A stretch of DNA of 64,000 nt from Acidimicrobiales bacterium (GTDB lineage Bacteria > Actinomycetota > Acidimicrobiia > Acidimicrobiales > SHLQ01), in contig JAHDCX010000001.1 of the NCBI GenBank assembly GCA_020629635.1, positions 263,043-327,042 on the forward strand. Direction: 5' to 3'. This document shows positions 1 to 64,000 of this stretch, one piece after another. Position numbers and translations under genes: made by a program. Below the pieces are notes generated by a model. That model was given only the letters and a program-made list of their open reading frames with translations, was not told where the DNA came from and made no database searches. Position 1 is the first letter of the stretch. Each line of letters starts with the position of its first letter.

Positions 1-22
1 TGCCCGGCGTCGAGTACCGCGA

Positions 23-1492
23 TTGACCGCCTCGTCCGCAGCCGGAGCAAAGCCGGGAATTCTCGACGCAGCGCACCGGCGACTCACCATCGCTGCGATG
101 TGTCTCGTTGCCGTCGTCGCCTACAACAATCTCGCCGTCTCTGCCGCCCTGCCGTCGATCGGTGACGACTTCGGCGCGCTGCGCTGGTTGCCTTGGGTCG
201 TCACCGTCGAGTTGCTTGCGTCCGCCGTCGCCACATTGGCCGCCGGGCCGATCATCGACGCGTTCGGCGTCCGTCGCGTCGCCCGCGTGGCCATGCTGGG
301 ATTCGGCGCGTCCTGCGTGATCTGCGGATTCGCACCGTCGCTCGCGACGCTGATCGCTGGGCGAGCGATGCAGGGACTCATGGCCGGCGCGATCTTCGCC
401 GCCATGCTCGTCACCGTTGGGCTCGGGTATCCCGCCCCGCTCCGGCCACGCGCCTACGCCGCCAACTCCGCGGTCTGGGGCGTGATGGGTGTCGCCGGCC
501 CCGCCCTGGCGGCCATCGTGATCGGCTTCGGCGAGTGGCCGTGGGTCTTCCACGTCAACCTCCCGTTCGTTGCGTTTGCGATCGCGGCTGGCTGGAACAT
601 CTTCCCGGAGCGCCAACCCGGCGCGCCGACGCTGCGGATCGATGGACGCGGCCTCGTGCTCGTCGTTGCGTTCTCGATCACCGTGCTCGTTGGATTGTCC
701 GAGCCGACGCTCCGCTCCCTCGCTCCGCTCGCGATCGGCGGCGCCTTCGCTGCGCTGTACCTTCGCCATGCCAGCAACTCGCTCGAGCCGATTCTGCGGC
801 GAGAACATCTTTTTGCGCTTCGGTTCCGATACATCCACCTCGTCGCGGTCTTTGCCGTGCTCGGCGGCATCACCGCGAACACCTTTCTTCCGGTCTGGAT
901 GAAGGCGGCGCAAGGCGCCACGTCGGCCTCCGCTGCCTTCTCGGTGGTGTGGCTGACGCTCGGCTGGACGACCGGCGCCTTTCTGTCGAGCCGGGTTGCT
1001 GAACGAAGACGAGTCGAAGACGCGGTGTCGTTGGGCGCGCTCGTGTTGTTTGCAGGCACATGCATCGTTGCGATCGCCGTACTTGCCGATGTGGCCGTTT
1101 GGGTCGTTTTCGCTGGGTTCGTGTTGACCGGTGTCGGCGTCGGCGCGGTGTCCACCGGCAGCCTCGCGTTGATGCAGTCTCGTGCGACGCCGACGGAGAT
1201 GGGCCGCACGAACTCGGCCTTCCAGTTCCTCCGAACGCTCGGATTCGCGTTCGGAGCGGCCCTTGGCGGCCTCGCCATGTTCGGAACCGCGGCCGCACGC
1301 TTCGGCGACGCCGATGCGGTGCGCGATCTGCTTGGCGATGACGCCGAGGCGGTGTCGCCGGCCGTCATCGCGGCGGTGGACGAAGGCTTCGGCCGCTCCG
1401 CGCTGATCGGCTTGATCTGCGCCGCAGCGTGCGTGGCCGGTTCCCGTGCCGTGGCTTCGGCTCGAGGTCTCCGCCATGAAGGTCGGCGATGA
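23..1492 (+). CDS. MFS transporter, probable multidrug exporter
   Basis: An integral membrane protein of about 489 residues, alternating hydrophobic segments throughout, with the major-facilitator loop after the second segment (DAFGVRRVARV, about residue 79) and a GRAMQGLMAG segment typical of drug:proton antiporters of the EmrB/QacA type. It would export a small molecule using the proton gradient; the substrate cannot be read from sequence. The TTG at 23 is the first start seen, but the frame stays open to the left edge, so the true start may lie outside the window. It ends 45 bases before the retron RNA and has no evident link to it. Family call is firm, substrate unknown. Confidence 0.8.
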   Translation: MTASSAAGAKPGILDAAHRRLTIAAMCLVAVVAYNNLAVSAALPSIGDDFGALRWLPWVVTVELLASAVATLAAGPIIDAFGVRRVARVAMLGFGASCVICGFAPSLATLIAGRAMQGLMAGAIFAAMLVTVGLGYPAPLRPRAYAANSAVWGVMGVAGPALAAIVIGFGEWPWVFHVNLPFVAFAIAAGWNIFPERQPGAPTLRIDGRGLVLVVAFSITVLVGLSEPTLRSLAPLAIGGAFAALYLRHASNSLEPILRREHLFALRFRYIHLVAVFAVLGGITANTFLPVWMKAAQGATSASAAFSVVWLTLGWTTGAFLSSRVAERRRVEDAVSLGALVLFAGTCIVAIAVLADVAVWVVFAGFVLTGVGVGAVSTGSLALMQSRATPTEMGRTNSAFQFLRTLGFAFGAALGGLAMFGTAAARFGDADAVRDLLGDDAEAVSPAVIAAVDEGFGRSALIGLICAAACVAGSRAVASARGLRHEGRR

Positions 1493-1537
1493 CTGGCTGA
1501 ACTCGGGATTCGTCGGCTGTGCCAGACTCCAGCGGTA

Positions 1538-1723
1538 GGCAGCGGGACGCGTCGAGCACGAGGAAGGGGGAGGCGGCGGTGCACGCATCACCGACTCAAC
1601 CCGACCTGCTCCGGGGTACCCCCGGGGTCGCAACGATGCAGAGCCATCGCATCGGATGCGGGGCAGCAGGCTTCGCCTGCGAGTCCGCACCCACGACACG
1701 CACAGTCGGTGCGTCCCGCTGTC
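1538..1723 (+). ncRNA. Candidate retron msr-msd RNA
   Basis: Bases 1538-1555 pair with 1706-1723 as an uninterrupted 18-bp duplex (11 consecutive Watson-Crick pairs at 1540-1550/1711-1721, three G-U pairs). This is the a1/a2 inverted repeat that bounds retron RNAs. Inside lie short hairpins: 1577-1581/1589-1593 with a 7-base loop; 1602-1606/1626-1630 capped by 1611-1614/1622-1625; 1634-1639/1649-1654; and 1657-1661/1685-1689 capped by 1666-1671/1675-1680. A1555-G1556-C1557 directly follows a1, where retrons place the branching G. By analogy msr would be about 1556-1630 and msd about 1631-1705. The RNA ends four bases before the RT start. Boundaries and branch base are inferred by eye. Confidence 0.72.
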
Positions 1724-1727
1724 CACG

Positions 1728-3116
1728 ATGAGATCACCCGCGTTCGATCGTCGGTCCGAGCTTGCGGAGGTCATTGCCTTCGCATTCCGTGATGGGTCGT
1801 GGGACGTGGCGTCGATGGCGGCACGAGCCGCGCATGATCTCGGGCTCGGTGATGGACGTCCGTTCGAGCCGCTGGCCGCGCACGTCTGTTCGGTGTACCC
1901 CGATCCTGCCGAGTCTTCGACACGGTCGCTCGCCCAGCTGGTCGAATCCGTTCTCGGCGCGATGGCGGCGGATCGGGCCGCGACGTTCGACGGCGAGCTC
2001 GTGGCGTGGTTGGGCGGCGCACACAATTCCTTCGCCGAGCGTTGGCGAGACGTCGGGCGAAAGACCCGATCCGCGATGGACGACTCGCGCTGGCCGGTGA
2101 CTCCCATCAACGACCCGGTCGAGCTGGCCCAGGCAGTCGATCTGGATCCGACGATGCTCGAGTGGTTCGCAGACGTGCGGTCACTCGAACGAACCGTGAC
2201 GGACGAGAACCTGCGCCACTACGACTACCGGTGGCGACCCAAGCGAGGTGGTGGGGCTCGACTCGTCGAAGCGCCGAAGCAGAATCTCAAAACGGTCCAG
2301 CGACGGATTCTCCGTCGAATTCTCGACGCCGTCCCTGCCCACGAGGCGGCGCATGGCTTTCGGCGCGGTCGGTCGATTCAGAGTTTTGCGGCGCCGCACA
2401 CCGGACAGGACGTGGTCGTACGACTCGATCTTCGCTCGTTCTTCACCTCGGTCCCCGCCGGACGCATCTTCGCGATCTTCACCTCGATCGGCTACCCGGC
2501 GCCCGTCGCACACGTCTTGACCGGCCTCACCACCAACGCCACCCCTGCACGGGTGCTCGCGGCGTATCCCGGAAGTCGCGGACTGGACGCGAGCGTGGCG
2601 GCGATGTTGCGTGGCGTTCACCTCCCGCAAGGAGCCCCGACGTCTCCGGCGCTCGCCAACCTGGCTGCGTTTGCTCTCGATGTGCGGCTTGCGGCCCTGG
2701 CTGAGCGATTCGACGCCACCTACACGCGCTACGCCGATGACCTCGCCGTGTCCGGCAGCGGCGACTTTGCTCGCGCCGTGGATCGCTTCATCGCCATCGC
2801 CGCAACGGTGGTGTCCGACGAGGGATTCTCGATCGCGCCCGACAAGACCCGGGTCCAGCGGTCCCACCGGCGTCAGGTCCTCACCGGCCTGACCGTCAAT
2901 CGTCATCTGAACGTTGCCCGGCGCGACGTCGACCGCCTGCGTGCCCTGCTGCACGACGCGGTTCACAACGGACCCGACGCGGCCAACCGGAACGGCATCG
3001 TGCAGTTTCAATCGCATCTGGAGGGACGGATTGGCCATGTGCAGGCGACCAACCCCGCCCGGGCACGACGGCTTTGGCTCCTCTTCGACCAGATCGATTG
3101 GAGCGTAAGCCGCTGA
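1728..3116 (+). CDS. Retron reverse transcriptase
   Basis: A reverse transcriptase of 462 residues from the ATG at 1728. Seen: HGFRRGRS, then AAPH and the palm strand VRLDLRSFF with the first catalytic Asp (about residues 225-240), [13 protein letters not shown] (about 299), the catalytic YADD at 335-338, and VLTGLTVN near 384, matching the retron VTG region. There is an N-terminal extension of about 140 residues with no enzyme motif. From memory the whole protein resembles the long RTs of myxobacterial retrons such as Mx162. Starts at 1656 or earlier would lie inside the msd hairpins, so 1728 is preferred. It should make msDNA from the adjacent RNA. No maturase or endonuclease domain is visible, which argues against a group II intron. 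Confidence 0.85.
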
Positions 3117-3118
3117 AT

Positions 3119-3132
3119 CGAACGATCGTTCG
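3119..3132 (+). promoter_or_regulatory. LexA (SOS) box 1 upstream of recA
   Basis: CGAACGATCGTTCG is a perfect dyad matching the actinobacterial/Bacillus-type SOS box CGAAC-N4-GTTCG. It begins three bases after the reverse transcriptase stop codon and lies upstream of the recA promoter. Confidence 0.9.
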
Positions 3133-3141
3133 TCGAAATGC

Positions 3142-3170
3142 TTGTTCGAACAGCTGTTCGGAACTACATT
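3142..3170 (+). promoter_or_regulatory. recA promoter
   Basis: TTGTTC at 3142-3147 and TACATT at 3165-3170 are separated by 17 bases, a good -35/-10 pair. The downstream SOS box overlaps it. The transcript would have a leader of about 110 bases before the GTG at 3290. Confidence 0.7.
3147..3160 (+). promoter_or_regulatory. LexA (SOS) box 2 upstream of recA
   Basis: CGAACAGCTGTTCG is a second perfect dyad, 28 bases centre to centre from box 1. It abuts the predicted -35 hexamer and fills most of the -35/-10 spacer, so bound LexA would block polymerase. Confidence 0.9.
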
Positions 3171-3289
3171 GCTGTTGTCCTCGCACGGCCATCGCTGGTC
3201 GATCGACGAACACGCTGGTGTCACACCCCCTCCGTAGGGTCCCCACCGTCAACTTCCCCAACTCACGAACATCACACAGGAGCAACGAC

Positions 3290-4357
3290 GTGGAGCGAGA
3301 CAAAGCACTCGACATGGCCCTCGGGCAGATCGAAAAGCAGTTCGGCAAGGGTGCCGTCATGCGGATGGGGGAGAAGGGCTCGATGGCGATCGAGTCCGTT
3401 CCCACCGGCGCACTGGCGCTGGACCTTGCCCTCGGGATCGGGGGACTTCCCCGCGGTCGCGTGACGGAGATCTACGGCCCGGAGTCCTCGGGCAAGTCGA
3501 CCTTGGCAACCCATGTGGTGGCCGAAGCGCAGCGCAACGGCGGCAGCTGCGCCTACATCGACGCCGAGCATGCGATGGATCCGGTGTATGCCAAGGCGAT
3601 CGGTGTCGACATCGACAGCCTCCTCATCTCTCAGCCCGACACCGGCGAACAGGCCCTCGAGATCTGCGACATGTTGGTCCGATCGGGGGCCCTCGACGTG
3701 ATCGTCATCGACTCGGTTGCGGCCTTGACGCCCAAGGCGGAGATCGAGGGAGACATGGGTGACAGCCATGTGGGTCTCCAAGCCCGACTCATGTCGCAGG
3801 CACTTCGCAAGCTCACCGCCAACCTCAACAAGACCGACACGATCTGCATCTTCATCAATCAGTTGCGAGAGAAGATCGGCGTCATGTTCGGTTCGCCCGA
3901 GACCACCCCGGGCGGCCGGGCGCTGAAGTTCTACTCGTCGGTGCGGCTCGACATCCGGCGGATCGAGTCGATCAAGCAGGGTGCTGAGGTCGTGGGCAAC
4001 CGAACCCGAGTCAAGGTCGTCAAGAACAAGGTGGCGCCGCCGTTCCGTCAGGCCGAGTTCGACATCATGTACGGGGCTGGCATCAGCCGTGAAGGTTCGG
4101 TCCTTGACCTGGCGGTCGAACACGACGTCGTCAAGAAATCCGGTGCCTGGTACACCTACGAGGGTGAGCAACTCGGGCAGGGCCGCGAAAAGGCCAAGGA
4201 CTTCTTGACGGAGAACCCCGAGCTGATGGTCGAGATCACCGACCGGGTCACCAAGATCGTGATGCCGGAGCCGGACGCACCGGGCGAGAACGCTGACGTC
4301 TCTCTGGACGAAGAGTTCTCCGACGCGGACGACGAGCCCATCCTGCTCGACGACTGA
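3290..4357 (+). CDS. recA: Recombinase RecA
   Basis: The DNA strand-exchange recombinase and co-protease for LexA. 355 residues, normal length. Seen: Walker [10 protein letters not shown] near residue 65, the MAW-type residues, [10 protein letters not shown] (Walker B), the loop region with [15 protein letters not shown], and an acidic C-terminal tail. No intein interrupts it. The GTG at 3290 is chosen because AGGAG at 3278-3282 sits seven bases upstream and the sequence from there matches RecA N-termini ([10 protein letters not shown]). Expression is SOS-controlled by the two boxes above. A recX gene, which usually follows in actinobacteria, is absent; a strong hairpin ends the unit instead. 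Confidence 0.98.
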
Positions 4358-4371
4358 ATCGGCACGTTCCA

Positions 4372-4419
4372 AAACACCAGATGCCCGTCACCGTGAGGGG
4401 TGGCGGGCATCTGGCGTTT
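4372..4419. terminator. Hairpin terminator after recA
   Basis: 4377-4392 pairs with 4399-4414 as a 16-bp stem (one G-U) around a six-base loop, flanked by AAAC/GTTT that also pair after one mismatch. It lies between recA and the convergent gene ending at 4465 and could stop transcription from both sides. The T-tract is short. Confidence 0.75.
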
Positions 4420-4464
4420 GGAGGGGACGGTGGTCGGGGACGACGATCCCAGTGACGATTCTGT

Positions 4465-5163
4465 TCAGCGTTTCTCCACTTGTCGGACGGAGCGCACGTC
4501 AATCAAGCGGTCGTACTCGACCTCGCTCCGCTTGGCAGCGAGTCGCATCGTCAGACGGTGAAAGGCCGCCGGCTCGACCATGAAGCGAATCTGGCTCAGG
4601 GCTTGGTTTTGGCCGGCGGATTCGACGCGAAGCGTGGCATAGCCGAAGAATTCGCCAAGTGTGGTCCGTTCGAGCACGATGTCGGTCACTTTGGTGACGG
4701 GCATCGAGGCGATGGTGAAGCCGAGAAACCCGGTGACTTCGATGATCCGACGGTTGGTGATGTAGCGCACCTCGTAGCGCCACCACCGGAGGATCCGAAA
4801 GCCCAGTCGGGCGATGAACCAGAGTCCGATCCCCGGGATCAGCACGATAGGTGAGACGTCTCGGGTCACGAGTACGTAGGCCACGATGAGTGCCGCCCCG
4901 ACGTTGGTTGGGCTCCAGTCCTGGAGTCGGAACCACCGGTACATCACGATCACGGAGAGCCCGATCAGCAACATCAACAGGTTGATGCCGTCGTAGGCCG
5001 GGCGAAGCAGCGCCACAGTGACCAGCGTCAGGACGGCAAACGTCTCGATTGCTGGTTCGGCCAGGCTCATTGCGTGCTTTGGGGTGCGGTACAGCACGAC
5101 TTCGTCGGCGACAAGGACGTCGCGATCGCGAGGTGGTCGGATGAGCAGGGAGATTCGTTGCAC
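4465..5163 (-). CDS. PH-domain (YdbS-like, bPH_2) membrane protein
   Basis: About 232 residues from the GTG at 5163. Two hydrophobic segments near the N-terminus are followed by another pair, then the bacterial pleckstrin-like domain signature: YITNRRIIEVTGFLG, MPVTKVTDI, and FGYATLRVESAGQ. Such proteins are membrane-anchored and of poorly defined function. The start is uncertain: the longer open frame is low-complexity Arg/Pro and looks non-coding, while GAGAG just upstream of 5163 can serve as a weak ribosome site. It is convergent with recA and lies downstream of the small membrane gene at 5262-5459. Confidence 0.75.
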   Translation of the reverse strand: MQRISLLIRPPRDRDVLVADEVVLYRTPKHAMSLAEPAIETFAVLTLVTVALLRPAYDGINLLMLLIGLSVIVMYRWFRLQDWSPTNVGAALIVAYVLVTRDVSPIVLIPGIGLWFIARLGFRILRWWRYEVRYITNRRIIEVTGFLGFTIASMPVTKVTDIVLERTTLGEFFGYATLRVESAGQNQALSQIRFMVEPAAFHRLTMRLAAKRSEVEYDRLIDVRSVRQVEKR

Positions 5164-5261
5164 GAATCTCTCGCTCGCGTACGGCTGCGGGCGTGGCGAT
5201 GCCGCCGTCCGGCGTGGACGGCTGGGGCGATGCGGATCTCCGGGTGGAGGACCCGCTTGGG

Positions 5262-5459
5262 TCACAGGCCGACGACTGCGAGGGCCTGGGTGACGGCGCC
5301 GTCCCCGGCGAGTCCCCGCAGGAAGTCCAGCATCGCTCCGGCAAGTCCGGAGAGCAGGCCGAGAAACGCGTTGCCTTGCTCGCCGGTCTGGGTGCCATTG
5401 AGCGAGATCAGATAGAGAACGAACAGTGCGAGCAGGGGATAGCCAAATCGCTTGGTCAT
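5262..5459 (-). CDS. Small membrane protein
   Basis: 65 residues with a good GGAGG seven bases before the ATG at 5459. The chain begins with KRFGYPLLALFVLYLISL, a transmembrane or signal-anchor segment, followed by a Gly/Ala-rich part with a second hydrophobic stretch. I do not recognise the family. It precedes the PH-domain gene by about 98 bases in the same direction, so the two may be co-transcribed. Confidence 0.6.
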   Translation of the reverse strand: MTKRFGYPLLALFVLYLISLNGTQTGEQGNAFLGLLSGLAGAMLDFLRGLAGDGAVTQALAVVGL

Positions 5460-5588
5460 GGGATTCCTCCGTGAGGTGAGGAGACGTCATGACCCCAGCT
5501 CGGCTGCATCACAGCCGGGCTCCGCTCGCCGACGTCATGCTAACACCACCCAGGCGCACAATCGGTGCATGATCACCCACTCTGCGTG

Positions 5589-5623
5589 TTACATCGGTGT
5601 AATTCCATCGGTGTAACCCGATG
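5589..5623 (+). promoter_or_regulatory. Two dyads upstream of miaB
   Basis: TTACA-TCGG-TGTAA at 5589-5602 is a perfect dyad of operator form. It is followed by CATCGG at 5606-5611 and CCGATG at 5618-5623, a 6-bp inverted repeat around TGTAAC. The string ATCGGTGTAA occurs twice here. The binding factor, if any, is unknown. Confidence 0.4.
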
Positions 5624-5654
5624 TCAAACTCGTCCGATGCACCCGGCACATGGG

Positions 5655-5702
5655 GAGCTGAGGCCATTGCCTCGGTACGAGCTGAGGGCATTGCCTCGGT
5701 AC
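5655..5702 (+). repeat. Tandem 24-bp repeat in the miaB promoter region
   Basis: Two head-to-tail copies of a 24-base unit (5655-5678 and 5679-5702) differ at one position. The second copy ends in GGTAC, and the following bases make it TACGCT (5700-5705), a -10 hexamer six bases before the miaB ATG. Confidence 0.85.
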
Positions 5703-5705
5703 GCT
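5700..5705 (+). promoter_or_regulatory. -10 element, leaderless miaB promoter
   Basis: TACGCT lies six bases before the ATG at 5712, so the transcript should begin at or next to the start codon. Confidence 0.5.
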
Positions 5706-5711
5706 GGGGGA

Positions 5712-7169
5712 ATGGCCGGCAAGTATCTGCTTCGCACCTACGGATGCCAGATGAACGAGCACGACAGCGAACGGATCGCGGGTCTGCTCGAAGCCGATGG
5801 GTACACCGCAACCGACGACCTCGAAGACGCCGATGTCGTCATGTTGAACACGTGCTGCATTCGAGAGAACGCGGACAACAAGCTCTACGGTGCACTCGGT
5901 CATCTGAAGGCGGCCAAGGCCGCGCGACCGGATCTTCAGATTGCCGTGGGCGGTTGCCTTGCGCAGAAGGATCGAGACTTGATCGCCGAACGAGCCGGGC
6001 ATGTCGACGTCGTGTTCGGGACGCACAATGTGCATCGGGCGGCGGAGCTGTTGCAGGAGAGCCGCGAGCACGGACCGATCGTTGAGATTCTGGAGGCGGC
6101 GGTCGATGCGGAACATGCGGCGTTTCCTTCGGCGCTCCCCGAAAAGCGAGAGGATGATCACGCCGCATGGGTCACGATCCAGATCGGTTGCGACAACAGC
6201 TGCGCGTTTTGCATCGTCCCGTCGGTACGCGGGCCAGAGATTTCGCGATCCTTCGGTGACTTGGTCGCGGAGGTCGAACGGCTGGCGCGCGACGGCGTCG
6301 CCGAGATCACCCTTCTCGGGCAGAACGTGAACAGCTACGGCCGAGACCTGACCCTCGCGGTCGGCTCGGCGGAGCCACCGCTGTCCGACGCACACGTCGT
6401 CGGACAGCGGTGGATCGATGCGGGCCGACGACGTGGTCGGCCGCTGTTCGCCGACCTGCTTCGAGCGGTGGGAGCCGTCGATGGCATCGAACGGGTGCGC
6501 TACACGAGCCCGCATCCGAAGGACCTTCGTGACGACACGATTGCGGCGATGGCCGAGGTCGACACGGTCTGCAACCACCTTCATCTCCCGCTCCAGTCGG
6601 GCAGTGACGCCATTCTTTCCTCGATGCACCGGGGGTATACCGCGCAGCGCTACCTGGAACGGCTGGCGAAGGCCCGAGCGGAGATCCCGGATCTCGCCGT
6701 CTCCACGGATCTCATCGTGGGCTTTCCGGGAGAGACCGAAGACGACTTCACCCAGACCCTCGAAGTCGCCGCAGAGGCGCAGTACGACAGCGCGTACACC
6801 TTCGTGTTCTCGCCGCGTGAGGGGACCGAAGCGGCCGAGCTGGTCAACGATTTCGTTCCACAGGCCGTGACCAAGGAACGGATGGAACGCCTTCGCCACG
6901 TCATCGAACGCAGCGCGGCGAAACACAACGCAGCTCGAGTTGGTCGGATCGAAGAAGTCGTCGTCGAAGGTCCATCCAAGCGGGACCCGTCGGTGATCAC
7001 CGGGCGAACTCGCCAGAACAAGCTCGTGCATTTCGCGGGCGACCTTCGAGTCGGGGCGCTCGCCGAGGTCGAGATCACTCAAGGCCGAAGTCACTACCTG
7101 CTCGGAGAACTCCGGTCACAGCTTCGTGGGCCCAAGACGCGCACGAGGATCCCTGTCGTTGCCGGGTGA
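5712..7169 (+). CDS. miaB: tRNA-2-methylthio-N6-dimethylallyladenosine synthase
   Basis: Radical SAM methylthiotransferase that adds the 2-methylthio group to i6A37 of tRNAs. 485 residues. Seen: N-terminal cluster domain beginning LLRTYGCQMNEHDSER with its Cys at about residues 10, 46 and 80; the radical SAM motif CDNSCAFC; LLGQNVNSYG; TSPHPKDLRD; LPLQSGSD; and a C-terminal TRAM region. A stretch of about 30 residues between the GRDL and FADLL motifs is longer than in E. coli MiaB and carries a perfect hairpin in the DNA. It heads the miaB-unknown-miaA series, so both enzymes of ms2i6A37 synthesis are made together. The ATG at 5712 follows a leaderless promoter. Confidence 0.95.
   Translation: MAGKYLLRTYGCQMNEHDSERIAGLLEADGYTATDDLEDADVVMLNTCCIRENADNKLYGALGHLKAAKAARPDLQIAVGGCLAQKDRDLIAERAGHVDVVFGTHNVHRAAELLQESREHGPIVEILEAAVDAEHAAFPSALPEKREDDHAAWVTIQIGCDNSCAFCIVPSVRGPEISRSFGDLVAEVERLARDGVAEITLLGQNVNSYGRDLTLAVGSAEPPLSDAHVVGQRWIDAGRRRGRPLFADLLRAVGAVDGIERVRYTSPHPKDLRDDTIAAMAEVDTVCNHLHLPLQSGSDAILSSMHRGYTAQRYLERLAKARAEIPDLAVSTDLIVGFPGETEDDFTQTLEVAAEAQYDSAYTFVFSPREGTEAAELVNDFVPQAVTKERMERLRHVIERSAAKHNAARVGRIEEVVVEGPSKRDPSVITGRTRQNKLVHFAGDLRVGALAEVEITQGRSHYLLGELRSQLRGPKTRTRIPVVAG
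6375..6413 (+). repeat. 16-bp perfect inverted repeat inside miaB
   Basis: 6375-6390 is exactly complementary to 6398-6413, with a 7-base loop. It is in frame and encodes part of the extra segment of MiaB between the radical SAM core motifs. Confidence 0.9.
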
Positions 7170-7686
7170 CGCTCGGCGACTGCGGTTGCACGGTCGCGCC
7201 GACGAGGCCCAGTTCGCCCAGAATCCGCTCCCGGTCGTCGAGGCCATGGGTGAGGCGCTGGCGGCCTGGCACGGTGGACAGACCTCGTCACTCACCCCGC
7301 GGACGCCAATGGAGATCCGCAACGCGCTGGCCCTTCTGGACGAAGAATCCGCGGTGATTCCAAGTCCGTACGAACGTGTCTCGAGACCAACGCTGCGAAC
7401 GGCGCTGTCGTCTGGACCTCCGGCGAATTCCGCTGCGGTGTGCACCCACGGTGCGCCGATCGTCGCTGCGGCGTTTCTCGATCGTGGCGTGCTCCGGTGG
7501 GACACACCGAGTGAGCCCGGCCTCGATCCCGCGGAGCGAGATCTCGCGATTGCGCTTCGTTCGATCGCGGAGACGTTCTCACCAGAGGCGACTCGCACGT
7601 TCATCGATGCGTACACGACCTATGGAGGGCAGCTGCCGGACGCCGCCACGCTCGACTGGTACGCGTTGCTCGCGGCATTCCGGTGA
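7159..7686 (+). CDS. Unknown protein between miaB and miaA
   Basis: About 175 residues, soluble, rich in Ala and charged residues, no motif I recognise. The TTG at 7159 is a likely start, overlapping the miaB end by 11 bases with CGAGGA nine bases upstream; a GTG at 7126 is the alternative. Its stop overlaps the miaA start in a GTGA junction (7683-7686), so translation is coupled on the downstream side. Tight packing between two tRNA A37-modification genes suggests it is expressed with them, but no function is implied by the sequence. Confidence 0.65.
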   Translation: MPGDARRLRLHGRADEAQFAQNPLPVVEAMGEALAAWHGGQTSSLTPRTPMEIRNALALLDEESAVIPSPYERVSRPTLRTALSSGPPANSAAVCTHGAPIVAAAFLDRGVLRWDTPSEPGLDPAERDLAIALRSIAETFSPEATRTFIDAYTTYGGQLPDAATLDWYALLAAFR

Positions 7687-8615
7687 GTCCCAAGCCCGTC
7701 TGCATCGTCGGCCCGACCGCAAGCGGGAAATCCGCGGTCGCGCTCGCCGTTGCGCGGGAAAGAACAGGCGTCGAACTGGTCTCCGTCGATTCGATGCAGG
7801 TGTACCGGGAGATGGACATCGGCACGGCGAAGCCGAGTGCGGTTGAGCAGGCCGAGGTCAGGCACCACCTGATCGATCTCGTCGAGCCGAGCGCTCACTA
7901 CACCGTCGCGCGTTTTCAACGGGACTGGTACGAGGTGCGAGACGATCTCGGTCGGCGCGGGGTGAACCCGATTCTGGTTGGGGGGACAGGGCTCTACTTT
8001 CGTGCCGTCATCGACGACCTCGAGATTCCCCCGCAGTTCCCTGAGGTGGTCGATGAGCTCCGGGCATCTGGAGCGTCGGTCGACGCCTTCTACGGTCAGC
8101 TGTGCTCGCTTGACCCGCTCGCCGCGTCCCGAATCGATCCGAGCAACGAGCGTCGAATCGTGCGAGCCCTGGAGGTGACCATCGGGAGCGGCAGACCGTT
8201 CTCGTCCTTCGGACCGGGGCTGACGCAATATCACGATGTCGACATCGCCCTCATCGGCCTGCGCGTCGACGGCGATGTTCTCGATCGTCGGATCAACCAA
8301 AGGTACGACGCGCAGATGGCTCAGGGCTTCCTGGACGAGGTTGCGGCGCTCGCCGCTCGGCCGGACCCGCTGTCGTCCACCGCGCGTCAGGCGCTGGGTT
8401 ATCGCGAGCTCCTCCGCCACGTCGAGCAGGGCGAACCGCTCGATGCCGTGCTCGAGGACGCCAAGGTTCGCACCCGTCGGTTTGCCCGGCGTCAGCGAAA
8501 GTGGTTCGGACGGGATCCTCGGATTCGTTGGGTGGATGTTCCCGCCGGCGTGGGCAACACACTCGACCACCGGCCAGCGATCGACGCGGTGCTCGAAGCC
8601 GTCTCGGGCTCGTGA
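7683..8615 (+). CDS. miaA: tRNA dimethylallyltransferase
   Basis: Transfers dimethylallyl from DMAPP to A37 of tRNAs reading UNN codons, the substrate for MiaB. 310 residues. Seen: P-loop GPTASGKS at about residue 10, the VSVDSMQVYREMDIGTAKP DMAPP/tRNA motif at about 36, HHLIDLVEP, ILVGGTGLYFRAV, and RRIVRALEV. GTG start at 7683 in a four-base overlap with the upstream gene. Confidence 0.96.
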   Translation: MSPKPVCIVGPTASGKSAVALAVARERTGVELVSVDSMQVYREMDIGTAKPSAVEQAEVRHHLIDLVEPSAHYTVARFQRDWYEVRDDLGRRGVNPILVGGTGLYFRAVIDDLEIPPQFPEVVDELRASGASVDAFYGQLCSLDPLAASRIDPSNERRIVRALEVTIGSGRPFSSFGPGLTQYHDVDIALIGLRVDGDVLDRRINQRYDAQMAQGFLDEVAALAARPDPLSSTARQALGYRELLRHVEQGEPLDAVLEDAKVRTRRFARRQRKWFGRDPRIRWVDVPAGVGNTLDHRPAIDAVLEAVSGS

Positions 8616-8620
8616 GCGGC

Positions 8621-8626
8621 CATACT
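8621..8626 (+). promoter_or_regulatory. -10 element before dapF
   Basis: CATACT lies seven bases before the dapF ATG at 8634, the same sequence and spacing as before the gene at 53367, suggesting a leaderless internal promoter. Confidence 0.4.
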
Positions 8627-8633
8627 GACGCTG

Positions 8634-9449
8634 ATGTTCTTGACCAAACACCATGCACTCGGCAACGACTTCCTGGTGAGCTTCGATGACGTTGATCCAG
8701 AGCGGGCCGTCGACCTTGCGCGCACGATCTGCGATCGACGGACGGGCATCGGCGCCGACGGCTTGATGCTCGGCGAGGACGCTGGAGCGACTCCCCGAAT
8801 GCGGCTGTGGAATTCTGACGGTTCGCCCGCCGAGATCTCTGGAAACGGACTTCGTTGCTTTGGGCAGGCGCTGTCGATGCGGCGCGGCATCTCCGCGCTC
8901 GACGTCGATGTCGATACGGCGAATGGGCTGCGACGGTGCGCCGTCGTCCCCACGAGCAACCCGGCAGTCGTCGATGCCTCTGCCGACATGGGGCCGGTCA
9001 CTCACGGCGACGATCCGGCCGGCGACTTCGACGCGCTTCTTGTCGGCCTCGGACTCGAGTCGGTGTCTCGCTGGGCGACGGGAGCTGTCGGCAATCCCCA
9101 TGTCGTCCTCGAGACGGCCGATCCATCGGCCATCGACCTCGCCGCGGTCGGGCCCGCAATCGAGGCCGCCTTTGCCCATGGCGTGAACGCGCATTTCGTC
9201 CGACGGCTCACCGACGACCGAATCGAGCTACGCGTGTGGGAACGCGGCGCCGGAATCACCCAGGCCTGCGGGTCGGGGGCAACGGTCTCGGCGCAGACGC
9301 TTCACGACTGGGGAAGTGTCGGATCGAGGGTGGCGGTCGACATGCCGGGCGGAACGGCACGAGTTGACGTCATGGACGACGAGCACCCGACGGCAGTCCT
9401 CCACGGACCTGCCACGTTCGTCGGCTCGATCGAGGTCCCACGTGGGTGA
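8634..9449 (+). CDS. dapF: Diaminopimelate epimerase
   Basis: Converts LL- to meso-diaminopimelate for lysine and peptidoglycan. 271 residues. Seen: KHHALGNDFLV at the N-terminus, GIGADGLML, the first active-site loop AEISGNGLRC (residues 67-75), and the second ERGAGITQACGSG with its catalytic Cys. In the first loop the residue before GNG, the catalytic Cys in the best studied DapF proteins, is Ser69. I recall other actinobacterial DapF proteins with MSGNG, so this may be a lineage variant. Two further lysine/DAP genes, dapC and dapE, follow after hflX. Confidence 0.93.
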   Translation: MFLTKHHALGNDFLVSFDDVDPERAVDLARTICDRRTGIGADGLMLGEDAGATPRMRLWNSDGSPAEISGNGLRCFGQALSMRRGISALDVDVDTANGLRRCAVVPTSNPAVVDASADMGPVTHGDDPAGDFDALLVGLGLESVSRWATGAVGNPHVVLETADPSAIDLAAVGPAIEAAFAHGVNAHFVRRLTDDRIELRVWERGAGITQACGSGATVSAQTLHDWGSVGSRVAVDMPGGTARVDVMDDEHPTAVLHGPATFVGSIEVPRG

Positions 9450-10815
9450 TTCCGAGGCGCCCTCGGAGGAGGAGTTCCGGTCCGATCACCGTGGGGCCTT
9501 CGGTGAGTACGGTGGCGAATCCGGCGGGCTGATCGATCGGTCGTTCCGGGAGCGGATCGTGCTCGTTGGTGTGACCATGCCCGACGGTTCGGCAGCAGAG
9601 ACCGAGGCGTCGCTCGACGAGCTGTCTCTGCTCGTCGATACGGCAGGCGCCGATGAGGTCGGACGTGTGCTGCAACGCCGACAGGCCCCCGACCCGGCGA
9701 CCTACGTCGGAAAGGGCAAGGCCGCCGAGATCAAGGACATGTCGGTCTCGGTGGATTCCGACACGGTGGTGTTCGACGACGAGCTCTCCCCGGCCCAGCA
9801 GCTCAATCTCGAGAAGATTCTGGGTCGATCGGCGCTCGATCGGACCGCGGTGATTCTCGACATTTTCGCCCAGAACGCGTCGAGCAGCGAAGGCAAGGCT
9901 CAGGTCGAACTCGCTCAGCTGAAGTATCGCCTGCCTCGGCTGCGACGATCCGGCCGTTCCTATTCGCAACAGGGCGGCGGCATCGGAACGCGAGGACCGG
10001 GCGAAACTCAGCTCGAGGTGGACCGTCGGCGGCTCGTGCGGCGGGTCCACAAGCTCGAGGAGGATCTCCGGCGGCTGCGAAAGACCCGCGACACTCAGGC
10101 CAAGCAGCGGCGGCGGTCGTCCAACCGCGGAGTCGCCCTCGTCGGCTACACAAACGCGGGCAAATCGACCGTGCTCAACCGTCTCACCGACGCGGGGGTC
10201 ACCGCCGAAGACCGGCTCTTCGCCACCCTCGACGCCACGACGCGTCGACTTCAGCTCCCCGGCGGAGAGCTCGTGTTTCTCACGGACACCGTCGGGTTCG
10301 TTCGCAAGCTTCCGACCGAACTCGTCGAGGCGTTCAAGAGCACGCTCGATGTGGTCATCGATGCCGATCTCCTTCTCCACGTCGTCGATGCATCATCACC
10401 GGACCCCCAGGCCAACATCGATGTCGTGCGCAGGACGCTTCGAGACATCGGGGCCGGGGACGTGCCCGAGCTGATCGTGTTCAACAAGCTCGATCGAGCC
10501 CCGAACATTCGCGGTCTTCTCGGCCGGTTCCCCGGCTCGGTCGCGATGAGTGCGCTCGATGGTTCGGGGGCCGACGGCTTGCTCGACGCGATGGGCGAGC
10601 GACTCCGCTCGATGACCGAGCTGGCAGAGCTCACGATTCCGTTCGACCGCGGCGACGTCCTGGCGATGGTGCATCGTGAAGGCCAGGTCCTCACCGAGAT
10701 GACCACCGACACCGGATTCGTTGTGCGGGCGAGGCTCGATCCCGACTCGATGGGGCGGTTGAGCGAATGGATGCCCGCAACCGCGGGGACCAACCCGGAG
10801 GAGCCCGAGCAATGA
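9442..10815 (+). CDS. hflX: GTPase HflX
   Basis: Ribosome-associated GTPase that splits stalled ribosomes under stress. 457 residues from the GTG at 9442, which overlaps the dapF stop by eight bases and has CGAGG upstream. Seen: HflX N-terminal domain with DPATYVGKGKAAEI and VVFDDELSPAQQ, the GGGIGTRGPGETQLE linker, then the G domain: G1 GYTNAGKST, G3 DTVGF, G4 NKLD (FNKLDRA). Its start overlaps dapF and its end overlaps the aminotransferase, so it belongs to the dap operon by position. Confidence 0.95.
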   Translation: MGDSEAPSEEEFRSDHRGAFGEYGGESGGLIDRSFRERIVLVGVTMPDGSAAETEASLDELSLLVDTAGADEVGRVLQRRQAPDPATYVGKGKAAEIKDMSVSVDSDTVVFDDELSPAQQLNLEKILGRSALDRTAVILDIFAQNASSSEGKAQVELAQLKYRLPRLRRSGRSYSQQGGGIGTRGPGETQLEVDRRRLVRRVHKLEEDLRRLRKTRDTQAKQRRRSSNRGVALVGYTNAGKSTVLNRLTDAGVTAEDRLFATLDATTRRLQLPGGELVFLTDTVGFVRKLPTELVEAFKSTLDVVIDADLLLHVVDASSPDPQANIDVVRRTLRDIGAGDVPELIVFNKLDRAPNIRGLLGRFPGSVAMSALDGSGADGLLDAMGERLRSMTELAELTIPFDRGDVLAMVHREGQVLTEMTTDTGFVVRARLDPDSMGRLSEWMPATAGTNPEEPEQ

Positions 10816-11921
10816 TCCGCCGATTCGATCTGCCTCCCTATCCCTACGATCGGCTCAACGAGCTTCGAACACGTGCGACCTCGCTCCACGGCATCGCCGT
10901 GGATTGTTCGATCGGCACCCCGGCCGACGACCCGCCGGTGTCGGTCGTCGAGGCGCTGTCGACGTCCGGACTCGAACGCCGCTATCCGCCGTCGATTGGG
11001 ACCCTCGAGTTCCGCGAGGCGGTGAGCGGCTGGTTCGACCGGACGACTTCCGTCCAGGTCGAACCCCAGCACGTCGGCGCCGCCATCGGCCTTAAGGAGT
11101 TCGTTGCCGGTCTGCCGCATTGGCTTCGACTTCGAGACCCGGAGCGCGACACCGTGCTTTACCCGGCCATCAGCTACCCGTCGTACGCAATGGGTGCAGA
11201 GCTGGCGCACGGCCGTTCGGTGGCCGTACCTGTCGACGGCCGCTGGCGGCTCCAGCTGGACGCCATCGATCCCGATGACATCGCTCGGGCGGCGTGCCTG
11301 TGGGTCAACTCTCCGGGAAACCCCGCCGGAGCGCTCGAGGACCTCACCGCCGCAGCAGAGTGGGGCCGGCTCCACGGCGTACCCGTGATCTCCGACGAGT
11401 GTTACCTCGAGTTCACGTGGGGCGGGCGCGGCCGCACCATTCTCGAGTCGGGTCTCGACGGCGTGCTCGCCGTGCACAGTCTGTCCAAGCGGTCGAACCT
11501 GGCCGGTGTGCGGATCGGCCACTACGCCGGCGATCCTGAGCTCGTGCACTGGTTGCAGGAGATCCGCAAGCATGCGGGTGCAATGGCGCCGATCTCCTCG
11601 CAGCATGCGGCCGTCGTGGCGCTGAACGACACCGCGCACGTCGAGCTCCAGCGCGAGCGATACCACCGACGCATGTTGGCGATGATCGACGTACTCGCCG
11701 CCGCAGGGGTCGAGGCGGCGATGCCCGAAGGCGGCTTCTACCTCTGGGCGCGAGCACTAGAAGGTGACGGATGGATGCTGGCCGAGCATCTGGCCGAGTC
11801 CCTCGGTCTCATCGTGTCGCCAGGCGAGTTCTACGGTCCTTCGGGACAAGCGCACGTTCGGGTTGCCGTGGTGTGCCAGGACGCCGACATCGACGTCCTC
11901 ACCTCTCGAATCGCTTCATGA
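10812..11921 (+). CDS. dapC: Succinyldiaminopimelate aminotransferase (PLP, class I/II)
   Basis: A fold-type I aminotransferase of 369 residues beginning at the ATG in the ATGA overlap with hflX, with GGAGG upstream. Seen: CSIGTPADDPP near the N-terminus, VNSPGNPAG, SDECYLEF, and the PLP lysine in HSLSKRSNLAGVRIG. This pattern matches actinobacterial DapC, which makes N-succinyl-LL-diaminopimelate from the keto acid. The neighbouring dapE supports the assignment, since DapE acts on its product. A different aminotransferase specificity cannot be excluded from sequence alone. Confidence 0.85.
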   Translation: MIRRFDLPPYPYDRLNELRTRATSLHGIAVDCSIGTPADDPPVSVVEALSTSGLERRYPPSIGTLEFREAVSGWFDRTTSVQVEPQHVGAAIGLKEFVAGLPHWLRLRDPERDTVLYPAISYPSYAMGAELAHGRSVAVPVDGRWRLQLDAIDPDDIARAACLWVNSPGNPAGALEDLTAAAEWGRLHGVPVISDECYLEFTWGGRGRTILESGLDGVLAVHSLSKRSNLAGVRIGHYAGDPELVHWLQEIRKHAGAMAPISSQHAAVVALNDTAHVELQRERYHRRMLAMIDVLAAAGVEAAMPEGGFYLWARALEGDGWMLAEHLAESLGLIVSPGEFYGPSGQAHVRVAVVCQDADIDVLTSRIAS

Positions 11922-11931
11922 AGGAGTTCCC

Positions 11932-13032
11932 ATGTCTGCCGTGACCGCCGACTACGACCGGCGCCGAGCCGGCCAGCTGCTTTCGCTGACCGCCGACCTC
12001 GTCGACATGGCGTCGGAGTCGTTCGAAGAAGCCGCCATTGCCGACTGGTTCGAGGCCGAGCTCCGGGCGTTGAGCCACCTGGAAGTCACCCGGGTCGGAG
12101 ACAACCTCGTCGCTCGTACGACGCTCGGGCGTCCGTACCGTCTCGCCATCGGCGGGCACCTCGACACGGTTCCCGCCAACGACAACGCAACCGCCCGGAT
12201 CGACGGACCGGTTCTTCACGGTCTCGGCTCGGCCGACATGAAAGGCGGCCTCGCCGTCATGCTCGAGTTGGCGCGTACGGTGCCCGAGCCCGCCGTCGAC
12301 GTCACCTACGTGTTCTACGCCCGTGAAGAAGTGGCCATCGTGCACAACGGACTTCGAGAACTGTTTCGCGAGGTGCCAGAGCTGTTGGAAGCCGACGTCG
12401 CCATCCTCGGCGAGCCAACCGATGCCGTCCTCGAAGGGGGCTGTCAGGGCACCATGCGCTTCGAGATCGAGTTCCGGGGGACGCGGGCGCACACGGCTCG
12501 TCCGTGGATGGGCCGCAACGCCATTCACCGGGTTGGCGAACTACTCACGGCGCTCGAGTCGATCGAGCATCGAACGCCGGTGATCGACGGGTGTGAGTTC
12601 CGGGAGGCAATGCAGGCGGTTCGCATCGAGGGTGGCGTTGCCGGCAACGTCGTGCCCGACCAAGCGACGGTGACGATCAACCATCGATTCGCTCCCGATC
12701 GTTCTGCGGAAGAAGCGGAGGCCTGGGTGCGATCCGTTGTCGAGCCCTTCATGGATGTCGGTGACACGTTCACGATGACGGACTGCTCGCCTGCGGCGCG
12801 TCCTGACCTGCGCCATCCGTTGATGGCGGCGTTCGTTGGCCGCAACGATTTGCTCGTCCGAGCCAAGCTCGGATGGACGGACGTGGCCTTTTTTGCCGAG
12901 CAGGGGATTCCGGCGGTCAACTTCGGTCCTGGTGATGCCACGCTTGCGCACACCAAACAGGAGCACCTCAACGAGGTGCCCCTGTGGATGACGTTTGCGG
13001 CGCTCGATGAGCTGTTGCGGACCGGTGTGTGA
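11932..13032 (+). CDS. dapE: Succinyl-diaminopimelate desuccinylase
   Basis: An M20-family zinc hydrolase of 366 residues removing succinate from N-succinyl-LL-DAP. Seen: metal motif GGHLDTVPAND (about residue 76), GLGSADMKGG with the bridging Asp, REEVAIVHNGL with catalytic Glu pair, AILGEPTD, and the dimerisation domain from RGTRAHTARP. It begins ten bases after dapC with AAGGAG well placed before the ATG at 11932. It ends back to back with lexA, which is convergent with no gap. Confidence 0.92.
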   Translation: MSAVTADYDRRRAGQLLSLTADLVDMASESFEEAAIADWFEAELRALSHLEVTRVGDNLVARTTLGRPYRLAIGGHLDTVPANDNATARIDGPVLHGLGSADMKGGLAVMLELARTVPEPAVDVTYVFYAREEVAIVHNGLRELFREVPELLEADVAILGEPTDAVLEGGCQGTMRFEIEFRGTRAHTARPWMGRNAIHRVGELLTALESIEHRTPVIDGCEFREAMQAVRIEGGVAGNVVPDQATVTINHRFAPDRSAEEAEAWVRSVVEPFMDVGDTFTMTDCSPAARPDLRHPLMAAFVGRNDLLVRAKLGWTDVAFFAEQGIPAVNFGPGDATLAHTKQEHLNEVPLWMTFAALDELLRTGV

Positions 13033-13665
13033 TCAGAGACGACGCAGCACGGTGACGACTCGGCCGTACACGGCCACGTCGCCAGCGTCGAACACCATCG
13101 GCTCGAGCGCCTGGTTGGCGGGCAGCAGCGTGACGGTGCTGCCGGACGACTCGTAGGTCTTGACCGTTGCCTCGTCGCCGGGGATACCGGCGATCACGAT
13201 GTCACCGTTCATCGCGGAGTCCTGGCTTCGGACGACGACGAAGTCGCCGTCGTGGATGCCCGCATCGATCATCGAATCGCCGCGCACTCTCAGCATGTAG
13301 AGCTCGCCGTCGCCGGTGAACTCCGTCGGGAGGGGCATGAGCTCCTCCACGTTCTCGTGCGCAAGGACGTCGGTGCCCGCCGCCACGTCACCGACGAGCG
13401 GCACGTGGGTGACCTGGGCTCGCTCGATCACGGCGCCCGAGTTGGGGTCGTAGCGGACCTCGATCGCCCGCGGTTTGGCGGGGTCTCGCCGGAGGTAGCC
13501 GAGCTTCTGCAGGGTGTTGAGGTGGCTGTGCACGGTTGAGGGAGACGTCAGTCCGACCGCGCCACCGATCTCTCTGACCGACGGTGGGTAGCCGCGCTCT
13601 CGGTTGGAGGAGTCGATGAAATCGAGGATCTCCTGCTGCCTCTGGGTGAGGTTGGTTCCGGCCAT
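13033..13665 (-). CDS. lexA: SOS repressor LexA
   Basis: 210 residues. N-terminal winged helix (TQRQQEILDFI, SVREIGGAVGL, STVHSHLNTL) binds the SOS boxes. The cleavage site Ala-Gly is in GDVAAGTDV, and the self-cleavage dyad is the Ser of RGDSMID and the Lys of ATVKTYE. RecA filaments trigger cleavage. The start at 13665 (MAGTNLTQ) fits the family; upstream frame is not LexA-like. The operators at 13796-13848 imply autorepression. It is convergent with dapE and divergent from the LysM gene. Confidence 0.97.
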   Translation of the reverse strand: MAGTNLTQRQQEILDFIDSSNRERGYPPSVREIGGAVGLTSPSTVHSHLNTLQKLGYLRRDPAKPRAIEVRYDPNSGAVIERAQVTHVPLVGDVAAGTDVLAHENVEELMPLPTEFTGDGELYMLRVRGDSMIDAGIHDGDFVVVRSQDSAMNGDIVIAGIPGDEATVKTYESSGSTVTLLPANQALEPMVFDAGDVAVYGRVVTVLRRL

Positions 13666-13981
13666 TGCTCTGCCTCTGTTTCTGGTGTCGTGAAATCCGG
13701 GAGCGTTGGTTCCGGTGGTCGGACCGGCTCCGATACCGATGTGACGTCTGCGGCCGATCGAGCCAGAGAATTTCTGACTCGATCGAGGTTGCAATCGTAC
13801 ATCTGTTCGCAGTATAACAAGAACAGGTGTTCGGCGCACACATGTTCGCTCACACCGACTCGCAGGTCAAGGATCCCGGGGCGCAGAGCGGTTCGGGTGG
13901 GAGGAGACCGGCACTTGGACCGATCGGTCGAGCACGCCTCGGCCCCGCCCACCGTTGCTGTCACACCCCAGGAGTTGACTG
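13666..13981. other. Divergent lexA / LysM-gene intergenic region
   Basis: 316 bases without a credible gene. It holds the lexA promoter and three LexA-box-like dyads (13796-13848). The rest, about 13666-13790 (presumed lexA leader) and 13849-13968 (upstream of the LysM gene), shows no clear motif besides the AGGAG ribosome site at 13970-13974. Confidence 0.7.
13796..13848 (-). promoter_or_regulatory. lexA promoter with three LexA-box-like operators
   Basis: On the minus strand TATACT (plus 13811-13816) is a strong -10. Three near matches to CGAAC-N4-GTTCG surround it: CGTACATCTGTTCG at 13796-13809, AGAACAGGTGTTCG at 13820-13833, CGCACACATGTTCG at 13835-13848; each has one mismatch in the left half. 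They lie at the start site, in the spacer, and in the -35 region, so LexA would repress lexA and probably the divergent gene. Confidence 0.75.
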
Positions 13982-14344
13982 ATGTCCATGACGCTTCAGA
14001 CCACCGCCCCCACGCCACCAACCACCTCGGATCGTCCCCTGCGGGTGAACCCGCTGCTCGCAGTGCTCGTGGGCTCGATGATTGTGTTGGCCCTGCTCAG
14101 CATGACGCGAGGGGCTGCGGCCAACGGCCCACTCGAGCCGGTCGCCGCGCAGTCGGCGATCGAGGACTCGATCGAGATCTACATCGTGCAGCCCGGAGAC
14201 ACCCTTTGGGATATTGCCTCGGACATCACGCCCGAGGGCGGGTCGCATGCGACGGCGCTCGACTATCTCCGCGAGCAGGCCGGGGGCGCGGCGATCGATG
14301 TGGGTCAGCGGATCGTGATCGATCACGCGGCCATCGACTGGTAG
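13982..14344 (+). CDS. LysM-domain membrane protein, probable SOS cell-division inhibitor
   Basis: 120 residues: a cytoplasmic N-terminus, one transmembrane segment (about residues 24-44, LLAVLVGSMIVLALLSM), and an external LysM-like domain beginning IYIVQPGDTLWDIAS. AGGAG lies seven bases before the ATG. Divergence from lexA with shared LexA boxes is the arrangement of YneA in Bacillus, DivS in Corynebacterium and Rv2719c in Mycobacterium, small SOS-induced proteins that block septation. The size, topology, domain and location all fit, but the function is inferred. Confidence 0.75.
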   Translation: MSMTLQTTAPTPPTTSDRPLRVNPLLAVLVGSMIVLALLSMTRGAAANGPLEPVAAQSAIEDSIEIYIVQPGDTLWDIASDITPEGGSHATALDYLREQAGGAAIDVGQRIVIDHAAIDW

Positions 14345-14370
14345 GCGTCGTGACCGTCGTCGGTCGGCGA

Positions 14371-15114
14371 TCAGCCTCGGTCACGGACCCAGCGGAAGAA
14401 GCAGAACGAGTCGTCGATCACGAGACGGTCGAGGCGCATCGCACGCGGCTCCACGGCGGCGGCTCCGTGCACGATCCGCGGCGAGCCGCCGCCAACGATG
14501 TTCGGCGAGCTGCTGAGACACCACTCGTCGACCAGATCTGCGGTGACGAACGCACCGTTGAGGGTGGGGCCCCCTTCGAGGAGCACGATTTTCGCTCCGA
14601 GCTCGTCGATCCGGCTGAGGGCGACGCCGGGATCGACCGTTGTCGAGCCTGCCTCGACGACGTCCGCCACTTCGGCGAGGCGATCCTTTGCGGCCTGCGG
14701 AGCTGCACTGGTCGTGATGATCAGTGGCCGGGCCTCGGGCGAGAACACGCGATGGTCGTTCGGGAGGCCCAGCCGACCGCTCACGATGGCCAGCCGCGGC
14801 GTTGGCGCTTGGCCTCGGCGTTGGCGCTGTTCTCGGATCTCGTCACTGCCCAGCGGCGGGCGGTAGTTCTCGGCCAACACCGTGCCAGAGGCAACGACGA
14901 TGACGTCGGCAACGGCGCGGATTGCTCGAAACACGGCCTTGTCGCCAGGCCCGCCGAGACCGCCCGACACACCGTCGATGGCGACGCTACCATCGAGGCT
15001 CTGGATCATGTTGGCGAGCACCCACGGACGTCCGGCTGGTTTCGGCCGGTGATCGCCGGCGTAGCACGTCGCGACGTCGATGTTGTCCACAGGGTTGGGG
15101 AAGACCTGACGCAT
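14371..15114 (-). CDS. RibD C-terminal-domain reductase (pyrimidine/dihydrofolate reductase-like)
   Basis: 247 residues from the ATG at 15114. Seen: RPWVLANMIQSLDGSVAIDG, the RibD reductase start; DVIVVASGTVLAENYRPP; IVLLEGGPTLNGAF, the NADPH-binding GGP motif; and DEWCLSSSPNIVGGG. It lacks the deaminase half of RibD. Such stand-alone actinobacterial proteins are usually called pyrimidine reductase family and may work in riboflavin or deazaflavin-type pathways, but no such genes are near. It is divergent from nrdJ. Confidence 0.8.
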   Translation of the reverse strand: MRQVFPNPVDNIDVATCYAGDHRPKPAGRPWVLANMIQSLDGSVAIDGVSGGLGGPGDKAVFRAIRAVADVIVVASGTVLAENYRPPLGSDEIREQRQRRGQAPTPRLAIVSGRLGLPNDHRVFSPEARPLIITTSAAPQAAKDRLAEVADVVEAGSTTVDPGVALSRIDELGAKIVLLEGGPTLNGAFVTADLVDEWCLSSSPNIVGGGSPRIVHGAAAVEPRAMRLDRLVIDDSFCFFRWVRDRG

Positions 15115-15419
15115 GCGGGACAACGTTATCCGGCCCGTTCGCGGGCACAGGGCGCCCCCGATCGGCCTCCTCGATGCGGGGATGTGGACAACGTGGGCCG
15201 ATTTCCCCTCGATTTCAACAGGTCGTCCCCTTTTCGTGCACAAGGGCTCACCCGTACCGTGGCGGTCGACAGGTCGCCCCGGCTCCCCGGCACGATGGAA
15301 GCCGCGCACGAAGGTGTGCGGCTTGACCCCGGGGGTCGGGCACCTGTCCTGTTCGCTGTGATGTCGGTGCTCGCCGTCGTCGTTGCGGTTGCTCCTCGAG
15401 CCGATCGAAAGGGTCTCCG
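15115..15419 (+). promoter_or_regulatory. nrdJ upstream region with two stable hairpins
   Basis: 305 bases between the divergent RibD-like gene and nrdJ. 15301-15309 pairs with 15314-15322 (9 bp, one G-U), directly followed by GACCCC/GGGGTC palindromic sequence at 15325-15337. They lie about 85-120 bases before the start and could be part of an RNA leader. I looked for the conserved B12-box of cobalamin riboswitches and for NrdR boxes and saw neither. Confidence 0.35.
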
Positions 15420-18197
15420 ATGACACTCGCCCCCGAACCGACCGAGGCTCGACCACTCGGCCTGACGCGGCACCACACCACCGAAGGGACCGACCCCTAC
15501 GACACCGTCGTGTGGGAGCGTCGTGATGCCCGCATCCACGATTGGCGCGATGGGGCGGTCGTCTTCGAGCAGAAGCGCATCGAGGTGCCGGCGAATTGGT
15601 CGATCAACGCGTCGAACATCCTGGCGCAGAAGTACTTTCGCGGGACGCTGGGGACGCCCGGTCGTGAGTCGTCGCTGCGCGAGGTCATCGACCGAGTCGT
15701 CGACACCATCACTCGCTGGGGGCTCGACGGCGGTTACTTCACCGACGCAGAGAGTGCGGTCTTCGCCGACGAGCTTCGTTGGTTGATCGTGCACCAGCGG
15801 ATGGCCTTCAACTCGCCGGTTTGGTTCAACCTCGGCGTCGATGGCGTGCCTCAGCAGGCCTCTGCGTGCTTCATCTTGTCGGTCGACGACGACATGCCCT
15901 CCATCCTCAACTGGTACGCCGAGGAAGGGATGATCTTCAAGGGCGGGTCGGGCTCGGGCGTGAACCTGTCGAGGATCCGCTCCTCGGCCGAGGCCCTCAA
16001 CGGCGGCGGAACGGCATCGGGTCCGGTGAGCTTCATGCGCGGTGCCGACGCGTCTGCCGGAACGATCAAGAGCGGTGGAAAGACGCGCCGCGCCGCAAAG
16101 ATGGTCATCCTCGACATCGACCATCCCGACGTCGAGGAGTTCATCTGGTGCAAGGCCCGCGAGGAGAAGAAGGCCCGGGCGCTTCGTGACGCGGGCTTTG
16201 ACATGGATCTCGACGGGGCGGACTCGTTCTCCATCCAATACCAGAACGCGAACAACTCGGTTCGGGTCACCGACGAGTTCATGACCGCGGTCGAGAACGA
16301 TGCCGACTGGCACCTTCGGGCGGTCAAGGACGGGTCGATTCTCCGCACCGTCCCCGCACGAGAGCTCTTGCGTGGTCTCGCAACGGCGGCGTGGGAATGC
16401 GCCGACCCCGGAGTCCAGTACGACACGACGATCAACCGTTGGCACACGACCCCCAACGCCGGGCGGATCAATGCCAGCAACCCGTGCAGTGAGTATCTGC
16501 ATGTCGATGACAGCGCGTGCAACCTCGCAAGCCTCAATCTGCGGGCGTTTCAGCGAGCCGATACATCGTTCGACGTCGACTCGTTCATCGCTGCCGTCGA
16601 GATCGTGTTCACCGCGCAGGAGATCGTCGTCGGACGAGCGGACTACCCGACCGAGAAGATTCGGAAAAACACGCTCCGGCTGCGCCAGATCGGCCTGGGC
16701 TACGCCAACCTCGGCGCCTTGTTGATGTCCGTCGGCGCACCGTACGACTCCGATCAGGGCCGGGCCCTCGCGGCCGCGATCACGGCGCTCATGGGTGGCG
16801 CGGCGTACAACATGTCTGCCCGGCTCGCAGCGCGCGTCGGGCCCTTCGATGCCTGGGCCGAGGACGCCGACGCCATGCAGCGCGTGCTCGGCATGCACCG
16901 TGCTGCTGTCGACGGCATCGACGCATCGCTCGTCCCGAATGATCTGCTCGACGCCGCACACGCGGCCTGGGACGACACCTGTGTGCGGGCGGCGAGCACC
17001 GGCATCCGCAACGCCCAGGCAACGGTGTTGGCGCCGACCGGCACGATCAGCTTTCTCATGGATTGCGACACGACGGGGATCGAACCCGACCTCGGCCTCG
17101 TGAAGATGAAGAAGCTCGTCGGTGGCGGGACGATGCAGATCGTCAACCAGGGCGTCGGCGAGGCCTTGACGAATCTGGGCTACTCGGCGGACGCGGTCGA
17201 CACGATCGTGGCCCACGTCGCAGACACCGGATCGGTCCTCGGAGCGCCCGGCCTCGCCGAAGAGCACGAGGCCGTGTTCGCCTGTTCGATGGGGGACAAC
17301 ACCATTGCCCCGCACGGGCACGTGACGATGATGGCCGCCGTGCAACCGTTCTTGAGCGGCGCCATCTCCAAGACGGTCAATCTCCCTGAGGAAACGACCG
17401 TCGAGGACATCGAGCAGGTGTACCTCGACGCCTGGGAGCTCGGACTGAAGGCCGTCGCGGTCTACCGCGACAATTGCAAGGTCGCCCAGCCGCTGACGGC
17501 CAAAACCGCGGACGATGACGAAGAACCGAGCTCCACAGCCATCGAGGCCCTCGATGCGGCGATGCCGGTCTCGTCCAATCCCACCCGCGAACGGCTGCCG
17601 CGGTCGCGAGCGTCACGGACCTTCGAGTTCCGGGTCGCCGACTGCAAGGGGTTCGTCACGGTCGGGGAGTACTCCGATGGCCGCCCGGGCGAGCTGTTCA
17701 TCCGAGTCTCCAAGCAGGGCTCGACCCTCGCCGGCATCATGGATGCCTTCGCCATCTCCGTCAGTCACGGTCTGCAATACGGCGTGCCTCTCGCAGCGTT
17801 TGTCGATGCCTTCGTGGGCATGCGCTTCGAGCCCGCCGGCATGACCGACGACGCAGACCTCCGCATTGCGTCGAGCCTCATGGACTATCTCTTCCGACGA
17901 CTCGCCGTGGAGTACATGTCGGACGAGGAGCGTCGGAGCCGGAACATCCTCACGTCTGGCGAGCGAAGCCAGCCGACGCTTCCGGGTGTCGCCGAGGCCG
18001 CCACCGAAACCACCCAGGGACTCGACCTTCCGGCCGATCCGCCAGCATCGTTGAGCCCCCCACCGATCGAGAACACCGCTGCGGACCGCGAGTCGGCGAG
18101 CGACGCCCCGTTCTGCGGGCAGTGTGGGACCCAGATGGTTCGAGCCGGGAGCTGCCATGCCTGTCGGGACTGCGGATCGACGAGTGGATGTTCGTGA
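15420..18197 (+). CDS. nrdJ: Adenosylcobalamin-dependent (class II) ribonucleotide reductase
   Basis: Reduces ribonucleotides to deoxyribonucleotides using an AdoCbl-derived radical, oxygen-independent. 925 residues, typical of the long class II enzymes. Seen: NSPVWFNLG, QASACFILSVDDDM, GSGSGVNLS, RRAAKMVILDIDHPDVEEF, NPCSEY with active-site Cys, NLASLNLRAF, the PTGTISFLMDCDTTGIEP substrate loop, and a Cys-rich tail (CGQCG...CHACRDCGSTSGC) that probably carries the redox or metal pair. It is followed 61 bases later by thymidine kinase, a functional pairing in dNTP supply. No cobalamin genes are in the window. Confidence 0.97.
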   Translation: MTLAPEPTEARPLGLTRHHTTEGTDPYDTVVWERRDARIHDWRDGAVVFEQKRIEVPANWSINASNILAQKYFRGTLGTPGRESSLREVIDRVVDTITRWGLDGGYFTDAESAVFADELRWLIVHQRMAFNSPVWFNLGVDGVPQQASACFILSVDDDMPSILNWYAEEGMIFKGGSGSGVNLSRIRSSAEALNGGGTASGPVSFMRGADASAGTIKSGGKTRRAAKMVILDIDHPDVEEFIWCKAREEKKARALRDAGFDMDLDGADSFSIQYQNANNSVRVTDEFMTAVENDADWHLRAVKDGSILRTVPARELLRGLATAAWECADPGVQYDTTINRWHTTPNAGRINASNPCSEYLHVDDSACNLASLNLRAFQRADTSFDVDSFIAAVEIVFTAQEIVVGRADYPTEKIRKNTLRLRQIGLGYANLGALLMSVGAPYDSDQGRALAAAITALMGGAAYNMSARLAARVGPFDAWAEDADAMQRVLGMHRAAVDGIDASLVPNDLLDAAHAAWDDTCVRAASTGIRNAQATVLAPTGTISFLMDCDTTGIEPDLGLVKMKKLVGGGTMQIVNQGVGEALTNLGYSADAVDTIVAHVADTGSVLGAPGLAEEHEAVFACSMGDNTIAPHGHVTMMAAVQPFLSGAISKTVNLPEETTVEDIEQVYLDAWELGLKAVAVYRDNCKVAQPLTAKTADDDEEPSSTAIEALDAAMPVSSNPTRERLPRSRASRTFEFRVADCKGFVTVGEYSDGRPGELFIRVSKQGSTLAGIMDAFAISVSHGLQYGVPLAAFVDAFVGMRFEPAGMTDDADLRIASSLMDYLFRRLAVEYMSDEERRSRNILTSGERSQPTLPGVAEAATETTQGLDLPADPPASLSPPPIENTAADRESASDAPFCGQCGTQMVRAGSCHACRDCGSTSGCS

Positions 18198-18245
18198 GAT
18201 GACGATCCAGACCGCCGAAGCGCCGGCGGCAGCCGGTATCCGAAG

Positions 18246-18251
18246 TACGCT
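18246..18251 (+). promoter_or_regulatory. -10 element, leaderless tdk promoter
   Basis: TACGCT lies seven bases before the ATG at 18259. It is the reason for choosing that start over the ATG at 18199. Confidence 0.5.
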
Positions 18252-18258
18252 CGCCGTG

Positions 18259-18858
18259 ATGGGTGTGATGCGGTTCTCGTTCGGCACGATGGGCTCCGGC
18301 AAGTCCACGTTGGCGCTCCAGATCCATCACAACCTGACGTCAGCGGGCCTGCGCGGGGTGATCTGCACGATGCTCGATCGCCAAGGCGCTCGGGTCTCCT
18401 CGAGACTCGGGGTCTCCGCGGACGCCCTGGTGTTGGATCCATCGATCGACCTTCGTGAGGTTGCGGTCGTCGATGGTCGACCGCTCGACTACCTCGTGTG
18501 CGACGAGGCGCAGTTCTACACCCCCGAACAGATCGAACAACTCGCCGAGGTCGTCGACGTCCTGCAAGCCGATGTCTATGCGTTTGGGTTGCTCACCGAC
18601 TTCCGGGGCCGCTTGTTCCCGGGGACGGCTCGGCTCCTCGAGCTCGCCGACGAGTCCGGAGAAATCCAGTGCGAAGCGCGGTGTTGGTGTGGCGAGCGAG
18701 CGACACACAACGCCCGGTTGGTCGATGGAGTCCAGGTCTACGAGGGAGAGCTGATGGTCGTCGACGACCCGTCGCAGGCTCCCGACGTTCGCTACGAGCT
18801 TCGTTGCCGCCGCCACTGGCTCGCAGGCGAAGGGCCGCCGTCGATCGAACTCGGCTGA
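18259..18858 (+). CDS. tdk: Thymidine kinase
   Basis: Salvage enzyme making dTMP. 199 residues, the usual size for type II TK. Seen: the P-loop in FSFGTMGSGKST (residues 6-17), the Walker B-type DYLVCDEAQFY, the lasso-type FGLLTDFRGRLFPG, and Cys pairs (CEARCWCG, and a later LRCRRHW with its Cys and His) that resemble the structural zinc site. A start at 18199, one base after nrdJ, would add 20 residues without TK similarity. It is convergent with the subtilisin gene, only eight bases apart. Confidence 0.92.
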   Translation: MGVMRFSFGTMGSGKSTLALQIHHNLTSAGLRGVICTMLDRQGARVSSRLGVSADALVLDPSIDLREVAVVDGRPLDYLVCDEAQFYTPEQIEQLAEVVDVLQADVYAFGLLTDFRGRLFPGTARLLELADESGEIQCEARCWCGERATHNARLVDGVQVYEGELMVVDDPSQAPDVRYELRCRRHWLAGEGPPSIELG

Positions 18859-18866
18859 TCGTCAGA

Positions 18867-21068
18867 TCAGCTCTCGCAGCTGACGAGGATGTCTCCGGGA
18901 CTGGGGCAGTCGTCGATGTCGCCGCCACCGTGGAGTTCGTCGAGGCCGTCGCCGCCGGTCAGCCGGTCCAGACCATTACGGCCGAAGAGCTGATCATCGT
19001 TGTTGCCGCCGTGCATGCGGTCTCGGCCGGGTCCACCGTCGAGCTTGTCCTCGCCCTTGCCCCCGAAGAGCCGGTCGTGCCCGCCGCCTCCCCAGATGCG
19101 GTCACGCCCTCCTTCGCCGTAGATGTGGTCGGCGTCGTGGCCTCCGTGAATGCGGTCGTTTCCGCCGCCGCCTCGCAGGAAGTCCTCGCCACGACGACCG
19201 TCGATCCAGTCGCGGGCGTTGCCTCCGAAGATCTCATCGTTGCCGTTCCCGCCGGACAGCGTGTCGGACCCCTCGCCGCCACAGATGACGTCGTCTCCAT
19301 CCGCGCCATCGATGGTGTCGTCGCCGTCGAGTCCATGGATCACGTCGACGCCCGGGGTGCCAACCAGCACGTCATCGCCCGGCGTCCCGGCAATGGTGAC
19401 GAGGCGGCCGAGACACGTGAGTCCAGAAGGGATGACACCGAACTCCGCCGGTGGAGGAATGACCAGCGCTCCCATCCCGTATCCGTTGTCGGGACCCGTC
19501 GGACCTCGGTCGATGGTGAGGCGGGGGAGAAGGGCCTGCACGTCGTCGGGCTCCTGGATCAGCTCTGCTCCCCGAAGCACCGCAATCAACCCGGACACCA
19601 GCGGCGCGCTGGAGCTCGTGCCAGAGAAGCAACCCGCAAAGCCGTGAGCGGGAAGACACGAGGCGGCGGCGAGCGTCGGAACCGGTCGTCCGTCCAGCGT
19701 CGGCCCTTGTGAGCTGTAGCCGGCGAGCGACAGGCTCGATGGCCGAACGAGTGAGCCGACGCTGATCGCTCCTGGGTTCGCCGAATCGGCTCCGGGCCCG
19801 GTTGCCGATGCGAAGTTCGTCCACTCTTCCATTGGCGTCAGGTTGCCCATGATCTGGATCTGGTCGTCGCCGTCGGGCTGGGCGTCGGCAAACTTCACGA
19901 TCGAGAGGTAGTCGCGGTCGTTGGATCCGTCGCAGCTGGTGGCGACGTGCTCGAGGGGCGGATGCTCGGGGTCGGCTTGAATGTTGTTGCCTCGGACCTC
20001 GGGAGTCGTCGCGGTTGGGGTGTCGTAGATCCACAGGTCGTAGTCGGTGGCGATCCCCGGGCCCCAGTCGTCCCATCTCATGCCCAGCAAGAAGCCGCAC
20101 ACGAACTCCATCCGCTCCGAGCCCGACGCCCAATTGTGGATGTTGTCGCCATCGGGATCGTTGAAGGTGCCCACCCAGTTCTGGCCGTCACGGAAGAAAT
20201 CGCCGCCAGCGTTTCCGGCCGCAGAGACCCAGACGATTCCGGCGTCGACCGCACGATCGATCACGGAGTTGACTGCACCCGTGCCATCGCCGGCGCCATC
20301 GAACTCGCTTGTCTCCGATCGATTGATCACCGTCACGCCATTGGCGATGAACCAGTCGATTGCGGCCGAGAGGTCACCGGTCGTTGCGACGGTCGCGAGA
20401 TACAGGTCGGCCTCGGGTGCTGCTGTGTGCGCGATTTCGGCGACGCCGACGCCGTGCGCCCCGCCGCCGCTGAGGGCGATCGAGCAATTCTGGCCAAACC
20501 GCCGACAGAACGTTCCGGACGGAGTGGGGATGCGGCCAGTGGCGATCGCTGCGTTGAGCTCGGCAGCACCGAAGATGTCGAGGATGCCGATCCGTTGACC
20601 GTTGCCTCGATGCCCGTCGTCATGCCAGGCGTCCAGGCCGAGGGTGTCGCCCACCGCCGTCGAGAGCGCAGCGTTGGCCTGCAGACCCTTCGCGTTGCTC
20701 GTCGTCGTGACCGACGAGATTCGGCTGATCGCGTCGTGATCGTGAACCGCCTCGATCGCCTCGACCGGCACGGATGCTTCGACGAAGTGTCCGGGGATCG
20801 TCGCGTGAATCCGGGCTCCCGCCTGGATCAGCACATCGGTCACTGCGTCGAGGTCGTCGCCGTGGACCTCGACGAGGACGGCGGTGCCCGGTGGCGCCGT
20901 CCCGGGGTCGAGGGCAAGCGACCGAATCTGGCTGTCGCCGATGGTGCCGGTGCCGGGGTCAGTGTCGCTCGCGCTGGCGACGGCGGTCGATGCGACGGCC
21001 GTGAGGATCGCCGTGAGCGCGAGAACGAGTGATGTCGTCCTCCGCCATCGGGTCCGTCGTCTGGACAC
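18867..21068 (-). CDS. Secreted subtilisin-like (S8) protease with RTX repeats
   Basis: 733 residues. An N-terminal signal peptide (RRRTRWRR then a hydrophobic core ending ASTAVASASD) exports it. The S8 triad is visible: Asp in RIGILDIFG, His in GGAHGVGVAEIAH, oxyanion Asn in VSAAGNAGG, Ser in FSGTSSSAPLVSG. The C-terminal third, after a Pro-rich link, is a run of about 14 calcium-binding nonapeptides of GGxGxDxLx type. A Ca-dependent extracellular protease is likely. No type I secretion genes are adjacent, and the signal peptide suggests Sec export instead. Start at GTG 21068 is fixed by a leaderless -10. Confidence 0.9.
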   Translation of the reverse strand: MSRRRTRWRRTTSLVLALTAILTAVASTAVASASDTDPGTGTIGDSQIRSLALDPGTAPPGTAVLVEVHGDDLDAVTDVLIQAGARIHATIPGHFVEASVPVEAIEAVHDHDAISRISSVTTTSNAKGLQANAALSTAVGDTLGLDAWHDDGHRGNGQRIGILDIFGAAELNAAIATGRIPTPSGTFCRRFGQNCSIALSGGGAHGVGVAEIAHTAAPEADLYLATVATTGDLSAAIDWFIANGVTVINRSETSEFDGAGDGTGAVNSVIDRAVDAGIVWVSAAGNAGGDFFRDGQNWVGTFNDPDGDNIHNWASGSERMEFVCGFLLGMRWDDWGPGIATDYDLWIYDTPTATTPEVRGNNIQADPEHPPLEHVATSCDGSNDRDYLSIVKFADAQPDGDDQIQIMGNLTPMEEWTNFASATGPGADSANPGAISVGSLVRPSSLSLAGYSSQGPTLDGRPVPTLAAASCLPAHGFAGCFSGTSSSAPLVSGLIAVLRGAELIQEPDDVQALLPRLTIDRGPTGPDNGYGMGALVIPPPAEFGVIPSGLTCLGRLVTIAGTPGDDVLVGTPGVDVIHGLDGDDTIDGADGDDVICGGEGSDTLSGGNGNDEIFGGNARDWIDGRRGEDFLRGGGGNDRIHGGHDADHIYGEGGRDRIWGGGGHDRLFGGKGEDKLDGGPGRDRMHGGNNDDQLFGRNGLDRLTGGDGLDELHGGGDIDDCPSPGDILVSCES

Positions 21069-21075
21069 AACGGCA

Positions 21076-21081
21076 AGCGTA
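21076..21081 (-). promoter_or_regulatory. -10 element, leaderless protease promoter
   Basis: Minus-strand TACGCT is seven bases before the GTG at 21068. Confidence 0.5.
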
Positions 21082-21155
21082 GACCCCGATGTCACCCGGT
21101 CAGCATCGGAGCGATCAGGCGGCGGGCGTATGGGCCGAACGGCCCAGGCACGCGC

Positions 21156-22424
<1,269 letters not shown>

Positions 22425-22552
22425 GTGGTACTCCCGTGCTCTGACGTCGAAGAGATGTCGCCGACCCCTCGCCGTTGAGCGGTGCGCTGTTCGCAATCAT
22501 AAGTTGTCGGCGCAATGATGTCGCTGTTGAGCGGGTCAACCCTCGACGACGG

Positions 22553-23881
22553 TCACAGCGGTGTGTTGTCGTGCTTTCTCGCGGGGAGAATCTCGCGTTT
22601 CGTGGCGAGCAGGCGAAGCGAATCGACGAGGGTGCGACGGGTCTCGGACGGATCGATCACGGCATCGACGGACCCGCGCTGTGCAGCGATGTAGGGATTG
22701 AGTAGCCGCTCCTCATATGCCGCCTCGAGCTCCGCACGTTCGTCTGCCTCGGCCTTGCGGTGAAGGATCTCGACGGCGCCCTTGGCGCCCATGACGGCGA
22801 TCTCCGCCGACGGCCAGGCAAACACGAGGTCGTTGCCCATGTACTTGCTGTCCATGACGATGTAGGCGCCGCCGTAGGACTTGCGAAGCGTGATGTTGAT
22901 GCGTGGCACCGTGGCTCGGGCGTAGGCGAATGCGAGCTGAGCTCCGTAGCGGATCATGCCGCGCCACTCGAGATCCTTGCCGGGGTAGAAGCCCGACGTG
23001 TCGACGAGCGTGACCAATGGGATGTTGAAGGCGTCGCAGAAGGCGACGAATCGCCCGCCCTTCTGTGAGGACGGAATGTCGAGCGTGCCTGCGATGCTCA
23101 TCGGCTGGTTGGCGACCACGCCAGCGACGATTCCTCCGAAGCTCGCGAAGCCCGTCACGAGGTTGGTCGCATAGGTTGGGCGAACCTCGAGAAACCATGC
23201 GTCGTCGGCGACGATCTCGACGACATCGCGCACGTCGTAGGCGCCGGTGGCGGATTCGGGAATTGTGCTGGCGGCCTCGTCGGTTGCCCGATCCGCCGGA
23301 TCCGCGGACGGCACTCGGGGCGACAGCGTTTCGTGATTGGAGGGCAGCACGGAGAGAAGGTCGTCGATCATCGCGTCGGCGTCCTCGATGCTGCCTACCA
23401 CGAAGCTCGCGATCCCGGCTTCGTTCGCGAGCGCCCGGGAGCCCCCGAGGTCGTCTCTGCTGAACTCGACACCGGTGAACTCATTGACCATCGCTGGACC
23501 GCACACGTACGCGTGCGCGCCCTTCACGACGACCACGAAGTCCAGCAAGCCCAGGAGCAGCGCCGGGCCGGCGAACGCATCGCCGTGGAGGATGCCGATC
23601 GTCGGGATCCGGCCCGAACAGGCGGTCAGCGTCCGGGCAGCCTCGCCGATGGCGAACGTCACGGCGAGCTCGTCCTCGGGCGCCGGGCCGTTGGCCGAGA
23701 ATTCGCACACGAAGGGGATGCCCTGATCGAGGGCCCGTTGGGCACCCCGGGTGATCAGCCGGGCGTCGTCGGCGGTGATGGTCGATTCGGGTTCGTGGGC
23801 CAACCGAACCGAAACCCGACGGCGCCCGTCGGTTCCGCGCTCGACGATGAGGCCCCTCTTCGCCACGGCGGTGTCCGACAT
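22553..23881 (-). CDS. Acyl-CoA carboxylase carboxyltransferase subunit, short
   Basis: 442 residues, about 70-100 fewer than typical acyl-CoA carboxylase beta subunits. The C-terminal half is canonical: QPMSIAGTLDIPSSQKGGRF, FNIPLVTLVDTSGF, IRYGAQLAFAYA, and RKSYGGAYIVMDSKYM, which bind carboxybiotin. The N-terminal domain is present but lacks the usual GKLTARERI opening. It would transfer carboxyl from biotin to an acyl-CoA such as acetyl- or propionyl-CoA. No biotin carboxylase or carrier gene is near. The start at 23881 follows a leaderless -10 inside the end of the LysR gene. Confidence 0.82.
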   Translation of the reverse strand: MSDTAVAKRGLIVERGTDGRRRVSVRLAHEPESTITADDARLITRGAQRALDQGIPFVCEFSANGPAPEDELAVTFAIGEAARTLTACSGRIPTIGILHGDAFAGPALLLGLLDFVVVVKGAHAYVCGPAMVNEFTGVEFSRDDLGGSRALANEAGIASFVVGSIEDADAMIDDLLSVLPSNHETLSPRVPSADPADRATDEAASTIPESATGAYDVRDVVEIVADDAWFLEVRPTYATNLVTGFASFGGIVAGVVANQPMSIAGTLDIPSSQKGGRFVAFCDAFNIPLVTLVDTSGFYPGKDLEWRGMIRYGAQLAFAYARATVPRINITLRKSYGGAYIVMDSKYMGNDLVFAWPSAEIAVMGAKGAVEILHRKAEADERAELEAAYEERLLNPYIAAQRGSVDAVIDPSETRRTLVDSLRLLATKREILPARKHDNTPL

Positions 23882-23888
23882 CGGCGAG

Positions 23889-23894
23889 ATCCTA
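23889..23894 (-). promoter_or_regulatory. -10 element, leaderless carboxyltransferase promoter
   Basis: Minus-strand TAGGAT is seven bases before the ATG at 23881 and overlaps the LysR stop region. Confidence 0.45.
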
Positions 23895-24836
23895 CGACGC
23901 TTCGGCCGAGATGTCCTCGCCGGGTTGGACGGTGACGTGGATCCCCGGCTGCTCTGCGCCACGCGCGGCGACGACTTCGCCAATCACCCGCTGAACGGCT
24001 CGAGCAGGTGCGGGCAGCGTCGTCCATCGTCGGTGCGCAAGCCCGACCGATCGAGGCGACATTCCCTCGATTCGGACAACTCGCCAACCGCTCCCGGTAT
24101 CCGACGCGGCGGCGGTGGCTGGGACGAGCGCGGGTGCGTACCCCTGGAAAGCCAGCGACGCGAGCAGCCGCATGCCGTCGAGTTCGGCCTTCGGGCGAAG
24201 TGTGATGTTGGCGTCCGCAGCCGCTTCGTCCACTTCGGACCGGAATTGGGTGCCTGGCGGCGGAAGGACGACCTCGTGCTCGGCCAGCTCGGCAAGCGGA
24301 ATGGTGTCGTGCTGGGCGAGGGGGTGATGGTCGGGAACGATCAGGATCCGTTCTTCGTCGAACAACGAGATCGAGGCGATCTCCGGCTCGTGTAACGGAA
24401 GGTTGAGGACGGCCATCGTGAGCTGGCCGCTCTGCAGCTGCGGGAGGAGCCCGGTCGTGGTGGCGTCGACGACAACCAAGTGGACGCCCGGATAGTCCGC
24501 CTTGAGCGCGGTCAAGAGTGCCGGGACGAGCCAGCGTCCCGTCGTCCCGATGATGCCGAAGCGCACGATGCCTCGAATGTCGTCGCGGAGTGCGGAAACG
24601 TCGGTCGGGATCGCCTGCAGCTCGGCTCGAACTCGTTGAGCTCGAAGCACGACCGCCTCGCCCTCCTGGGTCAGCTCGCCCGTTCGTCGGTCCACCAGCA
24701 CTGCGTCCAACTCGCGTTCGAGTCGGGCGATGTGGGTGGAGACGTTGCTCTGCACCGTGTGAAGCGCCCGCGCTGCAGCGGAGAAGCTGCGGTGCTCCGA
24801 GACGGCGATCAGCGCATTGAGCTGGCGAAGGTCCAC
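23892..24836 (-). CDS. LysR-family transcriptional regulator
   Basis: 314 residues with the LysR helix-turn-helix at the N-terminus (LNALIAVSEHRSFSAAARAL, then SNVSTHIARLERELDAVL) and a substrate-binding domain from about residue 90. GTG start. It begins seven bases after the aconitase stop, so it is probably co-transcribed with acn; the carboxyltransferase follows ten bases after its end. The effector is unknown. Co-location with acn suggests a link to TCA or acyl metabolism, which is inference. Confidence 0.88.
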   Translation of the reverse strand: MDLRQLNALIAVSEHRSFSAAARALHTVQSNVSTHIARLERELDAVLVDRRTGELTQEGEAVVLRAQRVRAELQAIPTDVSALRDDIRGIVRFGIIGTTGRWLVPALLTALKADYPGVHLVVVDATTTGLLPQLQSGQLTMAVLNLPLHEPEIASISLFDEERILIVPDHHPLAQHDTIPLAELAEHEVVLPPPGTQFRSEVDEAAADANITLRPKAELDGMRLLASLAFQGYAPALVPATAAASDTGSGWRVVRIEGMSPRSVGLAHRRWTTLPAPARAVQRVIGEVVAARGAEQPGIHVTVQPGEDISAEAS

Positions 24837-24843
24837 GGGTGGA

Positions 24844-27126
24844 TCAACCTGCTGTCTGTTTGCGGATGACGTTCAGCGCGCTGCCGGCCTCGAACCATTC
24901 GAGCTGGTCTTCGGAGAACGTGTGGTTGCACTTGAACTCGATCGCTTCGCCGCCGGCTTTGTGCAGCACGCAATCGACCGGCGTGTTGGGCGCGAGGTCC
25001 GCGAGACCGGTGATCGAGATGGTGTCGCCCTCTTCGATCGCCAACCAGAAGTCGCTGTCGGCGAACGTGAGTGCGAGTACGCCCTGCTTCTTCAGGTTCG
25101 TCTCGTGAATGCGAGCGAACGACTTGGCGAACACGGCGAGGCAACCACGGAAACGGGGCTCCATTGCGGCGTGTTCGCGGCTCGATCCTTCGCCAACGTT
25201 CTCTTCGCCGATGAACACCCAGTTGATGCCTTGCTCATGCAGGCTCTTGGCGATGGCCGGGTACGACTTGGTCTGTCCGTCGCTCGGGTCGAGGGCGAGC
25301 TCGGACTCGCCGGTGTAGGCGTTCACGACGCCGAGGTACAGGTTGCCGGAGATGTTCTCGAGGTGTCCCCGATACTTGAGCCACGGGCCGGCCATGGAGA
25401 TGTGGTCGGTGGTGACCTTGCCCATGCCCTTGCCGAGGATCGGAAGCTCGAGGTAGTCGTTGCCGTCCCATGCCGGGAACGGCGTGAGGAGCTGCAACCG
25501 GTCCGAGGTCGGGGCGACGACGACATCGATGTCGGAGCCGTCGTCGGGCGGTGCGATGAACATCGAGGTTCCGTCCTCGAACCCGCCTGACGGCAATTCG
25601 ATCGGGTCACTGACGTTGAGCGACACCTGCTCGCCAGCGTCGTTCGTGAGCGTGTCGGTCTTTGGGTCGAAGTCGAGCGTGCCCGCCAGGGCCAAGGCGA
25701 CAACGGTCTCGGGGGAGGTGACGAATGCGAGGGTGGCGCCGTCGCCGTCGTTGCGCTTCGGGAAGTTGCGGTTGTAGCTGGTCACGATGCTGTTGGCCGT
25801 GCCCTCGACGCCCTCTCGGTCGTCGCGCTTCCACTGTCCGATGCAGGGCCCGCAGGCGTTGGCGAGCACGACGCCGCCGATGGCTTCGAGGTCCTGAAGG
25901 AACCCGTCACGTTGGATGGTGCGCATCGTGGCCTCAGACCCCGGGGTCACCATGAACGGGACCTTTGCCTTCAGGCCCTTTGCGGCGGCGTCTCGGGCGA
26001 TCGAGGCTGCTCGACTGATGTCCTCGTAGGAGGAGTTCGTGCACGATCCGACGAGCGCGGCAGAGATGTCGACGGGCCAGCTGTTCTCGCGAGCCTCGGC
26101 GCCGAGTTCGGAGAGCGGGCGGGCGAGGTCGGGGGTGTGCGGGCCATTGATGAGGGGCTCGAGCGTGTCGAGGTCGATTTCGATCAGCTGATCGAAGTAC
26201 TCACCGGGGTTTGCGTAGACCTCGTCGTCGGCCCGGAGATGGTGTGCCACCGCACGTGCGGCGTCGTCGATCTCTTCGCGGCCCGTGGCCTTGAGATAGC
26301 GGCTCGTGGCGTCGTCGTAGGCGAAGATCGACGTCGTCGCCCCGATTTCGGCGCCCATGTTGCAGATCGTGGCCTTGCCGGTTGCCGAGAGACTCTCGGC
26401 GCCCGGACCGAAGTACTCGACGATTGCGCCGGTGCCGCCCTTGACGGTGAGGATTTCGGCGACCTTGAGAATGACGTCCTTCGGGGCAGCCCAACCGGAC
26501 AGCTCACCGGTGAGCTTGACGCCGATGGCCTTGGGCCAGCGCACGTTCCAGGCGAAACCGGTCATGACGTCGACGGCGTCTGCGCCACCGACACCGACGG
26601 CGATCATGCCGAGGCCGCCCGCGTTGGGCGTGTGGCTGTCGGTGCCGAGCATCATGCCGCCCGGAAACGCGTAGTTCTCGAGGACGACCTGGTGGATGAT
26701 GCCCGAGCCCGGGGCCCAGAAGCCGCCGCCGTACTTGGCGCTCACGGACTCGAGGAAGTCGTAGACCTCCTTGTTGGTGTCGACGGCGGCGAGCAGGTCG
26801 GTCTTGCCGTCGACGCGCGCTTGGATGAGGTGGTCGCAGTGAGTGGTCGTTGGCACGGCTGTCTTGTCGAGGCCGGCCGTCATGAACTGGAGCCAGGCCA
26901 TCTGGGCGGTGGCGTCCTGCATTGCGACGCGGTCCGGGCGAAGGTCGGTGTAGCTGACGCCTCGATCCATCCCGCCCGTCTCCGGATCGTCGAGGTGGTT
27001 GATGAGGATCTTCTCCGTGAGGGTCAGCGCCCGTCCGAGCCGCTCTCTCCCGATCGCCAGCCGCTCGTCGAGGGTGGCGTAGACCTCATTGATGAGTTCG
27101 ATCGGGGTGTTGGCGAAGACGGCCAT
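24844..27126 (-). CDS. acn: Aconitate hydratase
   Basis: Isomerises citrate to isocitrate with a [4Fe-4S] cluster. 760 residues, the length of the mitochondrial-type aconitase rather than the 890-residue AcnA. Seen: TDSHTPNAGGLGM, VGSCTNSSYED with cluster Cys, ANACGPCIGQW with the other two cluster Cys, and the swivelling domain with NVGEGSSREHAAMEPRF. The ATG at 27126 has AGGAG seven bases upstream. It heads a probable acn-lysR unit. Confidence 0.97.
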   Translation of the reverse strand: MAVFANTPIELINEVYATLDERLAIGRERLGRALTLTEKILINHLDDPETGGMDRGVSYTDLRPDRVAMQDATAQMAWLQFMTAGLDKTAVPTTTHCDHLIQARVDGKTDLLAAVDTNKEVYDFLESVSAKYGGGFWAPGSGIIHQVVLENYAFPGGMMLGTDSHTPNAGGLGMIAVGVGGADAVDVMTGFAWNVRWPKAIGVKLTGELSGWAAPKDVILKVAEILTVKGGTGAIVEYFGPGAESLSATGKATICNMGAEIGATTSIFAYDDATSRYLKATGREEIDDAARAVAHHLRADDEVYANPGEYFDQLIEIDLDTLEPLINGPHTPDLARPLSELGAEARENSWPVDISAALVGSCTNSSYEDISRAASIARDAAAKGLKAKVPFMVTPGSEATMRTIQRDGFLQDLEAIGGVVLANACGPCIGQWKRDDREGVEGTANSIVTSYNRNFPKRNDGDGATLAFVTSPETVVALALAGTLDFDPKTDTLTNDAGEQVSLNVSDPIELPSGGFEDGTSMFIAPPDDGSDIDVVVAPTSDRLQLLTPFPAWDGNDYLELPILGKGMGKVTTDHISMAGPWLKYRGHLENISGNLYLGVVNAYTGESELALDPSDGQTKSYPAIAKSLHEQGINWVFIGEENVGEGSSREHAAMEPRFRGCLAVFAKSFARIHETNLKKQGVLALTFADSDFWLAIEEGDTISITGLADLAPNTPVDCVLHKAGGEAIEFKCNHTFSEDQLEWFEAGSALNVIRKQTAG

Positions 27127-27265
27127 TCGTGACTCCTGTTGCGCGTGGCGTGACGTGGTGCGAAACCGTTTCGAGGTTATCGGTCCTGACGGGTGCAGAT
27201 CTGGAATCGTGATGAGGTTCACAGGCGCGACTCAACGCCGAAGGGGTCTCGCCGACGGGATTCGT

Positions 27266-27841
27266 ATGGCCCGATTGCCCGAAATGCTCCTCGCGTTCGC
27301 GGTGTTGGTCGCGTTGGCGACGCTCGTCGCCTGCGGGGAGTCAGAACTTCCTCAAGACGATGCCGTGGCCATCCTGGAGCTGGACGGGTTCAGCAATGCC
27401 GAGGCGACGTGCATGGTCGACACCCTCGTTCTCGCCGACGAGTTGGATGCGGTCGATCCGAGACGCTCGATGAACGATCGGGAACGTCTCGCCGTGCAGT
27501 CCGCCCGAAGCCGGTGCCAGTCCGTCGAAGCGCTGGGGGTCGACACCACGGACACCTTGCCGCCCGATGTCGTCGTGCCCGAAGACGATCTCGAGGCGGT
27601 TGTCAGCGGCGCGGTCAAATTCGCCTGGGATGAGGGCGGGTTCCCGGTCGAGCTCGCACCGGAGGCTGAGCGCATCGAGCTGGCCGTCGAGCGGTTGCTG
27701 TCGCTCGGCAGAGACGACGCGGCCGCCCGATGTATCGTCGATCGCCTGGTGAGCGGTGATGCGCTCTGGCTGGCCGAGGACCCGGAGTTCGGCCTGATGT
27801 CGAGCCCATTGGAGGCCGCGGCGGTGGCCAGCTGCATCTGA
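27266..27841 (+). CDS. Putative lipoprotein
   Basis: 191 residues starting at the ATG at 27266, giving a compact lipoprotein signal (MARLPEMLLAFAVLVALAT then the lipobox LVAC). The alternative ATG at 27212 adds 18 residues. The mature part is acidic and has two similar halves, each with a Cys after a short helix (AEATCMVDTLVLADELD and AARCIVDRLVSGDAL), suggesting an internal duplication. I do not recognise the family. It is divergent from acn and convergent with the acyltransferase gene. Confidence 0.7.
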   Translation: MARLPEMLLAFAVLVALATLVACGESELPQDDAVAILELDGFSNAEATCMVDTLVLADELDAVDPRRSMNDRERLAVQSARSRCQSVEALGVDTTDTLPPDVVVPEDDLEAVVSGAVKFAWDEGGFPVELAPEAERIELAVERLLSLGRDDAAARCIVDRLVSGDALWLAEDPEFGLMSSPLEAAAVASCI

Positions 27842-27848
27842 CGTTGGT

Positions 27849-28889
27849 TCAGGGCCAGCGTCGGCGGGGTCCTTTGCGGCGCGGTCGATCAGCGTCGAGC
27901 TCCCAGACCCGCCGCCACGATGCCGTGACGGGCCCCGTGAGAGGTGGCGTCTCCTCGGCATGGGCTCGGGTGCGGGCGTCGAACCAGTTGGTCATGGCTT
28001 CGTCGGCGAGCTCGGCAACCCGTCTTTCGATGCGTTCGTTGAACCGGCGGGCATCTTCGCCGTCGGCGGCCCAAAGCGGTTCGCCGAACGTGATCGTCGT
28101 GCGGGCGGGGGTCGGCCGGCTCGCACCCTTGCGGAGAATGCGGCCTGTGCCCTCGATGTGCACCGGGACGACGGGACGCCCGGACTTCTTTGCGATGAAC
28201 GCTGCGCCGCCGCGGAACGGCTGACCCCAACCGTCAGGGCTGCGGCCACCTTCGGGAAACACGACCATCGACCAGCCCTCTTCGAGGAGGTCGCGGGCGA
28301 GGTCGGTCGAGTCCCGCGAAACCCGCCTCCGGTCGATCGGGATCGCGCCAATGACCAGCGCCGAAAGCGCCCCGGTGACCCGCGTCCCGAAGAAATAGTC
28401 GGCGGCCGCACCAACAACTGCCCGATGTCGCCACGGGGTCGGAAGCGCGGAGAGCAGCAACGGCGTATCGACGTGGCTGTGGTGGTTGGCGGCGAAAATC
28501 GCCGGCCCATCGAGCCCATCGAGTCGATCGAGGCCGCGACGTGTTGGCTGCGCAAGCCCGGTCATCACCGGTCGGACCATGGTCTCCATCAAGACCGCAC
28601 GGGTGCGGCGCGCCGGCTCTGTGCGGGCCCAATCCGTGGGAAAGTCGGTTCCGGTCGACCCGGCTTTCTCGGGAACGGCAACGGTCTGGGGAATGGTTGG
28701 CGCGGTGTACGGAAACGGCAGCCCCTGAAGGGGACGGCGCAGGCGGCCAACCGCAGGGATGTCCGTCCCGGCGAGACGCCGTGCCAGTCGTTGACGAGCG
28801 GCACGCATGCGCTCATCCGGTGCGGCCCGCCCATCACCAGGGCGCCCCCCGAACACCGTCCGAGCCGAATCGCTGAACGAGTTCGTCAT
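27849..28889 (-). CDS. PlsC-type lysophospholipid acyltransferase
   Basis: 346 residues. Seen: FAANHHSHVDTPLLL, the HX4D catalytic motif (about residue 158), and VVFPEGGRSPDGWGQ, the substrate-binding EGxRS-like motif, followed by GGAAFIAKKSGRPVVPVHI. It would acylate a lysophosphatidate or another alcohol using acyl-CoA or acyl-ACP. The ATG lies in a four-base ATGA overlap with the upstream DUF2088 gene, so it is the last gene of a coupled three-gene operon with the acyl reductase-HAD fusion. An unusual N-terminal extension of about 100 residues is Arg-rich. Confidence 0.85.
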   Translation of the reverse strand: MTNSFSDSARTVFGGRPGDGRAAPDERMRAARQRLARRLAGTDIPAVGRLRRPLQGLPFPYTAPTIPQTVAVPEKAGSTGTDFPTDWARTEPARRTRAVLMETMVRPVMTGLAQPTRRGLDRLDGLDGPAIFAANHHSHVDTPLLLSALPTPWRHRAVVGAAADYFFGTRVTGALSALVIGAIPIDRRRVSRDSTDLARDLLEEGWSMVVFPEGGRSPDGWGQPFRGGAAFIAKKSGRPVVPVHIEGTGRILRKGASRPTPARTTITFGEPLWAADGEDARRFNERIERRVAELADEAMTNWFDARTRAHAEETPPLTGPVTASWRRVWELDADRPRRKGPRRRWP

Positions 28890-30493
28890 GTCACGTCCGC
28901 CATGAGCATCGGCGGGTTGTGGAAGTGGGTGATCGTCGGCTGTGGACCGACGGTGTCGGACGCCATTTCGAGTGCGTCCTGCATGGTGGATGCGGGCCGG
29001 AATCCGAGCCGCCGCACGGCCTTGGGGTCGCCGCCGACGATGATGACCTGGCCGACGTGTTCCATGCCGTGGCTGCCCCAGTACCACATGTAGAAAGGGT
29101 GCACGCCGTGGTAGGCGTAGCTCGTGCGGTACAGGTGCTTGTACCACTCGTCTTCGGCGTACTGCTTCTCGTACTTCTTCTCGATCTCGACCGGGTCGGT
29201 CGTCTCGGCGAGGACCTGCTCGAAGAAGTCGATGTAGCTGGGGTGATGCACCGGGTGGAAGTCCCACTTGGTGGGGTGGCTCATGATGACGACGCCGCCC
29301 TCACGGACCAGTGGCTTGCCCCGGTAGAGGTTGAAGAAGTAGCCGAGCCCGAGGACCATCACGAGGATTGGATTCATCACGGAGTTCACGTTGTAGGGGC
29401 TGATGTATGGGAGCCCCATCGTCAGGATGTCGGTCTGACCCTCGACCGGGACGAGATGTTGCGCGTACGTGTTCTCCGTCGTCACTTTGTGAACGGCTTC
29501 GATTTCGCCCGCTTGCACCGAGGTGAGTTCGTACGGTGCCTGCCAGCCGTGGAAGATCCGACGCTTGGCCGAACACGTCAGGTACCGCATGCCGCCTTGC
29601 ATCGCGAGAAACTGCATGCGATCACGGCTGGTCCATTCCCACTCGCGCTTCTGGAGCATCGAGAGCGGCCCGGTCTCGCCAAAGGTGTTGTTGTTGATCG
29701 TCGTCTCGATCTGGAAGATCTTGATCCCGGCGTTGCGGATCACGTCGCCCTGGCGCCAGTTCTTCGTGTGCAGCTCGGAGTTGGACGGGTCCATGAAGGA
29801 CTTCGAGTTGCGCATCGTCGCGACGTTGTGGTGATGGCGCAGCCCGACATAGCCGGACAGGCCCGTTGCGGTGCTCTTGTGGCCCCCGTCCATCGACACG
29901 AGGTTGATGTTGACGTAGACGGTCAGGTCGCTCTCGACCGCCCGGGTCGACAGGACGACCTCTTCGCCGTGGTTGGTCGTGCCGAGATGCGTCATGCCCT
30001 CGGGATCCTCGGCGTCGTGGTTGTAGAGCCGTCCCGACGGCGAGAACGCGTCGTAGACCCGGTCGCCGACCGCGTGGCGGAGCTCGTCTTCGGTCATGCG
30101 ACGGTGGAGGGCGAGTGCCGCAATGATGTGCACGTCGTCGACGCCGACCTCGGCCGCGATGTCCAGGACGGCCTCGATGATGCGTTGACGGATGTCGGGG
30201 CGGCGCATCGGCGGGAGGGGCAGGCTGATGTCGTCGAAGGCGATCGTCAGCTTCATGCCCTTGAACATGAGCGCCCGCAGGGGTTCGGACTCGATGGGGT
30301 TGTCGAGCGCGTCTCGGATCGCGCCATCGGGGTCTTCGAGACCTCGGAGCGGCTCTGCGGGATAGATGACCCGTGATCGACCGGGCGGGAGCTTCTCCAT
30401 CCGGAAGCCTTCGCCGTGGTGGAACAGGATCGGTGGGGTCGACGCGTCAACGTCGAGCACGAGGCCGGGTCGAGGGGCTTTGCGTGGGCTCAC
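28886..30493 (-). CDS. DUF2088 / LarA N-domain-like protein
   Basis: 535 residues. The N-terminal half resembles the LarA (lactate racemase) N-terminal fold: KLTIAFDDISLPLPPMRRPDIRQ, the His region HIIAALALHRRMTEDEL, and YNHDAEDPEGMTHLGTT. The C-terminal part is not LarA-like in any motif I know and is rich in aromatic residues (YRTSYAYHGVHPFYMWYWG). LarA uses a nickel-pincer cofactor; no larB, larC or larE is nearby. GTG start at 30493, four bases after the acyl reductase-HAD stop. The product may act on a lipid intermediate, but this is inferred only from its operon. Confidence 0.7.
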   Translation of the reverse strand: MSPRKAPRPGLVLDVDASTPPILFHHGEGFRMEKLPPGRSRVIYPAEPLRGLEDPDGAIRDALDNPIESEPLRALMFKGMKLTIAFDDISLPLPPMRRPDIRQRIIEAVLDIAAEVGVDDVHIIAALALHRRMTEDELRHAVGDRVYDAFSPSGRLYNHDAEDPEGMTHLGTTNHGEEVVLSTRAVESDLTVYVNINLVSMDGGHKSTATGLSGYVGLRHHHNVATMRNSKSFMDPSNSELHTKNWRQGDVIRNAGIKIFQIETTINNNTFGETGPLSMLQKREWEWTSRDRMQFLAMQGGMRYLTCSAKRRIFHGWQAPYELTSVQAGEIEAVHKVTTENTYAQHLVPVEGQTDILTMGLPYISPYNVNSVMNPILVMVLGLGYFFNLYRGKPLVREGGVVIMSHPTKWDFHPVHHPSYIDFFEQVLAETTDPVEIEKKYEKQYAEDEWYKHLYRTSYAYHGVHPFYMWYWGSHGMEHVGQVIIVGGDPKAVRRLGFRPASTMQDALEMASDTVGPQPTITHFHNPPMLMADVT

Positions 30494-30497
30494 AGAA

Positions 30498-32903
30498 TCA
30501 CCGTCGGGTCTTCTCGGGGGCGCGACCGGGCGCTCGGTTGAGGGCGCGGGTCAGCATCGGTTCGGATCGTGCTCCCGTACGGGGAGCGATGGGCAACGGA
30601 CGTCCGGGTGCGCCGGACTGTTTGTCGAAGTGTTCGACCAGCCAGCCTCGCTTGCGCGCAATTGCGGCGAGCTTCGTTTCGGGGTTGACCGCAACGGGGA
30701 AGCCCACCGCCTCGAGCATCGGCAGATCTGAGCTCGAATCGGCGTAGGCGACCGATTCACGAAGGTCGATGTCATTGGCGGTGGCGTAGTCGACCAGTGC
30801 CTGGAATCGGTTCTCGGCGGTGGGCGGCACCGACGTCATTCCTCCGGTCATGCGCCCGTTGGCCCGGCCCATTTCGGCCGAGATGACGTGATCGAACAAC
30901 GGGGCGAGGGGTTCGACGACGAAGTCGAGGGCCCCGGTGATCAATACTGTTCGGTGTCCGGCTGCACGATGCGCCCGGACCCTTCTGATTGCTGCGGGGA
31001 ACGCCTTGGACAGCAGGTAGTCCGACAGCAACTCGACGGCGTCGGTCTCGATCTGTTCGATCGGCGCGCCTCGGTAGTTGCGATAGAAGCTCCGAAGGAA
31101 GTCGCTGCGGTCCGTGCGGTCGAGGGCGAGCCAGCCCGGGCCCTGTGCCAGCGCCTTGGCCGCAAACAGCACCCGTTCGCCGGGCGGGAGTCGGCGCGTC
31201 GCGAGCCACGCATAGCTCGTCACGACGTTGGAGGCGATGAGCGTGTTCTCGAGGTCGAACGCGGCCATCTGTCGCTCGGGAGCAAGGACCTGCCCGCGAA
31301 GACGGGTCGCCCGTGACGGGCCGACCTTCTTGCCCGGCGTGGTCTTTGCTCGCGCCTGGCGCACGACCGACGGCAGGTGAATGCCCTGGACGTAGTGCTT
31401 CCAGTCGATCGCCCGCGGATCGAAGCCGAACGCCTCCTGGTCCTCGGGGGACAACTCGTCCCACATGCCCAGCAGGTTCTCGAGCCCGTAGAGGGCCTCG
31501 CATTCGGCATAGGCGCCGTAGAGCTCGACGTACCCGAAGGCTTGGTCGAGGAGTTCCTTGCGTGATTGAAGCCGCATGGCGGCCTCAGCCGCCCGGCCCC
31601 GGAGCGGCAGCTTCTCGAGCACGGCGTCGGCGCGTTCGAGTGACGTGCGGGCGCGAGCGAGCTGACCTTCGACTCGGCCACGCCCCGGGAAACGCCAAGC
31701 GGCAACGGCAATCGGCTGACCGAGTTCGTCGTAGATCGGGTTGGCGGTGAAGAACTCTTCGGCGTAGTCGACGAGATTCTTGTACCGAAGCGGGTTTGCC
31801 GTACCGGAGGCGACCTGGGTGACGTCGGGGCCGTCCTCTTTGGGTCCGCGAGCGGCGACCGCCACGATCGCGGCGACGACCATGTCGACGGGGATGACGT
31901 CGACCACGCCCTCCGGAACGCCCGGGAACTCCGAGAGCAGGCCGCGGGCGTACGAGATGATGACGGGTTCGGCCATACGGAACCCGCGGATCCAACCCGG
32001 CCGAGGTTCGGTCCACGCAGACTCGATGATCGACGGCCGTACGATCGAGACGGGGATGTCGCCACGGGTTTCGACGAGCGCAAGTTCTCCCAGAGCCTTT
32101 GTGTAGGCGTAGGCGTCGGGGAAACCGAGCGATGAGGCACGCGCCCGCCCGTTCGCCACCATCTGATCGGTCACCCAGGCCTGGCGGAGCGACTCGGTCT
32201 TGGCGGCGAGCGCAGGGGTGCCGACGGCGCCGAGTTCGCGCCGGGCTTCGGCGCGGAACTGCTCGAGCCGTTCGGGCTGGCGGCTCGCGTTTTCCTCGTC
32301 GAGGCGTGACCGACGAGCGGCCTCGACCTCGCGTCGCCAATCGACCGATACGAAATACGGACTCTCGTCGGGCAGCTGCTCTGGCGCCGAGCCTCGTCGG
32401 CTGCCTGCGACGTAACAGGTGGAGACCGCCACGATGTGCGGGCTCACGCCGTGATCGTTGCAGAGGTTGGCGATACGTTGCGGGCCGAGCAGGTTCACCT
32501 CGACGGCGGTGTCGAGCGGCGAATCGAACGACACGGTTGCCGCGGAGTGGATGATCACGTCAGCAGACAAGAACAGCTCGAGGTCATCGCCGGACAGGCC
32601 GAGGCCGTCGGTGCCGACGTCGCCGGCGACAGCGGTCACTCGCTCGGCAGCCATCGCGTCGAACTCGGCCTTGCCCATCTCCTCGCGAATGCGGTCGAAG
32701 GCGTCGTTCTTCAATACGTCGCGCGTGACTCGTGCTTGTGCGCCGCGACGCCCCGGCCGGACGAGCAGCACGAGTTCGCATCCGGGCACGCTCCGGACCA
32801 GGCGCTCGATGAGGGCCGTGCCCAAGAATCCGGTCGAACCGGTGACGGCGATGCGCTTGCCCGCCAGAACCTCTGCGATCACAGAGCGCAGTTCTAGCAC
32901 CAC
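30498..32903 (-). CDS. Fatty acyl-CoA reductase-like SDR fused to HAD-IB phosphatase
   Basis: 801 residues, two enzymes in one chain. Residues 15 to about 390 form an extended SDR of the fatty acyl reductase / thioester-reductase type: nucleotide motif TGSTGFLG, HSAATVSFD, and the catalytic Tyr-Lys in YAYTKALGE. From about residue 546 comes a HAD-IB domain: AFDLENTLIAS (nucleophile Asp, with Glu at the usual second Asp), TVLITGALDF, and AYADSSSDLPML. The GTG at 32903 is preferred because TAGAGC lies eight bases upstream. First gene of the operon with the DUF2088 protein and PlsC. Reduction plus dephosphorylation plus acylation suggests a lipid pathway, possibly wax or ether-type; this is inference. 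Confidence 0.82.
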   Translation of the reverse strand: MVLELRSVIAEVLAGKRIAVTGSTGFLGTALIERLVRSVPGCELVLLVRPGRRGAQARVTRDVLKNDAFDRIREEMGKAEFDAMAAERVTAVAGDVGTDGLGLSGDDLELFLSADVIIHSAATVSFDSPLDTAVEVNLLGPQRIANLCNDHGVSPHIVAVSTCYVAGSRRGSAPEQLPDESPYFVSVDWRREVEAARRSRLDEENASRQPERLEQFRAEARRELGAVGTPALAAKTESLRQAWVTDQMVANGRARASSLGFPDAYAYTKALGELALVETRGDIPVSIVRPSIIESAWTEPRPGWIRGFRMAEPVIISYARGLLSEFPGVPEGVVDVIPVDMVVAAIVAVAARGPKEDGPDVTQVASGTANPLRYKNLVDYAEEFFTANPIYDELGQPIAVAAWRFPGRGRVEGQLARARTSLERADAVLEKLPLRGRAAEAAMRLQSRKELLDQAFGYVELYGAYAECEALYGLENLLGMWDELSPEDQEAFGFDPRAIDWKHYVQGIHLPSVVRQARAKTTPGKKVGPSRATRLRGQVLAPERQMAAFDLENTLIASNVVTSYAWLATRRLPPGERVLFAAKALAQGPGWLALDRTDRSDFLRSFYRNYRGAPIEQIETDAVELLSDYLLSKAFPAAIRRVRAHRAAGHRTVLITGALDFVVEPLAPLFDHVISAEMGRANGRMTGGMTSVPPTAENRFQALVDYATANDIDLRESVAYADSSSDLPMLEAVGFPVAVNPETKLAAIARKRGWLVEHFDKQSGAPGRPLPIAPRTGARSEPMLTRALNRAPGRAPEKTRR

Positions 32904-32914
32904 TCGGTCGGGCT

Positions 32915-32928
32915 CTACCAATTGGTAG
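32915..32928. promoter_or_regulatory. 14-bp palindrome, probable TetR operator
   Basis: CTACCAATTGGTAG is a perfect palindrome between the divergent acyl reductase-HAD and tetR genes. It overlaps the minus-strand -10-like TAGAGC (32912-32917) and supplies TTGGTA at the -35 distance from the tetR -10. TetR repressors typically bind such a site to control both promoters. Confidence 0.75.
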
Positions 32929-32946
32929 GGGAGACGTCCGTCTCGC

Positions 32947-32952
32947 TACGAT
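32947..32952 (+). promoter_or_regulatory. -10 element, leaderless tetR promoter
   Basis: TACGAT is eight bases before the GTG at 32961. Confidence 0.5.
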
Positions 32953-32960
32953 CGGTCGCC

Positions 32961-33569
32961 GTGAGCACCCGTCAGCGCATTCTCGACACGGCGCTCGACT
33001 CGTTCGGAACCGACGGCGTCGACGGCACCTCGCTCGACGCTCTCGCTCGGACGCTCGGCCTGCGCAAGCAGTCGATTCTCTACTACTATCCCTCCAAGGC
33101 TGCGCTGTTCGAGGCCGTCGTCGACGAAGCCGCCGCCCGTTTCGCCGAAGCGCTCGACGAGGTCGTCATCGATGCCACTGACGTCTGGGAGCAGGTCGAA
33201 GGCACCGTCCGCGTCGTCTTCCGGATGGCGACGCAGCGACCAGCGTTGCTCGGCCTGCTGCGAGAGGCGAGTCGTCCGGGCTCGAGCGTGGCGGTACAAC
33301 TCACCGGACGACTGGCTGGTCACATCGACGCCGCCCGCCACTCACTCGAGATCGCCCTCAAGGAAGGGCGTGTCGCTGGCGAAGACGCCCGGCTGCTGCT
33401 GTTCTCGCTGTACTCCACGATCATGGGCGTGGCGACCGAGGTCGAGGTGCTGAGGGCGATGGGGGTCGAACCGAGCCTGCGAACGCTGGCACAACGGCGA
33501 GCGGAGTTGCTCCGGTTTCTCCGTGCGGCCCTGAATCCCTCGACCGAAAGGTCCTTCGCCGCCAGCTAG
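32961..33569 (+). CDS. TetR-family transcriptional regulator
   Basis: 202 residues. The N-terminal HTH is canonical: TRQRILDTALDSFGTDGVDGTSLDALARTLG then KQSILYYYPSKAALF. The C-terminal ligand domain is typical helical TetR. Divergent from the acyl reductase-HAD operon with a perfect palindrome between them, so it most likely represses that operon and itself in response to a lipid or acyl-CoA. The GTG at 32961 fits the leaderless -10. Its TAG stop is also the start of the next gene's -10 hexamer. Confidence 0.92.
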   Translation: MSTRQRILDTALDSFGTDGVDGTSLDALARTLGLRKQSILYYYPSKAALFEAVVDEAAARFAEALDEVVIDATDVWEQVEGTVRVVFRMATQRPALLGLLREASRPGSSVAVQLTGRLAGHIDAARHSLEIALKEGRVAGEDARLLLFSLYSTIMGVATEVEVLRAMGVEPSLRTLAQRRAELLRFLRAALNPSTERSFAAS

Positions 33570-33572
33570 CGT
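33567..33572 (+). promoter_or_regulatory. -10 element overlapping the tetR stop codon
   Basis: TAGCGT begins with the TAG stop of tetR and is seven bases before the ATG at 33580. Confidence 0.5.
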
Positions 33573-33579
33573 CAACGAC

Positions 33580-35814
33580 ATGACAAGGTTCGTGTCCACG
33601 GTCATTCTTGCGCTGCTGACGGTGTCGCTACTGCCGTCGCTCGCCGGCGCACAGGTCGATGCGTGTCGCGACCTCATCGACGAATACGGCGTGTCCGATG
33701 CGACGGGGCTCGAATCCACTGTCGCCGCTGCCGAAGCGGAGACTGGTCTCGACTTCAGCGTCTTCGTCTTCGAGTCCGTGCCGGGCTCGCTGGAGGACGC
33801 CGCCCGGACCGCATGCCCCGATGCCTTCGAATCACCGAGTGATGTCGCCGACGGCAAGGTCGTGCTCGCGGTGTCCGTCAACGATCGGCTGAGCGCCATC
33901 GACTACGGCGACGATCTCAACAGCCGACTCGACGACGACGCAGCCGACATCCGCGGCCGGATGAACAACTTCTTCCAGGCCGGCCAGATCGGCGCCGGCA
34001 TGTCGAGCGGCGTGGGCGGGACCGTGGAGGGGCTCACCACCGAGCCCGCCGGCGCCGGCGGGCCCCTGGCGGCGGGTCTCGGAACCGCTGCAGTCGTCGG
34101 CGGGGGAATGTGGCTCTACACCCGCAACCGCACCCGAAAGGGGCAGGCCGAGATCGCCGCAGAGAAGTTTCGGTCAGCGTCGAGCCGAGTGACCGACGCC
34201 CAGGCGGCCTGGTTCGACGCCGAGCAGAACGCGACCCTCGTGTCCCAGCGCATCACCGGGACGGCAATGGCTCGACTCGATGAGGCGCAGCGGTCCGCGG
34301 CCGATGCGTCACGCACGTTGTACGAGGCGTGGTCGCCGATCTCCGAAGTCACCGAGGACGACGTCCGCAAGATGCCCACCGACGAGTGGGCCGAGACAGC
34401 TCGGCACCTGACGGCTGCGCTCGATGTCGTCGACCCGTCCGAAGACGCGACGGCCGAACTCGACCGTGTTGCGTCGGAGCTGCAGGGCGCGCCGGACACC
34501 TTGGCGACGATGCATCGCGAAGCAAACGAGCGCATCAGCGCCGGACTCACCGCTGCGGACCAGCGAGAGCGCGAGGGCTGGGTCGTCGACGCAGGCCGAC
34601 GACGTCTTGCCGAATTGGCCGCAGCCATCGAGGTCCTCGACCCGTACGCCATGCGGATCGACGTCGACGAGATCGGTCGAAAGCTCGAGCCCCTCCACGA
34701 CGAGATCGTTTCGGTCGCCGGCGACCTCGAGGCGCTGGAAGCCAGGCACGGTGAGACGGTCGAACGTCGCGGTGGGCTCGGCGGAGAGATCAACGGTCAA
34801 CGCGGACGGGTCATGCAGTTCCGTGGACGATTCGATCAGTGGCGCCTCGAGCACGCCGAGGCGTCGTGGTCGGGTCTTCGCGACCATGCCGACGAAGCGG
34901 ACCGGCAGCTCGACACGGCCGAGGCGAGCCTTCTCGCCGCCGAGGCCTTTGGGGCGGTCGCCCGCGACATCGGGATTCTTCGCACCGTCGATGCCGAGCT
35001 CGACAAGGCCCAGACCTCGCTCGATCTCGCAGACGAGTTGCTCGATGAAGGCGACGAGCTGGATGTCCTGCTGCAAGCGGCGAAGGAGGACGCAGCGGCA
35101 GCGGTGGCCGCGACACGCAGCGAGGTCGAGATGTTGGACCGCTGGGTGAGGGAGCATCGTCACGACGTGCCGAGCAGGGCGCCCGAGGTCGTGGCGGACG
35201 TGGCGTCGATGCAAGCGCACGCCGAAGCACTGCTTGGGCAACAGCCCCCCGATCACCTGCGAGCAATGGAACTCGCTGGCAGGGTCGAGTCGATCGTGAA
35301 CACGGAGCTGACCGAGTTCGAGGCGCAGGTCGGCGAGCGAGAACGCGCTCGCAATCGGGCGACCACCGAACTTCGGTCCGCTCGCGTCGCGGTCGATCGT
35401 GCCGACCGGCATGTGCAGTCCCACGTCTTCTCTTCCTCACGGGACCGCGACGCGCAGTCCCAGGTGGAGGAGCTCCAACGTCGTCTCGATCAGGCGATCG
35501 GTCTCGCCGACAGCGACCCTGAGCGCGCGCTTGCGGAGGCCGAGTCGATCGAGCAGTCCGCCGACCAGATCTACCGCGAGGCGCAACGGCGTCAGCGACA
35601 CCATCATCGGGGCCCCTTCGGCGGCGGGTTTGGCGGCGGAATCGTGATCGGTGGCGGCGGCTTCCGAAGTCACGGCGGAGGACGGACCCCGCGCGGTGGC
35701 GGCTGGGGTGGCGGCGGGGGCGGTGGCTTCGGCGGCGGCTTCGGTGGCGGTTCCTCGGGCGGCTGGGGCGGCGGCGGTGGCGGCTTCGGCGGAGGGTCGT
35801 CTGGCGGCTGGTAG
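33580..35814 (+). CDS. TPM-domain membrane protein with coiled coils and Gly-rich tail
   Basis: 744 residues. A signal peptide (VSTVILALLTVSLLPSLAGA) leads into a TPM (YgcG-like) domain of about 130 residues with GKVVLAVSVNDRLSAIDYG. A transmembrane segment (AAGLGTAAVVGGGMWLYT, about 170) is followed by about 480 residues of charged, Ala/Glu-rich helical sequence likely to form coiled coils. The tail (about 690-744) is almost only Gly, Ser and Trp. TPM proteins with Gly-rich tails are known from many bacteria; the long coiled-coil middle is unusual. Role unknown. Confidence 0.8.
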   Translation: MTRFVSTVILALLTVSLLPSLAGAQVDACRDLIDEYGVSDATGLESTVAAAEAETGLDFSVFVFESVPGSLEDAARTACPDAFESPSDVADGKVVLAVSVNDRLSAIDYGDDLNSRLDDDAADIRGRMNNFFQAGQIGAGMSSGVGGTVEGLTTEPAGAGGPLAAGLGTAAVVGGGMWLYTRNRTRKGQAEIAAEKFRSASSRVTDAQAAWFDAEQNATLVSQRITGTAMARLDEAQRSAADASRTLYEAWSPISEVTEDDVRKMPTDEWAETARHLTAALDVVDPSEDATAELDRVASELQGAPDTLATMHREANERISAGLTAADQREREGWVVDAGRRRLAELAAAIEVLDPYAMRIDVDEIGRKLEPLHDEIVSVAGDLEALEARHGETVERRGGLGGEINGQRGRVMQFRGRFDQWRLEHAEASWSGLRDHADEADRQLDTAEASLLAAEAFGAVARDIGILRTVDAELDKAQTSLDLADELLDEGDELDVLLQAAKEDAAAAVAATRSEVEMLDRWVREHRHDVPSRAPEVVADVASMQAHAEALLGQQPPDHLRAMELAGRVESIVNTELTEFEAQVGERERARNRATTELRSARVAVDRADRHVQSHVFSSSRDRDAQSQVEELQRRLDQAIGLADSDPERALAEAESIEQSADQIYREAQRRQRHHHRGPFGGGFGGGIVIGGGGFRSHGGGRTPRGGGWGGGGGGGFGGGFGGGSSGGWGGGGGGFGGGSSGGW

Positions 35815-35853
35815 CCGCTTCAACTTTGTTGACACAACGCCGATCTGCACTCC

Positions 35854-36684
35854 ATGGAGCATTTCGGCCCGCCCTCGGCGAGCGTGGTCTACGTCGTGTA
35901 TCGCACAGGCGAGCTGGACTTGTCGTGGATCGGCGCGGGCGCCGAGGTGGTCATCGTCCACAACGACGACGAACTCGATGACCAGCGCTCCGACTCCTTT
36001 CAGGTCCACAACATTCGACCCGGCCGCAACCTCGGGTTCGGCGCTGGCGTGAATCTTGGCGCTGGCCTCGCAACCGCGGAACGGCTGATCGTCTGCAATC
36101 CCGACACGGAGCTCGAGCGAGAGCACTTCGACGCGCTTGTCTCCGGCTCACCTCAGGAGATCCTCGCCGTGCCCCTCGTCGACGACGACGGGACACCAAC
36201 ACCGGTCGCCAACGCCTACCCGACACCGATCAGCTGGCTCGCACTGTCGCTTCGGCTCGGTCGGTTCGCTCCACTCGGCTCACGGCGCCGACAGGTCGTC
36301 GGCGTGCTCACCGCGTTCGGTCGTGCGCAAGGAGACGTTGCGGACCGCCGGGCGCGACGACATGCACTCGGGGATCGATGGGTGAGCGGCGCCGTCTTCT
36401 CCATCGACCGGCGCCGCTTCGATCAGGTCGGTGGCTTCGACGAGCAGTACTTCCTCTACTACGAAGACACGGACCTTTGTGAACGGTTGGCTCGTGCATA
36501 TCCGGACTCGTCGCTCGTCGAGCTCGATGTGGCACCAGGCGTCCATGCGGTCGGCGGATCAGGAACCACCATCCGTTCGCACGTCGAGTCGATACGCCGC
36601 GCCTCGTCGGTCCGCTATGCGTCGCGCCGAAACGGTATCGGTTGGGCCGCGGCGCGGTTCGTCGAACGCCTGGTCGTTCGGTGA
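35854..36684 (+). CDS. Glycosyltransferase family 2, rhamnosyltransferase-like
   Basis: 276 residues. Seen: a divergent GT-A start (ASVVYVVYRT), NIRPGRNLGFGAGVNLG, the metal-binding region VCNPDTELE (DxE-type), GDRWVSGAVFSIDRR, and GGFDEQYFLYYEDTDLCERL, the signature of WbbL/RfbN-type rhamnosyltransferases. It would add a sugar to a lipid-linked glycan at the cytoplasmic membrane. First of three overlapping genes with a GT4 enzyme and a flippase, so it belongs to a surface-polysaccharide set. Confidence 0.85.
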   Translation: MEHFGPPSASVVYVVYRTGELDLSWIGAGAEVVIVHNDDELDDQRSDSFQVHNIRPGRNLGFGAGVNLGAGLATAERLIVCNPDTELEREHFDALVSGSPQEILAVPLVDDDGTPTPVANAYPTPISWLALSLRLGRFAPLGSRRRQVVGVLTAFGRAQGDVADRRARRHALGDRWVSGAVFSIDRRRFDQVGGFDEQYFLYYEDTDLCERLARAYPDSSLVELDVAPGVHAVGGSGTTIRSHVESIRRASSVRYASRRNGIGWAAARFVERLVVR

Positions 36685-37787
36685 TGACTCGTCGAGCGCT
36701 GATCCTTCGCAACCCGCGGGCGACGGGTGGCCCGCTCCGCCATCGGGAGGGTTGGCGGGCCCTGCTGGCGGCCCTGGACTACGAGACGGTCGAGCTCGAA
36801 CCCGAGCCCGGCTGGCGCACGATCTGGGGGCACGTCCGCCAGCTCACACCGATCCTTTCGGGCACATCCGTCCCCGAGTCGATCGTGTGGCCGCGAGGCG
36901 TTGTGGCCGACGCCGTGCGGGATCATCGCCCTGACGTGGTCATCGTGCACACGCTCCGGTCGTGCGTTCCCGAGCTCGAACAGCTCGGCGTCCCGGTGAT
37001 CGTCGACTACGTCGATCAGCTCAGTGAGAGCTACCGACAGCGGGCTCACATCTCCTCTCGAACGAGGCGCCCGCTGTTTCTGGCGATGGCGGCTTCGCAC
37101 CGTCGGGTCGAATCCGCCCGCCGCGGTGACGCGCAGTTGGCGGTCGGCGCCAACGATGCCCGGCAACTCGACGCCCAGTGGGTCCCCGTGATTCCGACGG
37201 GAACGGCGACGGCATCGAGCGTGCCATTCGCCGACCGTCCCCACGACGCCGTGTTCTTCGGTTCGTTGAACTACGAACCGAACGTCGAGGCGCTCCGTTG
37301 GCTGGACTCGACCGATACGACCGATCTCGATCTTTTGGTCGCCGGTCGACGGGCCACCCCCGAAGTTCGAGCAATCGTCGCCGAGAATGGCTGGACGCTC
37401 AAGGACGGTTTCGACTCGGTTGGCGAACTCGCCGACCTTGCTCGGGTGGCGATCGCTCCGCTCCGCTCGGCAACGGGCATACAGACGAAGATCTTCGATG
37501 CGGCGCTCATCGGACTCGCCCAGGTGGTCACCCCGCCGGCGCTGGCAGGATTCGGGACCCCGATCCCTGCCGTGGTCGAGGAAACGATCGCCGAGGTGGT
37601 GCAGTCAGCCCACGAGCTCGCTCGGTCGAGGGAGCGCGCCGAGTCGCTTGCGGCCGCAGCGCTCGAGGTCGTGACCTCGGCCTACTCGATCGAACAGTGG
37701 GCTCCGATCGTCGACCAGATTCTCGAGCGGGCGATCGCCGGATCGAGCGCAACATCGGCGCCTCAACCACTGCCCGAGGTCGCATGA
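36684..37787 (+). CDS. Glycosyltransferase, GT4-like (GT-B fold)
   Basis: 367 residues beginning at the ATG that overlaps the GT2 stop (TGATG). The N-terminal half has PDVVIVHTLRS and VDYVDQLSESYR; the C-terminal half has the GT4 nucleotide-sugar region: VFFGSLNYEPNVEALRWL, LDLLVAGR, and APLRSATGIQTKIFDA. Such proteins transfer a sugar from a nucleotide donor. Donor and acceptor are unknown. It overlaps the flippase gene by four bases, so all three are translationally coupled. Confidence 0.8.
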   Translation: MTRRALILRNPRATGGPLRHREGWRALLAALDYETVELEPEPGWRTIWGHVRQLTPILSGTSVPESIVWPRGVVADAVRDHRPDVVIVHTLRSCVPELEQLGVPVIVDYVDQLSESYRQRAHISSRTRRPLFLAMAASHRRVESARRGDAQLAVGANDARQLDAQWVPVIPTGTATASSVPFADRPHDAVFFGSLNYEPNVEALRWLDSTDTTDLDLLVAGRRATPEVRAIVAENGWTLKDGFDSVGELADLARVAIAPLRSATGIQTKIFDAALIGLAQVVTPPALAGFGTPIPAVVEETIAEVVQSAHELARSRERAESLAAAALEVVTSAYSIEQWAPIVDQILERAIAGSSATSAPQPLPEVA

Positions 37788-38998
37788 GCACCCTCGACCA
37801 GCCCGTGCGACCCGAGCCTGTCCGCGCCGACAGGCGATCGGCCGGTACCCGGACAACGTCCGTGCTCTACGTCTCCGGACGGCTCGGCGCACAGATCCTC
37901 GAGTTCGTCTTGTGGGTCGTTGCCGCCCAGCGCTTGGATCTTGCGACGGTGGGGGTGCTGGCGATCGCCTTGCTGGGGTCGCGCTATGCCGGGTTCGTCG
38001 GTGATTGGGGAGCCACGTTCACGGGGCCACGTGAGGTGGCGCGGTTCGGAGTGGAGAGCGACGAGGTCTCCTCCCTGCTCGTTCGACGAACCACGGCGAC
38101 GATCGTGGCATCGTTGGCGTACCTCATTGCGGTGGTCTTGTCCGGGCACTCGGACATGTGGCCGCTCGTCGCGGTGGTGCTCTTTCGAGGACTCAACCGA
38201 GACTGGATCGGCCTCGGATCCGGGCGACCCCTTCGGGCCGTTGCCGGCAACGTGGCAGGCAACACGCTTGCGCTTGGACTCGGGATTGCGCTTCCTGTCG
38301 AGTGGATCCCGGCGGCGTTCGGCTTCGGCGGGCTGGTCGCGGTGGCCATCTCGCTGTCACTTCACCGAGTCGGCCGCCGGCCAGACCCCAAAGGGGTCAG
38401 GCGAGCGCGGGCGGCGGGTTGGTACGTGGTCGCCGGGCTGGCCGGACTCACGTACACCACCGTGGACACGTTCCTGCTCGGTCTTCTCCGCTCGAACACC
38501 GAAGTCGCCATCTATGCGTCGGTGTATCGCCTACCGAACGCGTGGCTGCTGTTGATCGGTCTTGCGGTCGGAGCAGCCGTGCCACGTGTCGCCGAACATC
38601 TCGAGCGTTTGCCCCACGCCCGCCAACAGCTCAGGTCGCGCGCGATGTGGACTGGCCTCGTCGGTGCCGGCGTTGTGGTTGCCGCGACGCCGGTGGCCTC
38701 CTGGCTGGCGCCAGCGCTGTTCGGAGACGACTTCGTGTCGGGTCGCAGCCCGCTGGTCATCTTGATGTTTGCCACCGCGATCGTGACCTTTGGTGCACCA
38801 TCGCAGGTCCTCGTCATTGCCGATGGCGACGATCGACGAGCGGCGCTTGTCATGGCGGTGTCCGCGGCGATCAACGTTGCCGCCAATCTCGTCGTCATTC
38901 CGGCCCACGGCATGGTGGGCGCAGCCTGGACGACCGTGGTCACTCAGGCGATACCGGCCGCCTTCTATGTCGCGACGTCGAGGAGGAACCCCGCCTGA
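37784..38998 (+). CDS. Polysaccharide flippase (MOP/Wzx superfamily)
   Basis: 404 residues with about 10-12 hydrophobic segments arranged as in polysaccharide transport proteins; the opening TTSVLYVSGRLGAQILEFVLW and the late FATAIVTFGAPSQVL are typical of the family. It would flip the lipid-linked glycan built by the two upstream glycosyltransferases. ATGA overlap with the GT4 gene. Its last 34 bases overlap the convergent methyltransferase gene. Confidence 0.82.
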   Translation: MSTLDQPVRPEPVRADRRSAGTRTTSVLYVSGRLGAQILEFVLWVVAAQRLDLATVGVLAIALLGSRYAGFVGDWGATFTGPREVARFGVESDEVSSLLVRRTTATIVASLAYLIAVVLSGHSDMWPLVAVVLFRGLNRDWIGLGSGRPLRAVAGNVAGNTLALGLGIALPVEWIPAAFGFGGLVAVAISLSLHRVGRRPDPKGVRRARAAGWYVVAGLAGLTYTTVDTFLLGLLRSNTEVAIYASVYRLPNAWLLLIGLAVGAAVPRVAEHLERLPHARQQLRSRAMWTGLVGAGVVVAATPVASWLAPALFGDDFVSGRSPLVILMFATAIVTFGAPSQVLVIADGDDRRAALVMAVSAAINVAANLVVIPAHGMVGAAWTTVVTQAIPAAFYVATSRRNPA

Positions 38999-39936
38999 TC
39001 GCCTACGCCGTCGCGGTTGCGGCGGCGGGCTTCGGCACGGAACCTCCGCATCTCGAGCGGCCCGAAGGTCGGCGACCTCGAATAGCGGGTGTTCGCTTGG
39101 GATTCTGGCGAGAAGAGTCCAATGCCCTGTTCGGCCTGGAGTGATCCCCAGATCTGAAATGGCCCCGAGTCGAACCTGGTGTCCGTCACAACGAACCCGC
39201 AACGTGCGGCGAGTTGGCGAAAGCCGTCGACCGTCTGAAGATGCACGTGACGTGGGGCGTCGAGCTGAATCCAATGCACCCCGTGAATGCGCCACGCTTC
39301 GGCGACCACCGGGATGCGAATGAGCAGCCGACCTCCCGGACGAAGCCGGGTGCGGGCTTCGACGAGCGCCTTGTCCGGATCTGGTGTGTGTTCGAAGCTG
39401 TGATTGAACATGATCACGTCGAACGTGTCATGGAGGTCAACAAGTCGTTGATTGTGGATCGTCGTGCCGCGGGGAAGCGTCCGAGTCGCACCGATGAATG
39501 GATCGGTGCCGGCCAGTCCGGCGAAGCCATGGCGTTCGAGGCGCCGGAGCATTCGTCCGGACCCACACCCCACATCGAGGATTGAATCGGTCCTGTCTGC
39601 GCGCACAAAGGACATCCATGCGAGGTCGCTCTGGAGCCGCCGGAAGCGACCGAGCCGGTCGCTGATGCGGTCTGATCGGACGACCACTTCGTCCTTGAGC
39701 CGCTGGAGCTGCGAGGGCTCGAATGAGTAGTAGTCCTCGGGGTAGAAGACGCTGAGGTCGTGGGGCACGTCGACCAGTTGGAGCGAGCCGCAGGCTGCGC
39801 ACTCGGCGTACTCGAACACGTCTCCGTTCGCGAACATCGTTTCAGGCACGTCGTGAACGTGTGGTGCCATCGTCGATCCGCAGGCAGCGCAACCGAATCG
39901 ATGGACATCGCCCGTCGGCGATTCGTTCTGGCTCAT
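38965..39936 (-). CDS. SAM-dependent methyltransferase with N-terminal zinc ribbon
   Basis: 323 residues. Two Cys pairs at the N-terminus (CAACGS at about 16 and CAACGS at about 46) probably bind zinc. The class I methyltransferase core follows: SILDVGCGSGRML (SAM-binding), DVIMFNHSFEHTPDPD (motif with the acidic end of beta-4 region), RPGGRLLIRIP. Proteins of this build often methylate sugars in glycan clusters, which suits the neighbours. It is convergent with the flippase, overlapping by 34 bases. Confidence 0.82.
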   Translation of the reverse strand: MSQNESPTGDVHRFGCAACGSTMAPHVHDVPETMFANGDVFEYAECAACGSLQLVDVPHDLSVFYPEDYYSFEPSQLQRLKDEVVVRSDRISDRLGRFRRLQSDLAWMSFVRADRTDSILDVGCGSGRMLRRLERHGFAGLAGTDPFIGATRTLPRGTTIHNQRLVDLHDTFDVIMFNHSFEHTPDPDKALVEARTRLRPGGRLLIRIPVVAEAWRIHGVHWIQLDAPRHVHLQTVDGFRQLAARCGFVVTDTRFDSGPFQIWGSLQAEQGIGLFSPESQANTRYSRSPTFGPLEMRRFRAEARRRNRDGVGDQAGFLLDVAT

Positions 39937-39975
39937 GGTCGACCCATCGGCGTCGCAGTCGGATCGGTGAGCATC

Positions 39976-41358
39976 TCAGATCTCGAACGTTGGCTCGACA
40001 TGATGATCGAGCGGCTCGAGGCGGAGAGCGCTCAGGACGGCTGGTGCAATGTCGCGTGTGTCGACGGGCCGTTCCGGTAGTGCCGGCCCGGGCCGGCTGA
40101 TGAGAAGACTCCCGAAGGGTTGGTGGACGCCGGCCTTCTGTTCTTCGACGTCAACCCACTTCAGGCCGGTCGCCGCCAACGACCGCGGAATCCCCTCGAT
40201 CGTGATGTCGTCCCCGGCGAGCTCATCGAGGTGATACGTGACGGTGACCGCAGCGCCCGACCGATCGACCGTCAGGGTGCCGCCCTCAATGGTCAGCGAT
40301 CGCAGCCGTTCGGCTTCATCGCCAGCCTCGGCGTCGTCGAGCCGATAGGTCACGTGGGGCACCATCGCCGCCGCGACCTGACTCGTCGGCGGGAGTCCGA
40401 GCGAACTCCCGAAGGCGACAGGGTCGTCGACGATCAGCGTGCGTTCGGTGACGGCGTCGCCGTCGTGGCCACCTTCCTGCCCCATCGACGACACGACGAC
40501 CAGTGTGTGATCGCCCGCGTGACACCAGTCGAGGAGCCGCCCGACGACAAGGTCGAGCTCGTCGAGTGCGGCAGGGATCTCGCCGGCGAAGCGAGCGATC
40601 CAGTCGTCGCTTCGGGGTGGTTCGGGCCAATCGTGCGGGAAGCTGGCCGGCCAGTAGCGGTGCATCGCCGCGGCGACATGATTGGTGAAGAAGACGGCGA
40701 GATCGGGCAGGTGGGCGTGGAGCTGCCGCTCGAACACGTCGGCCATCAACATGAACTGCGCGGTGCGGAGGCGTTCCTTCGGAATTCGCCCTGCGGCAAC
40801 GCCGCCGGCGAGCTGGCCGAGCCTGGCGATGGTCCGGGGTCGTACGCCGGCGCCACCGAGCGAGCGCGCTCCGGAGAGGTAGTCGCCGACCGGCAGACGC
40901 GACCGCACCGCACGAGCATTCTGGGACGTCATCGACCGGGTGAAGCGTTGCAGAGGCACCAGCGTGGTCGGTCGCGCATCGTCGGTCGGAGCGAACACAT
41001 CGGGGACGGCAAACACGAGTCCAGGGAGGTCGCACTGTTGGTCGAATGGCGACGAGTGCAAGGTGTTGACGATGCCGACCTTGCGCGACATCGCGGCTGC
41101 CTGCCAGTAGAGGGGGTACGCGGCCGGCTTCGGGTCGCCGTACCAGTAGATGCCGTGCTTCTCGAACGGGACGCCTGTCGCGAGGGTCGCCCAGGTCTGT
41201 GAGGGATACAGCTCGCGGATACCCGTGTCGGTCGCTTCGGTAACGCCTGAGCGGCCGGTGCGGAGGAGGCGAGCGAGTGCGCCCGCCGGACGCTGATCGC
41301 TGAACCACTGAATCAGCGAAAGCGGAATTTCGTTGGCTTCGAGGACGACGAGCGACAT
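39976..41358 (-). CDS. Alkaline-phosphatase-superfamily hydrolase
   Basis: 460 residues. The start (SLVVLEANEIP) and the segment SQTWATLATG, where the nucleophile Thr or Ser would sit, with HTLVVVSSMGQEGGHD near residue 290 (metal His/Asp) resemble nucleotide pyrophosphatase or phosphoglycerol transferase-like members. No signal peptide or transmembrane segment is obvious, so it appears cytoplasmic. It lies 39 bases upstream of the methyltransferase gene on the same strand and may be co-expressed. Substrate unknown. Confidence 0.7.
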   Translation of the reverse strand: MSLVVLEANEIPLSLIQWFSDQRPAGALARLLRTGRSGVTEATDTGIRELYPSQTWATLATGVPFEKHGIYWYGDPKPAAYPLYWQAAAMSRKVGIVNTLHSSPFDQQCDLPGLVFAVPDVFAPTDDARPTTLVPLQRFTRSMTSQNARAVRSRLPVGDYLSGARSLGGAGVRPRTIARLGQLAGGVAAGRIPKERLRTAQFMLMADVFERQLHAHLPDLAVFFTNHVAAAMHRYWPASFPHDWPEPPRSDDWIARFAGEIPAALDELDLVVGRLLDWCHAGDHTLVVVSSMGQEGGHDGDAVTERTLIVDDPVAFGSSLGLPPTSQVAAAMVPHVTYRLDDAEAGDEAERLRSLTIEGGTLTVDRSGAAVTVTYHLDELAGDDITIEGIPRSLAATGLKWVDVEEQKAGVHQPFGSLLISRPGPALPERPVDTRDIAPAVLSALRLEPLDHHVEPTFEI

Positions 41359-41404
41359 GAGCGATCCATCGGCAGGTCTCCCGAAAGAGCTGAGTGGCGG
41401 TGCG

Positions 41405-42451
41405 TCACCGCGCCGTGTTGTGCCGAGTGCGTTCGTGGCGTTCGTGTGCGAGGTCGATCAGCTCATCGAGCAGATCCGGATAATCGAGGCCCGAGGCCGC
41501 CCACATCTTCGGGTACATCGAGATCGGCGTGAAGCCCGGCATGGTGTTGAGCTCATTGACCAGCCACCGGCCGTCGGTGGTAAAGAAGAAGTCGGCGCGG
41601 GCGAGACCCTCGACGCGAAGCGCCCGGTACGCGGCGACGGCGAGTCGTTGCATCTCGGCGACTTCGGAGTCGCTGAGCGGGGCGGGGATGAGAAGTTCGG
41701 CTTTGCCGTCGAGGTACTTGTCCTCGTACGTGTAGAACTCGGCACCCGCAACGATTTCGCCGGGCAGCGAGGTACGGACGTCCCGGTTGCCGAGCACCGA
41801 GATCTCGATCTCTCGTCCGACGATGGCTTCCTCGACAACGAGCCATTCGTCGTATTCGCCGGCGACCTCGATCGCCTCAGCAAGCGACTGAGGCTCGGTG
41901 GCTCGGGTGACGCCGACGGAGGAACCCATATTGGCCGGCTTGACGAACACCGGAGAACCGAGGGCATCGAGAAGCTCGGCTGGGGTGCTCGCCGTGACCT
42001 CGTCGACATGAAGTCCTCGCCACGCAGCCTGGGCGAGCCCCTGGGCGTCGAGGGCATGTTTGGCGGCGATCTTGTCCATTGCCAGGGCCGATCCGAGCAC
42101 GCCCGCGCCCACGTAGGGGATTCCGGCGAGTTCGCACAGCCCCTGAACCGTGCCGTCCTCACCGAACGGGCCGTGCAGGAGCGGCAGGACCGCCCCGCCC
42201 GACGCGGCGGTACTGGTCAACAACGCAAAGGGGTCGACAGGTTCGCCCGTCGGGTCGAGCGCGTCCACATCCGACGACCAGGTCGATCTCGCCCAGCGTC
42301 CGTCGCGGCTGATGCCGACCGGAATGATCTCGTGGCGATCGCGTCGTATCGCGTCGAGCACGTGCTTGGCCGTCACGCAGGACACGTCGTGCTCGGCCGA
42401 CTGTCCTCCGAACAAGACGACGAGTGGGCGTGGCTTCGGCGTAGTGGTCAC
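41405..42451 (-). CDS. ddl: D-alanine--D-alanine ligase
   Basis: Makes the D-Ala-D-Ala dipeptide for peptidoglycan. 348 residues. Seen: PLVVLFGGQSAEHDVSCVTA at the N-terminus, LLHGPFGEDGTVQG, FVKPANMGSSVGV, VEEAIVGREIEISVLG, ARADFFFT, and NELNTMPGFTPISMYP. GTG start at 42451 with the leaderless -10 TAGCCT. Divergent from murF, which adds this dipeptide to the precursor, so both steps share one promoter region. Confidence 0.97.
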   Translation of the reverse strand: MTTTPKPRPLVVLFGGQSAEHDVSCVTAKHVLDAIRRDRHEIIPVGISRDGRWARSTWSSDVDALDPTGEPVDPFALLTSTAASGGAVLPLLHGPFGEDGTVQGLCELAGIPYVGAGVLGSALAMDKIAAKHALDAQGLAQAAWRGLHVDEVTASTPAELLDALGSPVFVKPANMGSSVGVTRATEPQSLAEAIEVAGEYDEWLVVEEAIVGREIEISVLGNRDVRTSLPGEIVAGAEFYTYEDKYLDGKAELLIPAPLSDSEVAEMQRLAVAAYRALRVEGLARADFFFTTDGRWLVNELNTMPGFTPISMYPKMWAASGLDYPDLLDELIDLAHERHERTRHNTAR

Positions 42452-42459
42452 GGTGCGCG

Positions 42460-42465
42460 AGGCTA
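42460..42465 (-). promoter_or_regulatory. -10 element, leaderless ddl promoter
   Basis: Minus-strand TAGCCT is eight bases before the ddl GTG at 42451. Confidence 0.55.
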
Positions 42466-42479
42466 ATCGCCCGATCTCC

Positions 42480-42485
42480 TAGCGT
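42480..42485 (+). promoter_or_regulatory. -10 element, leaderless murF promoter
   Basis: TAGCGT is eight bases before the GTG at 42494. The two divergent -10 hexamers are only 14 bases apart, so the promoters must overlap fully. Confidence 0.55.
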
Positions 42486-42493
42486 TGACGCAC

Positions 42494-43804
42494 GTGAAGT
42501 GGATGACCTCAGAGGTTGCGGCGGCCACCGGCGGCGAGCGGTTCGGTCCTGACGTGGCCGTGTCGGGCGCGACCCAGGACAGCCGGGTGGTTGCGCCGGG
42601 CACTCTCTTCGTTCCGTTGATGGCCGAGCGCAACGGTCACGACTTCATCGATCAGGCGCTCGCCGCAGGGGCACACGGGTACCTCACGTCGGAGCCTGCA
42701 CGGCCCGGAACGTCCGCAGTCGTGGTCGATGACACGATGAGGGCGCTCTCGGATCTTGGTCGCGCCGCTCGTCGTCGGCTTTCTGGGCCGGTCATCGGAA
42801 TCACTGGTTCGGTCGGCAAAACCTCCACGAAAGACCTCGCGGCGGGTGTGATGGCCGAACGATTCGTCACCCACGCATCGGAACGGTCGTTCAACAACGA
42901 GATCGGGGTGCCGCTCACGCTGCTGAACGCGCACGACAACACCGAAGTCGCCCTGATCGAAATGGGGGCCCGCGGGATTGGCCACATCGCCTCGCTCTGC
43001 GACGTGGCCGCACCGACCATCGGCATCGTGACGACCGTGGCTGGTGCCCACACGGGCGAGTTCGGTTCGATCGAAAACATCGCCGTCGCAAAGGGCGAGC
43101 TGATCGAGGCCCTGCCGGCCGACGGTCTTGCCGTGCTCAACGCGGACGTGCCGCTCGCCGCCGGAATGGCGGATCGGTCCGCAGCGCCGGTGCTGACGTT
43201 CGGTCGATCTTCATCGGCCGATGTTTGCGTGGTGGACGCAACGCTCGATGCCGAACTCCGTCTGCACCTGACGCTCGACACGCCATGGGGACGTCTCGAA
43301 TCCAACCCGGCGACTCGCGGCGTACAGATGGCGACCAATGCGGCGGCGGCGGCTGCTGTGGGGCTGCATCTCGGCCTCTCGACCGATCAGGTGAGCGCCG
43401 GTCTTGGCGCAGCGCACGTGTCGCCGTGGCGTATGGAAGTCGTCGAGGGGGCGTCTGGAGCCCTGATCGTCAACGACTCGTACAACGCCAATCCGACGTC
43501 GATGCGAGGAGCCTTCGAGTCGCTGGCCGCGCTGCATCACCCGCGACGGGTCGCCGTGGTTGGGTACATGGCTGAGCTTGGCGACGACGAGGGGAACGAC
43601 CATCGGGCCGTCGCGGCGCTGGCCGGCGAGCTCGACATCGAACTGATCGCAGTGGGGACGGACCTGTATGGGGTATCGCCTGTCGACGACGTTCTCCAGG
43701 CGATCGGTGATCTGGGACCCGATGTTGCTGTTGTCGTCAAAGCCTCGCGTGCCGCAGGGCTCGAACGAGTCGCCGAGTCGCTGATCGCCGCAACGCCGGA
43801 CTGA
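42494..43804 (+). CDS. murF: UDP-MurNAc-tripeptide--D-alanyl-D-alanine ligase
   Basis: Adds D-Ala-D-Ala to the UDP-MurNAc-tripeptide. 436 residues from the GTG at 42494. Seen: GATQDSRVVAPGTLFV, ATP loop GITGSVGKTSTKD, HASERSFNNEIGVPLTLL, LIEMGARGIGHI, and VNDSYNANPTSMRGAFE. No other mur genes of the dcw cluster are adjacent, which is unusual since murF normally lies between murE and mraY. The start choice rests on the leaderless -10; a TTG at 42485 and ATG at 42503 are alternatives. Confidence 0.95.
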   Translation: MKWMTSEVAAATGGERFGPDVAVSGATQDSRVVAPGTLFVPLMAERNGHDFIDQALAAGAHGYLTSEPARPGTSAVVVDDTMRALSDLGRAARRRLSGPVIGITGSVGKTSTKDLAAGVMAERFVTHASERSFNNEIGVPLTLLNAHDNTEVALIEMGARGIGHIASLCDVAAPTIGIVTTVAGAHTGEFGSIENIAVAKGELIEALPADGLAVLNADVPLAAGMADRSAAPVLTFGRSSSADVCVVDATLDAELRLHLTLDTPWGRLESNPATRGVQMATNAAAAAAVGLHLGLSTDQVSAGLGAAHVSPWRMEVVEGASGALIVNDSYNANPTSMRGAFESLAALHHPRRVAVVGYMAELGDDEGNDHRAVAALAGELDIELIAVGTDLYGVSPVDDVLQAIGDLGPDVAVVVKASRAAGLERVAESLIAATPD

Positions 43805-44125
43805 TCAGTCCGGGTCGAACGGGAGCTCTTCGGGCGGAAGCGGAGACTTCGACGCGAGGTAGTCGGCGAGCAGCTCGGGCTGGCACACCGGGCAGAGATG
43901 GACGAGCCGCATCGACTGGATCGACAGCTGCGTGCCGCGACTCTTGTCGACGATGGCCTGGAAGGCGGGACGGACGTCCGTTGAGCCGCACTTGTCACAC
44001 GACGGCGTCAGGTCACGGTCCCAGACGAGTCCACATTGCTGACACGTGATCTCGATGATGTCGCCGGTTCGGGCTCCGTCGAGGTTCTCGTCCTCGCCGC
44101 ACCCCGGGCACTCGATCAGGCTCAC
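43805..44125 (-). CDS. Zinc-ribbon protein
   Basis: 106 residues with four CxxC knuckles: CPGC, CQQC, CDKC and CPVC, the first three within about 50 residues. This suggests two small zinc sites. The remainder is unremarkable and acidic at the end. GTG start at 44125, six bases after minus-strand TACGGT. Its stop is directly against the murF stop. Function unknown; a nucleic-acid or protein-binding role is typical for such ribbons. Confidence 0.75.
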   Translation of the reverse strand: MSLIECPGCGEDENLDGARTGDIIEITCQQCGLVWDRDLTPSCDKCGSTDVRPAFQAIVDKSRGTQLSIQSMRLVHLCPVCQPELLADYLASKSPLPPEELPFDPD

Positions 44126-44131
44126 CCGACC

Positions 44132-44137
44132 ACCGTA
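44132..44137 (-). promoter_or_regulatory. -10 element for the zinc-ribbon gene
   Basis: Minus-strand TACGGT is six bases before the GTG at 44125. Confidence 0.45.
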
Positions 44138-44202
44138 CTTGCCTCGACAGATTGCGGGCCTCGTCGCAGCTGCCTGACACGAGGCGACGTCGCTTCGACC
44201 GT

Positions 44203-44208
44203 TACGCT
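44203..44208 (+). promoter_or_regulatory. -10 element for the J-domain gene
   Basis: TACGCT is 11 bases before the ATG at 44220, predicting a leader of only a few bases. Confidence 0.4.
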
Positions 44209-44219
44209 CGCGGTCGGAA

Positions 44220-44939
44220 ATGGGTACGCACTATGACACGCTCGGTGTTGCCTCGAGCGCTTCGAACGAGGAGATCCGAAAGGCGTATCTCCGGCGCGCC
44301 CGGGCGCTGCACCCGGATCGCCAGCTCGGACGGAGCCCGGCGGAGGCGACGCGCGCGGAAGAAGCGATGCGCCAGGTCAATCTCGCCTGGGGGGTGTTGT
44401 CCGACCGGGCGAAGAAGGCCGAATACGACAAGCGGGTTGGGGTGCAGCGGTCGAATCAGAAGCCGCCGCGGGCGGCGTCGGGCCGTCCCGCGTCGAATCC
44501 TCCGCCACGACGCCCTGCCGCATCAACGTCGGGCCCCTCGGCGAGTAAGGCTCGTCAGCCGAATTCGTCCACGCCGGCCCCGAAGGACGGCGAGGGGTCG
44601 GCAAGCGTGCTGGCGTCGTTCCCGGTGTTGATTCTGCTCGGGTTGCTTCTCGGCATTGTCATCGTCACCGCGTTCGCCAATCGGGGCCCATCCGACAATC
44701 GACCGGTCATTCCGGTGAGTAGCACCGAGCTCGGCGTTGGCGACTGTTTCGTCTTCGAGGGATCGACGCCTCGGGTGCGGGCGTGCACGTCAGGGGCAGC
44801 AGACGGTCAAGTGGTCGATGCACTGCCGGATTCGGCGAATTGTCCCGAGGGGTCACAGTTCATGCGTGACCCCTCGAGCGAGTTCTTCTTGTGCTGGGTG
44901 CGGATGATCCCCGGCTCGGTGAACACGGTCGGGAACTGA
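44220..44939 (+). CDS. J-domain membrane protein
   Basis: 239 residues. The N-terminal J domain (residues 3-67) has the HPD triad in ALHPDRQLG and would stimulate a DnaK ATPase. A Pro/Ser-rich linker leads to one transmembrane helix (FPVLILLGLLLGIVIVTAF, about 132-151). The outer domain of about 85 residues has four Cys (GDCFVFEG, VRACTSG, NCPEG, LCWVRM) and resembles the small extracellular domain of LppU/septum-formation-type proteins. A membrane-tethered co-chaperone linked to an external Cys domain is uncommon. Not the canonical DnaJ. Confidence 0.8.
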   Translation: MGTHYDTLGVASSASNEEIRKAYLRRARALHPDRQLGRSPAEATRAEEAMRQVNLAWGVLSDRAKKAEYDKRVGVQRSNQKPPRAASGRPASNPPPRRPAASTSGPSASKARQPNSSTPAPKDGEGSASVLASFPVLILLGLLLGIVIVTAFANRGPSDNRPVIPVSSTELGVGDCFVFEGSTPRVRACTSGAADGQVVDALPDSANCPEGSQFMRDPSSEFFLCWVRMIPGSVNTVGN

Positions 44940-44972
44940 CCCAACGGGAACGGTCGGGAACTGGCCCTGCGA

Positions 44973-47900
44973 TCAGGGGGCGACGGTCACGAACATCGTT
45001 GTTGTCGTCCAGCGAAGCGAATCGTCCCTGGCTCGGACTTCGATCCGGTAGTCGCCGGGTTCGAGATCCGGGCTCGACCAATCCCAGTTTGTTCCGGGGC
45101 GGTCGGGATTCGACAGCAGCGCCTTGTGCCACTGCCCGCTTCCGTAGGTTCCGTCGACTCGGAGGAACTTGTTGTCGGCGAGGCGCCGCACCCGGAGTTG
45201 CACGACGTTGATTTCGTTGTCGTCGGTCGCTCGGCCGGTGACGAACAGTCGTCCGCCATTGACCGTGTCGCCGTCGAGCGGCGAGATGACGCCGGGATCG
45301 GGCATCGTGTCGCCGGGGGTCCACCAGTAGTTTCCGATGGTCCGCCAGTACGAGATCGTGTCTTGTCCGGCGTTGTCGACACCGATTGCGTAGACCGTGT
45401 AACGGGCTTGTTGGTCAGCAGTCCACGAGAAATTCCATGCCGAGGATGTCGCTCCAGGAGTATCGACGGTTGCGAGGTGCGCAACCGGCGTGGTGGTCCG
45501 GGACCCGTCGGGTGACACCCAGCGGAGATTGAGCTGGTCCCGAATGAAGATCTCCACCCGCTCGACGGCGACATCGTCGGTCACGGTGCCGGTGATTTCG
45601 ATGGTCTGGGGTGACTCGTAGCCGACCCGGTTGGTGATGCGGGTGTCCGGGTTCGCGTCGCCGATCGGACCAACGGAGATCCGGGTGGTGGACGTCGTGG
45701 TCTGGCCCACCTGGTCGGTCGCCTGGATTTGCAGCAGATGGGTACCGGCCGGGAGTACGGGACTGGTCCACGTCGGGCTGATCGTCTGGGCACCTTCGAT
45801 GTTGGGGAGAGTGATCCAGGTGCCGTTGGTTCCGTACGAGCCGTCCGGCCGGGTTCCCTCGTTGGTGAGTTGCTTGCGGATGCGGATCCTGACCTGGTCG
45901 AGGGCGACGTCCTCGACGATGGTCGGCGTGATGGTGAATCGTTCGTTGGCGGGGCTCTCGAAGACCGTGACGCCGCCGAGGTCGATCACGGGGGGAACGT
46001 CGTTCTCGGCGACGGTGACCGTGCGGTAGAAGAACTTCTCGTCATCCTGGCCTGCGGTGTCGAAGACGTTGGCCTCGACACGGAAGCGTCCGTCGCGGGG
46101 CAGGACGAACGTGTGGGACCAGGAGGTTTCGGGGGCGTCGACCGCCGCGAGCGTCGCTTCATACGATCGACTCTGATCGGCGACGAGTGATCCGTCGGGT
46201 TGGAGGTACTCGTTCGTCTCGGGGTCGCGGACGCCGACCATGACTCGTCGTACACCACGGTCGTCGGTGGCGCGGCCGGTGACCACGAGGACACGCCCGG
46301 GCTCGACCGTCGTCGTGTCGATGGACACCGACGGGAGTGCGTCGTCGGCGGCCCGGACGGTGAGATCGACGTAGGCGGCCACCTTGTCCTTGCGGCCGTC
46401 CTCGGTGAAGGTCTTTGCCTGCACGCGGTAAATGCCGGGTTCGTTGATCGTGATCTCGCTGCTCCAGCCCGTCTCGGTTGCGCCGGGGCTGTCGAGCGTG
46501 GTCGGCAGGCCGACCCAGCCGCCAAGCGACCCGTCGGGCTGCACATAACGGACGGTCGCGATCTCGAAGATGGCGAGCTGAACCCGTTTCACACCCGCGT
46601 CGCCGTCGGTTGCGTTGCCCGAGAGGACGAACGTGCCCGCGTCGACGTTTTCTCCGCTGAAGTGCGAGGTGATCGAGGTGGACAAGCCGATCTCGGGTGC
46701 GACGTCTCGGGTGATGTCGAAGAAGCCGTGCCGGCCAATGTCCTTGTCGCCGAGGGTGTCGCCGTCCTGTCCGACGAGAAGGCCACGGTCGACGACCACG
46801 AGGGACTCGACGCCGATCTCTGCGTCGGCTCCGGGGTTCCAGTTCAGGGACTTGCCGGTCGCCGGGTCGAGTCCACCGATCTGTTGGCGGGGCACGACCT
46901 GATTGCCGAGCTGCGCAGCGCCTTCGCCTGCGGCACCTGCGCCGTAGTTGACGTTCGGGTCGCCGGGGTAGGGGTCGGGCGAACCGGGGGCTTCCTGGAA
47001 CTGGAAGTGCCCGCCGATGAACACCGCTTTGTCGGAGATTCCGACCCCGAAGAGCGAGTCGAAGTGCCGCGAGATCCAGGTCGGTTCGACTCCTGCGCCG
47101 CCTGCGGTCTCGAAGCGCACGGCGGCGTCGCGCCCCATGAGCGGACGGTCGCCGCCGGAGCTGACGATGACGAAGTAGCTGCCGTCGGGGGAGACGGCCA
47201 TGTCGGTGATGGCGAGCTCGGTACCGGCGTCCGTTGTCGTGCGCTTGAAGAAGTCGGTCCGCCAGTTGCGAAGCGTGGGGGAGTTGACGGGCGTGGTGTC
47301 GATGATCGCGGCTCCGACCCGGCTCTGACCCGCAACGGTGAGACCGTTGTGCGCGATGACCAGGTCGTCCCCTGCGAAGGCGAGGCTCTTGACGGAGAGG
47401 TCGCCGCCACGACCGGCGGCTTCGCGGATCGGGAAGTCGAAGGCGGTGTCGAGTGCACCGTCGGTCAGGTGGAATGCGGCGATCGTGTCGCGGACGGCCC
47501 AGGTTCCGCGAGCTCGCACGGCGCTGAAGGGTCCGCCGACGTAGACGCGGTTGTTGCGGACGGCGATGGCGGTGACCTTTGCGCCCGCTTCGGCTCGGAA
47601 TGCGGCGACGTGGTTGCCGTCGGCGTCGAGGCGCCCCAGGCGAAGCTGCGGTGAGCCGTCGATCGATTGGAACTTGCCGCCGACCACGACGCCACCGACG
47701 CCGTCGGGTTCGATCGACAGGACCTCTCGGTCGAACGCCGGATCGTAGGATCGGTCGATTGCTCCGGTGTCGATGTCGTACGCCATCAGGTACGGGCGGT
47801 TGAGCAGGGTTCCGTCGTTGTCCCGCACCTGCTCGAACGTGCCGACGACGATCACCCGATCGCCGACGACGGTCTGGTCGGTGACGGTTCCGCCGATGAC

Positions 47901-48056
47901 TCTCGGCGTGTCGGTTCGGGGAACGACGGGGAGGCCGGTGCCGGGCTCCAACGCGTCGAGCGGTGCTGCGGAGCGTCCGGCGAGGACGAGCACGGATGCG
48001 ACGAGGGCGAGAAGGGAAAGTACCGCCAGTGCGGGGCGGATACGGAGAGCGGTCAT
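44973..48056 (-). CDS. Large secreted protein with beta-propeller-like part and Ig-type repeats
   Basis: 1027 residues. A signal peptide (LRIRPALAVLSLLALVASVLVLAG) begins it; GGAG lies before the ATG at 48056. Residues about 50-480 contain repeated VGGxF-type strands (VIVVGTFEQV, GVVVGGKFQSIDG, RVYVGGPFSAV, AVFIGGHFQFQ) that look like a beta-propeller. The second half has about five Ig-like repeats, each near 100 residues with ITGTVTDDVAVERVEIFI-like cores. A surface or matrix adhesin is plausible. No anchor motif at the C-terminus. Function unknown. Confidence 0.78.
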   Translation of the reverse strand: MTALRIRPALAVLSLLALVASVLVLAGRSAAPLDALEPGTGLPVVPRTDTPRVIGGTVTDQTVVGDRVIVVGTFEQVRDNDGTLLNRPYLMAYDIDTGAIDRSYDPAFDREVLSIEPDGVGGVVVGGKFQSIDGSPQLRLGRLDADGNHVAAFRAEAGAKVTAIAVRNNRVYVGGPFSAVRARGTWAVRDTIAAFHLTDGALDTAFDFPIREAAGRGGDLSVKSLAFAGDDLVIAHNGLTVAGQSRVGAAIIDTTPVNSPTLRNWRTDFFKRTTTDAGTELAITDMAVSPDGSYFVIVSSGGDRPLMGRDAAVRFETAGGAGVEPTWISRHFDSLFGVGISDKAVFIGGHFQFQEAPGSPDPYPGDPNVNYGAGAAGEGAAQLGNQVVPRQQIGGLDPATGKSLNWNPGADAEIGVESLVVVDRGLLVGQDGDTLGDKDIGRHGFFDITRDVAPEIGLSTSITSHFSGENVDAGTFVLSGNATDGDAGVKRVQLAIFEIATVRYVQPDGSLGGWVGLPTTLDSPGATETGWSSEITINEPGIYRVQAKTFTEDGRKDKVAAYVDLTVRAADDALPSVSIDTTTVEPGRVLVVTGRATDDRGVRRVMVGVRDPETNEYLQPDGSLVADQSRSYEATLAAVDAPETSWSHTFVLPRDGRFRVEANVFDTAGQDDEKFFYRTVTVAENDVPPVIDLGGVTVFESPANERFTITPTIVEDVALDQVRIRIRKQLTNEGTRPDGSYGTNGTWITLPNIEGAQTISPTWTSPVLPAGTHLLQIQATDQVGQTTTSTTRISVGPIGDANPDTRITNRVGYESPQTIEITGTVTDDVAVERVEIFIRDQLNLRWVSPDGSRTTTPVAHLATVDTPGATSSAWNFSWTADQQARYTVYAIGVDNAGQDTISYWRTIGNYWWTPGDTMPDPGVISPLDGDTVNGGRLFVTGRATDDNEINVVQLRVRRLADNKFLRVDGTYGSGQWHKALLSNPDRPGTNWDWSSPDLEPGDYRIEVRARDDSLRWTTTTMFVTVAP

Positions 48057-48156
48057 GGGATTACTCCGTGGAGTGGTCGTGTCCTCCCAAACTATCGCCT
48101 CGCGTGACGACCATCGATAGGCAAACCGATCCAGACGAAAGAGGTCCGTGACGGGT

Positions 48157-48236
48157 GCAGTTCGCAAAGCGAACTGCGGTTTCCGGCCCGGAGGGCCGGA
48201 ATACGAACTGCGGTTTCCGGCCCGAAGGGCCGGAAA
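48157..48236. repeat. Three tandem hairpins downstream of tRNA-Val
   Basis: Perfect inverted repeats lie in series: 48157-48165/48169-48177 (9 bp, loop AAA), 48181-48189/48193-48201 (9 bp, loop GGA), and 48214-48223/48227-48236 (10 bp, loop GAA). The second and third belong to a near-exact direct duplication of about 33 bases (GAACTGCGG start at 48171 and 48205). The hairpins are 3' of the tRNA and could terminate or protect its transcript; the duplication suggests a mobile palindromic unit. Confidence 0.8.
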
Positions 48237-48240
48237 ACAG

Positions 48241-48314
48241 TGGGCCGTACTGGACTTGAACCAGTGACCTCTGCCGTGTGAAGGCAGCGCTCTAGCCAAC
48301 TGAGCTAACGGCCC
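48241..48314 (-). tRNA. tRNA-Val (anticodon CAC)
   Basis: 74 bases on the minus strand. Acceptor GGGCCGT/ACGGCCC, D arm with TAGCTCAGTTGG, anticodon stem CTGCC/GGCAG around the loop TTCACAC (anticodon CAC, reading GUG), and T arm with GGTTCAAGTCC. Discriminator A; the CCA end is not encoded. Confidence 0.97.
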
Positions 48315-48324
48315 GGGGCCCCGC

Positions 48325-48330
48325 ATCGTA
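48325..48330 (-). promoter_or_regulatory. -10 element of the tRNA-Val promoter
   Basis: Minus-strand TACGAT is ten bases before the tRNA 5' end, suitable for a short-leader precursor. Confidence 0.5.
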
Positions 48331-48372
48331 GCGGAGACTCATGGCGGGGCGACACCTGCCGATGAACTGGCC

Positions 48373-48567
48373 ATGGCACCGGCTGACGTTCTCGTTCACA
48401 ATCACCTTGCGACGAACCAGCGGGTGCGGTACCGCTGCAACGGTTGTGAGGTTGCGTGGACCGACGAGCGCGATGATTCGTGCTGGATGTGCGGGGAGCG
48501 GGGCGACGCGCTTCGGTCTGCGTTCTCCTTGCGCGAAGACGACTACCTACATCTTGATTTCGAGTGA
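48373..48567 (+). CDS. Small zinc-ribbon protein
   Basis: 64 residues with CNGCEVAWTDERDDSCWMCG, two CxxC pairs 13 residues apart, forming one zinc ribbon. The tail is acidic. No ribosome site is evident before the ATG. I do not recognise the family. It stands alone between the tRNA and the trypsin-like gene. Confidence 0.55.
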   Translation: MAPADVLVHNHLATNQRVRYRCNGCEVAWTDERDDSCWMCGERGDALRSAFSLREDDYLHLDFE

Positions 48568-48658
48568 CCGGGTACATGGCGTAGATCGCTGCGGCGACAC
48601 GCCTTAGGGGCCAGCTGGCCCATGAGCGGGTTCGGAGACGGGTGGTATTCCTTTCTCC

Positions 48659-49402
48659 GTGGAGGCCAACCGATCGACTCGTGGCGCAGATGCGCGATGG
48701 GGGGTCCTGCTGTTCTTGTGCATGGCAGCAGGGTTCTTCGGAGTCGTGTCGATGGGTTTGGCTTCCGCCGACGAGACACCCTCGTTGAATCCGGATCAAC
48801 CGGACGTGCAACTGGCGCCGGCGGTGGTCGTGGCCGCCGGCGCCGACGCACTCGACCCGAGGGCGCTCACCCGCTTGACGGCGTACACGACACATTTCGT
48901 CGAACACGGCACGGGGTTTGTGCTCGAGGACGGTTCGTTGGTGACCGTCGCTCACGCGGTCAGCGATGCCCGCGGAATCGGTCTCGGCTTCGGAGACAAC
49001 CCGCTGCTGATCGATCTCGCTCCGCAGCCCGAACGGGTCTCCATTTCGCGCCTTCACGACCTCGCTCGGATCGACCTCGGCGATCTTGATCTCTCCGGGG
49101 TGGTCGCCGCACGTGCTTCGCTTGGCGATCATGCGCCGAGCGTTGGCTCGGTCGTTGCGTTGGGAGGGGTTCCTGTCGACGGGCGTCTCGAGGTCGAGGT
49201 CGGCACGATCATCGCCCGCACGAGCGGTGTGAACTACGGGTTGGGCCGCCCGGACGTCTACGTGATCGACACGCCGGTCGACGTTGGTTGGTCTGGCGGC
49301 CCGGTGGTGGATGACCGCGGCGACGTCGTGGCGGTCATCGTCGCGGTCGAGACGGTCTCTGGGGTCACCCTCGCGGTGCCGGTCGAGCACCTCCCGGGGT
49401 GA
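48659..49402 (+). CDS. Secreted trypsin-like (S1) serine protease homologue
   Basis: 247 residues. A signal peptide or anchor (GVLLFLCMAAGFFGVVSMGLASA) leads to a short chymotrypsin fold: His in LVTVAHAVSD, probable Asp in HDLARIDLGDL, Ser in DVGWSGGPVVDDRG. The GTG at 48659 is preceded by TATTCC seven bases upstream. The triad looks intact, so it may be active outside the cell; substrate unknown. The domain is small, like DegP-type catalytic cores without a PDZ. Confidence 0.75.
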   Translation: MEANRSTRGADARWGVLLFLCMAAGFFGVVSMGLASADETPSLNPDQPDVQLAPAVVVAAGADALDPRALTRLTAYTTHFVEHGTGFVLEDGSLVTVAHAVSDARGIGLGFGDNPLLIDLAPQPERVSISRLHDLARIDLGDLDLSGVVAARASLGDHAPSVGSVVALGGVPVDGRLEVEVGTIIARTSGVNYGLGRPDVYVIDTPVDVGWSGGPVVDDRGDVVAVIVAVETVSGVTLAVPVEHLPG

Positions 49403-49452
49403 CCCTGTTCGTGGGCGTCGCTCGATCGCTCACGAGGCGAGCCGGTCAGCAG

Positions 49453-49458
49453 TACTGT
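49453..49458 (+). promoter_or_regulatory. -10 element, leaderless promoter
   Basis: TACTGT is eight bases before the ATG at 49467. Confidence 0.5.
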
Positions 49459-49466
49459 CGCGGGCG

Positions 49467-50144
49467 ATGCCTGGTGAGTTGAGCCGAGTCGTGATCGTTG
49501 CCAACGGCACCGCACCTGATCCGGCGCTGGTTGCCGACGTCGACGACGCCGATGTCGTCGTCGCCTGCGACGGGGGCGTCGATGCCGCCCGCGACCTCGG
49601 CTTGCGAATCACCCACGGAATTGGCGACTTCGATTCGGCCACGCCCGGTGCAGTTGCGGAGGCGGAGCACCACGGCGCCGAATTCATTCGCTTCTCCTCT
49701 GACAAAGATCAGTCCGATCTCGAATTGGCACTCGAATTCGTCCGTGAGCGTTACCCGCGTCGCGCGGTGGTGCTCGTCGGCGCTGATGGCGGTCGCCTCG
49801 ACCACCGGCTCGCCAACTGGTCGGTGCTCGCCGGACATGCCCAGCGAAGCGGAACCTCAACGACGGTTCGGACCGACTCCGCTACGGCGTTCGTCGTGAC
49901 GGGATCGATCTCGTTGCCCTGCGTTCCCGGTGACCTCGTGTCGCTGCATCCCTGGGGTGGACCGTGCGGCGGCGTCGAGATCTCGCCGGCCCGTTGGCCG
50001 CTCGACGGGGTTGATCTGTCGCCGTTCGAGGCGAGGGGGCTCTCGAATGAGTGTGTGAGCGACTCGGTGACCGTGACGGTCCAGACCGGTGTCTGCTTTG
50101 TCGTCATGCCGACGTCAGGTGCCACGAGGTCCGGTCATCGTTAG
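49467..50144 (+). CDS. Thiamine pyrophosphokinase
   Basis: Converts thiamine to thiamine diphosphate with ATP. 225 residues. Seen: VVIVANGTAPD, VACDGGVDAARDLG, THGIGDFDSATP (GDxDS motif), FSSDKDQSDLELALEF (the conserved DKDxTD-type motif), and ADGGRLDHRLANWSVL. All catalytic Asp residues are present. No thiamine synthesis gene is adjacent, so it may serve salvage. Confidence 0.88.
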   Translation: MPGELSRVVIVANGTAPDPALVADVDDADVVVACDGGVDAARDLGLRITHGIGDFDSATPGAVAEAEHHGAEFIRFSSDKDQSDLELALEFVRERYPRRAVVLVGADGGRLDHRLANWSVLAGHAQRSGTSTTVRTDSATAFVVTGSISLPCVPGDLVSLHPWGGPCGGVEISPARWPLDGVDLSPFEARGLSNECVSDSVTVTVQTGVCFVVMPTSGATRSGHR

Positions 50145-50184
50145 GGCGGTACGTGTCGCTCTCGATCGCCACGTCTGGCGGAGC

Positions 50185-50190
50185 TAGCCT
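50185..50190 (+). promoter_or_regulatory. -10 element before the first CNNM gene
   Basis: TAGCCT is eight bases before the ATC at 50199, the spacing seen before ATG and GTG starts of other leaderless genes here. Confidence 0.5.
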
Positions 50191-50198
50191 CTCGAACC

Positions 50199-51524
50199 AT
50201 CGGCACGGCACTCGGGTTTTTCGCGGTTGTCCTGCTCGTGCTGGCGAACGGATTCTTCGTTGCCGCAGAGTTCGGACTGGTCGCTGTGGATCGTTCGCGG
50301 GTCGACGAAGCGGCCCGCGCCGGGGACCCGATGGCGAAACGAGTCCAAGGGCTCGTCGAGAACCTCTCGTTTCATCTCTCTGGTGCGCAGTTGGGGATCA
50401 CCCTCTCTTCGTTGATTCTGGGCTTCATCGCGAAGCCGACGATCGCCCGACAATTCGAGCGGTTGCTCGGCGCAGGCGCGCTCGACGGACTGGTCGCTGA
50501 CACGGCGGTGCTCGCCCTTTCGGTCGTCTTGGCCGTCGCTGCAGCGACGGTGTTCCAGATGGTCGTCGGCGAACTCGTTCCGAAGACTCTCGCGGTCGAC
50601 CGTCCCTTCGTGGTTTCGATGCGCCTCAGCCGCGCCATCGTGGCGTGGGGCATCGTGGCCCGCCCGATCATCGCCACGTTCGACGCGGCCGCGAACGCCG
50701 TCGTTCGTCGGCTCGGCGTCGAGCCGAGCGAAGAGCTCGAACACGTCCGGTCGCTCGAAGAGATCGAACGACTCATCGTCGACGCGGGAGAAGAGGGCGA
50801 ACTCGATCGAGACGACGTGGCGTTGTTGCGTCGAACGATCCGCCTCGGCGAGAAGACCGCGGCCGATGCCCTTGTCCCGCGGGTCGAGGTCGTGGCGCTC
50901 GGGGCACACGCAACTGGGGCAGATCTCGTGGCACTCGCGACGGAGACGGGACGGTCGCGATTTCCGGTGTTCGGCGAGGATGCCGACGACGTACTCGGTG
51001 TCGTTCACGTGCAGTCGATCTATTCGCTGGCACGTTCGTCTCGCGCTCGAACCCCGGTCACCGAGCTGATGGTGGAGCCGATCTTCATTCCGGAGACGAT
51101 CGATCTCGACGACTTGCTCGGGGAGGTCCGGGCCTCTCGCAACCATCTCGTGATCGTCGTCGACGAACACGGTGGCACCGCCGGCATCATCACGCTCGAG
51201 GACATCCTCGAAGAGATCGTCGGTGAGATCGACGACGAGTACGACCAGGTGGCCTCGTTGTCCAAGGTGGATGGCCCCGGATCGCGCACGGTGTCGGGTT
51301 CGCTGCACGCCGATGAGTTGTTCGACATCTGTGGATTCGTCATGCCCGAAGGTCCGTACGAGACCTTGGCCGGACTTGTTCTTCATCGAATGGGGCGGAT
51401 CCCAACGCCGGCCGACCGAATCGAGGTCGAGGACTGGCGGCTCGAGGTCGTGGCGATGGACCGCCATCGGATCGCGTCCGTGCGGTTGGTCGAACCGGCG
51501 CCTCCCGTGAGCGAGGCGCAGTGA
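50199..51524 (+). CDS. CNNM/CorC-family membrane protein, DUF21-CBS-transporter-associated
   Basis: 441 residues if translation starts at ATC 50199, or 428 from GTG 50238. From 50199 the chain opens IGTALGFFAVVLLVLANGFFVAAEFGLV, shown here only as its two parts IGTALGFFAVVLLV and ANGFFVAAEF, a full first transmembrane helix of DUF21; from 50238 that helix is cut. Then three more helices, CBS pair (DALVPRVEVVAL, GRSRFPVFGEDADDVLGVVH, VIVVDEHGGTAGIITLEDI) and a C-terminal CorC_HlyC domain. Members are linked to Mg2+ or cation homeostasis. Its stop overlaps the next CNNM gene in GTGA. Confidence 0.88.
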   Translation: MGTALGFFAVVLLVLANGFFVAAEFGLVAVDRSRVDEAARAGDPMAKRVQGLVENLSFHLSGAQLGITLSSLILGFIAKPTIARQFERLLGAGALDGLVADTAVLALSVVLAVAAATVFQMVVGELVPKTLAVDRPFVVSMRLSRAIVAWGIVARPIIATFDAAANAVVRRLGVEPSEELEHVRSLEEIERLIVDAGEEGELDRDDVALLRRTIRLGEKTAADALVPRVEVVALGAHATGADLVALATETGRSRFPVFGEDADDVLGVVHVQSIYSLARSSRARTPVTELMVEPIFIPETIDLDDLLGEVRASRNHLVIVVDEHGGTAGIITLEDILEEIVGEIDDEYDQVASLSKVDGPGSRTVSGSLHADELFDICGFVMPEGPYETLAGLVLHRMGRIPTPADRIEVEDWRLEVVAMDRHRIASVRLVEPAPPVSEAQ

Positions 51525-52555
51525 GCATCGGTTTGGCGGTCGCGGTCTCTGTCGTGTTGATCGTCGTGAACGGTTTCTTCGTCGGGGTCGAACTCGCCTA
51601 CGTCGCAAGTCGGCGGACGCGTCTCGACTCGCTCGCCGAGGAGGGCGCCTTCGGCGCTGGCTCGGCGGCTCGTGCCGTGCGGGCGATCACTCGTCAGCTC
51701 TTCGCGGCCCAACTCGGAATCACGGTCTGCACGGTCATTCTCGGTCTGATCGCCGAAGACGCATTGGCCAAGATCATCGAGCCAGCAATCGAAGCTGTCG
51801 TCGAACTCCCCGAGTCCGTGCTCCACAACATCGGCTTCGTCGTCGCCCTGGCCGTGGTGACGTTCGTGCACACGGTCTTCGGGGAGATGGTGCCCAAGAA
51901 CCTGGCCATCTCCGCTCCGGAGACGTCGGCGCGCCGGATGGCGCCGATTCACACCGCGGTCGTCGCGGCTGTCGGCCCGATCATTTGGGTGCTTCGCCAG
52001 CTCGCCCGTCCGCTCCTGCGTCTGTTCGGCGTCGATCCGGACTCGATCGGACGGGCCCACACACCCGAAGAGCTTGTCCGGCTCATCGAACGCTCTGCCG
52101 AGCGCGGGCTCGTCGACGAACACGAACACGCCTTGTTGTCCGGCGCTTTGGAGTTTGGTGACACCCGAGTCCGGTCGGTCATGATCCCGGTCGCCGACGT
52201 CGTCTCGGTCACCCGTCGGGCCACGGTCGCCGAGGTCGAGCATCTGGTCGTCGCACACGGGCTCTCGCGCATTCCGGTTCGGGCCGATGATGGGCGCACG
52301 TTTCTCGGGTTCGTCCATGCGAAGGACCTGGTCCGCCTCGAGGGCGACGTTGCCGAAGAACCCATTCCGCTCGAGGTGATTCGGCGCGTCCCGGCGATCG
52401 CGGTGGACCGAACGCTCGAAGACGTGATGTTGTTGATGCGCCGAACCCGCAAGCACCTCGCTCCCGTGATGGCGAACGGTGTTGTCGTTGGCCTCGTGAC
52501 CCTCGAGGACGTGCTCGAGGAGCTCGTCGGAGAGATCTACGACGAGAGCGACTGA
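51521..52555 (+). CDS. CNNM/CorC-family membrane protein, second copy
   Basis: 344 residues starting at GTG 51521 in a four-base overlap with the first copy. DUF21 helices (VVLIVVNGFFVGVELAYVAS; FGEMVPKNLAIS) and a CBS pair (RSVMIPVADVVSV, HGLSRIPVRADDGRTFLGFVH, MANGVVVGLVTLEDVLEEL). It ends after the CBS pair and lacks the CorC_HlyC domain of its neighbour. Such tandem pairs are common in actinobacteria and may form heteromers. Cation transport role is inferred from the family. Confidence 0.9.
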   Translation: MSIGLAVAVSVVLIVVNGFFVGVELAYVASRRTRLDSLAEEGAFGAGSAARAVRAITRQLFAAQLGITVCTVILGLIAEDALAKIIEPAIEAVVELPESVLHNIGFVVALAVVTFVHTVFGEMVPKNLAISAPETSARRMAPIHTAVVAAVGPIIWVLRQLARPLLRLFGVDPDSIGRAHTPEELVRLIERSAERGLVDEHEHALLSGALEFGDTRVRSVMIPVADVVSVTRRATVAEVEHLVVAHGLSRIPVRADDGRTFLGFVHAKDLVRLEGDVAEEPIPLEVIRRVPAIAVDRTLEDVMLLMRRTRKHLAPVMANGVVVGLVTLEDVLEELVGEIYDESD

Positions 52556-52557
52556 GG

Positions 52558-53325
52558 TCAGGCTCCGGTGGCGTGGTAGCCGCCGTCGACGTGGATCATC
52601 GACCCCGTCGTCATCGGAAACCAGTCCGACAGAAGGGCAACGGTGGACTTCGCCACCGCGGAGCTGTCGCGAACGTCCCAGCCGAGCGGTGCTCGGCCGT
52701 CCCACACGTCCTCGAATTCCTGAAATGCCGGAATCGACTTCGCGGCGATCGTGCGAATCGGTCCTGCGGCCACCAGATTGAATCGAATGCCCGACGGTCC
52801 GTGGGCGCGGGCGAGGTAGCGATTGGCCGACTCGAGCGCAGCCTTGGCGACGCCCATCCAGTTGTACGCGGGCCACGACACGGTGGCATCGAAGTCGAGC
52901 CCCACGATCGACCCCCCGTTCGTCATCAGCGGGCACACGACGTCGGCGAGGGTCTTGTAGCTGAAGGCAGAGATCTCGAGCGCCGTCTTCACGTCGTCCC
53001 AGGGGGCAGCCATGAAGTCCTCGCCGAGACACGACTCCGGCGCGAAGCCGATCGCATGGAGGGCGCCGTCGACGTGGCCCCAGGTGGACTCGAGATGGCT
53101 TCGCAGCGCCGGCACGTGCGCAGGGTCTGTCACATCGAACTCGAGCACCTCGGCAGGCTCGGCGAGCTTTCTCGCCGTTCGAGTCGTCAGCGACAACCCG
53201 CGACCGGCACCGGTCAGGATGACCGACGCGCCCTCGGCTTGGGCCAGCTGTGCAACGCCAAAGGCGAGGGAGGCGTCGGTCAGAACGCCGGTGATCAGAA
53301 TGTTCTTGCCGTCGAGCAGCCCCAT
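52558..53325 (-). CDS. fabI: Enoyl-[acyl-carrier-protein] reductase, InhA-like
   Basis: NADH-dependent last step of fatty acid elongation. 255 residues. Very close to mycobacterial InhA in motifs: GKNILITGVLTDASLAF, FDVTDPAHV, HAIGFAPESCLG, the catalytic Tyr-x6-Lys in YNWMGVAKAALESANRYLA, and AGPIRTIAAKSIPAF. The ATG at 53325 is chosen because AGGAG is six bases before it; an ATG at 53331 lies too close to that site. Convergent with the second CNNM gene, two bases apart, and divergent from the CMD selenoprotein gene. Confidence 0.95.
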   Translation of the reverse strand: MGLLDGKNILITGVLTDASLAFGVAQLAQAEGASVILTGAGRGLSLTTRTARKLAEPAEVLEFDVTDPAHVPALRSHLESTWGHVDGALHAIGFAPESCLGEDFMAAPWDDVKTALEISAFSYKTLADVVCPLMTNGGSIVGLDFDATVSWPAYNWMGVAKAALESANRYLARAHGPSGIRFNLVAAGPIRTIAAKSIPAFQEFEDVWDGRAPLGWDVRDSSAVAKSTVALLSDWFPMTTGSMIHVDGGYHATGA

Positions 53326-53353
53326 GTGCATCTCCTGTTCGAAGTGCCGCGAC

Positions 53354-53359
53354 CATACT
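53354..53359 (+). promoter_or_regulatory. -10 element, leaderless CMD-mshC promoter
   Basis: CATACT is seven bases before the ATG at 53367, as before dapF. Confidence 0.45.
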
Positions 53360-53366
53360 TGACGGC

Positions 53367-53903
53367 ATGCGAGTTTCCCCGGTCGATCCGTCCGACGTGG
53401 AGCCCCGAGTGGCTGCCGTGCTCGATGCGCAGGCCGAACGCTGGGGAGCGCCCCTAGCCAATCACCTCGTCTACGCCCGCCGGCCCTCGATTTTCCGGGG
53501 AGCGCGGGCGATGTGGGGCGGTCTCGACGCGTCGGGATTGATCGACGGAGCGTTGCATGCGTTGGTGAATCGGCGCGTCGCCTCGCAGATCGGGTGTGTG
53601 TTTTGAGCCGACATCAACGCTGCCGTGGGCAGCGATGCGGGGTGGACAGATGCCCAGCTCGATGCGGTGGCCGAGACCGAGCTCGATCGGTCGATGTTTG
53701 ACACCCGGACGCTCCTGGCTCTCGATCTCGCCGATGCGATGACCGTCGGCGACGTCGACGATCGGCTGTTCGGGGCACTCGTCAACGAATTCGGCGAGGA
53801 CGCCGTGGTCGAGCTCGTTGCGGTGATCGCATGGGAGAACGCGTCGGCTCGGTTCAACCGGGCGATCCGGGTTCCGAGTCAGAAGCTGTGGGACCGCCCG
53901 TGA
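53367..53903 (+). CDS. AhpD/CMD-family protein, probable selenoprotein (TGA at 53604-53606 read as Sec)
   Basis: One frame of 178 residues interrupted by a single TGA at codon 80. Before it: LDAQAERWGAPLANHLVYA and RRVASQIGCVF; after it: ADINAAVGSDAGWTDAQL and LVNEFGEDAVVELVAVIAWENASARFN, together a complete carboxymuconolactone decarboxylase-like fold. The TGA falls on the second Cys of the CxxC redox motif, giving C-V-F-U-A-D-I-N. A SECIS-like hairpin follows. AhpD-type proteins reduce peroxides or disulfides through CxxC. The stop overlaps mshC in GTGA, so readthrough would also feed mshC translation. Alternative: a nonsense mutation, argued against by the hairpin and coupling. Confidence 0.8.
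53618..53634 (+). promoter_or_regulatory. Bacterial SECIS-like hairpin
   Basis: 53618-53624 pairs perfectly with 53628-53634 (7 bp) around the triloop GTG. The loop begins with G and lies 19 bases after the TGA, within the range I recall for bacterial SECIS elements that recruit SelB. It falls in codons for AAVGS just after the active site. Confidence 0.7.
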
Positions 53904-55039
53904 GGCCGCGGGTGTATGACACCGCTCGGGCTGGGCTGGTTGAGGTCCCGGCGTCGTCGCCAGTTCGGATCTACACGTGTGGCATCACGCCCTATGACGC
54001 AACCCACATGGGACATGCAGCCACCTACGTCACCTACGACGTGCTGCAGCGTCATCTGCAGCACCGGGGTTTCGAGGTCCGGCTGGTCCGCAACATCACC
54101 GACATCGACGACGACCTCTTTGCGCGTGCCGCCCGCGACGGCGTGCATCATCTGGATCTCGCGTTCGGGCAGAAGCGGCGCTTCGACCTCGATCTCGAAG
54201 CGCTTGGCGTCGAGGAGCCCTGGAGCGAGCCGAGGGCGACGTCGGCGATCCCCGACATTCGGGGTCTGGTACACACGCTCCTCGAACTCGACGTGGCGTA
54301 CGAGTCGGGGGGTTCGGTGTATCTGGACCGTGGGGCCGTGCCGACCTTCGGTTCGCTGTCGGGGTACAGCCGGGTCGATATGCGAGCGATCGGGGAGCGG
54401 CGTGGCGAGGATCCCCGAGACCCAGCCAAGCGGCACCCGCTCGACACCGTCTTGTGGAAACCATCGGCGGTGGGTGAGCCGGAGTGGGAGTCGCCGTGGG
54501 GGAGTGGGCGGCCGGGATGGCACATCGAGTGCGTGGCGCTGTCGCTCCGAGAGCTCGGCGGAATCGATATCCATGGGGGCGGATGCGATCTCGTCTACCC
54601 GCACCATGAGTTCTGTGCCGGGATCGCCGACGTCTTGCCGGAGACCTCGAGAGCCGAAATCTGGATGCACCAGGCGTGCGTGCACTTGGCCGGTGAGCCG
54701 ATGGCGAAGTCGACCGGCAACCTGGTCTTCGTCCACGAACTCCTTTCGTCGTATCCGGGTCCGGTGCTGCGTCTGGCCGTGCTCTCTCAGCACTATCGGA
54801 CGCCGGAGTGGACGTGGGAAGCGACCCTGCTCGATGACGCAGCTCGCCGGTGGCGGTTGTGGTCCTCCCCCCGCGCAGGAACGTCGCTCCCGACCGAGGT
54901 TGTGGCTCGGGCGCTCGACGACGACCTCGACGTACTGACTGCGCTCGACGAGATCGACCGGGCGGCCTCAGGTGGCCACGACGTCACCGACGCAGCCGCG
55001 CTCCTGGGCGTCCAACTCGAGGTCCCCGCCCGAACCTGA
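53900..55039 (+). CDS. mshC: Cysteine:GlcN-Ins ligase (mycothiol synthesis), MshC-like
   Basis: 379 residues, shorter than cysteinyl-tRNA synthetase (about 460) and near MshC (about 410). Seen: CGITPYDATHMGHAATY with a zinc Cys and the HxGH signature, NITDIDDDLFARA, DTVLWKPSAVGEP, GRPGWHIECVALS, HHEFCAGIADVL, and the KMSKS-like MAKSTGN. These strings are those I associate with MshC rather than CysS. It lacks a tRNA anticodon-binding domain. It would ligate Cys to GlcN-inositol using ATP. GTG start in a four-base overlap with the selenoprotein gene. Confidence 0.85.
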   Translation: MRPRVYDTARAGLVEVPASSPVRIYTCGITPYDATHMGHAATYVTYDVLQRHLQHRGFEVRLVRNITDIDDDLFARAARDGVHHLDLAFGQKRRFDLDLEALGVEEPWSEPRATSAIPDIRGLVHTLLELDVAYESGGSVYLDRGAVPTFGSLSGYSRVDMRAIGERRGEDPRDPAKRHPLDTVLWKPSAVGEPEWESPWGSGRPGWHIECVALSLRELGGIDIHGGGCDLVYPHHEFCAGIADVLPETSRAEIWMHQACVHLAGEPMAKSTGNLVFVHELLSSYPGPVLRLAVLSQHYRTPEWTWEATLLDDAARRWRLWSSPRAGTSLPTEVVARALDDDLDVLTALDEIDRAASGGHDVTDAAALLGVQLEVPART

Positions 55040-55053
55040 AGTTGGGTGTGGGG

Positions 55054-56196
55054 CTAGAAGACCGTGTTGATCTGCTCGCAGCCCGCGGTCGAGTCGCTCG
55101 CATTTACAGGGACGTCCCCCGGAGACAATACGAGCAGTTCGGGCCAGCATCGGTCGGTGCCAGCTCCCCCGTTGAGCCGATCCCGGTCGTAGCCGCCGGT
55201 CATGAGGTCGTCGTCGTCGCCGCCGTCCACAACGTCATTGCCCTGGAAGCCATCGAGCACGTCGCGCCCGGGACCACCGAGAAGCGTGTCGTCCCCGCCT
55301 TCGCCACCGAGGTAGTCGTTGCCTCCGCCGCCGGTGATCGTGTCGTTGCCGCCCGGGAAGAAGGCGCCGATGCCCTGTTCGTCGAACTGCGAACCGTCGT
55401 CGCCGAGGATGAAGTCTGCGCCGCCTTCGCCGCGCAGTGTGTCATTGCCGAGCCCGCCGACGATGTCGTCATTTCCGTCGCCAGCGAAGACCGAGTCGTT
55501 GCCGTTGCCGCCGTCGATGGCGTCGTCGCCGTCGTTTCCGACGAGTTGGTCGTTGCCGTCGCCGCCGAAGATGTTGTCGTTGCCGTCACCACCGCCGAGG
55601 TTGTCGTCGTCGCCTTCACCAGAGATCAGGTCGTCATCGGCCTCGCCGTAGATTTCGTCATTGCCGCTTCCGCCGCTCAGCCGATCGCCTGCCTTGCCGC
55701 CGCGAATGACGTCGTCGCCATTGCCGCCGAGGATTGTGTCGGCGCCGCCGACGCCCCAGATGACGTCCCGATGCCCGCCGCCGCGAATGGTGTCGTTGCC
55801 TGCGTCGCCCCGGATGGTGTCGTTGCCGCGGTCTCCCCAGATGCGGTCCTTGCCGTTGCCGCCTTCGACGTAGTCGTGGCCGTCGCCGGCGTAGACCCGG
55901 TCATGGCCGCGTTCGGCGAAGAGTCGGTCATTGCCTGGACCGCCGAAGATCTGGTCGCGCCCATCTCCGGCACAAATGACGTCATGGCCGTCGAGACCGT
56001 TGATGATGTTGTTGCCCGCTCCGGCCACGATGACGTCGGGTCCGTCGGTTCCGTTGATCACGGCGGCGTTGGACACGATCGTGGCGACACGGCCGTCGCA
56101 GGTGGCTTGTGCGGCCGCCGGTGCGGCGGAGAGGACGAGTGCAACCATCGCCACAGACAGAACGGCAGCGACGCGTCGCCGGCAGATCGCGATCAT
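55054..56196 (-). CDS. Secreted protein made of RTX calcium-binding repeats
   Basis: 380 residues. A signal peptide (RRRVAAVLSVAMVALVLSAAPAAAQA) is followed by about 30 nonapeptides of the form GGxGNDxIx, from residue 45 to about 345, and a short end with two Cys (RCWPELLV, AGCEQINTVF). There is no catalytic domain. It should fold into a calcium-loaded beta-roll outside the cell. AAAGGGAA precedes the ATG. Similar repeats end the protease at 18867-21068. Function may be structural or matrix-related; unknown. Confidence 0.85.
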   Translation of the reverse strand: MIAICRRRVAAVLSVAMVALVLSAAPAAAQATCDGRVATIVSNAAVINGTDGPDVIVAGAGNNIINGLDGHDVICAGDGRDQIFGGPGNDRLFAERGHDRVYAGDGHDYVEGGNGKDRIWGDRGNDTIRGDAGNDTIRGGGHRDVIWGVGGADTILGGNGDDVIRGGKAGDRLSGGSGNDEIYGEADDDLISGEGDDDNLGGGDGNDNIFGGDGNDQLVGNDGDDAIDGGNGNDSVFAGDGNDDIVGGLGNDTLRGEGGADFILGDDGSQFDEQGIGAFFPGGNDTITGGGGNDYLGGEGGDDTLLGGPGRDVLDGFQGNDVVDGGDDDDLMTGGYDRDRLNGGAGTDRCWPELLVLSPGDVPVNASDSTAGCEQINTVF

Positions 56197-56289
56197 CGGT
56201 ATTCCCTTTCATCGCCGCGCCCTGCGAGATGGTAGCTCGGGACGCTCCAAGATGCCCATCGAGGGCACGGTTGGGTCTCGGCGCGTCGG

Positions 56290-56295
56290 TAGGCT
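56290..56295 (+). promoter_or_regulatory. -10 element, leaderless thrS promoter
   Basis: TAGGCT is six bases before the ATG at 56302. Confidence 0.5.
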
Positions 56296-56301
56296 TTCTT
56301 G

Positions 56302-58266
56302 ATGCAAGGAATCACGGTCACGCTTCCCGACGGATCCGAACGGGCACTCGAGACCGGTGCGACGGCGGGCGACCTCGCCGCAGCAATCGGTCCGGGTCTC
56401 GCGAAGGCGGCCCTGACTGCGGTCGTCGATGGGATCGAAGTCGATCTGGCCGCCACGTTGGCCGACGGGGCGCAGGTGTCGCTCATCACCGAGCGCGATG
56501 AGGCGGCCCTGCACACGATCCGTCATTCGACCGCGCATCTCATGGCGCAGGCGATCCTCGATCTCCATCCCGGGGCCACGTTCGCCATCGGCCCACCGAT
56601 CGAGCACGGCTTCTACTACGACTTCGAGTTGCCCGACGGCAAGACGCTCTCCGACGACGACTTGGGCGCGATCGAGGATCGGATGCGCGAGCTCGTGGCG
56701 CAGGACCAACCGTTCGAACGACACGAGATTTCCGCGGGTGAGGCCCTCGAGCTGTTCGCCGACGAGCCGTACAAGGTCGAGATGATCCGCGCCTTCACGG
56801 GTGGCGAGGCCTCGTCCGACGATTCTGGTGAGATCTCTGGCGATGTCGTGAGCTACTACCGGAACTCCGAGACCTTCCTCGACATGTGCACCGGCCCCCA
56901 TGTGCCGAGCACGGGGCGGCTGGGCCACTTCAAGCTCCAGAAGGTGGCGGGCGCCTACTGGCGCGGCGACGAGAAGCGCCCGATGTTGCAACGGATCTAC
57001 GGAACGGCGTGGACGAACAAGAAGGATCTGAAGGCGCACCTGCATCGGCTTGAAGAGGCCGAGAAGCGCGACCATCGGCGCCTCGCGAACGAGATGGATC
57101 TCGTGTCCTGGCCGGAGGAGCTTGGGCCTGGTCTCGCCGTCTGGCACCCCAAGGGTGCGCTCATCCGTACGTTGATGGAGGACTTCTCCCGGCAGCGGCA
57201 CACCGAAGGTGGCTACGAATTCGCGTTCAGCCCTCACATCGCGAAGTCGGTGTTGTGGGAGACGTCTGGTCACCTCGACTTCTACGCCGACGGGATGTAC
57301 CCGCCCATGGAGATGGACGGGGCGACGTACTACCCGAAGCCGATGAACTGCCCGTTCCACGTGATGATCTACAAGAGCAATCAGCGGTCGTATCGCGATC
57401 TGCCCATCAAGATCTTCGAGCTCGGCACGGTCTACCGCTACGAGTTGTCCGGGGCGGTACACGGGCTGTTGCGGAGCCGCGGATTCACCCAGGACGACAG
57501 CCACATCTTCGTCACCCGCGACGACATCGCCGAGCAGATCGCGGACTTGCTCGACTTCGTCCTCGAGATGTTGCGCGCGTTCGGCTTCGAGGACTTCCAG
57601 GCGAAGCTCTCGACGCGGCCCGAGGAGAAGTCCGTCGGCGACGACGAGATCTGGGACATGGCGACGAGCGGCCTCCGCTCTGCCCTCGACACCCACGGCC
57701 TCGACTACATCATCGATGAGGGCGGCGGCGCGTTCTACGGCCCGAAGATCGATGTCGACGTGAAGGATGCGATCGGCCGCGCCTGGCAACTCTCGACGAT
57801 TCAGCTCGACTTCAACCTTCCCGACCGGTTCGACCTCGAGTACATCGGCGCGGACGGTGAGCGTCACCGGCCGGTGATGATTCACCGTGCGCTCATGGGC
57901 TCGATCGAGCGCTTCTTTGGTGTGTTGCTCGAGCACTACGCCGGCAACTTCCCGGCATGGCTCGCTCCGGAGCAGGTGCGAGTCCTCCCTGTCGCTGAGG
58001 CCCACCAGGAGTACGCCGAACAGGTCGCGTCCACGCTGAAGGCCAACGGGTTCCGTGTCGAGATCGACCCGGCCACCGACCCGTTGGGCAAGCGCGTCCG
58101 CCGGGGCAAGGTCGACAAGTTGCCCTACGTGTTGGTGGTCGGCGATGACGACGTCGCCGCGGGGACCGTCGGGGTCAACACCCGCGGCGTGAACGAGGTC
58201 GACCGCGACGTGTCGGTCGGGGACTTCGCGGCTCAGCTCCGAGGCGATGTCGAACACAAGCGGTGA
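56302..58266 (+). CDS. thrS: Threonyl-tRNA synthetase
   Basis: 654 residues, full length. N-terminal TGS domain (ITVTLPDGSERALETGATAGDLA), editing domain with the HSTAHLMAQA and second-site FLDMCTGPHVPSTG (zinc-type HxxxH and Cys/His), catalytic core motif 1-3 with GLAVWHPKGALIRTLMED, PMNCPFHVMIYKS (zinc Cys), RYELSGAVHGLLRSRGFTQDD, and the C-terminal anticodon domain. The ATG at 56302 follows the leaderless -10. First gene of the thrS-HIT-pgsA-acyltransferase-pimA block. Confidence 0.97.
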   Translation: MQGITVTLPDGSERALETGATAGDLAAAIGPGLAKAALTAVVDGIEVDLAATLADGAQVSLITERDEAALHTIRHSTAHLMAQAILDLHPGATFAIGPPIEHGFYYDFELPDGKTLSDDDLGAIEDRMRELVAQDQPFERHEISAGEALELFADEPYKVEMIRAFTGGEASSDDSGEISGDVVSYYRNSETFLDMCTGPHVPSTGRLGHFKLQKVAGAYWRGDEKRPMLQRIYGTAWTNKKDLKAHLHRLEEAEKRDHRRLANEMDLVSWPEELGPGLAVWHPKGALIRTLMEDFSRQRHTEGGYEFAFSPHIAKSVLWETSGHLDFYADGMYPPMEMDGATYYPKPMNCPFHVMIYKSNQRSYRDLPIKIFELGTVYRYELSGAVHGLLRSRGFTQDDSHIFVTRDDIAEQIADLLDFVLEMLRAFGFEDFQAKLSTRPEEKSVGDDEIWDMATSGLRSALDTHGLDYIIDEGGGAFYGPKIDVDVKDAIGRAWQLSTIQLDFNLPDRFDLEYIGADGERHRPVMIHRALMGSIERFFGVLLEHYAGNFPAWLAPEQVRVLPVAEAHQEYAEQVASTLKANGFRVEIDPATDPLGKRVRRGKVDKLPYVLVVGDDDVAAGTVGVNTRGVNEVDRDVSVGDFAAQLRGDVEHKR

Positions 58267-58795
58267 ACCGATCGGGACCGGCCTCGCCCACCTTTGGGCG
58301 GGGTGGCGTCTGCCGTACATCGCGGCGGACGACGACGAGCGCTCGAAGGGACACACGCCGGGCCTGACGCTGTTCGAGGGCATCGAGCAATCCGGTCTGC
58401 CCGACGAGGTCACCTATGTGCTGTGGCGGGGCGATCACACTTTTGCCCTGCTCAATGCCTATCCCTATACCTCTGGTCACCTCATGGTCCTTCCGAAGGC
58501 CGGGGTCGCGGCGCTCGAAGACCTCGACGTCGAGACATACGGCGAACTCTGGCGAGCGGTCAGGTCTGCCGTGGTCGCGGTGAAGACGGCGTATTCGCCC
58601 CACGGGGTCAACGTCGGCATGAACCTTGGGCGTGAGTCTGGCGCGGGTGTCCCCGATCATCTTCACGTCCATGTGCTGCCCCGCTGGGCCGGCGACACGA
58701 ACTTCATGACGAGCGTCGCCGAAGCGCGTGTGCTCCCAGAATCACTTGCGGACACGTGGCAGCGTCTCGTTGAGGCGTGGCCGAGCGTCGAGTAG
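58247..58795 (+). CDS. HIT-family protein (Ap4A phosphorylase-like)
   Basis: 182 residues, overlapping thrS by 20 bases with GAGG before the ATG. The HIT triad lies in DHLHVHVLPRW, with upstream LLNAYPYTSGHLMVLP typical of the family. Its place between thrS and pgsA matches the mycobacterial Ap4A phosphorylase Rv2613c. It probably cleaves diadenosine tetraphosphate, a by-product of aminoacyl-tRNA synthetases. Confidence 0.9.
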   Translation: MSNTSGEPIGTGLAHLWAGWRLPYIAADDDERSKGHTPGLTLFEGIEQSGLPDEVTYVLWRGDHTFALLNAYPYTSGHLMVLPKAGVAALEDLDVETYGELWRAVRSAVVAVKTAYSPHGVNVGMNLGRESGAGVPDHLHVHVLPRWAGDTNFMTSVAEARVLPESLADTWQRLVEAWPSVE

Positions 58796-58799
58796 TCCG

Positions 58800-58805
58800 T
58801 AGCCT
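58800..58805 (+). promoter_or_regulatory. -10 element, leaderless promoter
   Basis: TAGCCT is seven bases before the ATG at 58813. Confidence 0.5.
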
Positions 58806-58812
58806 CCCCAGC

Positions 58813-59385
58813 ATGGCCGAGTCATCCCTGTCCGACGAGACGAACCCGTCCAACGAGACAACCACGACGTCCGGAGACGACGAGTACGTCGACGAACTCC
58901 CGGAGGATCTCAACGCAGTCGATTTCGTCGGCCCGTATCTGTTCCCGAACAACAGCCGACGTCGGGTACCCGGACTCCTCTACCTCGTCATCGGGATCGC
59001 GGCGATCGTGTGGTGGATCCTCCGAGACTCGACCGACCCTCATCCGCTCTTGAGCGGCGGAGTTCCCCTCGCTGGTGTGGGCCTGCTGGTCCTTGGTCTC
59101 TATCACCTCCAGGCCGGATGGGATCTTGCGGTGGACGAGCAGGACGCGCTCGTCGCAGCCACCCGGGCCGTCGGGTTTCCGGTCGGTCATGCGTCGGCGC
59201 AGATGGCGTGGCGCGGCCTCCGGAGTCGGCCGACATGGCGCATCTTGCTCTACTCGAACGAGGCGCCACCGACGAAGCGTGGCTTTGCCATGGTCGACGG
59301 CGTCGACGGCGAGGTGCTCACGACGCTCGTCGAGGACAATCCCGAGGACTGGGCGTCGTTCGAGTCGACCGAATCAGCGGAATGA
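58813..59385 (+). CDS. Membrane protein of unknown function
   Basis: 190 residues. The first 45 are acidic and Ser/Thr-rich; then two transmembrane segments (VPGLLYLVIGIAAIVWWIL and GVPLAGVGLLVLGLYHLQAGW). The rest is soluble with no motif I know (SRPTWRILLYSNEAPPTKRGF). It is inserted between the HIT and pgsA genes relative to the order I recall from mycobacteria. Its end overlaps the convergent DinB-like gene by 12 bases. Confidence 0.75.
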   Translation: MAESSLSDETNPSNETTTTSGDDEYVDELPEDLNAVDFVGPYLFPNNSRRRVPGLLYLVIGIAAIVWWILRDSTDPHPLLSGGVPLAGVGLLVLGLYHLQAGWDLAVDEQDALVAATRAVGFPVGHASAQMAWRGLRSRPTWRILLYSNEAPPTKRGFAMVDGVDGEVLTTLVEDNPEDWASFESTESAE

Positions 59386-59868
59386 GTTGACGGTCCGTTC
59401 GACCCGGGCGAGCCGATCGGCAGACACTCGGGCGACCGCTCGGACCAACTCGATGAGCGTGATCGATCCCTCTGGGGTCGAGGCCGACTTGTTCCAGTCG
59501 GCTGGTCGCAGGTCGCCGAGTCGTCCCGAGAGATTCTCGAACATCGAGGTCAGGTTCTCCAGTGCGGCGCCGGCGGTGCTGGGCCATGGGCCCGAACCCG
59601 CGTTGCGCAGCGCGGAGACGACCTCGGCCCCCAGTGCCTCAGGTTGGTTGTACGAGGTCGTTCGGATGGCGTCCGCGAGCACGGCCACCTGGGCCAGGAC
59701 GGCTCCGGCATCCTCGGCGGCGCTGATTCCGTCGGGTCCAGCCGTCGTGAAGACGTCGTCGATGTTCTTCGGTGGTGGGAGGTGCAGCGCATCCTTCCAC
59801 CGACGCGGCATCGAGGCGACGCTCGCCGTCAAGTTCGGTGGTTGCAGGCTGTCGTAGCGATCTCCCAT
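59374..59868 (-). CDS. DinB/mycothiol-transferase-like protein
   Basis: 164 residues, mostly helical. NLSGRLGDLRPADWNKSA is the pattern of the DinB/maleylpyruvate-isomerase fold, but the metal-binding His residues of active members are not obvious: the chain has few His. It may be an inactive or non-metal member. Minus-strand TAGATT lies eight bases before the ATG, suggesting its own leaderless promoter. Confidence 0.6.
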   Translation of the reverse strand: MGDRYDSLQPPNLTASVASMPRRWKDALHLPPPKNIDDVFTTAGPDGISAAEDAGAVLAQVAVLADAIRTTSYNQPEALGAEVVSALRNAGSGPWPSTAGAALENLTSMFENLSGRLGDLRPADWNKSASTPEGSITLIELVRAVARVSADRLARVERTVNSFR

Positions 59869-59876
59869 GGTGGGTC

Positions 59877-59882
59877 AATCTA
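59877..59882 (-). promoter_or_regulatory. -10 element for the DinB-like gene
   Basis: Minus-strand TAGATT is eight bases before the ATG at 59868. Confidence 0.5.
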
Positions 59883-59906
59883 GTCGTCGGGCCGGTTCGC
59901 CCGAGC

Positions 59907-59912
59907 TAGCGT
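59907..59912 (+). promoter_or_regulatory. -10 element upstream of pgsA
   Basis: TAGCGT is 30 bases before the ATG at 59943. Unlike the leaderless genes, this one has a ribosome site (AAGGGAG, six bases before the ATG). Confidence 0.45.
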
Positions 59913-59942
59913 GGGGACATCGGTAGCCCAAGGGAGTGATCG

Positions 59943-60644
59943 ATGTTCGATGGCAACATGCGAGAACAGGTCGACCGAAACGTCCAACCGGTCGGTCGTG
60001 CACTCGTCGGGATGGGCGTCACCGCAGACGTGATGACCGTGATCGGGATCGGCATGTCGACCGCAGCGGCGGTCGTGATCGGTTCGGGAAATCTGGCATG
60101 GGGCCTCGTCTTGATGATCGCCACCGGGCTTCCCGATCTGCTGGACGGTGCCATCGCCAAAGCGGCCGGCACGTCGTCGCTCCGGGGGGCCTACTTCGAC
60201 TCGGTCTCCGATCGGCTCACCGACATCTTGTTGTTCAGCGGCGTCGCCTGGTACCTGTCGGCGACTCGCGATGACCAGCTGCACATGCTTCCCGTGGCCG
60301 TCATGGGCGTGGCCCTCATGATCTCGTATCAGCGAGCCAAGGCCGAGTCCCTCGGCTTCGACGCCAAGGGCGGCCTGATGGAGCGCGCGGAACGGTTCAT
60401 CGCACTCGGCGTTGGCCTGTTTCTCGGAACCTTCGACGAGCGACTTCTCGTCCTGACGCTCTGGATCATGTTCGCGTTGACCGCAATGACCGCGCTCCAG
60501 AGATTCTTCAAGGTCTGGAAGCAAGCCAGTGTCGGCCGTCCCACGCCGCCCCCGGGACCGGCGTCGCGACGGCGTTCCCGGACCACCCGCCGCGGGAACG
60601 ACACGATGGCGGCTCGCTGGCGACGCATGCAAGAGCGTCGCTGA
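59943..60644 (+). CDS. pgsA: CDP-alcohol phosphatidyltransferase (phosphatidylinositol-phosphate synthase type)
   Basis: 233 residues with about six hydrophobic segments. The CDP-AP signature is present as DLLDGAIAKAAG then GAYFDSVSDR, with all four Asp; the usual Arg after DGxxA is Lys here. In mycobacteria the gene at this place (pgsA1) makes phosphatidylinositol phosphate from CDP-diacylglycerol and inositol-1-phosphate, the base of phosphatidylinositol mannosides. The downstream acyltransferase and pimA support that. The C-terminal tail is Arg/Pro-rich. Confidence 0.88.
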   Translation: MFDGNMREQVDRNVQPVGRALVGMGVTADVMTVIGIGMSTAAAVVIGSGNLAWGLVLMIATGLPDLLDGAIAKAAGTSSLRGAYFDSVSDRLTDILLFSGVAWYLSATRDDQLHMLPVAVMGVALMISYQRAKAESLGFDAKGGLMERAERFIALGVGLFLGTFDERLLVLTLWIMFALTAMTALQRFFKVWKQASVGRPTPPPGPASRRRSRTTRRGNDTMAARWRRMQERR

Positions 60645-60676
60645 GTCCGAGTCGCTCGACTCACCACGTCGCGCTC

Positions 60677-61612
60677 GTGCCCGTCGATCCGACCACCGTG
60701 CACCGGCTTGGGGCCGCTGCGGCGACCCGAGTACCCCGGTCGATCACCGAGCAGGGTCTCCGCGGCGGGGGCGTGTTTGCGTCGTTGTTTGCGGGCGACC
60801 GACGAGTCATCGTCGAGCGCAACCTTCGCCGGGTTCGCGGCCGCTCGCTCACTGACGCCGAACTGAATCGTGGGGTTGCGGCGTCGTTCGAGGCGTATGC
60901 GCGGTACTACGCGGACTCGTTCCGCCTGCCCGATCTCGACGCTCGGACGATCGACGAGGGATTCGACTATGTGGGGTTCGACAACATCGTCGCTTCGCTC
61001 GAACGAGGCGTCGGACCAATGCTCGTCCTCCCGCATCTCGGGGGCTGGGAGTGGGCCGCGTTCTGGCTCACCAAGCTTCACGGCATCAAGGTGACGGCGA
61101 TCGTCGAGCCACTCGAGCCGCCCGAACTCCACGAGTGGTTTGTTTCGTTTCGAGAGTCGCTCGGCATGGAGGTGATCGCGGTGGGCCCGGAGGCGGGTCC
61201 AGCGATCCTGCGGGCGATCAACGACGGACGGGTGGTGTGTTTGCTGTCGGACCGTGTTGTCGCCGACGCGGCGGCGGTGCCGGTCGACTTCTTCGGTGAA
61301 CGAACCCTTGCACCGTCGGGTCCGGCGACGATCGCGCTCCGAACCGGAGCGCCCATTCTCCCGACCACGGTGTACTTCCGGGATGGGCGGCACTTTGCGG
61401 ACTGTCGGCCGCCGCTCGACACGTCACGACAGGGCAAGTTCCGCGACGACGTCACTCGGGTGACCCAGGACATGGTTCGGATGTTCGAGCGTTTCATTCG
61501 TGTCGCACCAGAGCAGTGGCACGTGCTCCAACCGAATTGGCCGAGCGATTTCCGGGCGTTGGGGCGGCCCATCCCAGAGCGTTACCGGGATCTGGGTGGG
61601 GGAGCCGCGTGA
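60677..61612 (+). CDS. Phosphatidylinositol mannoside acyltransferase-like (PatA/LpxL family)
   Basis: 311 residues of the LpxL/HtrB acyltransferase family. The catalytic HX4E motif is in LPHLGGWEWAAF (about residue 118), followed by GPAILRAINDGRVVCLLSDRV. In mycobacteria the homologue next to pimA acylates the mannose of PIM at the cytoplasmic face. GTG start at 60677, 32 bases after pgsA, is uncertain. Its stop overlaps the pimA start in GTGA. Confidence 0.88.
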   Translation: MPVDPTTVHRLGAAAATRVPRSITEQGLRGGGVFASLFAGDRRVIVERNLRRVRGRSLTDAELNRGVAASFEAYARYYADSFRLPDLDARTIDEGFDYVGFDNIVASLERGVGPMLVLPHLGGWEWAAFWLTKLHGIKVTAIVEPLEPPELHEWFVSFRESLGMEVIAVGPEAGPAILRAINDGRVVCLLSDRVVADAAAVPVDFFGERTLAPSGPATIALRTGAPILPTTVYFRDGRHFADCRPPLDTSRQGKFRDDVTRVTQDMVRMFERFIRVAPEQWHVLQPNWPSDFRALGRPIPERYRDLGGGAA

Positions 61613-62769
61613 CGCGTCCCATACGCGTGGGCATGATCAGCCCCTATTCGCTGACGGTGCCCGGCGGTGTGCAGGGCCAGATCCTCGGGCTCGCGCGAGC
61701 GTTGCGCCGTGACGGCCAATCCGTGCGGGTGCTCGGTCCGTGTGACGGGCCTCCGCCCGAATCCTTCGTCACGCCCCTCGGCAACTCGGTGCCGACCGGT
61801 GCCAATGGCTCGGTCGCTCCGCTCGCGCCTGACCCGTCGGCGCAGCTGCGGACCATCCGTGCGCTGCGCGACGAGGCATTCGATGTGCTTCATCTCCACG
61901 AACCGATGGCGCCGGGCCCGACGATGACGGCGCTGCTCGTCAAGCCTGCGCCGATCGTCGCGACCTTCCATGCCGCCGGGACGAGCCTTGGGTATGAGGT
62001 CTTCAAGCCGCTGACGGCGCGCGGTTCGAAACGGATCGACCGCCGGTTCGCGGTGTCTGATGACGCTCGGGAGCTGGCGCAGCGGTCGCTCGGCGGTACC
62101 TACGAGGCCGCGTTCAATGCCGTGGAACTGGCGTCGTTCCGTGAGGTTGCACCGAAGAAGACCAACGCGCCCACGATCTTCTTCGTCGCCCGACACGAGG
62201 AACGCAAGGGTCTCGGTGTGCTGCTCGACGCAATGGCCCATCTGGGACCCGACGTCCGGTTGCGGGTCGGCGGTCGCGGCCCCGAGACCGAAGCGCAGCA
62301 GTCACGAACGGCCGGAGATCCAAGGATCGAGTGGCTGGGCGAGCTCGATGAAGCCGACAAGATCGCCTACATGCGCGGTGCTGACGTCTTCTGCGCTCCG
62401 TCGCTCCGCGGAGAGTCCTTCGGCATCGTCCTGCTCGAGGCGATGGCGTCGGCCACCGCTGTGGTCGCGAGCGACCTCCCGGGTTACGCGAAGGTCGCCC
62501 GAAACGGTCAGGACGCCGAACTCGTCGCACCGGGGAACGTGGAGATGCTCGCGTCGACGCTCGATCGACTTCTCCACGATCGGGCGCGTCGTGACCGCCT
62601 CGTCGACTCCGGGAACGACCGGGTCGCCGGGTTTTCGATGGCGCGCCTCGCTTCGCTCTACCAATCGGCGTATCGCGACGTGGTCGAGCACCCAGAAAGG
62701 AGTGGGGCTGCGACCGCACCACTCAACCAACTGACTAACATGACGAGCCGTCGCCGGCGCCGACCCTGA
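61609..62769 (+). CDS. pimA: Phosphatidylinositol alpha-mannosyltransferase PimA-like
   Basis: 386 residues, GT4. Seen: IRVGMISPYSLTVPGGVQGQI at the N-terminus (kept here as two strings, GMISPYSLTVPGG and VQGQI), DVLHLHEPMAPGPTM, ATFHAAGTS, FFVARHEERKGLGVLLDA, and the donor-site ESFGIVLLEAMAS. This matches PimA, which adds the first mannose of PIMs from GDP-mannose. Translationally coupled to the acyltransferase, as in mycobacteria. Confidence 0.92.
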   Translation: MTRPIRVGMISPYSLTVPGGVQGQILGLARALRRDGQSVRVLGPCDGPPPESFVTPLGNSVPTGANGSVAPLAPDPSAQLRTIRALRDEAFDVLHLHEPMAPGPTMTALLVKPAPIVATFHAAGTSLGYEVFKPLTARGSKRIDRRFAVSDDARELAQRSLGGTYEAAFNAVELASFREVAPKKTNAPTIFFVARHEERKGLGVLLDAMAHLGPDVRLRVGGRGPETEAQQSRTAGDPRIEWLGELDEADKIAYMRGADVFCAPSLRGESFGIVLLEAMASATAVVASDLPGYAKVARNGQDAELVAPGNVEMLASTLDRLLHDRARRDRLVDSGNDRVAGFSMARLASLYQSAYRDVVEHPERSGAATAPLNQLTNMTSRRRRRP

Positions 62770-62809
62770 TCACGTGCCACCGGCCCTTCGCAGCCAATCG
62801 AGGAACCCG

Positions 62810-63508
62810 ATGCCCCTCCGCGTGTTCTCCCTGTTCGCCATTCCCGCGATCGCCGTCTTTGCGATCCTCGTCCTCGCTGGCCTCGCGTGGTGGCCCCTCT
62901 GGCTGCTTGCGATTCCGGCCGCGGCATTGGTCACGTGGTTGTTCTGGCGGCGAGCCGACGATGCCGTGCTCTCGCGCCTGGGCGCCCGCTCGATCACCGG
63001 ATCGGAAGGTGAGCGCCTGATGAACACCGTCGAGAATCTCTGTCTCACGAGTGGGATCGTGCAACCCGACGTCATGGTCGTCGATACCGATGAGGTCAAC
63101 CTCGCCACGATCAACGGACGGCGCAACACCATCGTCGTGACCTCGGGTTTGCTCAACGCGCTCGATGTCCTCGAAACCGAAGGCGTCGTGGCGCATGCAC
63201 TCTCGAAGTCTGCAGCGAGCGAGGTCCAGTACTCGACACTCGCCGCGTCCGGCGGCGGACTCGTCAGCGGGGCACAACGGCGGTGGGCCCGTGAGTGGGA
63301 TGGCGGCGAGACTGGCGTGGTTCGCTTCGACATCTCCGGGGTCCGGCTCACCCGCTACCCACCGGGTCTGCGGTCGGCGCTGCAAAAGATCGATGGGCGG
63401 CCCACGGATGTGCCCGGTGGTGCGTCACTCGGCAACGCCTGGCTGGTCCCGCCGCCCGAGACCCGTCTGCCCCTCGACCATCGCATCGAAGTCCTCCAGG
63501 AGCTCTAG
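62810..63508 (+). CDS. M48 (HtpX-like) homologue lacking the catalytic motif
   Basis: 232 residues. Two N-terminal transmembrane segments (VFSLFAIPAIAVFAILVLAG and WPLWLLAIPAAALVTWLF) and then VENLCLTSGIVQPDVMVVDTDEVNLATINGRRNTIVVTSGLLNALDVLETEGVVAHALSKS in three parts, the M48 pattern with HExxH replaced by HALSK: the catalytic Glu and second His are both missing. It should not be a metalloprotease. ATG 62810 with CGAGGAA upstream. It follows pimA by 40 bases. Confidence 0.8.
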   Translation: MPLRVFSLFAIPAIAVFAILVLAGLAWWPLWLLAIPAAALVTWLFWRRADDAVLSRLGARSITGSEGERLMNTVENLCLTSGIVQPDVMVVDTDEVNLATINGRRNTIVVTSGLLNALDVLETEGVVAHALSKSAASEVQYSTLAASGGGLVSGAQRRWAREWDGGETGVVRFDISGVRLTRYPPGLRSALQKIDGRPTDVPGGASLGNAWLVPPPETRLPLDHRIEVLQEL

Positions 63509-63512
63509 AACG

Positions 63513-64000
63513 ATGACCAGACACCGTTTCCGACTGGGCGCGCTCGCGGCGTGCCTCGTGATCCTCGCTGCCTGCGGTGGAGGAGAAGAAGACGACGCCG
63601 CGGTCGACGATGCCTCGTCGACGACAACGACAGAGGTCGCCACGACGACGACTGCGCCCACGACCACCGCCGAGACCACGACGTCCACGGCGGCACCAGA
63701 GGTCGTGCTTGGCCCCGCTTGGCCGCTCTCGGGCGCTGCGCTCGATGAGGGTGCCGAGGTCAGCCACCCGGCCGTCGTCGTGAAGATCTCCAACAATGAC
63801 GCCGCAGCCCGGGCGGCGCTTCGAGGGTTGGACCAGGCCGACGTCGTGTTCGAGGAACGGATCGAACAAGAAGCCACTCGTTTCGCCGCGGTGTTTCATT
63901 CGTCGCTTCCCACCGAGGTCGGATCCGTGCGTTCTGGCCGAACCTCGGACGTCGACATCGTGTCCAACCTGAGTCGACCGGTGTTCGCGTTCTCTGGCGC
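63513..64000 (+). CDS. DUF3048 (YerB-like) lipoprotein, cut by the window end
   Basis: 162 residues seen. Lipobox in LVILAACGGG, then an acidic and Thr-rich linker (about residues 25-60). The folded part begins HPAVVVKISNNDAAARAA, LDQADVVFEERIEQEATRF and VGSVRSGRTSDVDIVSNLS, which is the DUF3048 start. Exported and anchored; function of the family is unknown. It begins four bases after the M48-like stop with AGGAG 11 bases before the ATG. The C-terminus lies beyond 64000. Confidence 0.85.
   Translation, partial: MTRHRFRLGALAACLVILAACGGGEEDDAAVDDASSTTTTEVATTTTAPTTTAETTTSTAAPEVVLGPAWPLSGAALDEGAEVSHPAVVVKISNNDAAARAALRGLDQADVVFEERIEQEATRFAAVFHSSLPTEVGSVRSGRTSDVDIVSNLSRPVFAFSG

What the first reader, a model, noticed from the sequence alone, without database searches (positions are those of the whole stretch)
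53367..55039. Probable CxxU selenoprotein of the AhpD/CMD family coupled to mycothiol ligase
A single in-frame TGA replaces the second Cys of CxxC in an otherwise intact CMD-like protein; a 7-bp hairpin with a G-first loop lies 19 bases downstream; the distal half ends in a GTGA overlap with mshC. A redox selenoprotein made together with the enzyme for the cell's main thiol would be a mycothiol-linked peroxidase or disulfide reductase, which I do not recall being described.
Basis: partly seen in the sequence, partly recalled or inferred. Interest (0 to 1): 0.9.

Follow-up and report, generated by a model that had tools for sequence, protein, structure and literature searches.

The report
YciW/AhpD-like CxxU selenoprotein beside mshC-like gene
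A gene that looks broken by a stop codon is a working gene whose UGA is read as selenocysteine; it belongs to an already recognised kind of small redox enzyme, and its place next to a mycothiol-ligase-like gene was found only in this genome, so a mycothiol-linked system is not shown.

Summary
The frame 53367-53903 is open except for one TGA at codon 80, giving C77-V-F-U80, and its stop overlaps the next gene's GTG. The genome has all four selenocysteine components: selA, selB, selD (itself with one TGA) and tRNA-Sec. All 11 close homologues carry TGA at the same codon; wider relatives alternate Sec and Cys. The hairpin after the TGA (53618-53634, loop GTG) is conserved beyond what the protein needs and shows compensatory changes. 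This is a real selenoprotein, not a pseudogene.

It is not a new kind. NCBIfam already has NF053654, "YciW-related (seleno)protein" (E 9e-71; 237 bits, below the 310-bit cut-off), and AhpD-like CxxU selenoproteins of COG2128 were reported in 2005.

The mycothiol coupling is weak. No homologue examined lies beside mshC. In 24 of 29 relatives of the same order the gene in that position is npdG-like (NADPH-dependent F420 reductase), which was not found in this genome. The ligase is MshC-type but diverged, and a better MshC lies elsewhere in the genome beside cysS. Most likely function: a thiol/selenol oxidoreductase or peroxidase of the AhpD fold; substrate and reductant unknown.

The parts
53367..53903 (+). 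YciW/AhpD-like (CMD superfamily) selenoprotein, 178 aa with Sec at 80; stop TGA 53901-53903
   Evidence: NF053654 E 9e-71; CMD Pfam 19.8 bits, below its cut-off of 23; AhpD-like fold
53595..53606 (+). CxxU redox motif: Cys77-Val-Phe-Sec80
   Evidence: sequence; C77 and position 80 invariant in the 8-row alignment
53604..53606 (+). TGA read as selenocysteine
   Evidence: TGA at the same codon in all 12 members of the starred clade, window included
53618..53634 (+). bacterial SECIS-like hairpin, 7-bp stem, loop GTG at 53625-53627
   Evidence: 92.9% of cells paired, 3 pairs with changes on both sides, 0 of 500 shuffles reach the covariation score
53900..55039 (+). MshC-type cysteine ligase (diverged), overlapping the selenoprotein stop by GTGA
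   Evidence: TIGR03447 337 bits, cut-off 485; nearest solved structures are the MshC entries 8hfm and 3c8z; order-wide orthologues at 45-56% identity
52558..53331 (-). divergent FabI-like enoyl reductase; fixed neighbour of this mshC type in the order
   Evidence: found upstream of mshC in 22 of 29 order relatives; name inferred from sequence, not family-tested

Best explanation
The gene encodes a selenoprotein of the AhpD/CMD fold, of the YciW (COG2128-like) kind. SelB with Sec-tRNA decodes UGA at codon 80 with the help of the hairpin at 53618-53634 (shown by conservation, inferred for translation). Cys77 and Sec80 form a CxxU pair at the active site. The most likely chemistry (inferred) is that Sec80 attacks a peroxide, disulfide or other electrophile, forms a Se-S bond with Cys77, and is reset by a cellular thiol or a thioredoxin-like protein. 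The gene was probably acquired horizontally and sits where order relatives keep npdG. Its overlap with mshC probably means translational coupling, but no functional tie to mycothiol is shown.
For: selA 394.5 bits, selB 280.8, selD 362.7 with one TGA, tRNA-Sec 65.1, all over their cut-offs; ARAGORN tRNA-Sec, anticodon tca. TGA at the same codon in 11 close homologues. Cys at that position in more distant ones (L023, L025, L117). Constraint on codons after the TGA and covariation of the hairpin. Third-position-biased divergence on both sides of the TGA, so both halves are under protein-level selection. NF053654 full-length match. AlphaFold model pLDDT 81 matching PA0269, Atu0492, Bmp8 and D. radiodurans AhpD.
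Against: No direct protein evidence of Sec. The score is below the NF053654 cut-off, so orthology to the named equivalog is not established. The residue four after U80 is Asn, not the His of classical AhpD, so AhpD peroxidase activity cannot be assumed. The phylum labels of some homologue bins may be wrong (MAGs).
Confidence: 0.88

Rival explanations
1. The selenoprotein and the MshC-type ligase form a dedicated two-gene mycothiol-linked redox unit, in which mycothiol (or a variant made by this second ligase) reduces the CxxU enzyme.
For: GTGA overlap on the same strand. The genome probably makes mycothiol: mshD over cut-off, MshA-like at 392 bits. Two MshC-type genes are present, so one could be specialised.
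Against: None of the homologue loci examined has mshC nearby. The order's mshC usually has npdG at this place, so the pairing looks recent. Homologues also occur in bins named for phyla not known to make mycothiol.
Confidence: 0.1
2. Decaying pseudogene with a nonsense mutation.
For: A single stop codon in an otherwise open frame would fit an early decay.
Against: The same TGA in 11 homologues, codon-level constraint downstream, no frameshifts or other stops, and a complete Sec machinery.
Confidence: 0.02
3. Sequencing or assembly error for a Cys codon (TGC or TGT).
For: The genome is a draft in 37 contigs.
Against: Independent assemblies carry the same TGA and the hairpin.
Confidence: 0.01
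4. The enzyme is not a peroxidase but a reductive dehalogenase-like or other thiol-redox enzyme, as the homologue Bmp8 debrominates a brominated pyrrole.
For: Bmp8 is a hit by profile and by fold, and the AhpD His is replaced by Asn here.
Against: Bmp8 is only about 20% identical over the fold match and no halogenation genes were looked for.
Confidence: 0.12

Closest known systems
NCBIfam NF053654 GroundWater_YciW, 'YciW-related (seleno)protein'
   Same: Full-length match (2-177 of 178), CxxU, TGA in the members found here; L053 in the same starred clade reaches the cut-off (310.1 bits)
   Different: The window protein scores 237 bits, below the 310-bit cut-off: a sister rather than a strict member
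AhpD-like CxxU selenoprotein, COG2128 (YciW), Sargasso Sea (PMC1088965; PMC9312934)
   Same: Same kind by name and motif: YciW-type, CxxU, small hairpin with a G in the loop
   Different: The published sequences were not compared here; host lineage and gene neighbourhood differ or are unknown
AhpD of Mycobacterium tuberculosis (1knc)
   Same: Same fold superfamily; the second residue of the redox pair is the Sec position
   Different: Weak structural match (TM 0.47); Asn in place of the His four residues after the second Cys
MshC (3c8z, 8hfm)
   Same: CGITPYDATHxGHAATY signature and length without the CysS C-terminal domain
   Different: KMSKS-type motif reads PMAKS; TIGR03447 337 bits against a cut-off of 485; a second, better MshC exists in the genome

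Membership tests
Bacterial selenoprotein | selA, selB, selD and tRNA-Sec in the genome | tested here: met
   all over cut-off
Bacterial selenoprotein | In-frame TGA conserved in homologues and replaced by Cys in others | tested here: met
   12 of 12 Sec in the close clade; Cys in L023, L025, L117
Bacterial selenoprotein | Hairpin just after the UGA, small loop with a G | tested here: met
Bacterial selenoprotein | Selenocysteine present in the protein | not testable with these tools
   needs mass spectrometry or 75Se labelling
NF053654 YciW-related (seleno)protein | Score over the curated cut-off of 310 bits | tested here: not met
   237.3 bits; clade mate L053 310.1
NF053654 YciW-related (seleno)protein | Full-length alignment and one clade with members over the cut-off | tested here: met
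   profile 3-179 of 179; starred clade of 12 with L104, L105, L106
CMD / AhpD superfamily | AhpD-like all-helical fold with a CxxC-type pair | tested here: met
   Pfam CMD 19.8 bits is just below its cut-off of 23
AhpD peroxidase | His four residues after the second redox residue (H137 of M. tuberculosis AhpD, from general knowledge) | tested here: not met
   Asn84 in the window and the close clade
AhpD peroxidase | Peroxidase activity | not testable with these tools
   needs an enzyme assay
MshC (TIGR03447), downstream gene | Score over the curated cut-off of 485 bits | tested here: not met
   336.9 bits; the C7 copy scores 450-452, also below
MshC, downstream gene | MshC-type active-site signature and nearest solved relative | tested here: met

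The most novel reading that the evidence does not exclude
A selenoenzyme of the YciW/AhpD kind has been paired with a second, specialised MshC-type ligase to form a mycothiol-linked (or variant-thiol-linked) selenol redox unit that took the place of an F420:NADPH reductase gene.
Probability: 0.1. Interest if true: 0.6.

Novelty: new member of a known kind. Interest (0 to 1): 0.27.

Why it matters
It adds a well-supported selenoprotein, with a clearly covarying SECIS-like hairpin, to an actinobacterial lineage in which it is not otherwise common. Standard gene callers would split it at the TGA. It also gives a natural test case of gene replacement: a Sec redox gene in the position where relatives hold npdG, next to a diverged second MshC-type ligase.

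Tried and rejected
Pseudogene and assembly-error readings were tested against homologues and rejected. A conserved mshC neighbourhood was looked for around homologues and not found. An Rfam scan of the window gave only tRNA-Val, so no known RNA family covers the hairpin. No other copy of this protein was found in the genome. Paper searches for selenoproteins with mycothiol found no paper on a mycothiol-linked CxxU enzyme of this type from titles and abstracts, and none for Acidimicrobi- with selenocysteine.

Full report
Observation. The frame from ATG 53367 to stop 53901-53903 is open apart from one TGA at 53604-53606, codon 80. Read as selenocysteine it gives 178 residues with the motif GCVFU-ADIN. 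The next ORF starts at GTG 53900 and shares GTGA with the stop. The hairpin is CGCTGCC-GTG-GGCAGCG at 53618-53634; the loop starts 18 nt after the TGA.

Machinery. The genome holding the window (G000, 4.45 Mb, 37 contigs, 96.5% complete) has tRNA-Sec (65.1 bits, over cut-off; ARAGORN tca), selA (394.5 bits) and selB directly after it (280.8 bits), and selD (362.7 bits with one in-frame TGA). The selD TGA lies in GAG-U-GCK, so selD is itself a likely selenoprotein.

Homologues. The genome-contig scan gave three close relatives (58-64% identity; L051, L052, L053) and the class search one more (L022, 53%). All four have TGA at the same codon. The NF053654 search of the phylum added seven to eight more, again all with TGA in the close clade. 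On a tree of 40 rows the window lies in a starred clade of 12, all Sec; the wider family alternates Sec and Cys, needing at least 3 changes on starred branches. The collection titles of the relatives name Planctomycetota, Thermomicrobiales and Actinobacteria bins. That suggests horizontal transfer, but bin names can be wrong.

Hairpin. Among five genomes, amino-acid-conserved codons within 12 codons after the TGA are invariant in 5 of 7 cases against 7 of 59 elsewhere (p = 0.0015). On 18 sequences the 7-bp stem is formed in 92.9% of cells, three pairs show changes on both sides, and no shuffle of 500 reaches the covariation score of 0.232; sliding the partner strand by 1-3 columns drops pairing to 31-53%. 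Related sequences can inflate the shuffle control, but the slid control keeps relatedness. The fold of the window strand alone is -18 kcal/mol with this helix.

Protein. NCBIfam's best match is NF053654, 'YciW-related (seleno)protein', E 9e-71, 237 bits, cut-off 310. Its clade mate L053 scores 310.1. Pfam CMD is 19.8 bits, just below cut-off. The AlphaFold model (pLDDT 81, pTM 0.74) matches the AhpD-like structures 2ijc, 2o4d, 7xw1, 2gmy, Bmp8 (6ohi) and D. radiodurans AhpD (6k40), in line with the profile search. C77, position 80, D82, E157 and N158 are invariant in the eight-row alignment. The classical AhpD His four residues after the second Cys is Asn84 here. From general knowledge of AhpD, the second residue of the pair is the one that attacks the peroxide, so Sec sits at the expected attacking position. 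The exact substrate is not shown.

Neighbourhood. The downstream gene is MshC-type: TIGR03447 337 bits against 283 for cysS, nearest solved structures the MshC entries 8hfm and 3c8z, and the CGITPYDATH signature. It has order-wide orthologues at 45-56% identity. It is below the family cut-off, and its KMSKS-type motif reads PMAKS. The genome has a second MshC-type gene on C7 (452 bits) directly before cysS. MshD is over cut-off and MshA-like is 392 bits; mshB was not searched. So mycothiol synthesis is likely, but the window gene is not clearly its main ligase.

In 29 order relatives the gene just upstream of this mshC is npdG-like in 24 (one example, from L077, scores 157 bits on TIGR01915, over its cut-off of 149.8). 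No CMD gene was found there in any of them. npdG was not found in the window's genome. None of the homologue loci examined has mshC nearby, although several of these loci are short. The pairing is therefore known from this genome only. It looks like a redox gene placed into, or replacing npdG in, a stable position between the FabI-like gene and mshC.

Known work. The Sargasso Sea study lists AhpD-like proteins of COG2128 (27 sequences) and CMD-domain proteins (4) with CxxU (PMC1088965). The 2022 review names COG2128 YciW (PMC9312934), and the 2026 review keeps these families (PMC13188914). The finding is a new member of a known kind.

Shown: open frame with conserved TGA, machinery, hairpin conservation and covariation, family and fold. 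Inferred: actual Sec insertion, enzyme chemistry, translational coupling, horizontal origin. Not shown: any role in mycothiol metabolism.

Noticed in passing
L020 (G000:C13:133404-134318, strand -): selD carries one in-frame TGA in the context GAG-U-GCK, so SelD is itself a likely selenoprotein.
   Followed up: partly
L055 (G000:C7:21245-23593): A second, better-scoring MshC-type gene lies directly before cysS, so the genome holds two MshC-type ligases.
   Followed up: partly
L075-L103, upstream of mshC: An npdG-like gene (F420:NADPH reductase) sits between the FabI-like gene and mshC in 24 of 29 order relatives; npdG was not found in the window's genome.
   Followed up: partly
L115, L116, L119, L120, L122, L123: A sister group with CPFU and nearly the same hairpin core GCCGTGGGC, about 38% identical to the window protein.
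   Followed up: partly
L114: A relative with Ser in place of the first Cys (SAYU), and a stem that pairs through compensatory changes.
   Followed up: no
class search hits marked '1 TGA': Many more distant CMD-family hits in the class also contain one in-frame TGA, e.g. L031 with CAYU; other CMD selenoproteins seem common there.
   Followed up: no
window 55054-56196, strand -: ORF of 380 aa with many GGxGxD-type repeats, like calcium-binding RTX-type proteins.
   Followed up: no
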